From Clostridia bacterium (lineage in GTDB: Bacteria > Bacillota > Clostridia > Oscillospirales > QAMX01): a stretch of DNA of 45,607 bases. Within the stretch, counting starts at the first letter, position 1; the number at the start of each line of letters is the position of its first letter. The stretch spans positions 1 through 45,607 of the forward strand of contig JAFRWU010000007.1 in the NCBI GenBank assembly GCA_017441705.1, given 5' to 3'. Both the position numbers and the translations under genes were made by a program. Positions 1-45,607 of the stretch are shown in pieces. The notes beneath the pieces are model-generated. The model was not told the origin of the DNA. It searched no databases and saw nothing but the letters and a program-made list of their open reading frames with translations.

Positions 1-555
1 ATGAGCGGGATCACCTGGAACAATCCGAATCCGCTCTGGCAGGAGGACGGGCTGACCGAAAAGGGACGGATCTACGTCAGGGCATGTGTCGACGAAGGCG
101 TTGCGGTGGACGTGTCGCATCTCAACGACGCGGGCACCCGGGAGATCCTTTCGATGGGGATCCCGGCCGTGGCCTCCCATTCGGACGCGCGGGCGCTGTG
201 CCCCGTATGGCGTAATCTGCCCGACGACCTGATCCGCAGGATCGGAGAAAACCGCGGCCTGATAGGTATGAATTTCTGCGCTCACTTCATTGACGCCGAT
301 CCCCGGGAGCAGACCCTCCGGAGGCTTGCGGAGCATGCGGCGCATATCGCGGAGGTTGCGGGAGCCGGCGTCCTCGCCCTCGGATCTGATTTTGACGGTG
401 CGCCGATGCCCCGGGGAGTTGCCGGCGTTCAGGATCTGCCGCTTTTCGCGGAGGAGCTCTCCCGTGCCGGCTTCTCTCCGAAAGAGATTGACGACGTCTG
501 CTACGGTAACGCCTATCGATATTTTTTCGTGGAAAGGAAAGATAAACGGTTATGA
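1..555 (+). CDS. Membrane dipeptidase (peptidase family M19), C-terminal part
   Basis: This is the last 184 residues of a renal-dipeptidase-like zinc enzyme that cleaves dipeptides. Family M19 proteins usually have more than 300 residues, so the gene begins before the window, and the ATG at base 1 is probably an internal Met. Visible family motifs are VDVSHLND (about residues 37-44) and ASHSDARAL (58-66), which carry metal-site histidines, then RNLPDDLIRRIGENRGLIGM and the late LGSDFDGA motif with the conserved Asp. No signal peptide can be judged because the N terminus is missing. Its stop overlaps the threonine synthase start (ATGA), so the two are probably co-transcribed. Family assignment is firm; substrate is unknown. 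Confidence 0.9.
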   Translation: MSGITWNNPNPLWQEDGLTEKGRIYVRACVDEGVAVDVSHLNDAGTREILSMGIPAVASHSDARALCPVWRNLPDDLIRRIGENRGLIGMNFCAHFIDADPREQTLRRLAEHAAHIAEVAGAGVLALGSDFDGAPMPRGVAGVQDLPLFAEELSRAGFSPKEIDDVCYGNAYRYFFVERKDKRL

Positions 556-2045
556 GATATATCAGCACCAGAGGCGGGGAAACGGCGTCTCCTTCGGAAG
601 CGATCCTGCGGGGCATCGCGTCCGACGGCGGTCTTTACGTGCCCGAGGAAATGCCGAAGCTCTCCCCAAAGGACCTTCAGGACCTTTCCGCCATGGATTA
701 TCCCCATCGCGCGTCGGAGATCCTCGCCCGCTTTCTGACCGATTTTACGAAAGAGGAGCTTCTCGCTTACGCTTCGGCGGCTTACGGGAAGACAAAATTC
801 CCCGCGGAAGCCGCGCCGGTCAAAAGACTCGACGGGGAGACCCTGATCCTGGAGCTTTTCCGCGGCCCGACCGCGGCCTTCAAGGATATGGCGCTTCAGA
901 TCCTGCCCTATCTTCTCACCGCTTCGGCGCGGAAGAACGGGGCGGAGGATACCGTCATGATCCTGGTGGCCACCTCGGGCGACACGGGCAAGGCGGCGCT
1001 GGAGGGCTTCGCCGACGTGAAGGGGACCAAGGTCTTCGTTTACTATCCCGCAGACGGCGTCAGCCCGGCCCAGAAGCTGCAGATGATCACCCAGCGCGGC
1101 GGGAATGTCGGCGTCGCGGGGGTCAGAGGCAATTTCGACGACGCGCAGACAGGCGTGAAAAGGATCTTCGCCGACCGTGAGTTCGCCGCGGTCCTCAAGG
1201 AAAAGGGCGTCCGCCTTTCCTCCGCCAACTCCATCAACTGGGGACGCCTGGTCCCGCAGGTGGTCTACTATATATCGGCTTATCTCGACGCGGCGGCACT
1301 CGGCGCGGTCAAGCCCGGAGAAACGCTGGACGTCGCGGTGCCCACCGGCAATTTCGGCAATATCCTCGCGGCCTTCCTTGCGAAAAGGATGGGCCTTCCC
1401 CTGGGAAAGCTGATTTCGGCCTCCAACGAAAACAACGTCCTTTCGGATTTCATCAAAACCGGCATATACGACAGAAACCGTTCCTTCTTCACCACCGTTT
1501 CCCCCTCCATGGACATCCTGATTTCCTCCAACGTGGAAAGACTGCTCTGGTTCCTTGCAAAGGGGGACGCGGCGTCGGTGAGGGAAAAGATGGAAAAGCT
1601 CGGGAAAGACGGCCGGTATTCCCTGACCGTGGAGGAAAGGGCGGCGCTTCAGGCCGATTTCCTCGGCGGATGGGCCGGGGAAGAGGAAAGCCTTGCCGCC
1701 CTAAAAGCGGCGTGGAGGGAAAAGAAGTATCTTCCCGATACGCATACGGCGGTGGCGCTGGCGGTGCTTGAGAAGCTGCGCGCCGGATCGGGCGGGAAGA
1801 AGACGACGCTGGTGGCCGCCACCGCGAGTCCCTTCAAGTTTTCGGGCAGCGTGCTTTATGCGCTGGACGGCGTCAGGCGGCCTTCGTCGCCTTCGCTCGG
1901 GGAAGAGCTTTCGGATCTCACCGGGATCCAGATCCCGCCTCCGCTGCGGGATCTGGACAAGCGCGAGGTGCGTTTCGACCGGACGGTGACAAAGGAGGAA
2001 ATGCGCCTGCCGGTGCTGGAGCTTGCGGACAAAGGATCGGAATGA
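552..2045 (+). CDS. thrC: Threonine synthase
   Basis: A 497-residue PLP enzyme that converts O-phosphohomoserine to threonine in the cytoplasm. The N terminus MRYISTRGG with GIASDGGLYVPE is typical of the long bacterial/fungal type. The PLP lysine is in FRGPTAAFKDMALQ (Lys111), followed by ATSGDTGKAALEGF for phosphate binding and PTGNFGNILAA further on. The length fits the family. The ATG overlaps the stop of the dipeptidase by four bases, suggesting translational coupling. No other threonine pathway gene is visible here. It converges with a small minus-strand DUF1540 gene downstream. Confidence 0.97.
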   Translation: MRYISTRGGETASPSEAILRGIASDGGLYVPEEMPKLSPKDLQDLSAMDYPHRASEILARFLTDFTKEELLAYASAAYGKTKFPAEAAPVKRLDGETLILELFRGPTAAFKDMALQILPYLLTASARKNGAEDTVMILVATSGDTGKAALEGFADVKGTKVFVYYPADGVSPAQKLQMITQRGGNVGVAGVRGNFDDAQTGVKRIFADREFAAVLKEKGVRLSSANSINWGRLVPQVVYYISAYLDAAALGAVKPGETLDVAVPTGNFGNILAAFLAKRMGLPLGKLISASNENNVLSDFIKTGIYDRNRSFFTTVSPSMDILISSNVERLLWFLAKGDAASVREKMEKLGKDGRYSLTVEERAALQADFLGGWAGEEESLAALKAAWREKKYLPDTHTAVALAVLEKLRAGSGGKKTTLVAATASPFKFSGSVLYALDGVRRPSSPSLGEELSDLTGIQIPPPLRDLDKREVRFDRTVTKEEMRLPVLELADKGSE

Positions 2046-2049
2046 CGCG

Positions 2050-2073
2050 AAAAAAGCGGGGCCGGAGCCCCGC
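2050..2073 (-). terminator. Rho-independent terminator for the DUF1540 gene
   Basis: A seven-pair GC stem (2056-2062 with 2067-2073, loop CGGA) is followed, on the minus strand, by a run of six T (A run 2050-2055 on the plus strand). It lies just after the minus-strand stop at 2082. A short T run on the other side means it may also slow transcription leaving thrC. Confidence 0.75.
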
Positions 2074-2081
2074 TTTCCGGC

Positions 2082-2258
2082 TTACCGGCAGCCGGGTCTG
2101 GAACGGAAGGTGGCGCAGCGCGTCTCCGCTTCGGTGACGGCCTTCTCCTCGCCGACGGTGACGACCGGCGCGGAACAGGAGTTTTCGCCGGTGTGGTGCA
2201 CGCAGTTTCTGACCGTGCAGGCGACGCCGCAGTTGACGGTTTCTTTGTCGCAGGGCAT
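2082..2258 (-). CDS. DUF1540 cysteine-rich small protein
   Basis: A 58-residue protein that starts MPCDKETVNCGVACTVRNCV. It has eight cysteines spaced as in DUF1540 proteins of Clostridia, with the C-x-V-x-NC-V-x-H core followed by C-x-A-P-x-V-x-V. It is presumably a small metal-binding protein; the function of the family is not established. The start has a strong AAAGGAG site eight bases upstream, and a clean hairpin terminator follows the stop. It is transcribed against thrC. It is easy to miss because it is short and overlapped by a longer non-coding plus-strand frame. Confidence 0.85.
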   Translation of the reverse strand: MPCDKETVNCGVACTVRNCVHHTGENSCSAPVVTVGEEKAVTEAETRCATFRSRPGCR

Positions 2259-2381
2259 GGATTGAGGCTCCTTTCGGGATTCAGTTTTGTCGCGTCGCTT
2301 TGACGCGGTCTTAGTATACGGCGCCCGCCGCGGTTTATACGGGACGGACGGCGCGAAATCGCGGAAGAAAGGGAGGACGGC

Positions 2382-3098
2382 ATGGCTTTATACGCGATCG
2401 GGGATCTGCATCTTTCCCATGCGGTGAACAAATCCATGACCGTCTTCGGCGGCGTGTGGGAAAACTACGTGGAAAAGATCGAAACGAACTGGCGCGCCAA
2501 GGTCCGGGAAGAGGACACCGTGGTGGTTCTTGGCGATTTTTCCTGGGGCGTTTCCTTTGAGGAATGCCGGGAGGATTTCCTGTTCCTGGAAAGGCTCCCG
2601 GGGAAAAAGATCCTCCTGAAGGGCAATCACGACTATTACTGGACCACCCTGAAAAAGATGAACGCCTTTCTGGCGGAGACCGGCGTTGAAAGCGTCTCGT
2701 TTCTGTTCAACAACAGCTTCACGTACCGGGGCGAAGACGGCGAAGCGGCGATCTGCGGCACCCGCGGCTGGTTTTACGAGGAGGGCGGCGATCCCAAAAT
2801 CTACAACCGGGAGCTGGGCAGGCTGGAAACCTCGCTCCGCGCGGCGGAGGAGAAGCTGGAGAAGCTTGCCTTTCTGCATTATCCGCCCTTCGGCGTGGGG
2901 GATCCCCGGTCTCAGGTCACCGATCTATTGGAAAAATACGACGTGAAGCGCGTCTGGTACGGTCATCTTCACGGCGCGGCGCTCTTCGGCGTGCGGGCGG
3001 AGACCTCCTTCCGGGGGATCTGCTACCGGCTGGCGTCGGCCGACTTTATCGGCTTCGATCCGGTCCGGATCCCGTTTTCCGGTCCGGCAGAAGGCTGA
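2382..3098 (+). CDS. Calcineurin-like metallophosphoesterase
   Basis: A 238-residue predicted phosphohydrolase with all five family motifs: GDLHLSH (Asp8, His10), GDFSWG (Asp52), GNHDYYW (Asn82, His83), HYPPFG and YGHLHG near residue 190. These residues bind a two-metal centre. The whole length is one catalytic domain, as in the COG1768-type cytoplasmic phosphohydrolases. No signal peptide is seen. The ATG is preceded by GGGAGGACGGC. It stands alone between the DUF1540 gene and tig. The substrate is unknown. Confidence 0.9.
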   Translation: MALYAIGDLHLSHAVNKSMTVFGGVWENYVEKIETNWRAKVREEDTVVVLGDFSWGVSFEECREDFLFLERLPGKKILLKGNHDYYWTTLKKMNAFLAETGVESVSFLFNNSFTYRGEDGEAAICGTRGWFYEEGGDPKIYNRELGRLETSLRAAEEKLEKLAFLHYPPFGVGDPRSQVTDLLEKYDVKRVWYGHLHGAALFGVRAETSFRGICYRLASADFIGFDPVRIPFSGPAEG

Positions 3099-3107
3099 AA
3101 AACAGGG

Positions 3108-3167
3108 AAAAAGCCCGCCGCGCGGGAGAGACACCAAAAGAATCCCGGATTCGGCGGCTTTTTTTGT
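3108..3167 (+). terminator. Possible terminator after the phosphoesterase gene
   Basis: The arm at 3108-3120 (AAAAAGCCCGCCG) can pair with 3152-3165 (CGGCGGC then T run) with one bulged C, and a run of seven T follows. The loop is long (about 30 bases), so this is weaker than the other terminators in the window. Confidence 0.45.
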
Positions 3168-3176
3168 AAAACGGGG

Positions 3177-3205
3177 TAGAAATCGGCGCGGGAATGTGTT
3201 ATACT
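3177..3205 (+). promoter_or_regulatory. Promoter of tig (extended -10)
   Basis: TAGAAA at 3177-3182 and TATACT at 3200-3205 are separated by 17 bases, and a TGT directly before the -10 makes it an extended -10 promoter. It lies about 75 bases before the tig start. Confidence 0.65.
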
Positions 3206-3278
3206 ATCCTTTGCCTCATCGGCAAACGCCCGAAGGCGTCCCCGGACGCCAACCAAAGAGAAAGGTTTGAAACGAGTT

Positions 3279-4619
3279 ATGAGCTTAAAGAACGTGGAAA
3301 GACAGGAAAAGAACATCGCGGTCCTGGAGATCAGCGTCGACAAGGAAACCTTCGCCGCCGCCTGTCAGAAGGCCTACCGCAAGAACGTGGGAAAGATCAT
3401 GATCAACGGCTTCCGCAAAGGAAAGGCGCCGCGTCATATCGTTGAAAGAATTTACGGCAAGGACGTCTTCTATGAAGACGCCGTCGAGGATACGTATCCC
3501 GCCGCCTACGAAGCGGCCTGCAAGGAAGCGGGACTGGACATCGTCTCCCGCCCCGAGCTGACCATCAAGGAGATCGGAGAAGACGGATATACCTTCACCG
3601 CGAAGGTCGCCCTCAAGCCCGAGATCACCGTGAAGCAGTACAAGGGCCTGGAAGCCCCCTATACCGAACCCGTCGTCACCGACGAGGAGGTGGACGCCGA
3701 GATCGATATCCGCCGCAAAAAAAGCAGCCGTCTGGAGGACAAGGACGGTGAGGCCGAGCTGGGCGACACCGTGATCATCGATTACGAAGGCTTCCGCGAC
3801 GGCAAGCCCTTCGAGGGAGGCAAGGGCGAGGATCATCATCTGAAGCTCGGCTCCGGTTCCTTCATTCCTGGCTTTGAGGATCAGCTCGTGGGCAAAAAGG
3901 CCGGCGAGGAATACGAGATCAAGGTCACCTTCCCGACCGAATACCACGCGCCCGATCTGGCCGGCAAGGAAGCCACCTTCAAGGGGATCGTGCACGGCGT
4001 GAAGAAGGAGATCCTGCCCGAGCTGGACGACGATTTTGCCAGCGAGGTCTCGGAATTCGATACGCTTGACGAATACAGAGAGGATACCCGGAAAAAGCTT
4101 CTGGAGAACAAGACCAAGGCCGCCGACGCGAGCTTTGAAAACGCCCTTCTCGGCAAGATGATCGAGACCATTGAGGGAGACATCCCTGAAGCTATGTATG
4201 AGACCGAAGGGGACAACCTCGCTTCGGAGTACAGCTACCGGATGCAGAGCCAGGGCATCACCCTGGAAAACTATCTCAAGATCACCGGGCTCGACATGGA
4301 CGGCTTCCGCAAGAGCCTGAGACCGCAGGCCGAGAACCGCGTGAAGACCACCCTCGCCCTGGAATACGTGGCGAAGACCGAAGGCCTGGAGGTTTCGGAC
4401 GAGGACGTCGAAGCCGAATACAGGAAGATGGCCGACGAATACGGCATGGAGCTTGACCGGGTCAAGGAAATGGTCCCCGCCGAGGGCATGAAGCACGACC
4501 TTCTGATGCAGAAGGCGTCTGCTCTGGTACGCGACGCCGGCGTGAAGACCGAGCCCGCGCCGGAGAGCGAGGAAGCGCCCGCCGGAGAAAAGACCGAAGA
4601 GGAGACGGCCGCCGAATAA
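3279..4619 (+). CDS. tig: Trigger factor, ribosome-associated chaperone and prolyl isomerase
   Basis: A 446-residue three-domain chaperone. The N-terminal ribosome-binding domain contains GFRKGKAPRHIVERIYG (about residues 44-60), the signature loop that docks on the ribosome. A PPIase (FKBP-like) domain follows with DYEGFRDGKPFEGGKG and LGSGSFIPGFEDQLVG, then a helical C-terminal domain. The tail ends in an acidic Glu-rich stretch (PESEEAPAGEKTEEE). I chose the ATG at 3279 over an in-frame TTG at 3267 because AAAGG at 3261-3265 touches the TTG but lies 13 bases before the ATG, and MSLKNVE matches the family start. It is followed by clpP and clpX, the usual order. Confidence 0.96.
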   Translation: MSLKNVERQEKNIAVLEISVDKETFAAACQKAYRKNVGKIMINGFRKGKAPRHIVERIYGKDVFYEDAVEDTYPAAYEAACKEAGLDIVSRPELTIKEIGEDGYTFTAKVALKPEITVKQYKGLEAPYTEPVVTDEEVDAEIDIRRKKSSRLEDKDGEAELGDTVIIDYEGFRDGKPFEGGKGEDHHLKLGSGSFIPGFEDQLVGKKAGEEYEIKVTFPTEYHAPDLAGKEATFKGIVHGVKKEILPELDDDFASEVSEFDTLDEYREDTRKKLLENKTKAADASFENALLGKMIETIEGDIPEAMYETEGDNLASEYSYRMQSQGITLENYLKITGLDMDGFRKSLRPQAENRVKTTLALEYVAKTEGLEVSDEDVEAEYRKMADEYGMELDRVKEMVPAEGMKHDLLMQKASALVRDAGVKTEPAPESEEAPAGEKTEEETAAE

Positions 4620-4758
4620 GACGTCTGTATAATTCGGTGCGTCCCGGCGTACAATCGAAGAGAACGGGCGTCCTGAGGTGGTTTCCCGCACGCGGGGGCT
4701 CTTCACGGCGCCCGATCCGCCTGAAAGGCACAGATTCACATTCAAAGGAGGAAACGAA

Positions 4759-5349
4759 ATGAGTCTCGTTCCCATGGTCATCGAACAGACGAGCCGCGGC
4801 GAAAGATCCTACGATATTTACTCCCGCCTTCTCAACGACCGCATCGTCTTTCTGAGCGAGGAAGTCAACGACGTCACCGCCAGCCTCGTGGTGGCGCAGC
4901 TTCTCTATCTGGAATCCCAGGATCCCGACAAGGAGATCCAGTTCTACATCAACAGCCCCGGCGGATCGGTGACGGCGGGACTTGCGATCTACGACACCAT
5001 GCAGTATATCAAGTGCGACGTCTCCACGCTCTGCGTGGGCATGGCCGCCAGCATGGGCGCCTTCCTTCTGGCCGCCGGCGCCAAGGGCAAGAGGTTCGCC
5101 CTTCCCAACAGCGAGATCATGATCCATCAGCCGCTCGGCGGCTTCCAGGGTCAGGTCACCGATATCCGCATCCACGCGGAGCGGATGCAGCAGATCAAGG
5201 ACAACCTCAACAGGATCCTGGCCGACGAGACCGGGAAGCCCCTCGAGATCATTCAGCGCGACACCGAGCGCGACAACTTCATGACCGCCAACGAAGCCAT
5301 GGAGTACGGTCTGATCGACAAAGTGCTGAGAAGCCGCACCGATAAATAA
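4759..5349 (+). CDS. clpP: ATP-dependent Clp protease proteolytic subunit
   Basis: A 196-residue serine peptidase that forms the double heptamer barrel fed by ClpX. The catalytic triad is visible: Ser98 in GMAASMGAF, His123 in MIHQPLGG and Asp172 in [22 protein letters not shown] builds the oxyanion region. The ATG at 4759 has AAAGGAGG eight bases upstream; longer in-frame extension upstream lacks family similarity. A TATAAT at 4628-4633 in the tig-clpP gap has no good -35, so a separate clpP promoter is possible but weak. clpX follows after 36 bases. Confidence 0.97.
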
Positions 5350-5385
5350 ACGATCGGAAACACGATCCGGGAAAGGACCGAAACC

Positions 5386-6651
5386 GTGAGAAAATGCTTT
5401 ATGTGCGGGAGGGACGAGGAGCACGTGGATCTCATCCGCGGCGCCAACGGCTATATCTGTACCGAATGCGTCCTGGCCTGCTACAACACCATCGAAGCCG
5501 AATACGTGGACCGTCCCTCTCCCAAAAGCGCGGGGAAAACGCCGCTCAAGGGGAAAAACGGCAGCCGGCGCTTTATGAATCCCAGGGAGATCAAGGAAGG
5601 CCTCGACAAATACGTCATCGGACAGGACGAAGCGAAGGTCGCCCTGAGCGTCGCGGTGCACAACCACTATAAGCGCATCTATTACCAGGACAAAAAGGAC
5701 GACGACGTGGAGCTGCAGAAGAGCAACATCCTGCTTCTCGGTCCCACCGGCTGCGGCAAGACCTATCTGGCCCAGACCCTGGCGAAGCTCCTGAACGTCC
5801 CCTTTGCCATTTCGGACGCCACCACCCTGACCGAAGCCGGCTACGTCGGCGAGGACGTGGAAAACATCCTCCTCCGCCTGATCCAGTCGGCCGATTACGA
5901 CGTGGAAATGGCCGAATGGGGCATCATCTATATCGACGAGATCGACAAGATCTCCCGCAAAAGCGAGAACACCTCCATCACCCGCGACGTGTCGGGCGAG
6001 GGAGTGCAGCAGGCGCTTCTGAAGCTTCTGGAAGGCACCGTGGCCAACGTCCCGCCCCAGGGCGGACGCAAGCATCCGCAGCAGGAGTTCATCCAGATCG
6101 ACACCACCAACATCCTCTTTATCTGCGGCGGCGCTTTTGACGGGCTGGAAAAGATCATCGAAAGCCGCATCAATCAGAAGGTCGTCGGCTTTACCGCCGA
6201 CGTGAAGGGCAAGGAGGAGATCGATCAGTCGAAGATCCTCCGGAACGTGGAGCCGCACGACATCGTGAAATACGGCCTGATCCCCGAACTGGTGGGCAGA
6301 CTTCCCGTCACGGTCGCCGTGGACAATCTCGGCGAGGACGCGCTGCTTCGGGTTTTGAAGGAGCCGAAGAACTCCCTGACCAAGCAGTATACCAAGCTGT
6401 TCGAGCTGGACGGCGTGGAGCTGGAGTTTGAAGAAGCGGCTCTGCGCGCCGTGGCGCGGGAGGCGGTGGAGCGCCGCACCGGCGCGCGCGGCCTGCGCTC
6501 GATCCTCGAGCGGTGCATGACCGACATCATGTTCGAGATCCCCTCGGCGGGCGACATCGAAAAGGTCGTGGTCACCGAGGAGTGCATCACAAAAAAGGCG
6601 CCGCCCACGGTGATCCACGGCAAGAGCGGCAAGAAGGCGCTGGAGGCGTAA
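5386..6651 (+). CDS. clpX: ATP-dependent Clp protease ATP-binding subunit ClpX
   Basis: A 421-residue AAA+ unfoldase that delivers substrates to ClpP. The N-terminal zinc domain has Cys4, Cys7, Cys25 and Cys28. Walker A is GPTGCGKT (119-126), Walker B is IIYIDEID, the pore loop GYVGED is present, and the RKH loop appears as [20 protein letters not shown] is the sensor-2 arginine region. The start is GTG at 5386 with AAAGGA eight bases before it. It is the last gene of the tig-clpP-clpX cluster, followed by a strong terminator. Confidence 0.97.
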
Positions 6652-6680
6652 ATCCGGCGCCCGCAGAACGGCGTGACAAG

Positions 6681-6718
6681 AGCGGCCTTTCCGCATTTTT
6701 GCGGAAAGGCCGCTTTCC
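6681..6718 (+). terminator. Strong terminator after clpX
   Basis: A perfect 15-pair hairpin (6681-6695 with 6700-6714, loop TTTT) is followed by a T-rich stretch. It ends the tig-clpP-clpX transcripts. Confidence 0.8.
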
Positions 6719-6772
6719 CGTTTCGCCGGATGCCGGGGAAACGGGACGATCCGTGAAAAAAACGGGAAAGGC

Positions 6773-6802
6773 TTGACAAAACGGGCCGTCCGGGATTATG
6801 AT
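6773..6802 (+). promoter_or_regulatory. Promoter of the GNAT gene
   Basis: A perfect TTGACA (6773-6778) and TATGAT (6797-6802) with an 18-base spacer lie about 43 bases before the start codon. Confidence 0.75.
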
Positions 6803-6844
6803 GAAAAAAACACTTTCCGTCAGGGAAAAGAAAAGGAGAAGACC

Positions 6845-7474
6845 ATGTCTGTTTCTATCCGGAAGCTGACGCCCGATCAGTGGGAGACCTATCTGGACTT
6901 TTTCGACAACCGGGCCTTTACCGACGGGTCGCCTTACGCGGGCTGCTACTGCAACCTCTTCTATTTCACCCCGGAGGAGATCCGGGAGAAGTATCCCGAC
7001 CCCGGAAAGGCCGGATGGGAAGCCATGAGCCGGGCGATCCGCGAAAGCGCCGCGGAGATGGTGCGCAAAGGGGAAATCGCCGGGTATTTCGCCTTCGACG
7101 GAAGCGATCCGGTGGGATGGATCCACGCGAACGACCGGAAGAGATTCGTACGGGTGGGGGAATTCAACCCCGCAGCCCGGGAGGGCCGTTTCCTCACGCA
7201 TGAAAACGAGGAAAAAATCCTTTCGGTGGTTTGCTTTGAAGTCGCGCCGCCCTACCGGGGGCAGGGGATCGCCCGGACGCTTCTGGAGAGGGTGATCCGC
7301 GACGCGGAGGAAGAAGGATACGACGCGGTGGAGGCTTATCCCATCGCCCGGGAAAAGCGCGAGACGCTGGATTTCACCGGGCCGCTCCGCCTTTTCGAGA
7401 CGCTCGGCTTTGAGATCCTGAAAGGAGAAGACGGATATCTGACCGCGCGGCGGCGCTTCCGGAAGGAAGGCTGA
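6845..7474 (+). CDS. GNAT family N-acetyltransferase
   Basis: A 209-residue protein with one acetyl-CoA-dependent acetyltransferase fold. The core motif A is VCFEVAPPYRGQGIARTLLE (about residues 128-147), where RGQGIA binds the pyrophosphate of acetyl-CoA. The N-terminal half contains a short cysteine-bearing segment (YAGCYCNLFYF) that is often seen in this GNAT subgroup and may shape the acceptor site. The ATG at 6845 has AAAGGAGAAGACC before it. It has its own promoter and appears to be a single-gene unit. The acceptor substrate cannot be told from sequence. Confidence 0.88.
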   Translation: MSVSIRKLTPDQWETYLDFFDNRAFTDGSPYAGCYCNLFYFTPEEIREKYPDPGKAGWEAMSRAIRESAAEMVRKGEIAGYFAFDGSDPVGWIHANDRKRFVRVGEFNPAAREGRFLTHENEEKILSVVCFEVAPPYRGQGIARTLLERVIRDAEEEGYDAVEAYPIAREKRETLDFTGPLRLFETLGFEILKGEDGYLTARRRFRKEG

Positions 7475-7540
7475 CCCGGCCGGAAGGAACGCTTTTCCGG
7501 CAATGCGGCGCTTTTTCTCCGAAGGGCTCCTCTTTTTCTG

Positions 7541-7569
7541 TGGACAAGCCGGTGAAGCCGTGATATACT
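7541..7569 (+). promoter_or_regulatory. Promoter of the epimerase-like gene
   Basis: TGGACA (7541-7546) and TATACT (7564-7569) are spaced by 17 bases, and TGA before the -10 gives an extended -10. It lies about 50 bases before the GTG start. Confidence 0.7.
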
Positions 7570-7620
7570 GAAAAAAAGCCCCCGGCCGGCGTACCGCGCC
7601 GGCGGAAAGGAGGGAGCTTT

Positions 7621-8649
7621 GTGAAAAGGATCCTTTTGATCGGAGGAACGGGGACCATCAGCATGGCCGTGACGCGGCGGCTTGCCCGGGACCCCGCGTG
7701 GGAGGTTTGGCTTCTGAACCGCGGGAGGAGCGAAAGCGTCCTTCCCGAGGGCGTGAAGCAGATCGTCGCCGACATCCGCGACGAGGAAAACGTGAAAAGG
7801 AAGCTCACGGGCATGACCTTCGACGCGGCGGCGGATTTTATCGCCTTCCGTCCGGAGGAGGTCGAACGGGATTTCCGGCTCTTCCGGGGAAGGGTGGGAC
7901 AGTATCTTTTCACCAGCTCGGCGTCGGCTTATCAGAAGCCGGCGGTGTCCTACCGGATCACCGAAGAAACGCCTCTGGACAATCCTTTCTGGCTCTATTC
8001 CCGGAACAAGGCAGCGTGTGAAGAATTCCTGACGGCCAGATACCGGGAAGAAGGATTCCCGGTCACGATCGTCCGCCCCAGCCTGACCTATTCCGAAAAG
8101 AGTATCCCCTTCGCCCTGTCGGGCAGGAACGGATGCTGGCAGGTCCTGAAACGCATGAAGGAGGGCAAGCCGGTGATCGTGCACGGGGACGGCTCCTCCC
8201 TGTGGCAGGTGACCTTCAACGAGGATTTCGCCACGGGATATGTGGGGCTCCTCGGCGATCCCCGCGCCGTCGGCGAGGCGTTCCATATCACCGGGGACGA
8301 GGTCCTGACCTGGAATGCGATCTATAAAACCGCGGCCGACGCTCTGGGCGTTCCCTTCCGGCCCTGCCACGTCTCCTCGGATTTCCTCATCGCCGCCGGG
8401 AAACAGATCGGCATGGATCTGACGGGAAGTCTCCTCGGGGACAAGGCGGTCTCGCTGGTCTTCGACAACAGCAAGGTCCGCCGCTTTGCGCCGGATCTGA
8501 AAACGACGGTGCCCTTCCGGGAGGGCGTGGAGCGGGCGCTCCGGTATCTGAAGGAGCATCCCGAGGCGCAGATCGAGGATCCGGAATTCGACGCCTGGTG
8601 CGACCGGGTGGTCGAAGCACAGGAGGAAGCGAAGAAAAGCTTTCTCTGA
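7621..8649 (+). CDS. NAD-dependent epimerase/dehydratase family protein
   Basis: A 342-residue extended short-chain dehydrogenase-like protein. The N-terminal Rossmann motif is GGTGTISMAV (about 8-17). The catalytic region has FTSSASAYQKP with Ser/Tyr, and YSRNKAACEEFL replaces the usual YxxxK, so a Tyr-x-x-x-Lys pair is visible (YSRNK). The rest resembles nucleotide-sugar epimerase and atypical SDR proteins. The GTG start has GGAGGGAG close upstream. It has its own promoter and a terminator. The last 143 bases, including the stop, occur again at 17753-17895, see that entry. The substrate is unknown. Confidence 0.85.
   Translation: MKRILLIGGTGTISMAVTRRLARDPAWEVWLLNRGRSESVLPEGVKQIVADIRDEENVKRKLTGMTFDAAADFIAFRPEEVERDFRLFRGRVGQYLFTSSASAYQKPAVSYRITEETPLDNPFWLYSRNKAACEEFLTARYREEGFPVTIVRPSLTYSEKSIPFALSGRNGCWQVLKRMKEGKPVIVHGDGSSLWQVTFNEDFATGYVGLLGDPRAVGEAFHITGDEVLTWNAIYKTAADALGVPFRPCHVSSDFLIAAGKQIGMDLTGSLLGDKAVSLVFDNSKVRRFAPDLKTTVPFREGVERALRYLKEHPEAQIEDPEFDAWCDRVVEAQEEAKKSFL
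8507..8649 (+). repeat. 143-bp direct repeat, copy A (3' end of the epimerase gene)
   Basis: These 143 bases match 17753-17895 with four mismatches and no gap by my alignment. The match ends exactly at the TGA stop, although the hairpin terminators after both copies also share their stem arms. The two copies flank the 9.1-kb XRE/SPFH/TIR/SIR2 island. Confidence 0.95.
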
Positions 8650-8725
8650 AGAGCTTCACCAGAAGAGCTTTGCCGGAAGCGCTTCGCCTGAAAAGTCCCG
8701 CCTGAACGGTAATTATAGGAAAACC

Positions 8726-8758
8726 CGCGCGCCGGAAATCTCTTCCGGCGCGCGTTTC
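8726..8758 (+). terminator. Terminator after the epimerase-like gene
   Basis: A perfect 12-pair stem (8726-8737 with 8743-8754) is followed by a short T run. The stem sequence equals that of the terminator at 17918-17952. Confidence 0.8.
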
Positions 8759-8793
8759 TGCGCTTGTGGCGTTCCCCGCGCCGCACTGAATCT

Positions 8794-8830
8794 GAAAAAC
8801 GCGCGGTCCCCTTTTCCCGGGGCCGCGCGT
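8794..8830 (-). terminator. Terminator of the XRE regulator gene
   Basis: A 12-pair stem with one bulged T (8799-8811 with 8819-8830) is followed, reading the minus strand, by five T (A run at 8794-8798). It begins right after the minus-strand stop at 8835. Confidence 0.7.
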
Positions 8831-8834
8831 TCTT

Positions 8835-9161
8835 TCATTCAAGCGAATCCAGATAGACCGCGATCAGTTTCAGCGCGGTTTCGCGCGCCGGGGGAGACGC
8901 CATGGAGAGCCGCGCGAAAAGCTCCTCCTGTTCGTGATCCAATCCCGCCTCCTCGGTAAAGATATCGTTCGGCGTGATGTGAAAGGCCTTGCAGATGGAA
9001 AGCACCGTTTCGGTGCGCATGTTGACGGTACCCCGTTCAATGTCCGCGTAGGTACGGTCGGAAAGCCCCGCGGCCTCGGCGGCCTCCGCCTGGGTCAGGC
9101 CGCATTTCCTGCGATAAAACAAAAGTCGGTCGCCTATGGCGTGAAGATCGGTGATCAGCAC
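8835..9161 (-). CDS. XRE-family helix-turn-helix transcriptional regulator
   Basis: A 108-residue DNA-binding protein. The HTH spans about residues 9-65: GDRLLFYRRKCGLTQAEAAE, then the recognition helix in GLSDRTYADIERGTVN. The rest is a short helical tail that may dimerise. The GTG start at 9161 has AGGAGG eight bases upstream. It is divergent from the SPFH gene and the shared region holds a perfect 20-base palindrome at 9189-9208, a natural operator candidate. I infer that it controls the island and possibly itself. Confidence 0.88.
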   Translation of the reverse strand: MLITDLHAIGDRLLFYRRKCGLTQAEAAEAAGLSDRTYADIERGTVNMRTETVLSICKAFHITPNDIFTEEAGLDHEQEELFARLSMASPPARETALKLIAVYLDSLE

Positions 9162-9188
9162 GGCGTGTTCCTCCTATCGTTCCGGTAT

Positions 9189-9208
9189 ACAGGAATTATA
9201 ATTCCTGT
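9189..9208. promoter_or_regulatory. 20-bp perfect palindrome, putative XRE operator
   Basis: ACAGGAATTATAATTCCTGT is a perfect inverted repeat. It contains a TATAAT on both strands and ends six bases before the -35 box of the SPFH promoter. Its position between divergent XRE and target genes is typical of an operator. Confidence 0.7.
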
Positions 9209-9213
9209 TCGCC

Positions 9214-9242
9214 TTGACAAATAGGAAGCGTACCGATATAAT
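9214..9242 (+). promoter_or_regulatory. Consensus promoter of the SPFH/TIR/SIR2 operon
   Basis: TTGACA (9214-9219) and TATAAT (9237-9242) both match the sigma-A consensus fully, with the ideal 17-base spacing. ATAGGAAG occurs twice nearby, at 9221-9228 and 9244-9251, which could be extra regulator contacts. Confidence 0.85.
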
Positions 9243-9288
9243 CATAGGAAGAATAGCACATATTTTGTCGAATCTGAGGTGAAATGCC

Positions 9289-10728
9289 ATGGCATTATCG
9301 GAACTGATCAAATACGAAGGCGACAACTCCACCTTTATCTGGAAATACCCGCACGAAGATTTCAACAGCATGACCGAGCTTGTCGTTCACGAATCGCAGG
9401 AGGCGATCTTCGTCGCCAACGGCCGCGCGGCTGACACCTTCGGCCCGGGGCGGTATAAGCTGGACGCGAAAAACATCCCGATCCTGACCGGTCTTCTCAA
9501 CATCGTCACCGGCGTCAGCATCTTCCATTGCGAGGTCTATTTCATCAACAAGACCGTGCAGATGGCGATGAAATGGGGCACCGATTCCAAGGTGCGCTTC
9601 ATCGAACCCACGCTGGGGATCCCCTTGGAGCTGGGCGCGTCGGGCGATCTTAATCTCGCGGTGTCCGACGGGAGAAAGCTGCTCTTCCGTCTGGTGGGGA
9701 CCACCGGCGGCGTCGCCTGGGGAGACGGCCCGGGCTTCACCAAATCGCTGCAGGCCTCCTTCCGCCCCCTGATCTCCACCGAGGTGAAATCCAGCCTCCC
9801 CTCGGCGATCAAGGCGAGAAATATCGACGTGGTGGAGATCGACGAGCATCTTTCGGCGCTTTCCGAAGAGCTGAAAAAGCGGATCGCGCCGGGCTTTGAG
9901 GAATACGGCCTGACCGTTCCGCAGTTTTATCTGACCACGGTGGTGCTTCCCGAGACCGATCCGAATTTCAAAAGGCTGAAGGATCTGCACACCCTGACGC
10001 TGCAGAAGCGCGCGGCCGCGGCGGAAGCCGAGGTGCGCACCGCGGAGGCCGAAAGCCGCGCTGCCTACAAAAAGGCGGAGGCGGCCGCGGAGGCGGAGAT
10101 CAGGGCCGCGGAACGCGGCGCTATCCTGGAGGCCGAGACCACCCAGACCGAGATCGCCCGCCGGGCCGCCGAAAGAAAGCTGATCGAGGCGGAGGCGGAA
10201 GCCCGCGCCGCCCGGATGGCCGGCCTGACCGAGGCCGAGATCATGCAGGCCAAGGGCTACAACCAGAAGGACGTCCTGCAGGCCGAGGTGCAGAAGGCCT
10301 ATGCCGAGGGGATCGGCAACATGGGTCCCGCGGTCTCTTCCGGGGGAGGCTCTTCGGTGGTGGGCGACATGCTGGGTCTCGGGGTGGGCATGGCGGCCAT
10401 GGGCGCCGTGGCGCCGCAGGTCGGCGAGATGATGCGCGGCTTTGCTCCGTCTCAGGGAGCCGCCGAAAAACCCGCCTCACCCGAAAAGATCCCCTGCCCG
10501 CAGTGCGGGAATCTTCTGCCGCTGAACGCGAAATTCTGTCTGGAATGCGGCGCGAAGATCGAAGCGCTCGGAGAAAATGAAATGATCTGCCCGGCCTGCG
10601 GGAAGAAGACTCCGAAAGGAAAGTTCTGCATGGAATGCGGCGCGCCCATGAAACGGGTCTGTCCCCAATGCGGCGCAGACGTGCCGGAAGGCGGAAAATT
10701 CTGCCTGGAATGCGGAACGAAGCTCTGA
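9289..10728 (+). CDS. SPFH/band-7 domain protein with C-terminal zinc ribbons
   Basis: A 479-residue protein of the YdjI-like SPFH group. Residues about 30-240 form the SPFH (band-7) fold. They are followed by an Ala/Glu/Arg-rich coiled coil (about 245-330, with repeats such as AEAEVRTAEAESRAA), then a Gly/Met-rich linker. Three CxxC...CxxC zinc ribbons lie at about 403-479 (CPQCGN, CPACGK, CPQCGA, each closed by C-x-E-C-G). Such proteins form membrane-associated or oligomeric scaffolds. No clear transmembrane segment is seen at the N terminus. It has a consensus promoter and is followed after 49 bases by the first TIR gene, which also begins with a zinc ribbon. The role in this operon is inferred to be scaffolding. 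Confidence 0.88.
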   Translation: MALSELIKYEGDNSTFIWKYPHEDFNSMTELVVHESQEAIFVANGRAADTFGPGRYKLDAKNIPILTGLLNIVTGVSIFHCEVYFINKTVQMAMKWGTDSKVRFIEPTLGIPLELGASGDLNLAVSDGRKLLFRLVGTTGGVAWGDGPGFTKSLQASFRPLISTEVKSSLPSAIKARNIDVVEIDEHLSALSEELKKRIAPGFEEYGLTVPQFYLTTVVLPETDPNFKRLKDLHTLTLQKRAAAAEAEVRTAEAESRAAYKKAEAAAEAEIRAAERGAILEAETTQTEIARRAAERKLIEAEAEARAARMAGLTEAEIMQAKGYNQKDVLQAEVQKAYAEGIGNMGPAVSSGGGSSVVGDMLGLGVGMAAMGAVAPQVGEMMRGFAPSQGAAEKPASPEKIPCPQCGNLLPLNAKFCLECGAKIEALGENEMICPACGKKTPKGKFCMECGAPMKRVCPQCGADVPEGGKFCLECGTKL

Positions 10729-10777
10729 AACGGTGTGCGTAATATAAAGGATACAAATAGAAAAGGGGATCTATGAA

Positions 10778-13700
10778 ATGACTGTCTTCAAATGCAAGAT
10801 GTGCGGCGGTACGATCGAATTCGAGCAGGGAGCGACGGTCGGCGTATGCGATTCCTGCGGGACGAAACAGACCCTTCCCCGTCTGGACGACGACCGGAGG
10901 GCGAATCTCTACGACCGCGCAAACCACTTCCGCCGCGCCAACGAATTCGACAAGGCGGCAGGAATCTATGAGCAGATCCTGAACGAAGACAAGACCGACG
11001 CGGAGGCGTACTGGTCGCTTGTTCTCTGCCGCTACGGCATCGAATACGTAGAGGACCCGGCGACCCGTAAGCGCGTTCCGACGGTCAACCGCGCGCAGTA
11101 CACGTCGGTTTTCGACGACGACAATTACAAATCCGCACTGCAGTACGCAGACGGCTATCAGCGTTCCCTTTACGAAGAAGAAGCGAATACGATCAACGAG
11201 ATCCAGAAGGGCATCCTTGCCATTTCGCAGAACGAGGAGCCCTTCGACGTCTTCATCTGCTACAAGGAAACCGATCAGAACGGAAGAAGAACGCCGGACA
11301 GCGTGCTGGCGAACGACCTGTACCATCAGTTGACCAACGAGGGCTTCAAGGTATTCTTCTCCAGAATCACACTGGAGGACAAGCTCGGCACGGCGTACGA
11401 GCCGTATATTTTCGCGGCGCTCAATTCTTCCAGGGTGATGGTCGTGCTCGGTACGAAGGCGGAATACTTCAACGCGGTCTGGGTCAAGAACGAATGGAGC
11501 CGTTATCTGGCGCTTGTCAAACAGAGCGGCGGGAAGAAGATCCTGATCCCGGCGTACCGGGACATGGATCCCTACGATCTGCCGGAGGAGTTTTCGCACC
11601 TGCAGGCGCAGGACATGTCGAAGCTCGGGTTTATGCAGGACCTGATGCGCGGAATCAGGAAGATTGCTCAGGCGGACGAACCGAAGCCGGCCGCAAAGGA
11701 GACCGTTGTTGTGAACCAGACTGCGGCGGGGAATACCGCGCCGCTCCTGAAGCGCGCCTTCATGTATCTGGAGGACGGGAACTGGGGTGAGGCGGACGCG
11801 TACTGCGAGCGCGTTCTGGATCAGGACCCCGAAAATGCGGAGGCGTATCTCGGGAAGCTGATGGCCGAACTGAAGCTCCGGAAGGAAGCAGATTTTGAAG
11901 GACTGATCTCCGCTTTTGACAGGAGCACGAATTATCAGAAGGCGATCCGCTTCGGTGATAAGGCAATTGTTGAAAAGCTAAAGACATGGAACAGTAACGC
12001 GCCGAAGGAAGGTATCTATCAATCGGCAAAAAAGGAATTGAAGAACGCACGTAATGCCGTATCCTATAAAGCGGTATCGCAATCGTTTGCAAGGATTCAA
12101 GGATACAAGGATGCGGATGCACTTCGGGAAAAGGCGCTTTCACTTGCTGAAGACAGCATAAAGGATGATATCTATAAAAAAGCGATTAAGGCAATGATCG
12201 ACGGAGCGGACGCAAAGGATCGCGCATCGCTTTCTTCAAATTATGATTCCAGAATAAAGCAATATGAAACAGCCAAAAGCCTATTCAAACAAGTCCCTGG
12301 TTGGCGTGACGCAGATGAGAAAGTGGCGGTATGTGAAAAAGCGATAGATGACCTGCATACTGAGCAGAAACGAACCGAGGAAGAAGAAAAAGAGGCGAGG
12401 CTTGCCAAGGAGAAGAGGAAGAAAAAGGCAAGGAAGATCGCGGCGATCGTGATCCCGGCCGTGGCGGTCCTGACGGCGATCGCGATCCTTCTGCCGACGG
12501 TCATTATTCCCGCCATTAAGTATAATTCTGCGGTGCAGTTACTGAAAGAGGGAAAGTACGAAGAAGCCATTACTGCCTTCCAGCTTTTGAACGGGTACAA
12601 AGACAGCGCTGCGAGAATTGATGAAAGCAAAAATGAAAGCGCATATCATCATGCCCTTGGGCTTATGAACGAAGGCCAATACGAAGAAGCAAAGAAAGAG
12701 TTTATTAGCCTTCATGGCTACAGAGACAGCAAAGTGAAGATAGAAGAGTGTGATAACGCTCTATGTGACAACAGTTACCAAAAAGCTTTATCGGAAGCGG
12801 AAGCTGGTAGAAAAAAAGAAGCGATTAAGCTTTTACAAGGTATAGAGCAATATAAAGATGCATCCGAATTAATTATTCAGTATAAATATGACATGGCTCT
12901 TGAATTGTTCGAAAACGGAAAGTATGAATTGGCAATAGATGCCTTTTCCGATCTGTCCGGCTATAGCGATAGCAAGGATAAGATCAAAGAGTGCCAACAG
13001 CTTTTAGACGACAAACAATTGGAAGACGAGTATAATAGAGCAGTATTGCATTTACAGAATCAAGAATATGTTGAGGCAATAAAAGCGTTCAAAGCCTTGA
13101 ACGGCTACAAGGACAGTGAAGAAAGAATAGAGCGAATACGTACAGATATGTTCAAAAAAGCTTCGGTTGGGTCTTCATTGTTTCTGGGAAGCTATGAACA
13201 AGATAATATCAGGAATAACGGAAAGGAGGAAATTGAATGGCAGATCCTCGATATTAAAGGAGATAAAGCTTTGCTGATCAGTAAATATGCTTTGGACTTT
13301 CGACCGTACAACGAAGAACGAAAAGACGTGACATGGGAGACCTGCACCTTAAGAAAATGGTTAAATGACGGGTTTATTTCCGATGCGTTCTCTGATTCGG
13401 AAAAGAAGCTTCTTCTCAATACCACGATAAGTGCGGATAAGAATTCCAAGTATAAGGACGTTAGCCCGGGGAAAACCACCACAGACAAGGTTTTCTTATT
13501 GAGTATACGGGAGGCAGAAGAATACTTCCCGAATTCCACAAACAGAATGTGTCCTATTACTGCATACGCTTTATCAAGGCAACAAAAAATTCTCAACATT
13601 ACTGCGGACAATATTGGTATTATAAATGAGTATTGGTGGTTGAGAACGCCAGGCTTATACTCAAGTTATGCATCATTTGTTTCAAGTAACGGTGAAATCC

Positions 13701-13819
13701 TTTATAACGGCGTTGAGGTAAACGGTGGAGGAACTGTAAATTTTGGATCATACTATATGTCGGATGTCAATCCGGTGGTCCGTCCCGCCATGTGGATCGA
13801 TCTTGGGGCGGCGGGATGA
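10778..13819 (+). CDS. Transmembrane TIR-domain protein with zinc ribbon, repeats and DUF6273-like domain (paralogue 1)
   Basis: A 1013-residue protein. An N-terminal zinc ribbon (Cys6, Cys9, Cys24, Cys27) is followed by TPR-like helices (about 40-150). A TIR domain (about 155-300) starts at FDVFICYKE and contains VFFSRITLEDK and AVWVKNEW, where Glu239 sits in the position of the NADase glutamate of enzymatic TIRs. More helices follow (about 325-540). A single membrane helix (about 555-577) comes after a very basic KEKRKKKARK, so the N-terminal part should be cytoplasmic. After it come four or five repeats of the kind LLKEGKYEEAITAF..L.GYKDS (about 580-790) and a DUF6273-like C-terminal domain with WWLRTPG and NPVVRPAMWIDLG. 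Base composition falls sharply in the 3' part. Enzyme activity and ligand are unknown. Confidence 0.88.
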   Translation: MTVFKCKMCGGTIEFEQGATVGVCDSCGTKQTLPRLDDDRRANLYDRANHFRRANEFDKAAGIYEQILNEDKTDAEAYWSLVLCRYGIEYVEDPATRKRVPTVNRAQYTSVFDDDNYKSALQYADGYQRSLYEEEANTINEIQKGILAISQNEEPFDVFICYKETDQNGRRTPDSVLANDLYHQLTNEGFKVFFSRITLEDKLGTAYEPYIFAALNSSRVMVVLGTKAEYFNAVWVKNEWSRYLALVKQSGGKKILIPAYRDMDPYDLPEEFSHLQAQDMSKLGFMQDLMRGIRKIAQADEPKPAAKETVVVNQTAAGNTAPLLKRAFMYLEDGNWGEADAYCERVLDQDPENAEAYLGKLMAELKLRKEADFEGLISAFDRSTNYQKAIRFGDKAIVEKLKTWNSNAPKEGIYQSAKKELKNARNAVSYKAVSQSFARIQGYKDADALREKALSLAEDSIKDDIYKKAIKAMIDGADAKDRASLSSNYDSRIKQYETAKSLFKQVPGWRDADEKVAVCEKAIDDLHTEQKRTEEEEKEARLAKEKRKKKARKIAAIVIPAVAVLTAIAILLPTVIIPAIKYNSAVQLLKEGKYEEAITAFQLLNGYKDSAARIDESKNESAYHHALGLMNEGQYEEAKKEFISLHGYRDSKVKIEECDNALCDNSYQKALSEAEAGRKKEAIKLLQGIEQYKDASELIIQYKYDMALELFENGKYELAIDAFSDLSGYSDSKDKIKECQQLLDDKQLEDEYNRAVLHLQNQEYVEAIKAFKALNGYKDSEERIERIRTDMFKKASVGSSLFLGSYEQDNIRNNGKEEIEWQILDIKGDKALLISKYALDFRPYNEERKDVTWETCTLRKWLNDGFISDAFSDSEKKLLLNTTISADKNSKYKDVSPGKTTTDKVFLLSIREAEEYFPNSTNRMCPITAYALSRQQKILNITADNIGIINEYWWLRTPGLYSSYASFVSSNGEILYNGVEVNGGGTVNFGSYYMSDVNPVVRPAMWIDLGAAG

Positions 13820-13890
13820 CCTTGCGGCCGCACATCATACAGCCGCAAAACGGACGGAGCGATCCGTAAATCTCAAAAAGGAGAAAGAGT

Positions 13891-16629
13891 ATGGCGATCC
13901 TGAAATGCAAAATGTGCGGGGGAGATATCGAACTCTCCGCTGACAAGACCTTCGGGACATGCGATTCCTGTGGGAGCACGATGACCTTCCCGCGGATCGA
14001 CGACGACCAAAAAGCGGCCATGTTCAACCGCGGCAACCACTTCCGGCGCTCGGGTGAGTTCGACAAAGCCCTCACGGTTTACGAACGCATTCTGGAGGAG
14101 GACGAAAGCGACGCGGAGGCTCACTGGTGCGCCGCACTGTGCCGTTTCGGGATCGAGTATGTGGAGGATCCGGCGACGCTGGAATACATACCAACCTGTC
14201 ACCGTGCCAGCTTCGACAGCTTCCTGGAGGACGTGGATTACAAGGCGGCGCAGGAACATTCCGAGGGGGTCACGAGAAGGCAGTATCAGAAAGACGCAGC
14301 AAAGATCGCGGAGGTTCAGAAGGGGATCCTTGCCACTTCGCAGAACGAGGAGCCCTTCGACGTCTTCATCTGCTACAAGGAATCTGAAAACGACGGCACG
14401 CGGACGCGGGACAGCCTTCTTGCCCAGGATATCTATTATCAGCTGAGCGAGAAGGGCTGGCGGGTATTCTTCTCACGAATAACGCTGGAAGACAAGGCGG
14501 GGACCGAGTATGAACCGTACATCTTCGCGGCCCTGAATTCGGCGAAGGTCATGGTGGTCGTCACAACGTCGGCCGAGCATGTGAACGCAGTCTGGGTGAA
14601 GAACGAATGGAGCAGATACCTTGCCTTGATGAGGAAGGACCGGAAGAAGCTGCTTCTGCCGTGTTACCGGGACATGGATCCCTACGATCTGCCGGAAGCG
14701 CTGTCGGTGCTCCAGTCCTACGATATGTCAAAGATCGGGTTCATCCAGGATCTGATCCGTGGGATCAACAAGGTTTTGGAAGCCGAGACACCGAAGGAGA
14801 CCGTGCGCGAGACAGTGGTCGTAAACCAAACTGCTGCTGTGGCAGGGAATACTGCACCGTTGCTGAAACGCGCCTACATGTTTCTTGAAGACGGTGATTG
14901 GGAAAGGGCTGACGAATTCTGCGAGCAAGTCCTGAATCAGGACCCGGAAAACGCAGAGGCCTATCTCGGGAAGTTGATGGCTGAACTGAAACTCAGGAGA
15001 GAAGCAGACTTTGAAAATCTAACAGAGTCCTTCGACAAGAACCCGAATTACGAAAAGGCTGTCCGTTTCGGGGATGAAGCACTTAGGGAAAAGCTTCGGG
15101 CCTGGAATGAAAAAGCGCCGAAGGAAGGAACCTATCAGTCCGCGGTAAATATGCTGAAAAATGCATCAAACGAAGGAACATTCATGGCAGCCGCACAGAT
15201 CTTTGCCAAAGTTCCGGGATACAAGGATACAGACACGCTTCGTGAAAAAGCGCTAGTCAAAGCCGAGGAATGCCGGAAGGCCAGTATTTACAGGGAAGCG
15301 GACAACAAATACCGAGAGGCCAACCGACGTGCATCGGATCAGGAACGTCTGGCCGCGCTTGTTAAAGAGGATGAAGACGCGATCACAAAGCTTTATACAG
15401 CCGCAAGGCTCCTGTATCTGCAAGCCCCAGGCTGGCTCGACGCCGATCAGAAGGCGGAGGAGTGCGAAGAGGCTATTGTCGACTACCGCACAAAGAAAGA
15501 TGCGGCTGAGAAGGAAGCGGCGCGCAAAGCGGAAGAGGAAAGAGCATACGCGAAGAAAAGGAAGAAGAAAACAAGGCTCATCGTAGCGATCGTAACGACG
15601 AGTGTCGTGACGTGTATTGCATTTGTTGTCCTGCTCATAAAAGTAATCATTCCAACCAGCAAATACAACGCAGCGGTCGATCTTTACAACGAAGGGAAAT
15701 ATGAAGAAGCCATTTTGGCGTTCCAGAATCTTAACGGATATAAGGACAGCCAAAACAAGATCAAAGAATGCGATAATGCCATCAAGGAACCGCAGTACAA
15801 CAAGGCGGTACAGCTAATGAACGAGGGTCAATACAGCGATGCCATAAAGATCTTTAGTGAACTGGTTGGATATAAAGACTGTTACCGTCAGATTGAAAAC
15901 TGCGAAACTGCGATAAAGGAAAACAAGTATACTGCAGCAATAGAATTGTATGAAAAAGGCGATTATTCTCATGCAGAGGATGCCTTTATTGAACTAAAGG
16001 ATTATAAAGACAGTAGTGAAAAGGCGAGGAATTGTAGAATTAAACTTCAATTTGGTTCTTTAATTGGTGTTTCTGTAGGATCAATTATAAAGCTTGGGAC
16101 TTACGAGCAGGATAATAATACTGCTAATGGTAAAGAGAGCATTGAATGGTTGGTCCTTAAGAAAGAAGAAAACAAATATCTGGCCGTAAGTAAGTACGTA
16201 TTGGATTGCCTACCCTTTGATGACAGTAACGGTACAAATTCGCTAAGCAGTTCTGCTCTTTGGCAATATAGCACGCTTCGCAGATGGTTGATTAACGACT
16301 TTTTCAATAACGCATTCAATAATGACGATAAAGTGTTGCTTAATAGTTCCACTGATAGAGTGACGCTTCTAAGCCTTGCTGAAGTAGAGGAATTGTTTAA
16401 CTCTGACAATGAAAGAAAATGCAAGGGAACGGAGTACAGCTTCGCAAAAGGTGTAAGCAGACACGATGACAATACATGTACTTGGTGGTTGCGAACCCCT
16501 AAAACAGATGTAAAAAATTATGTTGAAGTTGTTGTCGAAGACGGTAGATGCAATATTATCGCCTATATCGGTGAAATGTTCATCGGTGTCCGTCCTGCGA
16601 TATGGATTGATCTTGGAACAATTGATTGA
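13891..16629 (+). CDS. Transmembrane TIR-domain protein with zinc ribbon, repeats and DUF6273-like domain (paralogue 2)
   Basis: A 912-residue paralogue with the same order of parts: zinc ribbon (Cys6, Cys9, Cys24, Cys27), TPR-like helices, TIR (about 155-300, FDVFICYKES, FFSRITLEDK, AVWVKNEW with Glu239), basic stretch and one membrane helix (about 565-587), fewer GYKDS-type repeats than paralogue 1, then a DUF6273-like domain ending WWLRTP and GVRPAIWIDLG. Start ATG at 13891 has AAAGGAG upstream. Stretches of the TIR region are identical at DNA level to paralogue 1, including 45 bases around FDVFICYKE (11224-11268 and 14338-14382), while the C-terminal halves differ strongly. The stop abuts the SIR2 gene start. 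Confidence 0.88.
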   Translation: MAILKCKMCGGDIELSADKTFGTCDSCGSTMTFPRIDDDQKAAMFNRGNHFRRSGEFDKALTVYERILEEDESDAEAHWCAALCRFGIEYVEDPATLEYIPTCHRASFDSFLEDVDYKAAQEHSEGVTRRQYQKDAAKIAEVQKGILATSQNEEPFDVFICYKESENDGTRTRDSLLAQDIYYQLSEKGWRVFFSRITLEDKAGTEYEPYIFAALNSAKVMVVVTTSAEHVNAVWVKNEWSRYLALMRKDRKKLLLPCYRDMDPYDLPEALSVLQSYDMSKIGFIQDLIRGINKVLEAETPKETVRETVVVNQTAAVAGNTAPLLKRAYMFLEDGDWERADEFCEQVLNQDPENAEAYLGKLMAELKLRREADFENLTESFDKNPNYEKAVRFGDEALREKLRAWNEKAPKEGTYQSAVNMLKNASNEGTFMAAAQIFAKVPGYKDTDTLREKALVKAEECRKASIYREADNKYREANRRASDQERLAALVKEDEDAITKLYTAARLLYLQAPGWLDADQKAEECEEAIVDYRTKKDAAEKEAARKAEEERAYAKKRKKKTRLIVAIVTTSVVTCIAFVVLLIKVIIPTSKYNAAVDLYNEGKYEEAILAFQNLNGYKDSQNKIKECDNAIKEPQYNKAVQLMNEGQYSDAIKIFSELVGYKDCYRQIENCETAIKENKYTAAIELYEKGDYSHAEDAFIELKDYKDSSEKARNCRIKLQFGSLIGVSVGSIIKLGTYEQDNNTANGKESIEWLVLKKEENKYLAVSKYVLDCLPFDDSNGTNSLSSSALWQYSTLRRWLINDFFNNAFNNDDKVLLNSSTDRVTLLSLAEVEELFNSDNERKCKGTEYSFAKGVSRHDDNTCTWWLRTPKTDVKNYVEVVVEDGRCNIIAYIGEMFIGVRPAIWIDLGTID

Positions 16630-17562
16630 ATGAGAAATAGTATGAATAACAATAAAGATGTGTATCGACCGGGAAAAACGTTGCTTCTCGGAAACGGGAT
16701 CAATCGCGCATTCAGCAAAAACTCCTGGGATGATATGTTGAAGAGCGTCGCGACAAGGAACGATTTCGAACCAGGAAAAATGAATGCGCCGATGCCGCTG
16801 CGTGCCGTGATCCTGACCGACGACAAGATCGATCAGGCGGCTAAAAACCTGAAAGAGATGTTCTGCGGAGAAATCACGGATCTGGAACATGGCGACCTGC
16901 TGAGACGGCTTCTTTCAGCAGGATTCGACGACGTCCTGACCACCAATTACAGTTACGAGCTTGAAACGGCAGCGAAAGGAGCAGAACGCCTTTCGGAGGG
17001 ACAAATCGCGGGCATGATGCGGCATACGGAAGGAAACCGGGCGGAAGCGCGTTATCTTCTTCACACCTTCAACGAGGTCGCCTGCGAAGGAAGAAATAAT
17101 CGGATCTGGCACGTTCACGGAGAAAGCCGGAAGCCGGACAGTATGCTCCTGGGACATTACTGGTACGGAAATCTGACGGCGCGGATCGCCGCGGAGGTAA
17201 AGAGCAACGGGAACCGGTACCGGGAGCTTGAGAAGAAAAACGCGCCTCTTCCGCGAAACAGCTGGATCGACGGGTTCCTTCTGGACGATCTCTTTATCCT
17301 CGGATTCGGGTTCGATCTTTCGGAGATCGATCTGTGGTGGCTTCTCAACCGCCGCAAGCGGGAAAAGGCACGGAAAGGAAAAATCGTCTTTTACGATCCC
17401 CGGATCGATCTTGAGGAGAACCGGGAGCGCAAAGCCCTTCTGGAATTGATGGACGTCAAGACCGTTTCCTTTGCCGGTTACGGGATCGAAAAAGAGGATT
17501 ATCAGGAGTTTTACAGAAGGGCGGTCCGCGATATCTGCGACGTCGTAAAAGAGCGCGGGTAA
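16630..17562 (+). CDS. SIR2-like domain protein
   Basis: A 310-residue protein of the SIR2-like (PF13289-type) group. The NAD-binding loop is LLLGNGINRAF (about 18-28), DDVLTTNYSYELE carries the TTNY motif (Asn106), IWHVHGE the catalytic-type His (His163), and LFILGFGFDLSEID ends the Rossmann-like core. Proteins with this fold are NAD-consuming effectors in several bacterial defence systems. The ATG follows the previous stop directly (TGAATG), with no good ribosome site, so translation is probably coupled; an alternative ATG lies 12 bases later. No membrane segment is seen. I infer an effector or partner of the TIR proteins. Confidence 0.85.
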   Translation: MRNSMNNNKDVYRPGKTLLLGNGINRAFSKNSWDDMLKSVATRNDFEPGKMNAPMPLRAVILTDDKIDQAAKNLKEMFCGEITDLEHGDLLRRLLSAGFDDVLTTNYSYELETAAKGAERLSEGQIAGMMRHTEGNRAEARYLLHTFNEVACEGRNNRIWHVHGESRKPDSMLLGHYWYGNLTARIAAEVKSNGNRYRELEKKNAPLPRNSWIDGFLLDDLFILGFGFDLSEIDLWWLLNRRKREKARKGKIVFYDPRIDLEENRERKALLELMDVKTVSFAGYGIEKEDYQEFYRRAVRDICDVVKERG

Positions 17563-17584
17563 CCACCCCGCAAGAAAAAGCTGT

Positions 17585-17615
17585 GCCGCCCCGGAAAGAT
17601 CCGGGCGGCTGTTTT
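17585..17615 (+). terminator. Terminator after the SIR2-like gene
   Basis: A GC-rich stem with one bulge (17585-17595 with 17600-17609, loop AAGA) is followed by TGTTTTT. It ends the SPFH/TIR/SIR2 operon. Confidence 0.7.
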
Positions 17616-17660
17616 TCGGGCGTCTGCCGGATTCCTGACGTGTGGGGGGAGGCGGAGGTG

Positions 17661-17715
17661 TTCCCCTCATCCGTCATGACTTCGTCATGCCACCTTCCCC
17701 CACGGGGGAAGGCTT
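17661..17715. repeat. Double-hairpin palindromic repeat of a type common in Clostridia
   Basis: Two adjacent hairpins: CATGAC-TTC-GTCATG (17675-17689) and CCTTCCCCC-AC-GGGGGAAGG (17693-17712), headed by CCCCTCATCCGTCA. From memory this CCCTCATCCG...CCTTCCCC layout resembles a repeat scattered in many Clostridia genomes. No second copy is seen in this window. It lies 38 bases before the truncated epimerase copy and so marks the right edge of the island. Confidence 0.7.
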
Positions 17716-17752
17716 TGGCGTGATCCCGCGCTTGGGGGGGCGGCGGCCCCTG

Positions 17753-17895
17753 CGGTGCCCTTCCGGGAGGGCGTGGAGCGGGCGCTCCGGTATCTGAAGG
17801 AGCATCCCGAGGCGCAGATCGAGGATCCGGAATTCGACGCCTGGTGCGACCGGGTGGTCGAAGCGCAGGAGGAAGCGAAGAAGAAGTTTCTCTGA
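17753..17895 (+). pseudogene. Truncated duplicate of the epimerase gene 3' end (repeat copy B)
   Basis: This fragment encodes the last 47 residues of the NAD-dependent epimerase-like protein in frame, ending KKKFL and a stop, and has no start region. It matches 8507-8649 with four substitutions (one in GCACAGG/GCGCAGG, three near the last codons). It is not expected to make protein. The sequence before it (17563-17752) holds only a terminator, a palindromic repeat and GC-rich spacer. With copy A it flanks the island as a direct repeat. Confidence 0.92.
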
Positions 17896-17917
17896 AAAAT
17901 CACTGCAGGAATCAATA

Positions 17918-17952
17918 CGCGCGCCGGAAGCGATTTCCGGCGCGCGTTTTTT
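17918..17952 (+). terminator. Terminator after repeat copy B
   Basis: A 12-pair stem (17918-17929 with 17935-17946) followed by six T. Both arms are identical to the terminator at 8726-8754, which suggests the duplicated unit once extended past the stop codon. The gene on the minus strand ends six bases beyond, at 17958, so it may also help end that transcript. Confidence 0.8.
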
Positions 17953-17957
17953 GCCTG

Positions 17958-18857
17958 TTATTCTTTACTCAGCCGTCCCGCGGCGTACCCGATGTATTCG
18001 TTTGCCGCCCGGCGGCCGTTGTACCAAAGGCGGTAACTCCCGTCGGAGGCGCGGACCGCGGTGGGCTTGTAGCAGGAGTCGGCGTCCCAGCCGCCCGGCG
18101 TCGGCGTTACGAGGGGGTTTTCCGGAACGCGGACCCAACCGGTGATCCCGTCCCGGGAACGCGCCGCCGATATGGAGGCCGTGTGGATGTCGCGGTATCC
18201 GATATAGAACATCAGATAGCCGCCGTCCTCCTCCCGGAGGACGTCGCAGGCGCCGATCCGCTCCCTTTCGTATTCGTTTTCGGGGGCGGCGGTGAAGACG
18301 GGGTTATGCGGATCCTTCCGCCAATGCTCGCCGTCCTCGGATTCGGCAAAACAGATCGCGTTCGGCTCGTAGGTCTCGCCCGCGGCGTACCACATCCGGA
18401 AACGCCCGTCTTCGTAAAGAACGAAGGGATTCATGACCGACTCGCGCTCGAACGGGGTTTCGGGCGAAAGTACGGGGTCTTTCCGGAAACGGTGAAAGGA
18501 GATCCCGTCCTCCGAACGAGCCAGACCGATCCACGACCTGCCGTGATCGCCGTTCCATACCTGACCGGTGTACCACATGAGCCAGCCGTTCCCGGCGGGA
18601 TCCGGCAGGACGCAGTTCCGGTTGACGATATCCTCCCATCCGGTGGAGGGGTCGCACCCCAGCGTGATCACCGGCTTTTCCCAGTGGATCCCGTCGTCCG
18701 AAAAGGTCACGGCCAGGGCTTTTTCGGGGCGCCAGGAGACGTCCATGCGAAGTCTTCCGTCCCGTTCCCGGACGAAGGCGTCGAACATCGTGCCGGTCGA
18801 AGCGTCTCCGAAGACCGGAGATGCGTATTTTTCAAAAGAGCCCTGAAAAACGGTCAT
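17958..18857 (-). CDS. Five-bladed beta-propeller glycosidase-like protein
   Basis: A 299-residue protein with repeated blade motifs: SDDGIHWEKP, SEDGISFHRF, SEDGEHWRKD and SRDGITGWVR, each preceded by a W-Y/F-x-G or MWY-type strand (LMWYTG, RMWYAAG, LMFYIG, RLWYNG). This pattern is typical of the GH43/GH32/GH130-type propeller superfamily, cytoplasmic here because no signal peptide is present. I cannot assign a family or catalytic residues with certainty. The start has AAAGGGG upstream, and it lies 19 bases after the DUF4091 gene, so the two form one operon. A role in breakdown of imported glycans is inferred. Confidence 0.75.
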   Translation of the reverse strand: MTVFQGSFEKYASPVFGDASTGTMFDAFVRERDGRLRMDVSWRPEKALAVTFSDDGIHWEKPVITLGCDPSTGWEDIVNRNCVLPDPAGNGWLMWYTGQVWNGDHGRSWIGLARSEDGISFHRFRKDPVLSPETPFERESVMNPFVLYEDGRFRMWYAAGETYEPNAICFAESEDGEHWRKDPHNPVFTAAPENEYERERIGACDVLREEDGGYLMFYIGYRDIHTASISAARSRDGITGWVRVPENPLVTPTPGGWDADSCYKPTAVRASDGSYRLWYNGRRAANEYIGYAAGRLSKE

Positions 18858-18876
18858 GATTCCATCCCCTTTGGTT

Positions 18877-20511
18877 TTATGCGCGAAGCGAAAGCGCCTT
18901 TTCGACGGCTTCGTTCACCCTGACGCGGAGAGCGGGAAGGAAGCCGGGATCGGAAGGATAGCGGGAGAGGGTGAGCTCGCCGCCCGCGGCCTCCGAAACG
19001 AGACTATGCGCCGCGTCTTTCCCGACGAGGCTTTCCAGCAGACGGAGAGCGCGGAGGTCGTGAAGAGCCATGCGCATGTACATATACCGGATCGATTCCT
19101 CCGGGACTCCGCCCTTTCCGGGATAGACGATGAAGGGATCGCCCGCCGGCCAGGATTCCAGACCGTCGGTGACGGCGTAGGGATCGATCCTCCGGAGCGA
19201 GCGCTCGGTGTTGTAAAAGTTGAAGCCCCACTGGAGGAAACCGGAAAAATCCCCCAGGAAAAGCTGGGTCCCGATCACGCGCGTCCGGCCGCCGGGCATG
19301 GCGAGAAAACGGTTGGAAACGCCGACGCCCTGCCCGCAGCAGTAGTAGATCCAGAGATCGGGGACGCCTGCGGCGACGAATTTCGGAAGGTCGGCGCTGT
19401 TCGACGCGACCACGGGATGGGTGACCACGCCCTTTTCGTAGAAGGCGAAATGCGAAAGGGCGTCCATAAAGACGGCGTCGGGCAGAAGAGCCTTCGCCTG
19501 ATCCCGCGCCGCGGTGTAGGCCGGAAGCTGCGCTTCGTACGGCTCGTCTGAGATATGGAAGCGGCAGTTTTCGTAAACGCCGAGGGCGATCAGCTCCTCC
19601 CGCAGGGCGGGCAGGAAGACCCGTAGGAATCCGGCGTAGGGGCCGCCCACCGCGTCCGTCTCCCAGCCGAAGATCCGCCGGTATTCGCCGTCCTCCTCGG
19701 CCATGACCTTCGGCGCGTGCTCGGCGCCCCATTGCGTGTAGAGATGAGAGATCTCAAAATGATCGATCCCGACGGAAAGACAGAGCTCCACCCACCGGCG
19801 GAGACCGGAAAAATCAAAGGAATAGACTCCCTCGTCCCGGCGGATCTTCACCAGCTGCACGGTGGTGCGTTCTCCGCCCACGGCGGTGTCCAGAGGCGGC
19901 GTGAGGACCGGGGTCAGGATCATGTTGATCCCCATGCGGGCGGCTGCGCGGAGGAAGTTTTCGAGGATCCGCCAATGCTCTTCCCCGAGCGGCTCGACCC
20001 CGTAATAGTCCGCGAGACAGTCGGCATGGAACCATTCGGTGTGCAGCAGGGTCTGGGGAGGAAGAGCCGCGTCGACGAGCGTTACCGTCTGGACCGCGGT
20101 TTCCTTTTCGCCCGACGGGGACTCGAACGTCACCAGGATCTCATGCTTCCCCGCGGGACAGTCCGCCTCTGGATCGGCGTCGATCCAGACCGCCTTCCAG
20201 CGCCCGCGGGCTCTGAGGATCCCTCCCGGGAGATCCCGGAGCAGATCGGGAAAGAGGCCCGGAGCGGTGCTGAGATAGTTTTCGTCCTCCCGGTCGGGAA
20301 AGGACGGCATGCGCACCGGCATTTCCAGCACCTCGCGCACGCGAAGCGAAAAACCGGGACAGGACGCCGTGACGCGGAGATCGTCCCGGGCGAGGATCGC
20401 CGCCTGAAACGAGGCGGTCTCGCCCCGCAGGATCGACAGGGGAGGAGCGGGATACAGAGGACCTTTCGCGGAAAAGATCTTTTCCAGCGCGCCGGCAAGT
20501 TTACATTCCAT
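18877..20511 (-). CDS. DUF4091 / GH123-like glycoside hydrolase
   Basis: A 544-residue protein. An N-terminal beta-rich region (about 1-150, ending TVTLVDAALPPQ) is followed by a TIM-barrel-like part with LLHTEWFHADCLADYYGV, MILTPVLTPPLDT, FEISHLYTQWG and HISDEPYEAQ. The Asp-Glu pair in HISDEP resembles the catalytic acid pair of GH123 N-acetyl-galactosaminidases, to which DUF4091 proteins are related. Near the C terminus are NFYNTERSL and DPFIVYPGK. There is no signal peptide. AGGAGG precedes the ATG by six bases. It is the first gene of a two-gene unit with the propeller protein. Exact substrate is not determined. Confidence 0.8.
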   Translation of the reverse strand: MECKLAGALEKIFSAKGPLYPAPPLSILRGETASFQAAILARDDLRVTASCPGFSLRVREVLEMPVRMPSFPDREDENYLSTAPGLFPDLLRDLPGGILRARGRWKAVWIDADPEADCPAGKHEILVTFESPSGEKETAVQTVTLVDAALPPQTLLHTEWFHADCLADYYGVEPLGEEHWRILENFLRAAARMGINMILTPVLTPPLDTAVGGERTTVQLVKIRRDEGVYSFDFSGLRRWVELCLSVGIDHFEISHLYTQWGAEHAPKVMAEEDGEYRRIFGWETDAVGGPYAGFLRVFLPALREELIALGVYENCRFHISDEPYEAQLPAYTAARDQAKALLPDAVFMDALSHFAFYEKGVVTHPVVASNSADLPKFVAAGVPDLWIYYCCGQGVGVSNRFLAMPGGRTRVIGTQLFLGDFSGFLQWGFNFYNTERSLRRIDPYAVTDGLESWPAGDPFIVYPGKGGVPEESIRYMYMRMALHDLRALRLLESLVGKDAAHSLVSEAAGGELTLSRYPSDPGFLPALRVRVNEAVEKALSLRA

Positions 20512-20570
20512 GATTTCCTCCTGACCGGGAGAGCCTCGGCGGCCTCCCGCGTGCCTTTTGTTTCGAGGAT

Positions 20571-20599
20571 ATTATACCGCCGGAGGGGAGGGATTGCAA
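20571..20599 (-). promoter_or_regulatory. Promoter of the DUF4091 operon
   Basis: On the minus strand TTGCAA (20594-20599) and TATAAT (20571-20576) are separated by 17 bases, 60 bases before the start codon at 20511. Confidence 0.7.
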
Positions 20600-20658
20600 G
20601 GCCGGAGAGGCTTTTTCGGGAAACGCGCGGAGGAAAACGCGAAAAAACGGCGAAAGGG

Positions 20659-20687
20659 TGGAAATATGACGAAAAGTGTGATAAAAT
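20659..20687 (+). promoter_or_regulatory. Promoter of the surface polymer operon
   Basis: TGGAAA (20659-20664) and TAAAAT (20682-20687) are 17 bases apart, with TGA before the -10. A small GGCCGCC/GGCGGCC hairpin (20708-20724) lies in the leader just before the ribosome site. Confidence 0.6.
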
Positions 20688-20743
20688 AAAAAAGTATGGA
20701 AAATCAGGCCGCCGCAGGCGGCCGCAAAGGAGGAAGCAGACCG

Positions 20744-21910
20744 ATGGGCGCTTTCTTTCACGTTCTGAAAAAACAGGCGGTCATCCTGATCCTTCTGCCC
20801 TTTCGCCTTTTCCCGGTGAAGAAAAACCGGATCCTTCTGCTTTCCGATTTGGATGGGCGGTACGCGGGCAATCCCAAGTATCTCACCGGATACCTGACGC
20901 GCGAAAGAAAGGGAAAATACGAGCTCGTTTTCGCGCTTTCCGATCCGGGGGCTTATCCCGGACTTGCGGACAAAGGGATCCGCGCGGTGAAAAAGGGGAG
21001 CTTTTCCTATTATTATTACGCCATGACCAGCCGCGTTTTCATCACCGACAGCGCGGGGTATTCCTACCTGCCCCTGGGGAAAAGGACGCTGGTGGTGAAC
21101 ACCTGGCACGGCGGCGGCGCTTACAAGAAATTCAACCTGGACTTTTTCGGGCGGACGCCCGCTCTTCTGAAAAATGCGCGGCTCAACGAAAGGAAGACCG
21201 GCCTGATGGCGGCGAGCTGCGAAAAATCGTACGATATTTTCCGGAGCGCCATGCTGATCCCGCCGGAAAAGCTCGTCCCCTGCGGTTCTCCCCGGAACGA
21301 CGTTTTCTTCCGCGGGGAAGAAGACAGGGAAAGGATCAGAGAAAAACTGGGACTCGCCGGGAAAAAGCTCTGCCTTTACGCGCCGACCTTCCGCCGCAGC
21401 TCCAAAAGCGTCGATTCCACCGCCGTGAGCGCGTCTTACGCCGTCGATCCGGAGAAGGTGATCGCCGCGCTCGGGGAACGGTTCGGCGGGGAATGGGTCT
21501 TCGCCTTCCGCTATCACCCGAAGATCGCCGAACGGAGAAAGCAGTTCGACGAGACGGTGCGGGATTATTCGGATTACGACGACATGCAGGAGCTGCTTCT
21601 GGCTTCGGATGCGCTTCTCAACGATTACTCCTCGTCCATGTGGGATTTCGCCCTGACCGGCCGTCCGTGCTTCCTTTTCTGCGAGGATCTGGCGGAGTAT
21701 CGGGACAGCGAGGATTTTTACACCCCGATCGAGACCTGGCCCTTCCCGCTGGCGGAGACGGAGGACGCTCTCCTGAAGGCGATCCGCGGATTTGACGAAG
21801 CGGAGTATGCCGCCCGGGTCAGGAAGCATTACGAGGATCTGGGGAGCTTTGAGACGGGACGTGCCTCCGAAAAGCTCATGGAGGCCGTTGAGAAGAAGAT
21901 CGGGATCTGA
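20744..21910 (+). CDS. CDP-glycerol glycerophosphotransferase family protein (TagB/TagF type)
   Basis: A 388-residue enzyme of the Glyphos_transf family that adds polyol-phosphate units to wall or glycan acceptors. Visible motifs are VVNTWHGGGAYKKFN (catalytic-type His and pyrophosphate loop), SPRNDVFF, LYAPTFRRS, FRYHPKI and LLNDYSSSMWDFAL followed by RPCFLF. The N terminus carries a short hydrophobic stretch (AVILILLPFRLF) that suits membrane association. I start it at the ATG at 20744 because AAAGGAGG lies 12 bases upstream, rather than an in-frame ATG at 20696 that lies in the leader. It heads a gene run of cytidylyltransferase, LicD and flippase. Polymer identity is unknown. Confidence 0.9.
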   Translation: MGAFFHVLKKQAVILILLPFRLFPVKKNRILLLSDLDGRYAGNPKYLTGYLTRERKGKYELVFALSDPGAYPGLADKGIRAVKKGSFSYYYYAMTSRVFITDSAGYSYLPLGKRTLVVNTWHGGGAYKKFNLDFFGRTPALLKNARLNERKTGLMAASCEKSYDIFRSAMLIPPEKLVPCGSPRNDVFFRGEEDRERIREKLGLAGKKLCLYAPTFRRSSKSVDSTAVSASYAVDPEKVIAALGERFGGEWVFAFRYHPKIAERRKQFDETVRDYSDYDDMQELLLASDALLNDYSSSMWDFALTGRPCFLFCEDLAEYRDSEDFYTPIETWPFPLAETEDALLKAIRGFDEAEYAARVRKHYEDLGSFETGRASEKLMEAVEKKIGI

Positions 21911-21941
21911 GAAGACGGGGAAAAGACGGGGGGAGAAGACG

Positions 21942-22649
21942 ATGAAAAACTGCGTGGTTCTGCTTTCGGGCGGCGTCGGCGCCCGGATGGGAGACGCGAC
22001 GCCGAAGCAGTATATCACGGTTTCGGGAAAGCCGGTGCTCCTTTACACCATGGAGGCGGCGGAAAGATGCGGCCGGATCGACGCGATCCTTGTCGTATGC
22101 GCGCCGGAATACGGGGAATACGTCACGCGGCTTGCCGGGGAATACGGGATAACGAAGTATATCGGCTGGGTCCCGGCGGGAAAGAACCGCCAGAGGTCGG
22201 CGGACAACGGCCTCTTTGAGATCGAACGCCGGGGCGGATGCGAGAATCTGATCGTCCACGACGCGGTGCGCCCGCTGGTGAACGACCGTATCTTCTGCGA
22301 CGGACTGGACAAGCTCGGGGACTACGAAGCGGCGCTGGCGGCGATCCCCACCCGCGACAGCTGTTACCGGAGCACCGACGGCGCGACCATGGAAGGCCCC
22401 CTGGACCGGTCTGTGATCTTCCGGGGACAGACGCCGGAATTCTTCCGGTTCAAAAGCTATCTAAAGGCCGTGAAGGAGTCCTCCGACGAGGAACTCGACC
22501 GCGTCACGGGATCGGCCGCCGTGGCGATGAACCGGGGGATCCGGGTGGCGCTTTCCCTGGGCGAGGAACGCAATTTCAAGATCACCACCAAAGAGGATCT
22601 GGACCGATTCCGGCTGGAAGTGGGAGAAAGGGAGGACGACCGTGTCTGA
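21942..22649 (+). CDS. IspD/TarI-type cytidylyltransferase
   Basis: A 235-residue CTP-dependent nucleotidyltransferase. The nucleotide loop is LLSGGVGARMG with PKQY (about 8-25), then AGKNRQRSADNGL and VHDAVRPLV, as in IspD and TarI. IspD makes CDP-methylerythritol for isoprenoids; TarI makes CDP-ribitol for teichoic acids. Its setting between TagB/TagF-like and LicD genes favours a CDP-polyol role for a surface polymer, but sequence alone does not exclude IspD. The next gene starts GTG at 22642 inside its last codons (eight-base overlap), showing translational coupling. Confidence 0.88.
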   Translation: MKNCVVLLSGGVGARMGDATPKQYITVSGKPVLLYTMEAAERCGRIDAILVVCAPEYGEYVTRLAGEYGITKYIGWVPAGKNRQRSADNGLFEIERRGGCENLIVHDAVRPLVNDRIFCDGLDKLGDYEAALAAIPTRDSCYRSTDGATMEGPLDRSVIFRGQTPEFFRFKSYLKAVKESSDEELDRVTGSAAVAMNRGIRVALSLGEERNFKITTKEDLDRFRLEVGEREDDRV

Positions 22650-23499
22650 AAACGACGCTCTGCGCAAGGTACAGAAGGCCGAAACGGCGCTTTTGGAGAT
22701 CTTTGCCGGGATCTGTGAGGAGAATCGCCTCCGCTATTATCTGGCGTACGGCACGCTGATCGGAGCGGTCAGACACCGGGGGTTCATTCCCTGGGACGAC
22801 GATATCGACGTGATGATGCCCCGCCCGGATTATGAAAAATTCCTGGAAATCACCCGTACCGGTCTGCCGGAAGGCGTGCGGGTGGACCATTACACCCGGG
22901 AGGGATACCGGTTTTACGGCTCCAACGTCCGCTTCGTCAACGACCGGATGCAATTCGCCGTTCCCCGCGGACGCGAGGTGGAATGGCAGAGCGTGTGGAT
23001 CGACGTGATCCCCATGGACGGACTCCCCGCGGACGAAAGAAAGCGGGAACGGCAGCTGAAGCGCTTCCTGCGGAATACGCTTTTTCTCCGCGTGGCGGTG
23101 ACCGCGCGGGAGGGAGCGCAGGAAGGCCTTCCCCGGGGAAGAGTCGAAAGGATCGCGCTTTTCCTCAACACCCGCCTGAAGCTCGGAAAGCTTCTTTCGA
23201 TCCGGAGCGTACAGAAAAAGATCGACCGCACCAAAAGAAAATACGACTACGATTCCTCCGAATGGGTGCACGGATGGGTGTTTGCGTACAAGGGCAAATG
23301 CGTCTACCGCCGGGAGGATTTCATGGAGGGGAGCGAGCTTCCCTTCGAGGGGAGGCTTTATCGCGTTCCACGGAACTGCGACCGGGTGCTCCGGACGATC
23401 TACGGAGACTATATGACGCCCCCGCCCGAGGAAAAGCGGGTGGCAAGCCACTGCGTTGGCTTCCGCGAAGAAGGAAATCCAGAAGAAACAGGGGATTGA
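22642..23499 (+). CDS. LicD family phosphotransferase
   Basis: A 285-residue LicD-like protein that transfers a phosphorylated group (phosphocholine in the classical case) onto a cell-surface glycan. The family signature YLAYGTLIGAVRHRGFIPWD followed by DDIDVMMPR covers about residues 33-60. A second conserved stretch WIDVIPMDGLPAD follows. The start is GTG overlapping the previous gene. No choline uptake or activation gene is visible here, so the transferred group is open. It belongs to the surface polymer operon. Confidence 0.9.
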   Translation: MSENDALRKVQKAETALLEIFAGICEENRLRYYLAYGTLIGAVRHRGFIPWDDDIDVMMPRPDYEKFLEITRTGLPEGVRVDHYTREGYRFYGSNVRFVNDRMQFAVPRGREVEWQSVWIDVIPMDGLPADERKRERQLKRFLRNTLFLRVAVTAREGAQEGLPRGRVERIALFLNTRLKLGKLLSIRSVQKKIDRTKRKYDYDSSEWVHGWVFAYKGKCVYRREDFMEGSELPFEGRLYRVPRNCDRVLRTIYGDYMTPPPEEKRVASHCVGFREEGNPEETGD

Positions 23500-23502
23500 C
23501 GC

Positions 23503-24900
23503 GTGAAATTCATTCGTAAAATGTTGGTCTATTTCGTGGGGACGGTGCTCGGCAAGATCATCACCTTCCTGATGGTGCCGATCTATACCCACGTGCTCGC
23601 GCCGGAGGATTACGGCGCGGCGGACCTGGCTTACACCATGGCGGTGATGCTGGTTTCCATCGCCTTCATGGAGCTTTGGACGGGACTTCTGCGCTTCAGC
23701 TACGACGAAAAGACCGAAGAGGGAAAAAGAAAGCTCTTCAAGCACGTCCTGCTCCTCGGCGCGGTCCTCACGCCGCTGTATCTGGCCCTTGCGGCGGGGA
23801 TCGCCGTCTGGCAGAAGCTTCCGCATATGGGCTGGATGCTCGGCTGCGGCGTTCTGCTGCTCGCCCTGCATCTGTGGCAGTATATGGCCCGCGCCATGGG
23901 GAAAAGCCACGATTTCGTGATCTCCGGCGCCGTTTCCTCGGTCACGCAGCTTGCCGCGGTGCTGGTGGGGCTGTTCGTTCTCCGGCTGGATTCGGTGATG
24001 CTGCTCGCGGCGCCGGCGCTCGGGTGCGTCATGGCGATCCTCTATCTGGAGATCCGGTTCGGCTTCCTGAGGCTGGCGAAAGGGAAGATCGACCGGGCGC
24101 TGATCCGGAGCCTGGTGAAATTCTCCCTGCCGCTGGCGATCAACGCCGTGGCTTACAACGCCATGACGAATCTTTCCCGCTTCATCGCCAAAGGGCATCT
24201 GCCGGAGGAGGAAAACGGCTATATCGCGCTTTCGGCGAAATTCGTGGTGATCGTCACCTCGCTGGTCTATATCTATTCGCTGGCCTGGCAGGAAAGCGCG
24301 TACGAGGAAAGCGGCGACGCCGACCGCGCCGCCTATTACGGAGCGATGAATGCCCTGTTCATCGACGGGATGTCGGCGATGACCGCCGCCTTTATCCTTC
24401 TGACCGATATGCTGTTTCCCTTTTTCATCGGAAAGGAATACCAGCCGGCCGCGGCGATCCTGCCGCTCTATTACGTTTCCACCCTGCTCTACGCCTTTTC
24501 CACCTTCTTCGGCCACGTCTACAACGCCGAAAAGAAAAACAGCGTGCTCCTGTGGTCGACGATGGCGGGGGCGGCGGTCAATATCGGTCTGCTCTGTCTC
24601 CTGATCGACAGGCTCCGGGCGACGGCGGTGCCGATCGCGCTGATCGCCGGATACGCGGTGAATCTGGCCGTCCGGATGATCCTTCTCAGGCGGGTGCTTC
24701 CGATCCGGCTGCCCTTCGGAAAGATCCTGATCTGCGCCCTGGTCACCGTTCTCTGCGCGGCGGCTGCGATCTGGAACGCGGGATACTTCGTCGAGATCCC
24801 GCTTCTTCTGGCGGTGACGGGAATGTATTTCGCCCTGAACCGGAAAAAGCTTGCCTCTCTTGGACGCATGGTCCGGGAAAAGCTGAAATCGAAGGCGTGA
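23503..24900 (+). CDS. Oligosaccharide flippase (Wzx/MATE-type)
   Basis: A 465-residue polytopic membrane protein with about 12-14 hydrophobic helices across its length. The N-terminal KMLVYFVGTVLGKIITFLMV with PIYTHVLAPEDYGAADLAYT is the typical start of polysaccharide-biosynthesis flippases of the MOP superfamily. It would move lipid-linked glycan units across the membrane. The GTG start is three bases after the LicD stop. It is the last gene of the operon and a strong hairpin follows. The transported glycan is unknown. Confidence 0.9.
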   Translation: MKFIRKMLVYFVGTVLGKIITFLMVPIYTHVLAPEDYGAADLAYTMAVMLVSIAFMELWTGLLRFSYDEKTEEGKRKLFKHVLLLGAVLTPLYLALAAGIAVWQKLPHMGWMLGCGVLLLALHLWQYMARAMGKSHDFVISGAVSSVTQLAAVLVGLFVLRLDSVMLLAAPALGCVMAILYLEIRFGFLRLAKGKIDRALIRSLVKFSLPLAINAVAYNAMTNLSRFIAKGHLPEEENGYIALSAKFVVIVTSLVYIYSLAWQESAYEESGDADRAAYYGAMNALFIDGMSAMTAAFILLTDMLFPFFIGKEYQPAAAILPLYYVSTLLYAFSTFFGHVYNAEKKNSVLLWSTMAGAAVNIGLLCLLIDRLRATAVPIALIAGYAVNLAVRMILLRRVLPIRLPFGKILICALVTVLCAAAAIWNAGYFVEIPLLLAVTGMYFALNRKKLASLGRMVREKLKSKA

Positions 24901-24978
24901 AATGACAAAACAGAACGGGAGCGCCCCGACTGAGCCGCGCAACAGGGAAGCTGTGTGACAGCTCGGCAGGCTGCTACG

Positions 24979-25022
24979 GGAAAGGAGCCGCGGATTACAA
25001 AGGTCTGCGGCTCCTTTCCTGT
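24979..25022 (+). terminator. Terminator of the surface polymer operon
   Basis: A perfect 13-pair hairpin (24979-24991 with 25007-25019) followed by TGTTT. A shorter hairpin AGCTGT-GTG-ACAGCT lies just before it at 24950-24964. No gene is seen between 24901 and 25107. Confidence 0.7.
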
Positions 25023-25107
25023 TTGCAATCAGCCGGCTATAAAGGCGAAATCCGCTGAAATGGTTGGATGTTTTGGAATGATCTTCTATAATCATCCTGA
25101 AATCATC

Positions 25108-25136
25108 TTGACAAATACCGCTTGCTTCACTATAAT
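25108..25136 (+). promoter_or_regulatory. Consensus promoter before the decayed transporter locus
   Basis: TTGACA (25108-25113) and TATAAT (25131-25136) with 17-base spacing. The motif GGTTAGC begins at 25137, right at the expected transcription start, so a repressor could block it. Confidence 0.8.
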
Positions 25137-25216
25137 GGTTAGCAGAGGGTAACTGCAGCTGTTGTTCATACGGAAAATCGTTGAAAAGAGTTTTGCTCTT
25201 TATTTTTTGGGGCAGA

Positions 25217-25234
25217 GGTTAGCGCCCGCTAATC
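25217..25234. promoter_or_regulatory. Imperfect GGTTAGC palindrome, putative operator
   Basis: GGTTAGC-GCCC-GCTAATC is an inverted repeat with one mismatch, related to the perfect site at 25431-25448 and placed downstream of the promoter. Confidence 0.5.
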
Positions 25235-25430
25235 TGAAAACACAATGAACGGACACGAAGAGATATAAGCTTCATAGGAATCGCCGGGCAAAGGATCTGC
25301 CGGGCGGGCATTCCGATCCCGGCGTCGCGGCATTCGTGCCCGGATTCACGGTCATGATGCCGCTCGACATGGCGCCCGGATCAATACGGAAACAAAATCA
25401 GGGCGGGAAGCCCTTGATTTTAGCGAGAAA

Positions 25431-25448
25431 GGTTAGCCAATGCTAACC
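25431..25448. promoter_or_regulatory. Perfect GGTTAGC palindrome, putative operator
   Basis: GGTTAGC-CAAT-GCTAACC is a perfect seven-base inverted repeat with a four-base centre. It touches the ribosome site AAAGGAGG at 25449-25456. The shape fits a TetR-like or metal repressor, none of which is encoded nearby. Confidence 0.6.
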
Positions 25449-25463
25449 AAAGGAGGACAATCC

Positions 25464-25789
25464 ATGTTTTTGGAGTTCAAAGGAGCGAAAAAGCAATGCG
25501 GCGGGGAGAAGCGGCGGTTTAGGCGCTCGACGATGTGGCTTTTCGCTTGAAAAAGGAAAGATCTGCGTTCTTCTCGGTCCGTCCGGACCGGGCAGAAGCG
25601 CGCTGCTGAACAGGATCGGAGGTCTTGTTTCGCTCAACTCGGGCAAGATCACCGTCGACGGACAGAAGATCACAGGGCTTTCCCGAAAGCGGACCGCTTA
25701 CCGCAAGCGATATCATCTCGCGTCTTTTCCTTCGCCGCAAGGTCGCGCGCACCGACAGGATCGAGGCGCTCAAGGACGGACGCGAATAA
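25464..25789 (+). pseudogene. Broken ABC transporter ATPase (LolD/MacB-like)
   Basis: The remains of an ATP-binding subunit. The start MFLEFKGAKK has a strong ribosome site. A frameshift and a TAG near 25518 break the frame, after which ALDDVAFRL, a second shift, LEKGKICVLLGPSGPGRSAL and SGKITVDGQKITGLSRKR can be read. The Walker A Lys has become Arg (GPGRS for GSGKS). The sequence then jumps to a typical C-terminal end RTDRIEALKDGRE and stop, so the signature and Walker B region is deleted. It cannot make an active ATPase. It precedes the hydrolase gene by 16 bases. Confidence 0.85.
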
Positions 25790-25805
25790 AGAAAGGAGAA
25801 ACAAA

Positions 25806-26477
25806 ATGAAATACGGGATCATGGGCGGATTCACCCGATTCGCGTTTGCCAAAACGGCGTTCGGCTATATTGAAAAAGAGCTCCCCGAAATCGATATGCC
25901 TTCCTATAAGAAGCGGATGCTGAAGGAGTACAAAGCGATCGTGAAAAGGACGCCCGGCATCGGGAGCATGAAAGACAATATGTTCGTCATGACGATGTAC
26001 GCCGGAGCGTTTCTGATCGCGCTGTATAAAGAGGCGAACGGAAAACTGGACGAAGAAAAACTGAAAGGGCTTGTCCGCGCGGCGGCGTACTGCCCGCTGA
26101 TGGTGAAAGCAAAACAGGGCAAGAGCGCGTTTACCGAAAAAGAGATCGCAGCGCGCACACGTCAGTCAAAGTGGTCGAGAGATCATATCAAGGAATACCC
26201 GATGAACTGGTTTTACTACTTTGAAACCGTTCCGGGCAAAGACGAATATTATATCACGCACAAGCAGTGCGGCATCTGCAAGCTGACCGAACAGGAGCAC
26301 TGCCGTGAGATCACGAAGCATCTCTGCATGATGGATTATTACACCTTTGAGATGCAGGGCGCGGTCCTCGACAGAACGAAAACGCTCGGCTGGGGCGACG
26401 ACGAATGCAATTTCCATCTTATGAGCAAAGAGAGAGCCAATGAGATCGGGTTTGAGAAAAGCCCGGACGCAAAATAG
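25806..26477 (+). CDS. L-2-amino-thiazoline-4-carboxylic acid hydrolase family protein
   Basis: A 223-residue protein resembling the PF14196 family named after the ATC hydrolase that opens a thiazoline ring to give cysteine derivatives. Its C-terminal part has CGICKLTEQEHCREITKHLC, MMDYYTFEM, RTKTLGWGDDECNFHL, with clustered Cys and His. The real substrate in gut Clostridia is unknown. There is no signal peptide. AAAGGAGAAACAAA precedes the ATG. In this locus it lies just before two ABC exporter genes, a grouping I recall from other Firmicutes, so a role linked to the transported compound is inferred. Confidence 0.78.
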   Translation: MKYGIMGGFTRFAFAKTAFGYIEKELPEIDMPSYKKRMLKEYKAIVKRTPGIGSMKDNMFVMTMYAGAFLIALYKEANGKLDEEKLKGLVRAAAYCPLMVKAKQGKSAFTEKEIAARTRQSKWSRDHIKEYPMNWFYYFETVPGKDEYYITHKQCGICKLTEQEHCREITKHLCMMDYYTFEMQGAVLDRTKTLGWGDDECNFHLMSKERANEIGFEKSPDAK

Positions 26478-26495
26478 AAAAAGGAGATCAGGAAA

Positions 26496-28298
26496 ATGAA
26501 GAAAAAGAAGCCAAATGAGATTGCAGTGCTTCTCGGCTACGCCGGGAAATACAAGGCGCTGACGTTTTTGGGGATGTTCCTGTCGGCAGTCGCCATGGTG
26601 ATGGGAATGGTCCCGTACGTCTGCATCTGGCTGGCGGCAAGGGATCTGATCAAGGCCGCCCCGAACTGGACCGAGGCGACGGAGATCGCCAAATACGGAT
26701 GGTGGGCGTTCGGATTTGCCTTCGGCGGCATCATCGTCTATTTTGCCGCGCTGATGTGCACGCACCTCGCGGCGTTCCGCACCGCCGCGAACATCCGCAA
26801 ACAAGGCGTCGCGCATATGATGGAAACGCCGCTCGGCTTCTTTGACAACAACGCTTCGGGACTGCTCCGCAACCGTCTTGACGGCGGCGCTGCGGAGACG
26901 GAAACGCTGCTCGCGCACAACCTCGCCGATATCGTCGGAACGGCGGCAATGTTCATCGGGATGCTCGTTCTGATGTTCGTGTTCGACTGGCGCATGGGCG
27001 CTTCGTGCCTCGTCGCCGCCGTGATCTCCGTTCTTGCCATGTTCTCTATGATGGGCGGCAGGAACGCCAAATTGATGATGGAATACCAGACCGCGCAGGA
27101 CGTGATGAGCAAAGCCGGCACCGAGTACGTGCGCGGGATCCCGGTCGTCAAGGTCTTTCAGCAGACCGTGTATTCCTTCAAGGCGTTCAAGGCGGCGATA
27201 GAGGATTACAGCAGCAAGGCGGAAAAATATACCGGCGGCGTCTGCCGCGTGCCGCAGTCGCTCAACCTGACCGCGACCGAGGGCGTCTTCATTTTCCTCG
27301 TTCCCGCCGTACTGCTGATCGCGCCGTCGGCGCTTGCAGGCGGCGATTTCGCGGGTTTTATCACGAATTTCGCGTTTTACGCGGTCTTCTCGGCGATCGT
27401 CTCCACGGCGCTCGCAAGGATCATGTTCGCGGCAAGCGGGCTGATGCTGGCCCAAACGGCGCTCGCCCGGATCGACACGGTGATGAACGCGCCGACGCTT
27501 GCGATCACGGATCATCCGCAGACGCCGCGCGACAACGGCGTAGAGTTCAAGGACGTTACCTTTATTTACGACGGCGCGGACGTACCGGCGCTGGAGCACG
27601 TTTCCTTCAAGGTCACCCCCGGTCAGACCGCCGCGCTCGTCGGTCCTTCGGGCGGCGGCAAAACGACGGCGGCAAGCCTGATCCCGCGCTTCTGGGACGT
27701 TTCGTCGGGCGCGGTCGAGGTCGGCGGCGTCAACGTCAGGGAGATAGACCCGCACGTGTTAATGGACAAGGTCGCGTTCGTCTTCCAGAACACGCGGCTG
27801 TTCAAAACGTCGATCCTTGAAAACGTACGCGCCGCGCGTCCCGACGCCTCGAGAGAGGAGGTCCTGTCCGCGCTTCATGCGGCGCAGTGCGACGATATCG
27901 TCGAAAAGCTCCCGGACGGCGTCGATACGATGATCGGCTCGGAAGGCACTTACCTTTCCGGCGGCGAGCAGCAGCGCGTGGCGCTCGCCCGCGCGATCCT
28001 CAAAAACGCGCCGATCATCGTGCTTGACGAGGCGACGGCGTTTGCCGATCCCGAAAACGAGGCGCTGATCCAGAAGGCGCTGAAAACCCTGACCGAGGGG
28101 CGCACAGTCATCATGATCGCGCACCGGCTTTCAACGGTCATCGGCGCGGATAAGATCGTCGTGCTCAATAACGGTCGTATCGTCGAAGAAGGCACACACA
28201 ACGAGCTTTCTTCGGGCGGCGGATTGTACGAGCGGATGTGGAACGAATACAATCAGGCGGTCAAGTGGAAGATCGCCTCAAGCAAGGAGGGCGCTTGA
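26496..28298 (+). CDS. ABC transporter, fused membrane and ATP-binding domains (half 1)
   Basis: A 600-residue half transporter. An N-terminal six-helix domain (about 20-320) is followed by an ATP-binding domain: Walker A GPSGGGKTT, signature LSGGEQQR, Walker B IIVLDEATAF, and a switch His in IAHRLSTV. The D-loop reads AFADPEN rather than the common ASLD. Pairs of this type (IrtAB/YbtPQ-like) act as heterodimers, and the overall fold is the exporter type although some members import siderophores. ATG at 26496 has AAGGAG upstream. The partner gene starts two bases after its stop codon. Substrate unknown. Confidence 0.9.
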   Translation: MKKKKPNEIAVLLGYAGKYKALTFLGMFLSAVAMVMGMVPYVCIWLAARDLIKAAPNWTEATEIAKYGWWAFGFAFGGIIVYFAALMCTHLAAFRTAANIRKQGVAHMMETPLGFFDNNASGLLRNRLDGGAAETETLLAHNLADIVGTAAMFIGMLVLMFVFDWRMGASCLVAAVISVLAMFSMMGGRNAKLMMEYQTAQDVMSKAGTEYVRGIPVVKVFQQTVYSFKAFKAAIEDYSSKAEKYTGGVCRVPQSLNLTATEGVFIFLVPAVLLIAPSALAGGDFAGFITNFAFYAVFSAIVSTALARIMFAASGLMLAQTALARIDTVMNAPTLAITDHPQTPRDNGVEFKDVTFIYDGADVPALEHVSFKVTPGQTAALVGPSGGGKTTAASLIPRFWDVSSGAVEVGGVNVREIDPHVLMDKVAFVFQNTRLFKTSILENVRAARPDASREEVLSALHAAQCDDIVEKLPDGVDTMIGSEGTYLSGGEQQRVALARAILKNAPIIVLDEATAFADPENEALIQKALKTLTEGRTVIMIAHRLSTVIGADKIVVLNNGRIVEEGTHNELSSGGGLYERMWNEYNQAVKWKIASSKEGA

Positions 28299-28299
28299 A

Positions 28300-30042
28300 A
28301 TGATGGGAAGGAAGCTTCAAAAAAAATACGCTTTGACCGACAAGGGGCTGAAAAACACGAGGATCGGCGCCGCCTGGACGGTAATCGTCAATCTGACGAT
28401 GATGGCGGGCATGGGTATCCTGTTTTTTTTGATGCAGGGGTATATGAATACGTTGACGAACGAAGCCGCGCTTCCAAACGCGTGGATCTTCGTCGGGCTT
28501 GTCGCCGCGTTCATCGTTCTGTCCTTTTTCACGCATTTTGAGCAGTACCAAACGACTTACGGGCTTGTGTATAAGGAGATCAAGGACACGCGCGTTTCGC
28601 TCGCGGAGCGGCTGCGCCGTCTGCCGCTCGGCTATTTCGGAAAACGCGACCTCGCGGATCTGACCGAAACGGTGATGGGCGACGTCAACCGTCTCGAGCA
28701 CGTCTGGTCGCACTGTCTCGGCTATCTTTACGGCGCGTACATTTCAACGGCGATCATCGCGGTCGTACTCTTTCTTTACGACTGGCGCATGGCGCTCGCC
28801 TGCCTCTGGGGCGTGCCGGCGGCGTTCCTGCTCCTTTTCGGAAGCAGAAAAATCCAGAAGCGCAGCTCCGAAAAGCTGAAAGCCGACGCGCTGGCCGTTT
28901 CCGACAACATTCAGGAATCGCTTGAAAACGTCCGCGAGATCCGGGCGACCAACCGCGAAAAGGAATATCTTGACCGCCTTTACAAAAAGATCGACCGGTT
29001 TGAAAAGACAAACCGGAAAGGCGAGCTTGTGATCGGGCTTTTCGTCAACGCCGCCTCGGTCATCATGCGCCTCGGCGTCGCCACGACGATCCTTACCGGC
29101 GCGACGCTCATTCTGTCGGGAAAGATCGACTTTATGCTGATGTTCATGTTCCTCATGGTCATCACGCGCGTTTACGCGCCGTTCGATCAGGCGCTCGCGC
29201 TGATAGCGGAAATGTTCGTCTCGCAGGTCTCCGCGAACCGCCTCAACGAGATCTACGACACGCCGACCGCCGAGGGCAAAGAGGAATTCAAGCCCGACGG
29301 ACACGATATCGTCTTTGAAAACGTCGCCTTCGCCTACGACGACCACGACGTCCTGAACGGCGTCAGCTTCACCGCAAAGGAAGGCGAAGTGACTGCGCTC
29401 GTCGGTCCCTCCGGCTCCGGCAAAAGCACCTGCGCGCGCCTTGCCGCCCGCCTTTGGGACATCAGCAAAGGAACAATCAAAGTTGGCGGCGTGGACATCT
29501 CGACCGTCGATCCCGAAGTCCTGCTCACCGATTATTCAATGGTCTTTCAGGACGTCGTGCTGTTTGACGACACCGTAATGGAGAATATCCGTCTCGGCAA
29601 GCACGGCGCGACCGACGAGGAAGTCCTCGCGGCGGCAAGAGCGGCGAACTGCGACGAATTCGTTGAAAAGCTGCCTGACGGCTACAAAACGCCGATCGGC
29701 GAAAACGGCGCGAAACTGTCCGGCGGCGAGCGCCAGCGTATTTCGATCGCCCGCGCGCTTCTCAAAGACGCGCCGATCGTGCTGCTTGACGAGGCGACGG
29801 CGTCGCTTGACGTGGAAAACGAAACGAAGGTGCAGGGCGCGCTTTCGCGCCTGCTTGCGGGCAAGACCGTCCTCGTGATCGCACACCGTATGCGCACCGT
29901 CGAGGCGGCGGACAAGATCGTCGTGCTGAAAGACGGCAGGGTCGCCGAGGAAGGCTCGCCGAAAGAGCTTTACGAATGTGAAAACGGCATCTTCCGCCGT
30001 ATGGCGGACCTCCAGTCGGCAAGCGCCGCGTGGAGCGTATAA
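28300..30042 (+). CDS. ABC transporter, fused membrane and ATP-binding domains (half 2)
   Basis: A 580-residue partner half transporter. Six membrane helices in the first 310 residues, then Walker A GPSGSGKST, signature LSGGERQR, Walker B IVLLDEATASLD and IAHRMRTV. Both halves look catalytically complete, so a heterodimer with two active sites is expected. AAGGAGG from the end of the previous gene serves as the ribosome site, so they are translationally linked. A small membrane protein follows. The upstream promoter and GGTTAGC operators probably control the set. Confidence 0.9.
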   Translation: MMGRKLQKKYALTDKGLKNTRIGAAWTVIVNLTMMAGMGILFFLMQGYMNTLTNEAALPNAWIFVGLVAAFIVLSFFTHFEQYQTTYGLVYKEIKDTRVSLAERLRRLPLGYFGKRDLADLTETVMGDVNRLEHVWSHCLGYLYGAYISTAIIAVVLFLYDWRMALACLWGVPAAFLLLFGSRKIQKRSSEKLKADALAVSDNIQESLENVREIRATNREKEYLDRLYKKIDRFEKTNRKGELVIGLFVNAASVIMRLGVATTILTGATLILSGKIDFMLMFMFLMVITRVYAPFDQALALIAEMFVSQVSANRLNEIYDTPTAEGKEEFKPDGHDIVFENVAFAYDDHDVLNGVSFTAKEGEVTALVGPSGSGKSTCARLAARLWDISKGTIKVGGVDISTVDPEVLLTDYSMVFQDVVLFDDTVMENIRLGKHGATDEEVLAAARAANCDEFVEKLPDGYKTPIGENGAKLSGGERQRISIARALLKDAPIVLLDEATASLDVENETKVQGALSRLLAGKTVLVIAHRMRTVEAADKIVVLKDGRVAEEGSPKELYECENGIFRRMADLQSASAAWSV

Positions 30043-30080
30043 GGAAAGGATACGGTCATGAAACCCGACTGCAAAACCGG

Positions 30081-30344
30081 ATGAAGAAAGGCACGGCGCT
30101 TTCCGCAGTGACTGCGGCCGCCGCATTTCTTCTGCGGGTCATCGCTATCGGCATGACCGGAATCGATTCCGGCGCGCTCAGAACCGTGCCGTTCATCGCG
30201 TTTTTCCTTCTGAGGGCGATCGGCTTATGCGTTTCGGCTTGGACGGTTCTGATGTGCCGCGCGTTTTCCCGCAACGGGAAACGGCGGATGCCGCGCCGGA
30301 TCGTCGCGGCGTCGGGCGGATCGGCGAACTGCCCGAGGCGATGA
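30081..30344 (+). CDS. Small membrane protein, probably frameshifted
   Basis: An 87-residue protein with two hydrophobic segments (about SAVTAAAAFLLRVIAIGM and VPFIAFFLLRAIGLCVSAW). A good ribosome site precedes a different ATG at 30058 that reads only eight codons before a stop overlapping this ATG. Past the tail, another frame continues with GRIGELPEAMTAEQEKVI and RTEAAAARTV up to a stop at 30398-30400 and looks more protein-like than the present C terminus, so a frameshift near 30280 is likely. I do not recognise the family. It sits at the end of the ABC transporter operon. Confidence 0.4.
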   Translation: MKKGTALSAVTAAAAFLLRVIAIGMTGIDSGALRTVPFIAFFLLRAIGLCVSAWTVLMCRAFSRNGKRRMPRRIVAASGGSANCPRR

Positions 30345-30400
30345 CCGCAGAGCAGGAAAAGGTCATCCGGACAGAAGCGGCAGCAGCAAGGACAGTATAA

Positions 30401-30438
30401 AAAGAAACGCGGGGCTGTGCCAACCGGCACAGCCCCGC
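30401..30438 (-). terminator. Terminator of the E2-like gene
   Basis: A perfect 13-pair stem (30409-30421 with 30426-30438, loop AACC). On the minus strand it is followed by a T-rich run (plus-strand AAAAAGAAAC), so it suits the minus-strand gene ending at 30527. The stem may also affect plus-strand transcripts of the ABC operon. Confidence 0.7.
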
Positions 30439-30526
30439 AGGGCAGCAGATCACGGTTCCATTCGACGGTTCAGAAAGTTTTCCTGTGACGGGTGCGGCGA
30501 AGCGCGCCTGTTTTTGTTTTGCGCCT

Positions 30527-31927
30527 TTATTCGATATCGACGGCCACCTTCTCGGGCGGTTCGTCCAGAAGATAGGGATCCGAGACGTAGCGCTTCATGG
30601 CCTTGAAGGCCTGGGCGTAGGTGAAGCCGTCGCAGATGCGGTCGTCCACGGTGGCCGCGAACTCGCAGTACCGCTTTTCCTTGACCGTGCCGTCGCTCTG
30701 CAGGATATTGCGCTTCTTCTTCGGACCGAAGGCCATGAACACCGGCAGATTCCCGAAATCATAAAGATGATGCTGGACCGGCGGCACGCCGAGCGAACCC
30801 ATGGAGGTGATGAACATGGTGCCGTGGAAGGGACTGATCTTTGTCAGGGCGCGGGGCAGAAGTCCGAAATAATCCAGCAGCTTCAGGAACCACACCGTGA
30901 ATTTAAGAAGGAGCCCCGGGACATAATTCAGGATCGCCGCCGCATTGTCCATGCCGGAATCCAGCACGTCGGTCTTGTTTTTTTCCACCTCGGCGCGAAT
31001 GACCTCGTACACCTCGTCGGCGGTCATACGGGGGTTGAAAAAGAATTTGACCACCGTTTCGGGGGAGGCCTCGGTCATTTCCTTTTTGACGGTCAGGTTG
31101 ATTTCGATCTCGTCGTCCCGCGTGTAAAGCCGCTGCCCCGCCACGAAACGGTTGATGGCCGGCTTTTCGGACAGCATGCGCACGTAGGCGGCGATCAGGA
31201 CGTGCATCAGACCGAAGCCCTTGAGACCGGCTTTTCGCTTTTCCAGGATATACTTTTCGGCCTTCGCGATCTCGAATTCATCACGGAACTGATTGGCCGC
31301 GCCGAGCTTGGACACCATGATATAGGGGGCGATGTTGTCCATGGGGGGCTTGGAGCGGATGCGCCGCCCGTCGGCACGGTCGCCGCGGCGGCGGAAACGG
31401 AAGGGAAGCTCCTCCTTGTGCAGACCGGAAAGATAGAAGATCACCGACGCAAGGAAGGCGGCGATCGAACCGATCTCGGCCCTTTCGGCCGGAAGGGCTT
31501 TCCGGAAGAGCAGATAGAGTGCCGGAGCCAGGAGAACGAAATGCAAAAGGAGCAGGGGGATCCGCCAGGCGAGCCTGCCCCGAAGCGTCTTTTCATAAAG
31601 GATCCACAGGATGAGAAGTACGGCCGCGCCACAAAGGATCACCGGAAGGCTTTCCCTCAAAAGACGGATGAAGACGAAACAGGCGTAGAGCAGCCACGGC
31701 AGCGCGGTGAGCGCCGCGCTGCCTCCCTTCCGGAGGATCAGGATCCCGTAAAGCGCCACCGCCAGGATCTCCAGAGCCGAGGGCAGGAGAAGAACGAAAA
31801 GCCCTTCCTCGCCCCGGAAAAGAGAGGCGCGGTAAACCGCGGTCCCGAAGCTTACGAGACAGAAAAGAAACGAGAGGATCACAAAGGGAGACAGGGGAGA
31901 GGACTTGTATCGAAACGCTTTTTTCAA
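30527..31927 (-). CDS. Membrane protein with C-terminal 2-oxoacid dehydrogenase E2-like acyltransferase domain
   Basis: A 466-residue protein if started at TTG 31927 (LKKAFRYKSS), with AAGGTGATGA before it. The first 180 residues hold about six membrane helices. The C-terminal half resembles the CAT-like catalytic domain of E2: INRFVAGQRLYTRDDEIEIN, HGTMFITSMGSLGVPPVQ, and FAATVDDRICDGFTYAQAF. The E2 catalytic motif is normally DHRxxDG; here the His is replaced by Asp (VDDRICDG), so classical acyl transfer is doubtful. There is no lipoyl domain. The frame is open to 32014, but that part spans the likely promoter, so I reject the longer start. Function unknown. Confidence 0.75.
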   Translation of the reverse strand: MKKAFRYKSSPLSPFVILSFLFCLVSFGTAVYRASLFRGEEGLFVLLLPSALEILAVALYGILILRKGGSAALTALPWLLYACFVFIRLLRESLPVILCGAAVLLILWILYEKTLRGRLAWRIPLLLLHFVLLAPALYLLFRKALPAERAEIGSIAAFLASVIFYLSGLHKEELPFRFRRRGDRADGRRIRSKPPMDNIAPYIMVSKLGAANQFRDEFEIAKAEKYILEKRKAGLKGFGLMHVLIAAYVRMLSEKPAINRFVAGQRLYTRDDEIEINLTVKKEMTEASPETVVKFFFNPRMTADEVYEVIRAEVEKNKTDVLDSGMDNAAAILNYVPGLLLKFTVWFLKLLDYFGLLPRALTKISPFHGTMFITSMGSLGVPPVQHHLYDFGNLPVFMAFGPKKKRNILQSDGTVKEKRYCEFAATVDDRICDGFTYAQAFKAMKRYVSDPYLLDEPPEKVAVDIE

Positions 31928-31954
31928 ATCATCACCTTCATTTCTATGCCGTTT

Positions 31955-31960
31955 ATTGTA
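31955..31960 (-). promoter_or_regulatory. Extended -10 of the E2-like gene
   Basis: On the minus strand TGC-TACAAT forms an extended -10 box about 28 bases before the TTG start. The -35 region matches poorly. Confidence 0.5.
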
Positions 31961-32007
31961 GCATACCGGAACGGAAAAGGAAAGAGGAAGGAGAGAAAAA
32001 GAGCAAA

Positions 32008-32036
32008 TTGACAAAAGAAAGGGAGTAGGGTAGAAT
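32008..32036 (+). promoter_or_regulatory. Promoter of the galactonate dehydratase gene
   Basis: TTGACA (32008-32013) and TAGAAT (32031-32036) with a 17-base spacer, about 70 bases before the start codon. Confidence 0.7.
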
Positions 32037-32106
32037 AAAAAAGAATCAGGGAACCGTGCCGGCGCGGCGCAGTCCGGGACCGGCAGGGAAGGAAAGGGGA
32101 CTGAAA

Positions 32107-33255
32107 ATGAAAATCACGTCTGTTGAGGCGTTTCTGGTCAGACCCAGATGGTGCTTTGTGAAAATCGGGACCGACGAAGGCCTCGCGGGATGGGGCGAGG
32201 CGGTCCTGGAGGGACGGGCCTCCACGGTGCGGGAAGCGGTGCGGGAGCTGACGCCCTATCTCCTCGGGAAGGATCCCGGCAGGATCGAGGATCTGTGGAC
32301 GACGCTTTACCGCGGCGGCTTTTACCGGGGAGGCGGCATCCTGATGAGCGCCATCGCCGGGATCGATCAGGCGCTCTGGGATATCCAGGGGAAACGGTTC
32401 GGCGTCCCGGTCTATGAACTCCTGGGAGGCGCAGTCAGGGACCGCATCCGGGTCTACAGTTGGATCGCCGGCGACCGGCCGGACGACGCGGCGGCGGGAG
32501 CGCTGGAAAAACAGAAGGAGGGCTTCACCGCGGTGAAGATGAACGCCACCGAGGAGCTTTCCTATATCGATTCCCACCGGAAGATCGACGAGGTGGTCGC
32601 CCGGGTGGCCTCGGTCCGGGAGGCCTGCGGAAAGGATTTCGGGATCGCCCTCGACTTCCACGGCCGGGTGCACAAGCCCATGGCCAGAGTGCTGGGCAAA
32701 GCGCTGGAGGAATTCGGGCTGATGTTCATCGAGGAGCCGGTGCTGTCGGAGAACATGGAGGCTTTCGGCGAGATCCGGAGCGCGGTCAATATCCCCATCG
32801 CCACCGGAGAGCGGCTTTTCTCCCGGTGGGATTTCAAGCATCTTCTGGAAAAGGGATACGCGGATATCATCCAGCCCGATCTCTCCCACGCCGGAGGCCT
32901 GACCGAGGTCCGGAAGATCGCCGCCATGGCCGAATGCTACGACGTGGCGCTGGCGCCGCACTGCCCGCTGGGGCCCATCGCCCTTTCCGCCTGCTTCCAG
33001 GTCGACGCAGTCTCCTATAACGCCGCGATCCAGGAGCAGAGCATGGGCATTCATTACAACGTCGGGAAATCGGTCCTGGATTACGTGAAAAACCGGGAGG
33101 ATTTCGCGTTTCACGCAGGGTATGCGTCGCTTCCGCGCCTTCCGGGACTCGGCGTGGAGGTGGACGAGGAGCTGGTCAGGAGCGAAAACGAGACGCCTCA
33201 CGCCTGGAAAAACCCGGTCTGGCGCCACGAGGACGGTTCGATCGCCGAATGGTGA
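32107..33255 (+). CDS. dgoD: D-galactonate dehydratase (enolase superfamily)
   Basis: A 382-residue enolase-superfamily enzyme, the same length as the known DgoD. An N-terminal capping domain has IGTDEGLAGWGEAVLEG. The barrel has VKMNAT, the metal ligand Asp in ALDFHGRVHKPMA, Glu in IEEPVL and in ATGERL, and APHCPLGPIALSA with the catalytic-type His. The HGRVHKP stretch is characteristic of galactonate dehydratase, which turns D-galactonate into 2-keto-3-deoxygalactonate. The ATG at 32107 was chosen over an in-frame extension. No downstream kinase, aldolase or transporter of this route is next to it, so a different acid sugar substrate is possible. Confidence 0.88.
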   Translation: MKITSVEAFLVRPRWCFVKIGTDEGLAGWGEAVLEGRASTVREAVRELTPYLLGKDPGRIEDLWTTLYRGGFYRGGGILMSAIAGIDQALWDIQGKRFGVPVYELLGGAVRDRIRVYSWIAGDRPDDAAAGALEKQKEGFTAVKMNATEELSYIDSHRKIDEVVARVASVREACGKDFGIALDFHGRVHKPMARVLGKALEEFGLMFIEEPVLSENMEAFGEIRSAVNIPIATGERLFSRWDFKHLLEKGYADIIQPDLSHAGGLTEVRKIAAMAECYDVALAPHCPLGPIALSACFQVDAVSYNAAIQEQSMGIHYNVGKSVLDYVKNREDFAFHAGYASLPRLPGLGVEVDEELVRSENETPHAWKNPVWRHEDGSIAEW

Positions 33256-33297
33256 AAACCGCCAAAAAGAAAAGGGACATTCCGTCGTATTTTGCCC

Positions 33298-33326
33298 TTT
33301 ACAAATCGTCCCCGATATGATAAAAT
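33298..33326 (+). promoter_or_regulatory. Promoter of the pyrR operon
   Basis: TTTACA (33298-33303) and TAAAAT (33321-33326), 17 bases apart, upstream of the attenuator leader. Confidence 0.7.
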
Positions 33327-33361
33327 AAGGGTCAGTCAAATCTTTAAGCGAGTACCGTGAT

Positions 33362-33433
33362 ACTGGCAAGATGGACGCGAAAGACAGCGGTATATCATGC
33401 AGTCTTGCCGGTTTGCGGCAAGACTGTTTTTTT
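33362..33433 (+). promoter_or_regulatory. Transcription attenuator before pyrR
   Basis: An 11-pair terminator stem (33400-33410 with 33416-33426) is followed by seven T. Upstream ACTGGCAAGA (33362-33371) can pair with TCTTGCCGGT (33404-33413) with one G-U pair and would break the terminator. Mutually exclusive hairpins just before pyrR are the classical PyrR-controlled design; I could not identify the PyrR-binding loop itself. Confidence 0.75.
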
Positions 33434-33446
33434 CTGGAGTTCCGTT

Positions 33447-34001
33447 ATGAAGCTGAAATCGCGTCTGATGGATGAAGCGGCCGTCAAAAGGGCGCTGATG
33501 CGCATCTCTCACGAGATCGTGGAAAAGAACGAGGGCGCGGGTGAGCTTTGCCTGGTGGGAGTGAAAAGACGGGGCGTGCCGCTGGCGAAAGCTCTTGCCG
33601 CCAACATCAGGAGCATCGACGGCGCCGAGGTGCCGGTGGGCACCGTCGACATCACCCTGTACCGGGACGATCTGACCGAAACGGTGGATCTTCCGGTCAG
33701 CAGCGCCACCGAGCTTCCCTGCCCGGTGGAGAACCGCTCGGTCATCATCGTGGACGACGTGATCTACACGGGCAGGACCGTGCGCGCCGCCATCGAGGCG
33801 CTTTTCGGGATCGGCCGGCCGAAATCGATCCGGCTTGCGGTCCTGGTGGACCGGGGACACCGGGAGCTTCCGTTCCGCCCGGATTTCGTGGGCAAAAACG
33901 TGCCGACCTCGCGGGAGGAGCTGATTGCGGTGAAGGTGGACGAGATCGACGGCGAGACCGGCGTCTATCTTTACGGCCTGGACGGACAGGACGAGGGTTA
34001 A
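33447..34001 (+). CDS. pyrR: Bifunctional PyrR, pyrimidine attenuation regulator and uracil phosphoribosyltransferase
   Basis: A 184-residue protein that binds pyr mRNA in response to UMP/UTP and can also make UMP from uracil and PRPP. The PRPP loop is SVIIVDDVIYTGRTVRAAI (about 98-116), with LCLVGVKRRGVPLA and DITLYRDDL earlier, all typical. The ATG at 33447 has TGGAG upstream, and the length fits the family. An attenuator hairpin lies just before it and a uracil permease follows after 62 bases, forming the known autoregulated operon. Confidence 0.95.
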   Translation: MKLKSRLMDEAAVKRALMRISHEIVEKNEGAGELCLVGVKRRGVPLAKALAANIRSIDGAEVPVGTVDITLYRDDLTETVDLPVSSATELPCPVENRSVIIVDDVIYTGRTVRAAIEALFGIGRPKSIRLAVLVDRGHRELPFRPDFVGKNVPTSREELIAVKVDEIDGETGVYLYGLDGQDEG

Positions 34002-34063
34002 TGCGGGGCAGGATCCCGTTTTAATAAATAAGCACGATCGTGCGAAAGAAAGATGGAGGAATT

Positions 34064-35497
34064 ATGAAACTAACCTATGGGATCAAGGACAAGCCCGGAT
34101 TCGGTAAAACGATCCTGTTTGCCCTCCAGCAGCTCCTGGCGATCATGGCGGCGACCATCGCGGTCCCGAACATCATCAGCCACGGCATGAGCCCGGCGGC
34201 GGCGCTGTTCGGCGCGGGCGTCGGCACTCTGGTGTACCTGCTGTTCACCAGATTCAGAAGCCCCGTTTTCCTCGGCTCGTCCTTCGCGTTCCTCGGCTCC
34301 ATGGCGGCTGCCTTCGCGGGCGGCGTGTCCATGTCCCTGGGATATCTGGGACTGCTCCTCGGCGCGGTGTTCGCCGGCCTCGTATACGTGGTCATCGCGA
34401 TCATCGTCAAGCTCACCGGCGCGGGCTGGATCAACAAGCTCATGCCCGCCGTGGTCATCGGCCCCACCGTGGCCATCATCGGACTCTCTCTGGCCGGCAA
34501 CGCCGTGGGCGATCTCTTCTCCGGCAACGTTATGCATAAGGTCAACACCACAATCATCGTCAACGACGCCGCCGTGGAGAATCTGGAGAGTCTCACCCTC
34601 AACGGACAGGCCGTGGATCTGACGTCCTTAGAGCAGAACGCCTCCCCGTATCTCTGCCTGCTGTGCGGACTCGTCACCCTCTTCGTGACCATGCTCTGCT
34701 CGGTCTACGGCAAGAAGTTCCTGAAGATGATCCCCTTCATCATCGGCATCTGCGCGGGCTACGCCCTGGCCGCGATCTTCACGGTCATCGGAAACGCCGC
34801 CAACATCCCCGCCATGCAGATCATCGACTTCACGAAGTTCGCAAGCATGCAGTGGTATCCGCAGTTCACCTTCCTGACCGCCTTCTCCGGCGGCTATGAG
34901 TACGGCGAAGTCGGCAACATCGGAACGTATATCGCCACCATCGCCGTTGCCTACATCCCGGTGGCCTTCGTGGTCTTCGCCGAGCATATCGCCGATCACA
35001 AGAACATCTCCTCCATCATCGAATCCGATCTTCTTGCCGATCCGGGACTTCACAACACCCTCCTCGGCGACGGCGTGGGAAGCATGGCCGGCGCGTTCTT
35101 CGGCGGCTGCCCGAACACCACCTACGGCGAATCGATCGGCTGCGTCGCCATCTCCGGCAACGCGTCGGTGATCACCATCTTCACCACCGCGGTCATGGCC
35201 ATCGTGATCTCCTTCATCGCTCCCTTCTCCACCTTCCTTTCCACCATTCCCTCCTGCGTGATGGGCGGCGTCTGCATGGCGCTTTACGGCTTCATCGCGG
35301 TGTCCGGTCTGAAAATGGTGCAGAAGGTCGATCTGGAGGACAACAGGAACCTCTTCGTGGTGTCTGCGATCCTGATCGCCGGCATCGGCGGCATGACCAT
35401 CAGCGTCGGCCCCGTGGTCCTCACAGAGGTCGCGTCGGCTCTGATCCTCGGCATCGTCGTCAACGTGGTTCTCGGCCTGAAGAAGAAAGAGCGGTAA
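34064..35497 (+). CDS. uraA: Uracil permease (NCS2 family)
   Basis: A 477-residue membrane protein with about 14 hydrophobic segments. Family motifs are PSVAIIGLSLAG-like PTVAIIGLSLAGNAVG, EHIADHKNISSI and GGCPNTTYGESIGCVAISG, the last holding the substrate-site Glu and Asn positions of UraA. It imports uracil with a proton. The ATG has TGGAGGAATT before it. A palindrome GCACGATCGTGC lies in the gap to pyrR. It is the second gene of the pyrR operon and is followed by a strong terminator. The homologue is also called PyrP in Bacillus. Confidence 0.92.
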   Translation: MKLTYGIKDKPGFGKTILFALQQLLAIMAATIAVPNIISHGMSPAAALFGAGVGTLVYLLFTRFRSPVFLGSSFAFLGSMAAAFAGGVSMSLGYLGLLLGAVFAGLVYVVIAIIVKLTGAGWINKLMPAVVIGPTVAIIGLSLAGNAVGDLFSGNVMHKVNTTIIVNDAAVENLESLTLNGQAVDLTSLEQNASPYLCLLCGLVTLFVTMLCSVYGKKFLKMIPFIIGICAGYALAAIFTVIGNAANIPAMQIIDFTKFASMQWYPQFTFLTAFSGGYEYGEVGNIGTYIATIAVAYIPVAFVVFAEHIADHKNISSIIESDLLADPGLHNTLLGDGVGSMAGAFFGGCPNTTYGESIGCVAISGNASVITIFTTAVMAIVISFIAPFSTFLSTIPSCVMGGVCMALYGFIAVSGLKMVQKVDLEDNRNLFVVSAILIAGIGGMTISVGPVVLTEVASALILGIVVNVVLGLKKKER

Positions 35498-35510
35498 AAG
35501 CTCATCCGGG

Positions 35511-35549
35511 GCGCGCCGCTGCGGGAAACCCGCGGCGGCGCGCATTTTT
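35511..35549 (+). terminator. Terminator of the pyrR-uraA operon
   Basis: A long GC-rich hairpin (35511-35525 with 35529-35543, one mismatch, loop AAA) followed by five T. Confidence 0.8.
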
Positions 35550-35569
35550 GAAAACACGAAAAAAAGTGC

Positions 35570-35598
35570 TTGACAAAAAAGGCGAAATGCGGTATAAT
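35570..35598 (+). promoter_or_regulatory. Consensus promoter of rplJ-rplL
   Basis: Perfect TTGACA (35570-35575) and TATAAT (35593-35598) with 17-base spacing, as expected for a strong ribosomal protein promoter. Confidence 0.9.
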
Positions 35599-35609
35599 AT
35601 GTAAGCTGC

Positions 35610-35732
35610 TTCCAAAGACAGCAGGTGAGAAATCCCAACGGCCCTCTGTGGCCGCCTGCCGAGGACGCGGAACGGAAACTCCGAAATCGATTTTCTGTCT
35701 CTGTGTCAAATTGGACGCAGAGGCTTTTTCAT
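35610..35732 (+). promoter_or_regulatory. Ribosomal protein L10 leader with attenuator
   Basis: The leader contains AAGACAGCAGGTG, whose GCAGG arm (35621-35626) pairs with CCTGC (35654-35659), the typical L10 leader fold bound by the L10-L12 complex. A 10-pair hairpin (35698-35707 with 35714-35723) with a T run at 35725-35729 then acts as an attenuator. It lies between the promoter and rplJ. Confidence 0.85.
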
Positions 35733-35793
35733 TTGGCGCCCGCTTTCTTCGGCGCGGACGTCAGTACTACTTCAGCGGAGGTGACAACAACAC

Positions 35794-36333
35794 ATGCCGA
35801 ACGCAAAGGTCCTGGAGCAGAAAAAGGCAACCGTTGCGGAGCTTGTTGAGAAGATCAACAACGCCAGCGCCGGCGTCCTTGTGGATTACAAGGGCATCTC
35901 GGTGGCCGACGATACCAAGCTTCGCCGCCAGCTTCGTGAAGCCGGCGTAGAATACGCGGTCGTCAAGAATACGCTCCTCCGTTTTGCATTTGACTACACC
36001 GGTCTGAAGGATCTCGATCCGCATCTTTCCGGCTCCACCGCCATCGCCATCAGCAGCGATCCGGTCGCGGCCGCCAAGATCCTGTCGGAATACTCTGCCA
36101 AGTCCCGCGGCGCCTTTGGCATCAAGGGCGGATTCGTGGACGGCAAAGTGATCGACGAGGAAGGCGTCAAGGCTCTGGCGAGCCTGCCGTCCAAGGAAGT
36201 CCTTCTGGCACAGGTCCTGGGCGGACTCAACGCCCCGATCACCGGTTTTGTCAGCGTGCTCAACGGCAACATCCGCGGTCTCGCCGCCGCACTCAAGGCG
36301 ATTGCAGACAAGAAGTCCGAAGAGGCTGCTTAA
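35794..36333 (+). CDS. rplJ: 50S ribosomal protein L10
   Basis: A 179-residue stalk base protein that binds 23S rRNA and anchors L7/L12 dimers. The N-terminal part carries VDYKGISVADDTKLRRQLRE and VVKNTLLRFAF, typical of L10. The C-terminal helix that holds the L12 dimers is GNIRGLAAALKAIADKKSE. GGAGGTGAC precedes the ATG. It is controlled by the leader described above and lies 38 bases before rplL. Confidence 0.97.
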   Translation: MPNAKVLEQKKATVAELVEKINNASAGVLVDYKGISVADDTKLRRQLREAGVEYAVVKNTLLRFAFDYTGLKDLDPHLSGSTAIAISSDPVAAAKILSEYSAKSRGAFGIKGGFVDGKVIDEEGVKALASLPSKEVLLAQVLGGLNAPITGFVSVLNGNIRGLAAALKAIADKKSEEAA

Positions 36334-36371
36334 GATCTGCAGAAAAAAACGATTAATTGGAGGAAAAAATC

Positions 36372-36761
36372 ATGGCAAGCGAAAAAATCAATGCTCTCAT
36401 CGAAGAAGTCAAGGCTCTGACCGTTCTCGAGCTCTCCGAGCTCGTGCACGCTCTGGAAGATGAATTCGGCGTTTCCGCCGCCGCTCCTGTCGCCGTTGCC
36501 GCCGCTCCGGCCGCCGGCGCCGCCGCTGCCGCTCCCGCCGAGGAAGAGAAGACTGAGTTCGACGTCGTTCTGACCGAAGCCGGCACGCAGAAGATCGCCG
36601 TTATCAAGGCTGTCCGCGAAGCCACCGGCCTGGGCCTGAAGGAAGCCAAGGATCTGGTCGACGGCGCCCCCAAGGCGATCAAGACCGGTCTGTCCGCCGA
36701 CGATGCCGAAGCCCTCAAGAAGAAGCTCGAGGAAGCCGGCGCCACCGTCGAAGTGAAGTAA
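36372..36761 (+). CDS. rplL: 50S ribosomal protein L7/L12
   Basis: A 129-residue stalk protein that recruits translation factors. The N-terminal dimer domain ends with an Ala/Pro-rich hinge ([20 protein letters not shown]), followed by the C-terminal domain with [30 protein letters not shown] and DLVDGAPK. The ATG at 36372 follows TTGGAGGAAAAAATC. Codon use is highly biased, as expected for an abundant protein. A terminator follows. Confidence 0.98.
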
Positions 36762-36777
36762 GAAACGAAAAAGCCGA

Positions 36778-36811
36778 AGATCCCCCGCGGTACCGCAGCG
36801 GGGGATCTTTT
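36778..36811 (+). terminator. Terminator of rplJ-rplL
   Basis: A perfect 11-pair stem (36778-36788 with 36798-36808) followed by T residues. Confidence 0.8.
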
Positions 36812-36825
36812 CGTCCGGCGGAAAG

Positions 36826-36862
36826 AAAAAGCCCGGGAAGCGTTTTCGCTTCCCGGGCTTTT
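36826..36862. terminator. Bidirectional terminator between rplL and the GH9 gene
   Basis: A perfect stem (36831-36842 with 36847-36858, loop TTTT) flanked by A on one side and T on the other, so it can stop transcription in both directions. The minus-strand GH9 gene ends at 36880. Confidence 0.8.
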
Positions 36863-36879
36863 CGCATCCTGCGATGAGA

Positions 36880-39207
36880 TCAGAGATCGGTGTCGTATGC
36901 AGAGAGGATGTCCAGCCAGCGCATGGCAGGGAAGACCCAGACCTCTTTGTAGTTATAGCAGTTGGCGTGCGGGTAATAGGGAACGTCCTCGTTATACTGG
37001 GTTTCCACACCCACCGGGAAAGAGCCCACGATATCGCCCGACATGGCCGAATACTGCGGGGTGTAGTTGTAGCCCTCGCCCCAGATCAGGGACTGGTTGA
37101 AGGGGTTGCGGCCCACGTGCCATTCCAGAGCGTGGGTGACGATCTCAAAAAGACGCTTGTCCTTCAGGGCGTTGGCGCAGGCCAGGGCCGCGCGCGCGAG
37201 GGTCAGGGTGACGCCGCTGTTTCCGCGGAAGGAATACCAGACCGGGAAGAGGCGCAGATAGTGGGTCTCGTCCAGACGGACCCCGTTCCTGATCTGTTCC
37301 TTCGCGTCGTCGGCGGTGGGACAGCCGAAGAAGGTGAAGGGCTTTTCGGAATCCACGGCGTCGAGGTCGTAGATCGAGGCCGGCAGCATCTCGTAGGGAG
37401 CGGTGAAGCGGACCGCGGTCTTGACGTATTCGGCGTAAAGCTTCAGGCAATTGCGGTAGGCGGCCTTCGGACGCACCTCCTGCATCATGGCCAGGGCCAC
37501 CAGCGGCGCGTGTTCGCTGCTTCCGTGGGCCGAGTGGACGAACTGCCTGTGATCCCTGCCGGTGTAGAAGAAGCCGCGGATCGGTTTTTCCCAGGCGGGA
37601 TATTCGGTTTCCTGGCAGAGCGGGATCAAGTCGGCGTAGGCTTCGGCGCGGTCGAGGTACTCTTTCCTGCCGGTGGTCCTGTAAAGCTCGAGGGAGGTGA
37701 TGCATCCCTGGGCGGCGGAGCCGAGCTCGCCGAAAAAGCGGCGCATGGGATGATCCTTTTCCTTTTCCTCGTCCTCGACGGCCCAGGCGTAATCCTCCTC
37801 GGCGGCGGTAAGGTTGGCGTAGGCGAAGGCGGGGTCGATCTCCCGGAAGATCCGGGCGGCCAGCGCTTCGGTCGCGGCGGCGTGCATGTTGACGCCGGAG
37901 CGGCGCGCGGCCTCATGGATGATATCGTCGTAATCGCCCAGGAACCCCTTGGTCCAGAAGTCCATGGTCAGCCAGGAGGCGCGGTATCCGTCGGAGAAGC
38001 GGGTCTTGAGGACCCATTCGCCGCCCCAGCGGGCCTCCTCCAGACAGGTGTCGTACAGCGCGGGATCGGTATCCTTCAGCTTTTCGGAAAGCTTCAGCAT
38101 GGCGTAGACGGCGGAGGCGGTGTTGCCGAGCCCCTGGCTCAGGTCGCCCGCGTCGTGCCAGCCGCCGTTCATGACCTTGGTCACGCTGCCGTGGCGGCAC
38201 TGGAGATCGGCGTGGCAGACGTCGTGGATCCCGGGGACCGGGAAGCCGCAGCGCTCGCCGTAGAAAAAGTTCAGCGTCTTTTCCACCGAGGATTTCCAGA
38301 CGCTCCTCGAGATCGAAAAGGGACGGGTGATCACGGCGCCGGCTTTCAGGAAGAAGCGGCCTTCCTCGGCGAGATCCGAGAAATCGAAGATCTGATATTT
38401 GCCGGTGTTTTTCGAAACGGAACGGATTTTTCCTTCGTAGACGACCAGGCCGTCGTCCGCACGGATCACCTGGAATTCGCCGCCCCTGATCCCTTTGCCG
38501 ATCGCGGTCTTGGGGAGAGAGGGCATGTAGCCGGCGTGGGAGAAGACGATCTCTCCCTCTTCCGGTTCCCAACCCTTCTGCTTGTCGGCGTGGACGCGTT
38601 CGATCCGGACGTTTTTGACGTCGAAGCTGACGGTGTTGACGGCGCCGGGTTCGCTGCCCTGCATCCGGTACTGGATGGAAAAGCCCTTGACCTTGTCGCG
38701 GGCAAGCTCCGGAAATTCCCACTCCACCGTGGTCCATTTGTTCGGCTCCATGCACACGAAGTGCAGGCCCTCGCGGGCGATATCGTTGGGCTCGGTGATC
38801 CTGCCTTCGTTATACAGGTAGATGCAGAGCGTGGCGATGCGGAAGCCCGGCATGTCGGGAAAGACGTCGAACACGATCCGGTTGTACGCCTCGAGGTTTT
38901 CGCCGTGCATGTTGCGGAACAGGGTCGCGAGTCCCCATCCGCGTCCGTAGTCCTTGTTTTTCTCGGTGGTGTCCACGGCGCAGGTGAGCCTGCCGACCTT
39001 CACGCCGTCGCGTTCGGCGGAGGTCAGGACACCGGAATCGATGCCGCGGCTGTCCATCGGGGCGCCGTTGATCAGCGCCTGATGGCTCTCCACCGACCAT
39101 TCGGAAAGATCCGACATATCGTCCAGCACCCGGGAAGCCAGGACCTTCTTGGAAAGGTGCCGGTAATAGCTGGAAAGGCGATAGTCGCTTTTCATGGGAA
39201 TGCGCAT
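36880..39207 (-). CDS. Glycoside hydrolase family 9 protein, no signal peptide
   Basis: A 775-residue enzyme. The first 230 residues are beta-rich (FRIATLCIYLYNEG, TTVEWEFPEL) and look like a carbohydrate-binding or accessory domain. A short Ig-like CelD_N domain follows (SHAGYMPSLPKTAIG to GRFFLKAGAV). The GH9 catalytic barrel then has GGWHDAGDLSQ, with the Asp pair that activates water, HVGRNPFNQSLIWGEG, and a late NCYNYKEVWV with a Glu in the position of the proton donor. Most GH9 enzymes are secreted endoglucanases; this one lacks a signal peptide, dockerin or anchor, so it should act in the cytoplasm on imported oligosaccharides. AAAGGAA precedes the ATG. It follows the M18 gene by 44 bases. 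Confidence 0.87.
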   Translation of the reverse strand: MRIPMKSDYRLSSYYRHLSKKVLASRVLDDMSDLSEWSVESHQALINGAPMDSRGIDSGVLTSAERDGVKVGRLTCAVDTTEKNKDYGRGWGLATLFRNMHGENLEAYNRIVFDVFPDMPGFRIATLCIYLYNEGRITEPNDIAREGLHFVCMEPNKWTTVEWEFPELARDKVKGFSIQYRMQGSEPGAVNTVSFDVKNVRIERVHADKQKGWEPEEGEIVFSHAGYMPSLPKTAIGKGIRGGEFQVIRADDGLVVYEGKIRSVSKNTGKYQIFDFSDLAEEGRFFLKAGAVITRPFSISRSVWKSSVEKTLNFFYGERCGFPVPGIHDVCHADLQCRHGSVTKVMNGGWHDAGDLSQGLGNTASAVYAMLKLSEKLKDTDPALYDTCLEEARWGGEWVLKTRFSDGYRASWLTMDFWTKGFLGDYDDIIHEAARRSGVNMHAAATEALAARIFREIDPAFAYANLTAAEEDYAWAVEDEEKEKDHPMRRFFGELGSAAQGCITSLELYRTTGRKEYLDRAEAYADLIPLCQETEYPAWEKPIRGFFYTGRDHRQFVHSAHGSSEHAPLVALAMMQEVRPKAAYRNCLKLYAEYVKTAVRFTAPYEMLPASIYDLDAVDSEKPFTFFGCPTADDAKEQIRNGVRLDETHYLRLFPVWYSFRGNSGVTLTLARAALACANALKDKRLFEIVTHALEWHVGRNPFNQSLIWGEGYNYTPQYSAMSGDIVGSFPVGVETQYNEDVPYYPHANCYNYKEVWVFPAMRWLDILSAYDTDL

Positions 39208-39251
39208 GACGGTAATTCCTTTCTATGTGATTTTTTGATAAACGGAAGGAA

Positions 39252-40643
39252 TCAGAGGGTGAACACGGCGAGGGCCGCGCGGTAGGTGTGGTAGACGTCG
39301 TATTTGGCGGTCAGCTCAAACGGGGAATGCATCGATAGCACCGGGGTGCCGGCGTCGATGGTTTCGATCCCGCGCTCCGACATGAATTTCGCCACGGTCC
39401 CGCCGCCGCCCACGTCGACCTTGCCCAGCTCGCACAGCTGCCAGGCGACGCCGTTTTCGGCGAAGATCCGGCGCAGGGTCCCGACGGTTTCGGCCGAAGC
39501 GTCGTTGGAGCCGGATTTTCCGCCCGAACCGGTGTATTTGCAGATCGCCACGCCGCCGTTGAGGAAGGCCGCGTTTTTCTTTTCATAAGCTTCGGCAAAT
39601 CCCGGATCGTAGGCCGCGGCCACGTCGCAGGAGAGGCAGAAGGAGGAATCCAGAAGGGCGTGATAGGCGCCGAGGTCGTTGCCCGAAAGCGCCGCCAGAA
39701 GATGGTCGAATTTCGCGCTCTTCATGCCGGAAAGACCTTCGGAGCCGATCTCTTCCTTGTCGGCCAGGACCACCATCGCCGTTCTTTCGGGGATCTCCTC
39801 CAGATCCAGGAGCGCCCGGAGCGCGCCGTAGGCGCAGACGCGGTCATCCTGGCCGTAGGAGCCCACCATGCTTTCGTCAATACCCACCGAACGGGCTTTT
39901 CCCGCCGGGACCAGAGAGATCTCGGAGGAGAGGAAATCCTCCTCGGTGATGCCGAAGCGGTCGTTGAAGAGCGACATGACCGCGAGCTTGACCCGGTCCT
40001 CGCCTTCGCCGGCGTAGGGCAGCGTGCCCAGGATGGGATTCAGGCTTTCGCCGGTGTAGGCGGCGTTCAGGGGCTTGGAGCCCTGCTCGCGGGCCAGATG
40101 GGGAAGAAGATCGGGGATCGAGAAGACGGGGTCGCCCTCGTCCTCGCCCACGACCACGTCGATCTTTTCGCCGTCCGGCTTCACGGCCACGCCGTGGAGC
40201 GCCAGGGGGATGGTCATCCACTGATATTTGCGGATGCCGCCGTAATAATGGGTCTTGAAATAGGCGGCGTCGCTTTCCTGATAGAGAGGATTGGGTTTCA
40301 GGTCGAGACGGGGGGAATCGATGTGGGCGGCGACGATGTTCACGCCGGCCGAAAGAGGCCTTTTGCCGACGGTGAAGAGGATGGTCATCTTGTCGCCGAA
40401 GGAGACGTAATATTTTTTGCCGGGGACTGCGGGGGAAGAGGAATCGTAGGGCTCGAAGCCCTTTTCGGCGGCCAGCCGGATCGCTTCGCGCGAGGCTTCG
40501 CGCTCGGTCTTGCCGGCGTCGAGATATGCCATGTACCCTTCGGCAAACCGCGTGATCTCGATGCTTTCGCTGCTTTTCAGATCCTCGATCCTTCTCTTTT
40601 TCGGCGCGAGCAGCTTTTCGCGTACTTCATTGAGTTCGTCCAT
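39252..40643 (-). CDS. M18 family aminopeptidase
   Basis: A 463-residue metallo-aminopeptidase that removes N-terminal residues from peptides. Metal-site motifs are VAAHIDSPRLDLKPNP (His, Asp), the Glu pair in LADKEEIGSEG and the late SMHSPFELTAKYD with His. The ATG at 40643 has AGGAAAGGACAGGAAG before it. There is no stop codon between this gene and coaE: the frame is open from 41279, so a 675-residue fused product is also possible. A promoter-like TTGCTC and TATGAT just upstream suggest that it can also be expressed by itself. GH9 follows on the same strand. Confidence 0.92.
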   Translation of the reverse strand: MDELNEVREKLLAPKKRRIEDLKSSESIEITRFAEGYMAYLDAGKTEREASREAIRLAAEKGFEPYDSSSPAVPGKKYYVSFGDKMTILFTVGKRPLSAGVNIVAAHIDSPRLDLKPNPLYQESDAAYFKTHYYGGIRKYQWMTIPLALHGVAVKPDGEKIDVVVGEDEGDPVFSIPDLLPHLAREQGSKPLNAAYTGESLNPILGTLPYAGEGEDRVKLAVMSLFNDRFGITEEDFLSSEISLVPAGKARSVGIDESMVGSYGQDDRVCAYGALRALLDLEEIPERTAMVVLADKEEIGSEGLSGMKSAKFDHLLAALSGNDLGAYHALLDSSFCLSCDVAAAYDPGFAEAYEKKNAAFLNGGVAICKYTGSGGKSGSNDASAETVGTLRRIFAENGVAWQLCELGKVDVGGGGTVAKFMSERGIETIDAGTPVLSMHSPFELTAKYDVYHTYRAALAVFTL

Positions 40644-41279
40644 GTCTTCCTGTCCTTTCCTGTCTTTATCATATTTGTGACGGTTTGCAAGAGCAAAGAG
40701 CGGGGAAGCGAGCGCTTTGAAAAACGCGCTTCCTTCCCGGCGGAAGCTCTCCTCGTCCCGGTCGTTCCAAAGAACGACGTCGCTTCTTCCTATATAATAA
40801 GAAGCGTCCTTCTGGGCGTTGACGCGGGCTTCGGCAGCCTCCTGCGAGATCCCGTCCCGCAGCATGATCCGGCGGATGCGTACATCCCTCGCGGCGAGGA
40901 CCGCCGCGGTGAGATCGCAGATCTCCGAAAGCCCGCTCTCAAAGAGGAGCGGCGCGTCCACCGCCGCAAGGCGCGGCCCGGATTCCAGAGCTTTCCGGAT
41001 CTCTTCCGCCACGAAGGGGTGGGTGATCCGGTTCAGATCCTCCAGACGCTCCGGAGAGGAAAAGACCAGAGGCGCGAGCTTCCTGCGGTCGATCTGTCCG
41101 CCGGTGAGGATCTCCTCTCCGAAGCGGGAGGTCAGGGCGTTCCGCAGCGCGGCGCTCTCCGCAAGAAGACGGTGATAGATCGCGTCGGCGTCCAGCACGA
41201 GCGCGCCGTGCCGCGCGAAGATCCCCGACAGAGTGGATTTTCCGGCTCCGGAAAAGCCGGTGATGCCGACGACGGTCAC
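40644..41279 (-). CDS. coaE: Dephospho-CoA kinase, reading in frame into M18 aminopeptidase
   Basis: The 212-residue N-terminal part of an open frame that continues to 39252. It catalyses the last step of coenzyme A synthesis. The P-loop is GITGFSGAGKST (about 5-16), DADAIYH holds the catalytic-type Asp, and FPSPERLEDLNRITHP-like SSPERLEDLNRITHPFV and DAPLLFESGL match CoaE. This is close to the usual CoaE size of about 200 residues, but no stop follows. The GTG start at 41279 has AAAGGAGG upstream. The end region is FALANRHKYDKDRKGQED, joined to MDELNEV of M18. Whether one fused or two separate proteins are made is open. Confidence 0.88.
40668..40696 (-). promoter_or_regulatory. Possible internal promoter for the M18 gene
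   Basis: On the minus strand TTGCTC (40691-40696) and TATGAT (40668-40673) with a 17-base spacer lie within the 3' end of coaE, about 25 bases before the M18 start codon. Confidence 0.5.
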
Positions 41280-41336
41280 GTGACCCCTCCTTTCACGGAG
41301 TTGTTTTTGATCAGACGGACGTTTGCTCCGGTTTTC

Positions 41337-41364
41337 AGTATAGCATACTTTCCGGGAAATGCAA
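41337..41364 (-). promoter_or_regulatory. Promoter of coaE
   Basis: On the minus strand TTGCAT (41359-41364) and TATACT (41337-41342) with a 16-base spacer and TGC before the -10. It lies about 58 bases before the GTG start. Confidence 0.65.
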
Positions 41365-41383
41365 AGAGAAAAAGGCGAGAGGA

Positions 41384-42424
41384 TCACTCCGCGGAGAGAT
41401 AGATCAGATCGCCGCCCGCGGAACGGGAAAGCCGGTTGAACACGGCATCGCCCCGCCCGTGCCGGTCGGGAGAGATCTGGACGTAGATCCGTCCGGCACC
41501 GGTGCGGTCGGCGTTGCGCAGCGTGAGGAACAAAAGACGCGCGTGGGCGTCGTGGTCGGCTTCGGCCCCGTAGGAAAGGACCCGGTATCCGAGGGCCGCC
41601 GCCCGTTCGGCGCATTCGTCAAAGACGACGGCGGCGTTTTCTTCGGGGTGGGGGAGCGAGGCGAGATACCGGAGCGAATCCTCTCCGCGTCCCACAAGAC
41701 CGGTCAGGGGAGCGGCCGGCGCGTAATGGCGGTATTTCATGCCGGGAGAGCGCGGCGGCTTCCCGTCCGCGGGAGCCGAGGCGTCGCCCACCTCCTCGCC
41801 GAGAACGGCCGCGAGCGCCTCGCGGCTGATCCCGCCCGGCCGAAGGATATCGAAGGGGCGCCGGGAAAGATCGATCACGGTGGATTCCACGCCGACCGCC
41901 GCGTCGCCTCCGTCCAGGATCAGAGGGATCCTGCCGGTCAGATCGTCGGTCACGTCCCGGAGGGTGGTGGGACTCGGCTTTCCGGAAAGATTGGCGCTGG
42001 GCGCGGCGATGGGAACGCCTGCTGCCGCGATCAGCGCACGCGCGGCGGGGTGCGACGGCATACGGATCGCCACGGTCGGTCCGCCCGCGGTGATCACGTC
42101 GGGAACAAGCCCGCTGCGGGGCAGCACCATGGTCAGAGGACCCGGCCAGAAGCGCGCGGCAAGGAGCCTGACCGTCGCCTCGGTTTCGGGATCGATCACG
42201 ACCAGAGGGAAAAGCTCCGGGAGAGAAGCGATATGCAGGATCAGGGGGTTGTCCTGCGGACGGCCCTTGACCCGGTAGATCTCCCGTACGGCCGCGGGAT
42301 CAAGGCCGTTTGCGGCCAGACCGTATACCGTTTCGGTGGGCATGGCGCAAAGACCGCCGCCGCGGATGACGCCGGCCGCCGCGAGGATGCCCTCCCGGTC
42401 TGCCGCTTTGATCTCGGTATGCAA
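41384..42424 (-). CDS. ywlC: Threonylcarbamoyl-AMP synthase (Sua5/YwlC)
   Basis: A 346-residue protein that makes threonylcarbamoyl-AMP from threonine, bicarbonate and ATP for the t6A modification of tRNA. The YrdC domain (about 10-200) has MPTETVYGLAANG, KGRPQDNPLILHI, FWPGPLTMVLP, AIRMPSHPAARALI and APSANLSGKPSPT. The C-terminal Sua5 domain begins near SPGMKYRHYAP. The start is TTG at 42424 with AAGGAAG upstream, and a -10 and -35 pair lies at 42500-42528. It points away from the sugar permease genes. Length is typical of Sua5, longer than the TsaC form. Confidence 0.94.
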   Translation of the reverse strand: MHTEIKAADREGILAAAGVIRGGGLCAMPTETVYGLAANGLDPAAVREIYRVKGRPQDNPLILHIASLPELFPLVVIDPETEATVRLLAARFWPGPLTMVLPRSGLVPDVITAGGPTVAIRMPSHPAARALIAAAGVPIAAPSANLSGKPSPTTLRDVTDDLTGRIPLILDGGDAAVGVESTVIDLSRRPFDILRPGGISREALAAVLGEEVGDASAPADGKPPRSPGMKYRHYAPAAPLTGLVGRGEDSLRYLASLPHPEENAAVVFDECAERAAALGYRVLSYGAEADHDAHARLLFLTLRNADRTGAGRIYVQISPDRHGRGDAVFNRLSRSAGGDLIYLSAE

Positions 42425-42499
42425 GAAGAAACGCTTCCTTTCCGCTTATGCGCCGGCAGAAAACGCCGGAAAACCCGCAAAAGAGCCTTACTTGGTGGC

Positions 42500-42528
42500 A
42501 TTATAACACGTTTTGCGCATTTTGGCAA
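42500..42528 (-). promoter_or_regulatory. Promoter of ywlC
   Basis: On the minus strand TTGCCA (42523-42528) and TATAAT (42500-42505) with a 17-base spacer. Confidence 0.75.
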
Positions 42529-42652
42529 TCGAGGCTTCCGTCAAAATGAACATACCGAATATTTGTACAAATATGCAAAAACAACCCGTCCGGTTTTATG
42601 CAGAAGTATGATCCGATCGTAAAATATTAGACAGAATCACAAAAATACTGCA

Positions 42653-42681
42653 TTGCCAAGCAACAGGGAATCGTCTATAAT
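42653..42681 (+). promoter_or_regulatory. Promoter of the sugar permease operon and its long leader
   Basis: TTGCCA (42653-42658) and TATAAT (42676-42681) with a 17-base spacer. The leader to 42847 is about 160 bases, with a small CCACTC/GAGTGG hairpin at 42755-42770 and no reading frame I can support. The divergent gap 42529-42652 is AT-rich and otherwise featureless. Confidence 0.7.
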
Positions 42682-42847
42682 TATGTGTATGACAGAGGGA
42701 ATAGGGCTTTTTGGAAGACGTCTTGTTGACTTTTTACACAAAAGCCTGTTTCCCCCACTCGGAGGAGTGGAACCGGAAAGATCGCGGTCAACCGGCCGGT
42801 AGCCGCCTTTTTCCGCGTTCGGAAGCCATCAAAAAGGAGAGAGAAGA

Positions 42848-44320
42848 ATGTTTAAGAAAGCCAAATCCACGCTATGGCTGATGGTCGGCTTGCTCGTTCT
42901 CTGTCTGATCACCATCGTCGTTCCGATTCTGAACCCGGTGGTCATCTCGGTCAACGACTGCAATCCGACGCAGTGGTTCGTTTCACTGCTTTACAACATG
43001 GACGGTCTGGTTCCGCCGATCAACAACCAGGCTTCGCTCCACGTTGAATTCGTCAGCTTCTTCATGCCCTTCGGTGTATTGATTTTCCTCACCTTCTACG
43101 GGTTCGTGATCGTGACCACGATCTTCAAGATCATGGGCAACGAGCTTTTTGCCACGAAAATGGCCCGCATTTCGGCGTGGATCGGCGTGATCTGCTCCGG
43201 ATTCTTCGTGGGATTCTTCCTTTATTCCACGATCACGACCGGTCAGAAAATCGGTTTCCCGGGAGGCTCCGCATTCATTCTGGTGATTACCATTGCGGTG
43301 CTTGTTCTGGCGCGCCGCCACAAGAAACAGATGGAAGCGGAAGACACCCGCGCAAGACACCTGAAGACCATCTTTACCAAGTCCCAGAAGAGAGAAGCGA
43401 TCATCTTCTACGGCATGGTCAGCCCCTTCTATCTGATGGCTCTGATCGTCACCCTCTACCCGATCATGTGGGGTATCATCAGAAGCTTCACCAACTATAC
43501 CGGCTACAACGATCCGCTCGGAACCGGCTTCTCCTCCTACATGCGCTGCCTGCAGGACGAGCAGACCTGGACCTCCTTCGTCACCACCCTTGAGATCGGC
43601 ATCTTCTACGTCCCGGTGGGACTGGTGCTCGGCGTGGCGCTGGCCATGCTCCTGAACACCAACATCAAGGGGTCCGGCTTCTTCCGTACGGTCTATTATT
43701 TCCCGTCCATCATTCCGGGCGTCGCCAGCGGTCTTATGTGGCGCATGCTCTTCGCACAGAACGGCGGCGCCATCAACACCATGCTCGGCTGGTTCGGCAT
43801 CGCTCCTTTCAACTGGCTCGGCTACAGCGGGTGCCGCTACGCGCTTTACATCATGCTGGCATGGAGCTCCGCAGGCGGTATCCTTACTTACCTGTCGGCC
43901 CTGAAGGGCATCAACAACGAGCTTTATGAATCCGCCATGATCGACGGCGCGACCTCCTGGAGACGGTTCTGGAGCATCACCCTTCCGATGATCTCCTCCA
44001 CCCTCTTCTACAACCTGGTCACCGGCCTGATCGCCGCCTGGCAGATTTACGCGCAGCCCGTCTTCCTGGCCGGCGCAACGCTCCTGACCGTCCCGTTCAC
44101 CCCCAACTACACCTTCGTGGTTCAGATCTATCAGCAGATCTTCACCAACCAGCGCTTCGGCTTCGGCCTCGCAATGGTGTGGATCCTCTTTGCGGCGTCC
44201 ATGATCTCCAACCGTGTGGTCTTCTGGACCGGTAACCTGTGGGTCTTCAATGAGAACGCTCCGCAGAAGGAAAAGAAAAAGAAGGTCAAGAAACAGCAGG
44301 CTGTCGTCGCAGGCAACTGA
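42848..44320 (+). CDS. ABC transporter permease, MalF-like (carbohydrate importer)
   Basis: A 490-residue membrane protein. An N-terminal extension with about four helices (residues 10-160) precedes the transport core. The core has the typical EAA loop in ALKGINNELYESAMIDGATS that contacts the ATPase. The C terminus is lysine-rich (EKKKKVKKQQ). Such permeases pair with a second permease, a binding protein and an ATPase; only the second permease is in the window. AAAGGAGAGAGAAG precedes the ATG. Substrate cannot be told; the nearby glycosidases suggest oligosaccharides. Confidence 0.88.
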   Translation: MFKKAKSTLWLMVGLLVLCLITIVVPILNPVVISVNDCNPTQWFVSLLYNMDGLVPPINNQASLHVEFVSFFMPFGVLIFLTFYGFVIVTTIFKIMGNELFATKMARISAWIGVICSGFFVGFFLYSTITTGQKIGFPGGSAFILVITIAVLVLARRHKKQMEAEDTRARHLKTIFTKSQKREAIIFYGMVSPFYLMALIVTLYPIMWGIIRSFTNYTGYNDPLGTGFSSYMRCLQDEQTWTSFVTTLEIGIFYVPVGLVLGVALAMLLNTNIKGSGFFRTVYYFPSIIPGVASGLMWRMLFAQNGGAINTMLGWFGIAPFNWLGYSGCRYALYIMLAWSSAGGILTYLSALKGINNELYESAMIDGATSWRRFWSITLPMISSTLFYNLVTGLIAAWQIYAQPVFLAGATLLTVPFTPNYTFVVQIYQQIFTNQRFGFGLAMVWILFAASMISNRVVFWTGNLWVFNENAPQKEKKKKVKKQQAVVAGN

Positions 44321-44344
44321 CTTTAAGAAAAGGAGCTGATAGAT

Positions 44345-45607
44345 TTGCGTAATATTTCATTATGGGGAATCCGGATAGCGCCGCTCATTCTGGTCGTTCT
44401 GCTGTTTATTCCCGGCTTCCTTTGCCCGTTCGGCTATACCGACACCTTCTTCGGCGCGCCGCAGTCGGTGCTCTCCCTTTCCACGATGCCGGATTACATC
44501 CGTACGATCTGCGACCCGATCCGTGACGGCTACGACTACATCAAATCCATCTACACCGGCGCGAGCGTTGCGCAGACCGCCGTGCTTTCCGACTTGATCC
44601 CGATCCTCTGCATGGCGTTCTTCATCACCTACATCGCCATGGCGCTGGGTACGATCCTGACCTATTTCAAGAGCGATACCGTGCAGAACTTCGGCGCCAG
44701 AGTCATCAAGATCGGCGGCTTCTTCTCTCTGGGCGTGACCCTGGCGACCTACCTGGTCAACTACTCTCTCCGCTTCAAGGTCGTCGCCGAAGGCGGCGTG
44801 ATCATCAACGGGGTCAACGTTCCCAAGGATACGTACATCAACTCGGTGCAGTACGGCCTGAGCCGTGCGGTCCCGATCGGCGCCATCCTGGCGCTGGTCC
44901 TGATCCTGCTCAGCGTCGTCGGAGCTTACATCTTCAACTACATCAACACCCAGTCGATCCGCGCGGCCATGAAGATCCTGCAGAGCGTGCGTCCGGTCGA
45001 AAACCCGGGAAAGCGTACGCTGAAGACGGTTCTCTGCTACATCGTCGCGTCCCTGATCGCTCTGGTCTTCCTGATTCCTTTCTACTTCACCGTTCTGAAC
45101 TCCCTGCGTGAGCTGAACAGCATGCCTACCATCCGCTGGCCAACTCCTCCGCACTTTGAGAACTACGTTTACGCCATCAACCGCATCCCGTTCGGAAGAT
45201 TTGCGATTTCCTCCATCATCATCGTGGTGCTGTCGGTCGGCTTCGGCGTGGTCATCAACTACATCTTCGCCTATGCGTTCGCCCGTTTGAACGCCCCCGG
45301 CAAGGACTTCCTGTTCTCCATCGTCATCACCCTGATGATGGTCCCGACCATCGCGACGCAGATCCCGCAGTACGTCGTTCTGATCCAGATGAACACCTAC
45401 AACACCTACTGGATCTGGTTCCTCCTTGGTCTGGCAGGGAAACCGACCTACATCTTCCTCTACCGCCAGTTCCTGATGGGCATCCCGAAAGCCCTTGAGG
45501 AATCGGCCAAGATCGACGGCGCGTCCATGCCGCGTACGATCCTCAGCATCATCGTTCCGAATACCGCGCCGGTTATCGCGACGGTGTTTATGCTCGAGTT
45601 CCTGTAC
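44345..45607 (+). CDS. ABC transporter permease, MalG-like, cut by the window end
   Basis: An open frame of 421 codons that runs off the window without a stop. It starts at TTG 44345 (MRNISLWGIRIAPLIL), with AAGGAG ten bases before it. There are about four helices in the N-terminal 200 residues, then the transport core with FLIPFYFTVLNSLRELN and the EAA loop GIPKALEESAKIDGAS. The last residues in the window are VFMLEFLY. It is the partner of the MalF-like permease 24 bases upstream. The N-terminal extension is longer than in usual MalG proteins. Confidence 0.88.
   Translation, partial: MRNISLWGIRIAPLILVVLLFIPGFLCPFGYTDTFFGAPQSVLSLSTMPDYIRTICDPIRDGYDYIKSIYTGASVAQTAVLSDLIPILCMAFFITYIAMALGTILTYFKSDTVQNFGARVIKIGGFFSLGVTLATYLVNYSLRFKVVAEGGVIINGVNVPKDTYINSVQYGLSRAVPIGAILALVLILLSVVGAYIFNYINTQSIRAAMKILQSVRPVENPGKRTLKTVLCYIVASLIALVFLIPFYFTVLNSLRELNSMPTIRWPTPPHFENYVYAINRIPFGRFAISSIIIVVLSVGFGVVINYIFAYAFARLNAPGKDFLFSIVITLMMVPTIATQIPQYVVLIQMNTYNTYWIWFLLGLAGKPTYIFLYRQFLMGIPKALEESAKIDGASMPRTILSIIVPNTAPVIATVFMLEFLY

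What the first reader, a model, noticed from the sequence alone, without database searches (positions are those of the whole stretch)
10778..16629. TIR-side halves are conserved while external halves diverge and are AT-rich
The cytoplasmic halves of both paralogues are GC-rich and share stretches of identical DNA, for example 45 bases around FDVFICYKE (11224-11268 and 14338-14382). After the membrane helix (from about 12530 and 15650) base composition falls and the sequences and repeat numbers diverge. This fits gene conversion keeping the enzyme half uniform while the sensor half is replaced or evolves fast, as in immune receptors.
Basis: partly seen in the sequence, partly recalled or inferred. 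Interest (0 to 1): 0.7.

Follow-up and report, generated by a model that had tools for sequence, protein, structure and literature searches.

The report
Bacterial TIR receptors with swappable ectodomains
Two neighbouring genes in a gut-type Clostridia bacterium encode membrane receptors that keep a near-constant internal TIR enzyme module but carry interchangeable external binding domains, and in two relatives the external lectin tip is the target of a dedicated hypermutation retroelement, so bacteria seem to build and diversify surface receptors much as immune systems do.

Summary
The contrast is real, but the boundary and the mechanism need correcting. A (10778-13819) and B (13891-16629) are a zinc ribbon, TPR and TIR module, a cytoplasmic linker, one membrane helix, external KDS repeats and a DUF6273 lectin. 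In both genes GC3 and conservation fall just after the TIR domain (about residue 300-360), well before the membrane helix. Gene conversion has not kept the TIR halves of A and B alike: synonymous sites are saturated, and a tree uniting them is rejected (p-AU 2.7e-10). Each TIR half instead belongs to its own cross-species class (89-92% identity elsewhere). The segment A and B share is the post-TIR linker (residues ~326-450; 99% support), and other loci repeat this. Across 129 relatives the C-terminal part is shuffled almost independently of the TIR module: C-type lectin, RCC1, BspA leucine-rich repeats and others. In about half of the DUF6273 relatives the lectin tip shows a diversity-generating-retroelement signature. 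Two relatives carry complete cassettes beside the receptor, with 21/21 and 16/17 mismatches at template adenines. The window's own genes lack that signature, and its genome has no detected reverse transcriptase. Defence or recognition function and NADase activity are inferred, not shown.

The parts
9289..10728 (+). SPFH/Band-7 protein with C-terminal zinc ribbons, first gene of the operon
   Evidence: Pfam Band_7_1 E 3e-35 and DZR; SPFH gene found in 70 of 115 receptor loci, many of the rest being truncated contigs
10778..13819 (+). Receptor A (1013 aa), A-class
   Evidence: ORF, Pfam, 88-92% N-module relatives in other taxa
10778..11632 (+). A: conserved module, zinc ribbon + TPR + TIR (catalytic-type Glu208); GC3 tracks host
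   Evidence: TIR_2 at residues 158-282; E208 in 129/129 relatives; GC3 slope 0.97 against host
11753..12127 (+). A: post-TIR linker segment (residues ~326-450) shared specifically with B; GC3 edge at ~11858
   Evidence: windowed best-hit scan, rank 1; linker tree SH-aLRT 99; GC3
12437..12493 (+). A: membrane helix, basic residues on the N side (N-in, C-out inferred)
   Evidence: hydropathy 2.89 at residue 554
12515..13147 (+). A: external KDS/TPR-like repeats
   Evidence: sequence; about 53% identical to B where aligned
13184..13816 (+). A: DUF6273 C-type-lectin domain; tip has an insert (46 codons against 33) and no retroelement signature
   Evidence: Pfam E 9e-28; model pLDDT 89.7; fold matches; NNY 0.60
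13891..16629 (+). Receptor B (912 aa), B-class
   Evidence: ORF, Pfam; N module 89% to L137, 62% to A
13891..14742 (+). B: conserved module, zinc ribbon + TPR + TIR
14866..15240 (+). B: post-TIR linker shared with A
15577..15633 (+). B: membrane helix
   Evidence: hydropathy 2.75 at residue 563
16171..16611 (+). B: DUF6273 lectin domain, no retroelement signature
   Evidence: Pfam E 2e-13; NNY 0.65
16630..17562 (+). SIR2-like gene, accessory in this locus
   Evidence: SIR2_2 E 2.5e-7; SIR2 relatives found in only 5 of 115 loci

Best explanation
A and B are two classes of a modular surface receptor family of gut and rumen Clostridia. An outer domain (here a C-type lectin on a repeat stalk) binds an external ligand. 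The single membrane helix passes the signal to a cytoplasmic linker and TIR module held near an SPFH membrane scaffold. The TIR domain, with its conserved glutamate, is inferred to process NAD and may feed the adjacent SIR2 protein. The family evolves in three blocks: a slowly evolving enzyme module in separate A and B lineages, a linker homogenised within each locus (probably so that partners match), and an outer part exchanged by recombination. In some relatives the lectin tip is also hypermutated by an adjacent diversity-generating retroelement. Shown here: architecture, block-wise ancestry, domain exchange, the GC3 step, complete cassettes in two relatives, and no sign of one for this window. 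Inferred: topology, NADase activity, signalling order, ligand, and a defensive role.
For: Domains. Patchy distribution across families, 21 of 391 class genomes, with N modules up to 90% identical and 77 loci in genome contigs. Windowed best-hit scan and trees: p-AU 2.7e-10 against A+B in the N module, SH-aLRT 99 for A+B in the linker. Cross-class same-locus linker identity 0.48 against 0.33 (p 5e-4), with no significant difference in the N module. C-type labels 56 changes against 63 shuffled. GC3 step family-wide: slope 0.97 against host in the N module, 0.53 in the outer part. dN/dS profile. Lectin fold. Retroelement signature and cassettes in relatives. A 286-bp identical lectin-tail copy in L119.
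Against: No function was tested. The window's own lectins show no retroelement signature and its genome no reverse transcriptase. dN/dS stays below 1 in the clean pair, so positive selection is not shown. PADLOC gives no defence family. Most loci are metagenome-assembled contigs, some truncated. Many members lack a lectin. The linker is matched in only about half of the mixed A/B pairs.
Confidence: 0.62

Rival explanations
1. Gene conversion between A and B keeps the TIR half uniform while the outer half diverges.
For: Two identical stretches of 46 and 32 bp. N-module homogenisation is seen in some tandem same-class relatives.
Against: Saturated synonymous sites in the TIR half of A and B. The A+B clade is rejected for the N module, p-AU 2.7e-10. 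Each half is about 90% identical to its own class in other species.
Confidence: 0.05
2. There is no domain exchange. The whole gene descends vertically, the outer half is only less constrained, and AT-richness reflects relaxed codon selection.
For: dN/dS is lower in the N module with uniform dS in L165/L170. Outer parts of many members align.
Against: Unrelated tail folds sit on near-identical TIR modules. Linker and N-module trees disagree. dS cliffs at residue ~285-360. GC3 is low even at A/B-identical outer sites.
Confidence: 0.1
3. The receptors are not defence sensors but adhesion, nutrient or host-glycan sensors whose TIR domain regulates metabolism.
For: No match to known defence families. 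DUF6273 also occurs in an IgA peptidase. Retroelement targets in cells are often membrane-anchored binding proteins (PMC8144416). The family was found in gut and rumen bacteria.
Against: The catalytic-type TIR glutamate is invariant, a SIR2 gene is adjacent in some loci, the distribution is patchy and shared between families, and ectodomains turn over rapidly. All of this is indirect.
Confidence: 0.3

Closest known systems
Retroelement-diversified C-type-lectin proteins with TIR domains in cyanobacteria and Thiohalocapsa (PMC7517822, PMC10907252)
   Same: C-terminal C-type lectin, TIR in some targets or neighbours, retroelement hypermutation proposed to diversify sensors.
   Different: Those are mostly cytosolic or STAND/MoxR-linked and from multicellular bacteria. 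Here a single membrane-spanning protein has a zinc ribbon-TPR-TIR module and DUF6273 outside, in an SPFH operon of gut Clostridia, and exchanges its lectin with unrelated ectodomains.
DUF6273 targets of phage diversity-generating retroelements (tentaclins PMC10743442; Faecalibacterium prophages PMC11792537)
   Same: DUF6273 C-type-lectin fold with a retroelement variable repeat; in the Faecalibacterium prophages it maps to the C-terminal end of DUF6273, as in the relatives here.
   Different: Phage proteins; here the domain is the ectodomain of a bacterial TIR receptor. No viral contig matched the N-module patterns.
Thoeris
   Same: TIR protein and SIR2 protein side by side in this locus.
   Different: No Thoeris model passes cut-off (ThcB4 26 bits against 220). 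SIR2 is rare in the family, and the receptor is membrane-bound with an ectodomain.
Animal Toll-like receptors
   Same: Ectodomain, one membrane helix, cytoplasmic TIR; some relatives carry leucine-rich repeats outside.
   Different: Inverted order (TIR at the N side), bacterial BspA-type repeats, enzyme-type TIR; analogy, not membership.

Membership tests
TIR domain NADases (PF13676) | Sequence match above the curated cut-off | tested here: met
   50.7 and 48.7 bits against 28
TIR domain NADases (PF13676) | Catalytic-type glutamate | tested here: met
   E208 in 129 of 129 relatives; its equivalence to the SARM1 glutamate is from memory
TIR domain NADases (PF13676) | NAD cleavage | not testable with these tools
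   needs an enzyme assay
C-type lectin fold, DUF6273 type | DUF6273 profile match | tested here: met
   97.7 and 51.2 bits against 23.5
C-type lectin fold, DUF6273 type | Fold | tested here: met
   Model of A's domain, pLDDT 89.7; Z 16.6 to the IgA peptidase domain, 6.9 to TvpA, 5.2 to Mtd; values under 8 are only supportive, but they agree with published DUF6273 models (PMC10743442)
Target of a diversity-generating retroelement (window genes) | Adenine-type variable codons at the lectin tip | tested here: not met
   NNY fraction 0.60 and 0.65 against 0.85-1.0 in signature-bearing relatives
Target of a diversity-generating retroelement (window genes) | Reverse transcriptase and template repeat in the genome | tested here: not met
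   none found in a 98% complete draft
Target of a diversity-generating retroelement (relatives L116, L125) | Template repeat with mismatches at adenines, Avd, SQ-motif reverse transcriptase next to the receptor | tested here: met
   21/21 and 16/17 mismatches at A (p 2e-14, 8e-9); L116 Avd-like match to bAvd is 36.1 bits against cut-off 40, so below the curated threshold; L116 RVT_1 E 5e-20; LGNQTSQ motif in both
Thoeris | Thoeris TIR or ThsA profile above cut-off | tested here: not met
   PADLOC none; NCBIfam far below cut-off
Toll-like receptors | N-terminal extracellular leucine-rich repeats, membrane helix, C-terminal TIR | tested here: not met
   TIR is N-terminal and A and B have lectins; some relatives have leucine-rich repeats at the other end

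The most novel reading that the evidence does not exclude
Gut Clostridia carry a mobile family of bacterial surface TIR receptors whose ectodomains are exchanged like cassettes (lectin, leucine-rich repeat, propeller) and, in some species, are continually hypermutated by an adjacent retroelement: a prokaryotic counterpart of diversified innate receptors that triggers NAD-based cell defence.
Probability: 0.35. Interest if true: 0.88.

Novelty: new variant of a known kind. Interest (0 to 1): 0.66.

Why it matters
TIR sensors of bacteria are mostly known as cytosolic proteins (own knowledge). A membrane-spanning receptor with exchangeable and sometimes hypermutable ectodomains would make it testable whether bacteria recognise phages or rivals from outside the cell by receptor diversification. 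The linker that is matched within loci points to a specificity part that can be tested directly.

Tried and rejected
Recent A/B gene conversion in the TIR half: rejected. Site conservation or amino-acid content as cause of the GC drop: rejected. A retroelement acting on the window genes: no reverse transcriptase, template or codon signature. Known defence system: PADLOC and NCBIfam gave nothing above cut-off. Viral carriage: no viral contig matched the N-module patterns, which is a strict test. The ~233-aa membrane partner found in many related loci was not found in this genome, but the query is divergent, so this is not conclusive. Apart from L116, no reverse-transcriptase locus fetched held a template matching a receptor tip. 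Published mention of this architecture was not found in the held library, which lacks many journals and bioRxiv.

Full report
OBSERVATION. A (10778-13819, 1013 aa) and B (13891-16629, 912 aa) follow an SPFH/zinc-ribbon gene (9289-10728) and precede a SIR2-like gene (16630-17562). Both are zinc ribbon, TPR, TIR, TPR-like linker, one membrane helix, KDS repeats, DUF6273. Aligned, they are 70% identical in TIR and 42% in DUF6273. GC3 goes from about 0.8 to about 0.4. The quoted identical stretch is 46 bp and there is one other of 32 bp. At residues identical in both, codon identity in 1-285 is 0.55 against 0.50 expected from shuffled codons (z 1.7), so the TIR halves are at or near synonymous saturation.

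BOUNDARY. In A, GC3 is 0.77 at residues 286-360 and 0.47 from 361 on, where N-module codon usage would predict 0.77; in B it is 0.60 at 286-360 and 0.53 after. Low GC3 holds also at outer residues identical in A and B. In 100 relatives, GC3 of the N module tracks neighbouring genes (slope 0.97) while the part beyond +250 residues has slope 0.53. The outer part is lower than the N module in 93 of 100, and in GC-rich hosts the step falls within about 90 residues after TIR. The fall in amino-acid conservation is at the same place: A against L107 gives 0.88, 0.93, 0.71, then 0.36 at 361-440 and 0.35 at 441-540, rising to 0.57 around and after the membrane helix. The least conserved part is therefore cytoplasmic.

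ANCESTRY IN BLOCKS. N-module relatives occur in 21 of 391 genomes of the class, in many families, up to 90% identical, and in 77 loci of genome contigs. They fall into an A class and a B class. In the N module, A's neighbour B ranks about 93-125 of 136 relatives. At residues about 326-450 B is A's best match of all (at 351-420, 73% against 55% for the next), and in DUF6273 B is again among the most distant. Trees agree: the A+B clade is rejected for the N module (lnL 222 worse, p-AU 2.7e-10) and is supported at 99 for the linker. The same appears in other mixed loci (L117, L119, L127, L137, L156, L177). Over 18 same-locus A/B pairs, linker identity (+60 to +150 after TIR) averages 0.48 against 0.33 in different loci (p 5e-4), with no significant difference in the N module. 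Homogenisation within the locus thus acts on the linker. I read this as gene conversion or joint replacement, perhaps because the linker pairs the two receptors; that reading is inference.

Some same-class pairs have young N modules and old tails: L111 tandem (codon identity 0.93 at 151-285, at chance at 361-440), L152, L101, L158, and L167/L162 across genomes (0.88-0.94 to residue 360, then 0.51 against 0.50 expected). Conversion of the N module and replacement of the tail after duplication cannot be told apart here.

TAIL EXCHANGE. Tails include DUF6273, RCC1 repeats, BspA-type leucine-rich repeats, List_Bact repeats, RHS-like repeats, YARHG, and bare membrane anchors. Mapped on the N-module tree, tail type needs 56 changes, against a shuffled mean of 63 and minimum 58, so it is nearly uncoupled. 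L119 holds a detached lectin tail identical over 286 bp to its neighbour's, a direct trace of copying unless it is an assembly fault.

SELECTION. In L165/L170, whose dS is uniform (about 0.33-0.45), dN/dS is 0.05 in the N module, 0.17-0.22 in the linker, 0.44 in the stalk, 0.27 in the lectin and 0.63 in its last 45 residues. Constraint is weaker outside; values stay below 1.

LECTIN AND HYPERMUTATION IN RELATIVES. A's DUF6273 model (pLDDT 89.7) has the C-type lectin fold, with Z 16.6 to an IgA peptidase domain, 6.9 to TvpA and 5.2 to Mtd, the last two being retroelement targets. Among 25 equal-length tips (24 from relatives, plus B's own), variable codons differ mostly at positions 1 and 2 while position 3 is much less variable and at some sites nearly fixed, the reverse of normal drift. 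L116 has receptor, Avd-like gene, template repeat and reverse transcriptase within 5 kb: 21 of 21 mismatches lie at template adenines (p 2e-14). L125 has a second complete cassette: 16 of 17 (p 8e-9). The L116 Avd-like match is 36.1 bits against a cut-off of 40, while the reverse transcriptase is clear. Remnants lie downstream of receptors in L111, L119 and L171. The window's genes show no such signature (NNY 0.60 and 0.65) and its genome no reverse transcriptase or template. About half of the DUF6273 tips scored have NNY of 0.85 or more.

MECHANISM. Inferred: ligand binding outside, clustering at the SPFH scaffold, TIR activation (Glu208 invariant in 129 of 129), NAD-derived signal or depletion, with SIR2 as a local accessory (5 of 115 loci). 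A defence role is the favoured but untested reading. Sensing of host glycans or rivals is the main rival.

NOVELTY. Retroelement-diversified lectins with TIR domains are known in cyanobacteria and Thiohalocapsa (PMC7517822, PMC10907252), and DUF6273 as a phage retroelement target (PMC10743442, PMC11792537). The membrane-spanning TIR receptor family with exchangeable ectodomains in an SPFH operon of gut Clostridia was not found in the papers searched, so I call it a new variant of a known kind.

Noticed in passing
L116:334-4758: Complete diversity-generating retroelement cassette adjacent to a TIR receptor: receptor 334-2820, Avd-like 2943-3341, template 3393-3506, reverse transcriptase 3712-4755.
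   Followed up: yes
L125:10001-14456: Second, independent complete cassette; Avd-like frame about 12639-13022, template 13072-13185, reverse transcriptase 13386-14456.
   Followed up: yes
L111:11117-11302, L119:12468-12671, L171:13782-14537: Reverse-transcriptase (and in L171 Avd) remnants just downstream of receptors, suggesting cassettes that decayed and left frozen lectin tips.
   Followed up: partly
L119:8474-8759 and 12140-12425: Detached lectin tail identical over 286 bp to the tail of the neighbouring receptor, variable tip included.
   Followed up: partly
L078:5960-7603, L079:6518-8167, L103:5220-6737: The membrane protein that follows the SPFH gene is fused to DUF6273 in these loci, so the same ectodomain is used by another operon member.
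   Followed up: no
L117:5921-6625 and the same place in many loci: About 233-aa multi-helix membrane protein with a YSDPMS motif and no Pfam match, directly after SPFH in most related loci, not found in the window genome.
   Followed up: partly
L066 to L074 (G022): One genome with 15 matches to the TIR-module query, many at contig ends; either a large expansion or repeats that broke the assembly.
   Followed up: no
L083 and L084 (G000 C79 and C99): Two further TIR proteins in the window's genome, only distantly related to A and B.
   Followed up: no
window 17958-18857 minus strand: Glycosidase-like gene (GH32/43/130 profile matches) just after the operon on the opposite strand.
   Followed up: no

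Follow-up and report, generated by a model that had tools for sequence, protein, structure and literature searches.

Two adjacent genes in a Clostridia genome encode proteins, here called A and B, that pair a TIR domain with a C-terminal domain of the DUF6273 family. The question raised by this locus is whether that terminal domain is a sensor and, if it is, on which side of the membrane and as part of what kind of system it would work. The window is the whole stretch of DNA analysed, 45,607 nucleotides of contig JAFRWU010000007.1. The features on which the argument turns are the following.

10778..13819, + strand: protein A, 1013 aa, ordered zinc ribbon, TPR, TIR, TPR, transmembrane (TM) helix, YKDS/TPR repeats, DUF6273
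11249..11623, + strand: TIR_2 domain of A, residues 158-282 (PF13676, E 3.2e-13), with a WVKNE (WxxxE) motif
12437..12493, + strand: predicted TM helix of A, residues 554-572 (hydropathy 2.89), with basic KRKKK just before it
12518..13156, + strand: YKDS/TPR-like helical repeats of A, predicted extracytoplasmic (Pfam TPR matches; helix pairs in the full-length model)
13145..13819, + strand: predicted DUF6273 ectodomain of A (PF19789; structure model 13145-13813, Pfam stretch 13262-13801)
13891..16629, + strand: protein B, 912 aa, which is 55% identical to its tandem paralogue A and has the same architecture
14362..14733, + strand: TIR_2 domain of B, residues 158-281 (PF13676, E 1.3e-12)
15577..15633, + strand: predicted TM helix of B, residues 563-581 (hydropathy 2.75)
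16054..16629, + strand: predicted DUF6273 ectodomain of B (PF19789; Pfam stretch 16171-16611)

The first-pass annotation had linked a set of C-terminal motifs in both TIR proteins to DUF6273, and all of them occur in the translations: GSYEQDN, TLRKWLN, WWLRTP and VRPAMWIDLG in A, and GTYEQDN, TLRRWLI, WWLRTP and VRPAIWIDLG in B. A profile search bears the assignment out, with PF19789 scoring above its gathering cut-off of 23.5 at the C-terminal end of both proteins (97.7 bits, E 9e-28 for A; 51.2 bits, E 1.7e-13 for B). The range originally given, 13120-13819, covers the domain of A only, its counterpart in B lying at about 16054-16623. A and B are the only DUF6273 genes that the profile search returned from their own 2.8 Mb genome, B being given as two pieces. 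The zinc ribbon of A is assigned from CxxC pairs and sub-threshold Pfam matches. The YKDS repeats score as TPR in Pfam and are degenerate in DNA, where a single two-copy family, 80% alike, was detected within 12480-13200.

A single clear hydrophobic helix separates the TIR/TPR half of each protein from its YKDS repeats. A helix was found in 32 of the 38 family frames that combine TIR with DUF6273; its N-side flank was the more basic in 31 of these 32, and the mean flank charge over the 32 was +5.2 before the helix and +1.0 after it. Because of this helix and its basic N-side flank, TIR is predicted to be intracellular and DUF6273 external, and A and B have the sequence features of putative single-pass membrane receptors with the C terminus outside. 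The membrane segment of A has low pLDDT and yielded no confident structural model. The external placement proposed in the first-pass annotation thus stands, as a prediction, for A and B, but it does not extend to every member, since six of the 38 frames have no clear membrane helix. It is also conceivable that DUF6273 senses inside the cell, the helix being an anchor of some other topology or the members lacking it being the functional ones. The six frames, one of which is the second gene of locus L028 with a 14/14 NNY footprint (see below), fit such a reading, as does a truncated paralogue on G102:C35 that by eye also lacks a clear helix, and a DGR target of Thiohalocapsa that carries TIR is predicted to be cytoplasmic in the available text of that report (PMC10907252). 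Against this stand the strong helix and basic N-side flank in both A and B and the prevalence of the helix among the frames, and we regard intracellular sensing as improbable.

The AlphaFold2 model of the DUF6273 domain of A is confident (pLDDT 91.3, pTM 0.89), and its top structural match is 9QA6 (Z 17.7, 176 residues), which itself matches the DUF6273 profile (E 2.8e-5). This is the solved DUF6273 of the IgA peptidase ThomasA of Thomasclavelia ramosa, where the domain is the N-terminal domain of a secreted protease, as far as the accessible text goes (PMC12402451). Beyond 9QA6 the matches are weak, with Z of 6.6 for 4EPS and 4.3 to 5.9 for C-type lectins, a range that the search tool rates as common, so that the expected likeness to C-type-lectin-like proteins is tentative and much weaker than that to DUF6273 itself; a DALI comparison of phage DUF6273 also gives C-type lectin, in the part of the paper available (PMC10743442). 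EgtB-type sulfoxide synthases appear among the structural matches as well (Z 4.1 to 4.8), as would be expected were DUF6273 a formylglycine/EgtB-type enzyme (FGE/EgtB), but these scores are on a par with the background rows, and the 25 invariant columns in an alignment of 29 DUF6273 sequences hold neither Cys nor His. Because neither residue is invariant, an enzymatic role is unlikely; the formylglycine/EgtB identity was ruled out on this ground and retains next to no probability. The enzyme core that would have spoken against a sensor is thus not apparent. The full-length model of A is poor (pTM 0.36); it was not used for contacts and allows no firm statement about signalling.

The best sign available that DUF6273 binds varying ligands comes from relatives, known as sequence records mostly from metagenome-assembled genomes, in which a diversity-generating retroelement (DGR) targets the DUF6273 tail. 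In L022, L038 and G102, 58 of 59 mismatches between template and variable region fall on template adenines: 20/20 in L022 (p 1e-14), 16/17 in L038 (p 4e-9), where the template lies on another contig of the genome, and 22/22 in G102 (locus L108; p 2e-14), whose target is a DUF6273 family member with its N terminus unseen. Among background pairs, the best showed 10 mismatches, 2-3 of them off adenine; these scans were ungapped, would let cassettes on separate contigs escape, and used a shorter window for loci beyond about L054. L022 also encodes a reverse transcriptase (RVT_1, E 5e-20) and an Avd protein (NF033474, E 1.3e-13, under the 80-bit cut-off; bAvd, 9e-9, 36.2 bits with a cut-off of 40). 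Avd and reverse transcriptase are likewise present in L081 and L108, and in L038 the reverse transcriptase is on another contig and Avd, by eye, is split across both. L081 holds SPFH, TIR gene, Avd, template and reverse transcriptase on a single contig, with a variable region that is unreadable and hence gave no comparison, and in L028 and L052 the TIR-DUF6273 genes are accompanied by decayed cassettes. Over 30 distinct variable regions, the entropy is 3.24 bits in the 14 template-Asn columns, as compared with 0.53 bits in the 20 columns that lack a template A (p 9e-7). A full NNY footprint (14/14) is found without an intact retroelement in L005, L008, L014, L016, L018, L035 and L063, and beside the decayed cassette in L052, in a table of 24 rows with two duplicates (window B twice; L122 = L023).

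Of the 78 loci, the reverse transcriptase search covered 44 handles from 43 genomes, mainly picked for a DUF6273-like tail, and returned some enzyme (E <= 1e-10) in 12 of the 43 genomes: two close and full length, two close fragments and eight distant. Those of G221, G405, G139, G060, G037, G584 and G549 (34-56% identical) were left out of the count, the targets next to them being other ones or unseen. The idea that G102:C35 is the N-terminal half of the DGR target on C105 was also rejected, the two being different paralogues. The DGR signature in relatives is one of sequence, from which retrohoming and population diversity of the variable region are predicted. Since the retroelement rewrites the recognition stretch of DUF6273 in several relatives, we suggest that the family is part of an immune-type system. 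Taken with the fold of the model, the predicted extracytoplasmic site and the lack of enzyme-like Cys/His, this DGR targeting agrees with the ligand-sensor reading first put forward, and a sensor role for the DUF6273 domains of A and B is well supported. The phage structure also suggested there as a ligand gains no support from these results.

Does the window itself carry such a retroelement? The stretches concerned are as follows.

13634..13789, + strand: stretch of A equivalent by alignment to the relatives' DGR variable region (WWLRTP...VRPA), with a 13-residue insertion
16483..16599, + strand: stretch of B corresponding to the relatives' DGR variable region, NNY 10/14 (p 0.075)

The stretch in A shows no DGR footprint (NNY in 25/42 codons, background 0.48), and neither domain has a clear one. 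The genome (98.4% complete, a missing contig being possible) gave no RVT_1 match and no close copy of the L022-type reverse transcriptase, and no template copy for A or B was found in genome or window. With no template bearing adenine mismatches and no reverse transcriptase, A and B do not qualify as DGR targets. Because reverse transcriptase, template and clear NNY footprint were not found, what the retroelement implies for the window genes comes by homology only; their DUF6273 domains are fixed or decayed versions.

The neighbourhood bears on what the sensor would report to. The cluster order is SPFH-TIR-TIR-SIR2, with A and B flanked by two genes.

9289..10728, + strand: SPFH / Band_7_1 protein with zinc ribbons (PF13421, E 3.2e-35), 49 nt before A
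16630..17562, + strand: SIR2_2 protein (PF13289, E 2.5e-7), starting right after the B stop codon

Of the 71 relative loci that could be scored, 60 have an SPFH gene next to the TIR genes, always on the same strand, and SIR2-like neighbours recur in L004, L005, L024, L030, L050 and L052. The WxxxE motif, whose glutamate is a motif of TIR NADases, is present in all 93 of the family's TIR frames; A and B, having both TIR_2 and WxxxE, are candidate NADases, for which NAD cleavage or signal synthesis is predicted. The SIR2 gene of the window combines SIR2_2 with a weak AbiH match and has no SLOG domain. TIR proteins with SIR2 and AbiH-like neighbours are typical of defence. The cluster resembles Thoeris (ThsB TIR with ThsA SIR2) in that a TIR protein adjoins a SIR2-type protein, but the ThsB models match weakly (E 0.036 for A, 0.0012 for L022) and, there being no ThsA (SIR2-SLOG), membership of Thoeris was ruled out.

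An alternative is that the ligands are glycans from host or diet, or neighbouring cells, and that the receptors steer ordinary physiology such as colonisation or adhesion, with TIR serving signalling and not defence. The source records of the relatives are mostly gut and rumen, PADLOC found no convincing match to known defence families for A and B, and the cellular DGR targets in the literature are, in the text available, mostly proteins anchored in the membrane that bear domains for adhesion or carbohydrate binding (PMC8144416). The SIR2 and AbiH-like neighbours point the other way, as does the weak match of the L022 TIR protein to PDC-S66, a phage-defence candidate (E 8e-6). We judge this physiological role possible, with immune-type recognition the reading we favour.

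Phages carry DUF6273 too. In the accessible parts of the reports, their DUF6273 DGR targets are the tentaclins of nd4/nd12 and those of the Faecalibacterium phages Lelie, CP11, Roos and Pioen, which carry the DUF6273 domain seen here, with a C-type lectin fold by published modelling and a variable region at its C terminus (PMC10743442, PMC11792537). There the domain is borne on virions, alone or fused to Ig-like/tail domains, whereas in the present proteins it is joined to TIR and to a bacterial membrane helix. It might be proposed that the lectin domain originated in DGR targets of phage tails or capsids and that, instead of sensing, it acts as a decoy or competes with the receptor binding of phages. 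The phage reverse transcriptase closest to that of L022 is from nd12 (45.6% over 93%), whose DGR targets carry DUF6273 in the available text (PMC10743442), and the viral structural matches of the model include DUF6273 phage proteins. However, a mere decoy would not need fusion through a membrane helix to TIR in a conserved cluster, and viral contigs yielded the receptor only once, from a record that duplicates a cellular one; this contig, L122, was rejected as an independent copy, being 100% identical to L023 over 10,463 bases. We consider the decoy very improbable. In IMG/VR a scan for the DGR template pattern gave 0 matches, and relatives of the L022 reverse transcriptase comprise six loci, merely 29-32% identical.

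Returning to the sensor reading, we propose that A and B are receptors that cross the membrane once, that ligand binding would cluster or rearrange them, and that the cytoplasmic TIR domain would then work as an enzyme that consumes NAD or makes a signal, either by itself or jointly with the neighbouring SIR2 protein, while the SPFH protein may organise the receptors in the membrane. The window copies, with no retroelement, would have a specificity that is fixed, or decayed. This model as a whole, including membership of an immune-type family, we think is probably right. Animal Toll-like receptors have a recognition domain outside, one membrane helix and a cytoplasmic TIR; the chain order here is the reverse and the ectodomain unrelated, and the likeness is one of analogy only. 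A bolder picture seems to us evenly balanced between right and wrong: that gut and rumen Clostridia possess Toll-like receptors whose lectin-fold recognition surface is actively rewritten by a DGR in some lineages, a self-editing repertoire of surface receptors in single-celled bacteria, and that the 14/14 NNY copies lacking an intact DGR and the older ones of the window are specificities fixed after loss of the editing machine.

Proposals of DGR-edited sensors joined to immune effectors have mainly concerned multicellular bacteria, as the accessible text of one report has it (PMC10907252). There, putative antigen sensors of Thiohalocapsa PB-PSB1 join a DGR-hypermutated CLec domain to immune effector domains, and the DGR 2 target carries CHAT and TIR; those are MoxR/vWA or STAND NTPase systems, as opposed to the TIR-TM-DUF6273 proteins with SPFH in Clostridia. 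TIR-like domains are a less common N-terminal feature of cyanobacterial DGR variable proteins, for which the available text describes no DUF6273 or SPFH cluster (PMC7517822). In the literature searched, outside which lie preprints and most subscription papers, we recognised no published TIR-DUF6273 DGR target, and within it DGR-edited sensors are not yet tied to membrane TIR receptors of Clostridia. If the proposal is true, it offers an abundant gut-relevant family for a direct test of the notion that a retroelement-diversified lectin serves immune recognition, with variable stretch, membrane step and TIR output all within one protein. For DUF6273 it also points to a function, and to a connection with the proteins by which phages recognise their hosts, which use this domain as well, and a reverse transcriptase akin to the one here. 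A close TIR relative was found in 24 of the 381 sampled genomes of the class.

We suggest that the window's two TIR proteins, A (1013 aa) and B (912 aa), are receptors in which an outer lectin-fold domain would bind a ligand, perhaps phage, other bacteria or host glycans, whereupon the receptors would cluster through stalk and membrane and the TIR domain would be switched on, with NAD chemistry as its output. They lie in a compact gene cluster:

9289-10728, + strand, SPFH/Band_7_1 protein with zinc ribbons, first gene of the cluster
10778-13819, + strand, TIR protein A, 49 nt after the SPFH gene
13891-16629, + strand, TIR protein B, 71 nt after A
16630-17562, + strand, SIR2_2 protein, AbiH-like, starting directly after the stop codon of B (0 nt gap)

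A and B are paralogues (55% identity) that share a domain order: a zinc-ribbon-like start, TPR, TIR_2 (from residue 158), more TPR, a basic stretch, one hydrophobic helix, YKDS/TPR repeats and DUF6273. The first-pass annotation had read the C-terminal domain of both as DUF6273-like and as a possible ligand sensor placed outside the cell. Its sequence motifs are all genuinely present, and the Pfam profile score is far over the cut-off in both proteins; a genome-wide domain search found DUF6273 confined to these two genes within the 2.8 Mb genome. The outside placement is borne out as a prediction for most of the family and not for all of it. Of 38 TIR-DUF6273 open frames, drawn from the relatives and the window itself, 32 contain a helix with a mean hydropathy of at least 2.0. 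In 31 of these 32 the N-terminal flank is more basic than the C-terminal one; over the 32, mean net charge is +5.2 in the 15 residues ahead of the helix versus +1.0 behind it. TIR is accordingly predicted inside and DUF6273 outside. The other 6 of the 38 have no clear helix, and part of the family may hence be cytoplasmic.

The fold comparison proposed with that annotation gave one strong match. An AlphaFold2 model of the domain, built from an alignment of 29 domains (pLDDT 91.3, pTM 0.89), matches strongly only 9QA6 among solved structures (Foldseek E 1.2e-7; Z 17.7, 176 residues), the Thomasclavelia ramosa IgA peptidase, whose N-terminal domain is described as DUF6273 (PMC12402451). The next match is 4EPS, a fimbrial protein from Bacteroides, at Z 6.6, followed by C-type lectins, among them snaclecs and NK receptors, at Z between 4.3 and 5.9. 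Taken alone these are weak; they agree with the resemblance to C-type lectins published for phage DUF6273 domains, where 4EPS is among the comparisons (PMC10743442). That DUF6273 might instead be an FGE-type (formylglycine) enzyme is unlikely, since none of the 25 invariant columns of the alignment holds Cys or His.

A scan of species genomes gave at least 593 candidate stretches, at least 511 of them encoding relatives, from which the best 80 were carried forward as 78 loci; their records are titled as Clostridia, as groups inside the Clostridia or as Bacillota. Close relatives of the protein of one such locus, L022, are encoded by 24 of the 381 genomes of a class-wide sample. WxxxE, a TIR motif tied to NAD chemistry, is present in 93/93 TIR frames, and its conservation suggests that the domain performs this chemistry. 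The most constant neighbour is the SPFH protein with zinc ribbons. Of the 71 loci that could be scored (7 of the 78 were left out for too short a flank), 60 have its gene next to the one for the TIR protein, always on the same strand, at a median gap of 722 nt. SIR2-like neighbours occur in L004, L005, L024, L030 and L050, and in L052 with a weak Pfam match (E 0.0036). Gene order suggests that both are coupled to the receptor; the SPFH protein would serve as a scaffold in the membrane, and the SIR2 protein would give an output linked to NAD. Two or more TIR frames are found in 25 of the 78 loci, and locus L028 holds three TIR-DUF6273 genes.

Among the relatives, the N-terminal half is conserved and the outer part variable; the ends seen in ten proteins tested were DUF6273, RCC1 repeats or ends without a Pfam name, and by this comparison of sequences the TIR-TM family swaps ectodomains. 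In two TIR-TM relatives, L042:9995-12658 (E 3.7e-54) and L026:10001-12916 (E 1.2e-37), RCC1 repeats replace DUF6273 at the outer end.

Some relatives adjoin a diversity-generating retroelement (DGR). A first scan, for template and variable repeat (TR/VR) pairs with mismatches confined to adenines, singled out L022:

334-2823, TIR-TM-DUF6273 gene, followed by an Avd gene, the template repeat and a reverse transcriptase (RT)

The variable region precedes the template by 707 nt; the two differ at 20 of 123 nt, each time at a template adenine (hypergeometric p 1e-14). The RT carries YMDD (RVT_1 match 5e-20); the Avd protein falls just under the cut-off for bAvd (9e-9) and below that of NCBI's DGR Avd model (1.3e-13). 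A search for the L022-type RT (72% identical) led to two further comparable pairs: L038, with 16 of 17 mismatches at template A (p 4e-9) and the template on another contig of the same genome, and G102, a genome of the class sample outside the 78 loci, with 22 of 22 (p 2e-14) and a target visible only from the YKDS repeat onward. In L081 a single 37 kb contig carries SPFH, the TIR gene, Avd, the template and the RT; as the variable region was unreadable, L081 was left out of the mismatch counts. Decayed cassettes adjoin TIR-DUF6273 genes in L028 and L052, so that the 78 loci hold three intact-looking cassettes (one split over two contigs) and two decayed ones. In L028 the beginning of Avd is joined to the end of the RT, which looks like the trace of an internal deletion that took the template with it. 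Among 391 class genomes, a degenerate template pattern is confined to one, G102; among 170 loci it stands at four distinct places. G102 also has two paralogous TIR-family tails (L157:10193-11673 and L108), one beside the DGR, with near-identical DUF6273 starts at which both contigs break.

Because the template reads WWLRSPGNNxNNAANVNNDG..., the family ends in WWLRSPG and scattered variable residues. Across 30 distinct standard-length variable regions (5 in frames with the TIR part unseen or cut off), mean entropy is 3.24 bits in the 14 template-Asn columns versus 0.53 in 20 columns without template adenine (Mann-Whitney p 9e-7). In the former, NNY, the form that editing of AAY codons should leave, is kept by 379 of 420 codons. 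In a per-gene test against each gene's own background, run on 24 rows that include two duplicates, NNY codons number 300 of 336 where 174 would be expected. Twelve genes score 14/14, including those of L005, L008, L014, L016 and L035, in whose genomes (MAGs, completeness not stated) no RT was found at E <= 1e-10. The excess is not significant in L030, L055, L070 and B.

The window's receptors are, on this genomic evidence, fixed or long decayed as regards editing: their genome (98.4% complete) has no RVT_1 match and no close L022-type RT, neither variable stretch occurs in it a second time, and the NNY footprint is not clear (10/14 in B, p 0.075; the loop of A is longer and different). The degenerate template pattern is absent from the window with up to 3 mismatches allowed, and a full TR/VR scan of it gave one pair, due to chance.

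DUF6273 proteins of phages have been published as targets of DGRs (PMC10743442, PMC11792537), and a DUF6273 gene follows an RT gene in a table of PMC13432834; the phage RT closest to that of L022 is from phage nd12 (45.6%), tied with the fecal phage record MT837771.1. For multicellular bacteria, sensors have been proposed in which a DGR-edited CLec domain is linked to immune domains, in one case CHAT and TIR (PMC10907252, PMC7159879, PMC7517822). According to a global DGR survey, cellular targets are mostly membrane-anchored, and the word TIR is absent from its main text (PMC8144416). In a literature search that covered mainly open-access journal papers, no description of a TIR-TM-DUF6273 receptor, whether edited or unedited, was found. 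The principle is alike in these receptors and the published putative antigen sensors, but receptor, partner and host group differ. Two large proteins, L110:2510-7684 and L111:10717-14892, have as neighbours DGR-type RTs that share about 50% identity with the L022 RT; they start with an N terminus of the secretion type, and their IGEYLQMGTY-ILWRC stretch is by eye reminiscent of DUF6273.
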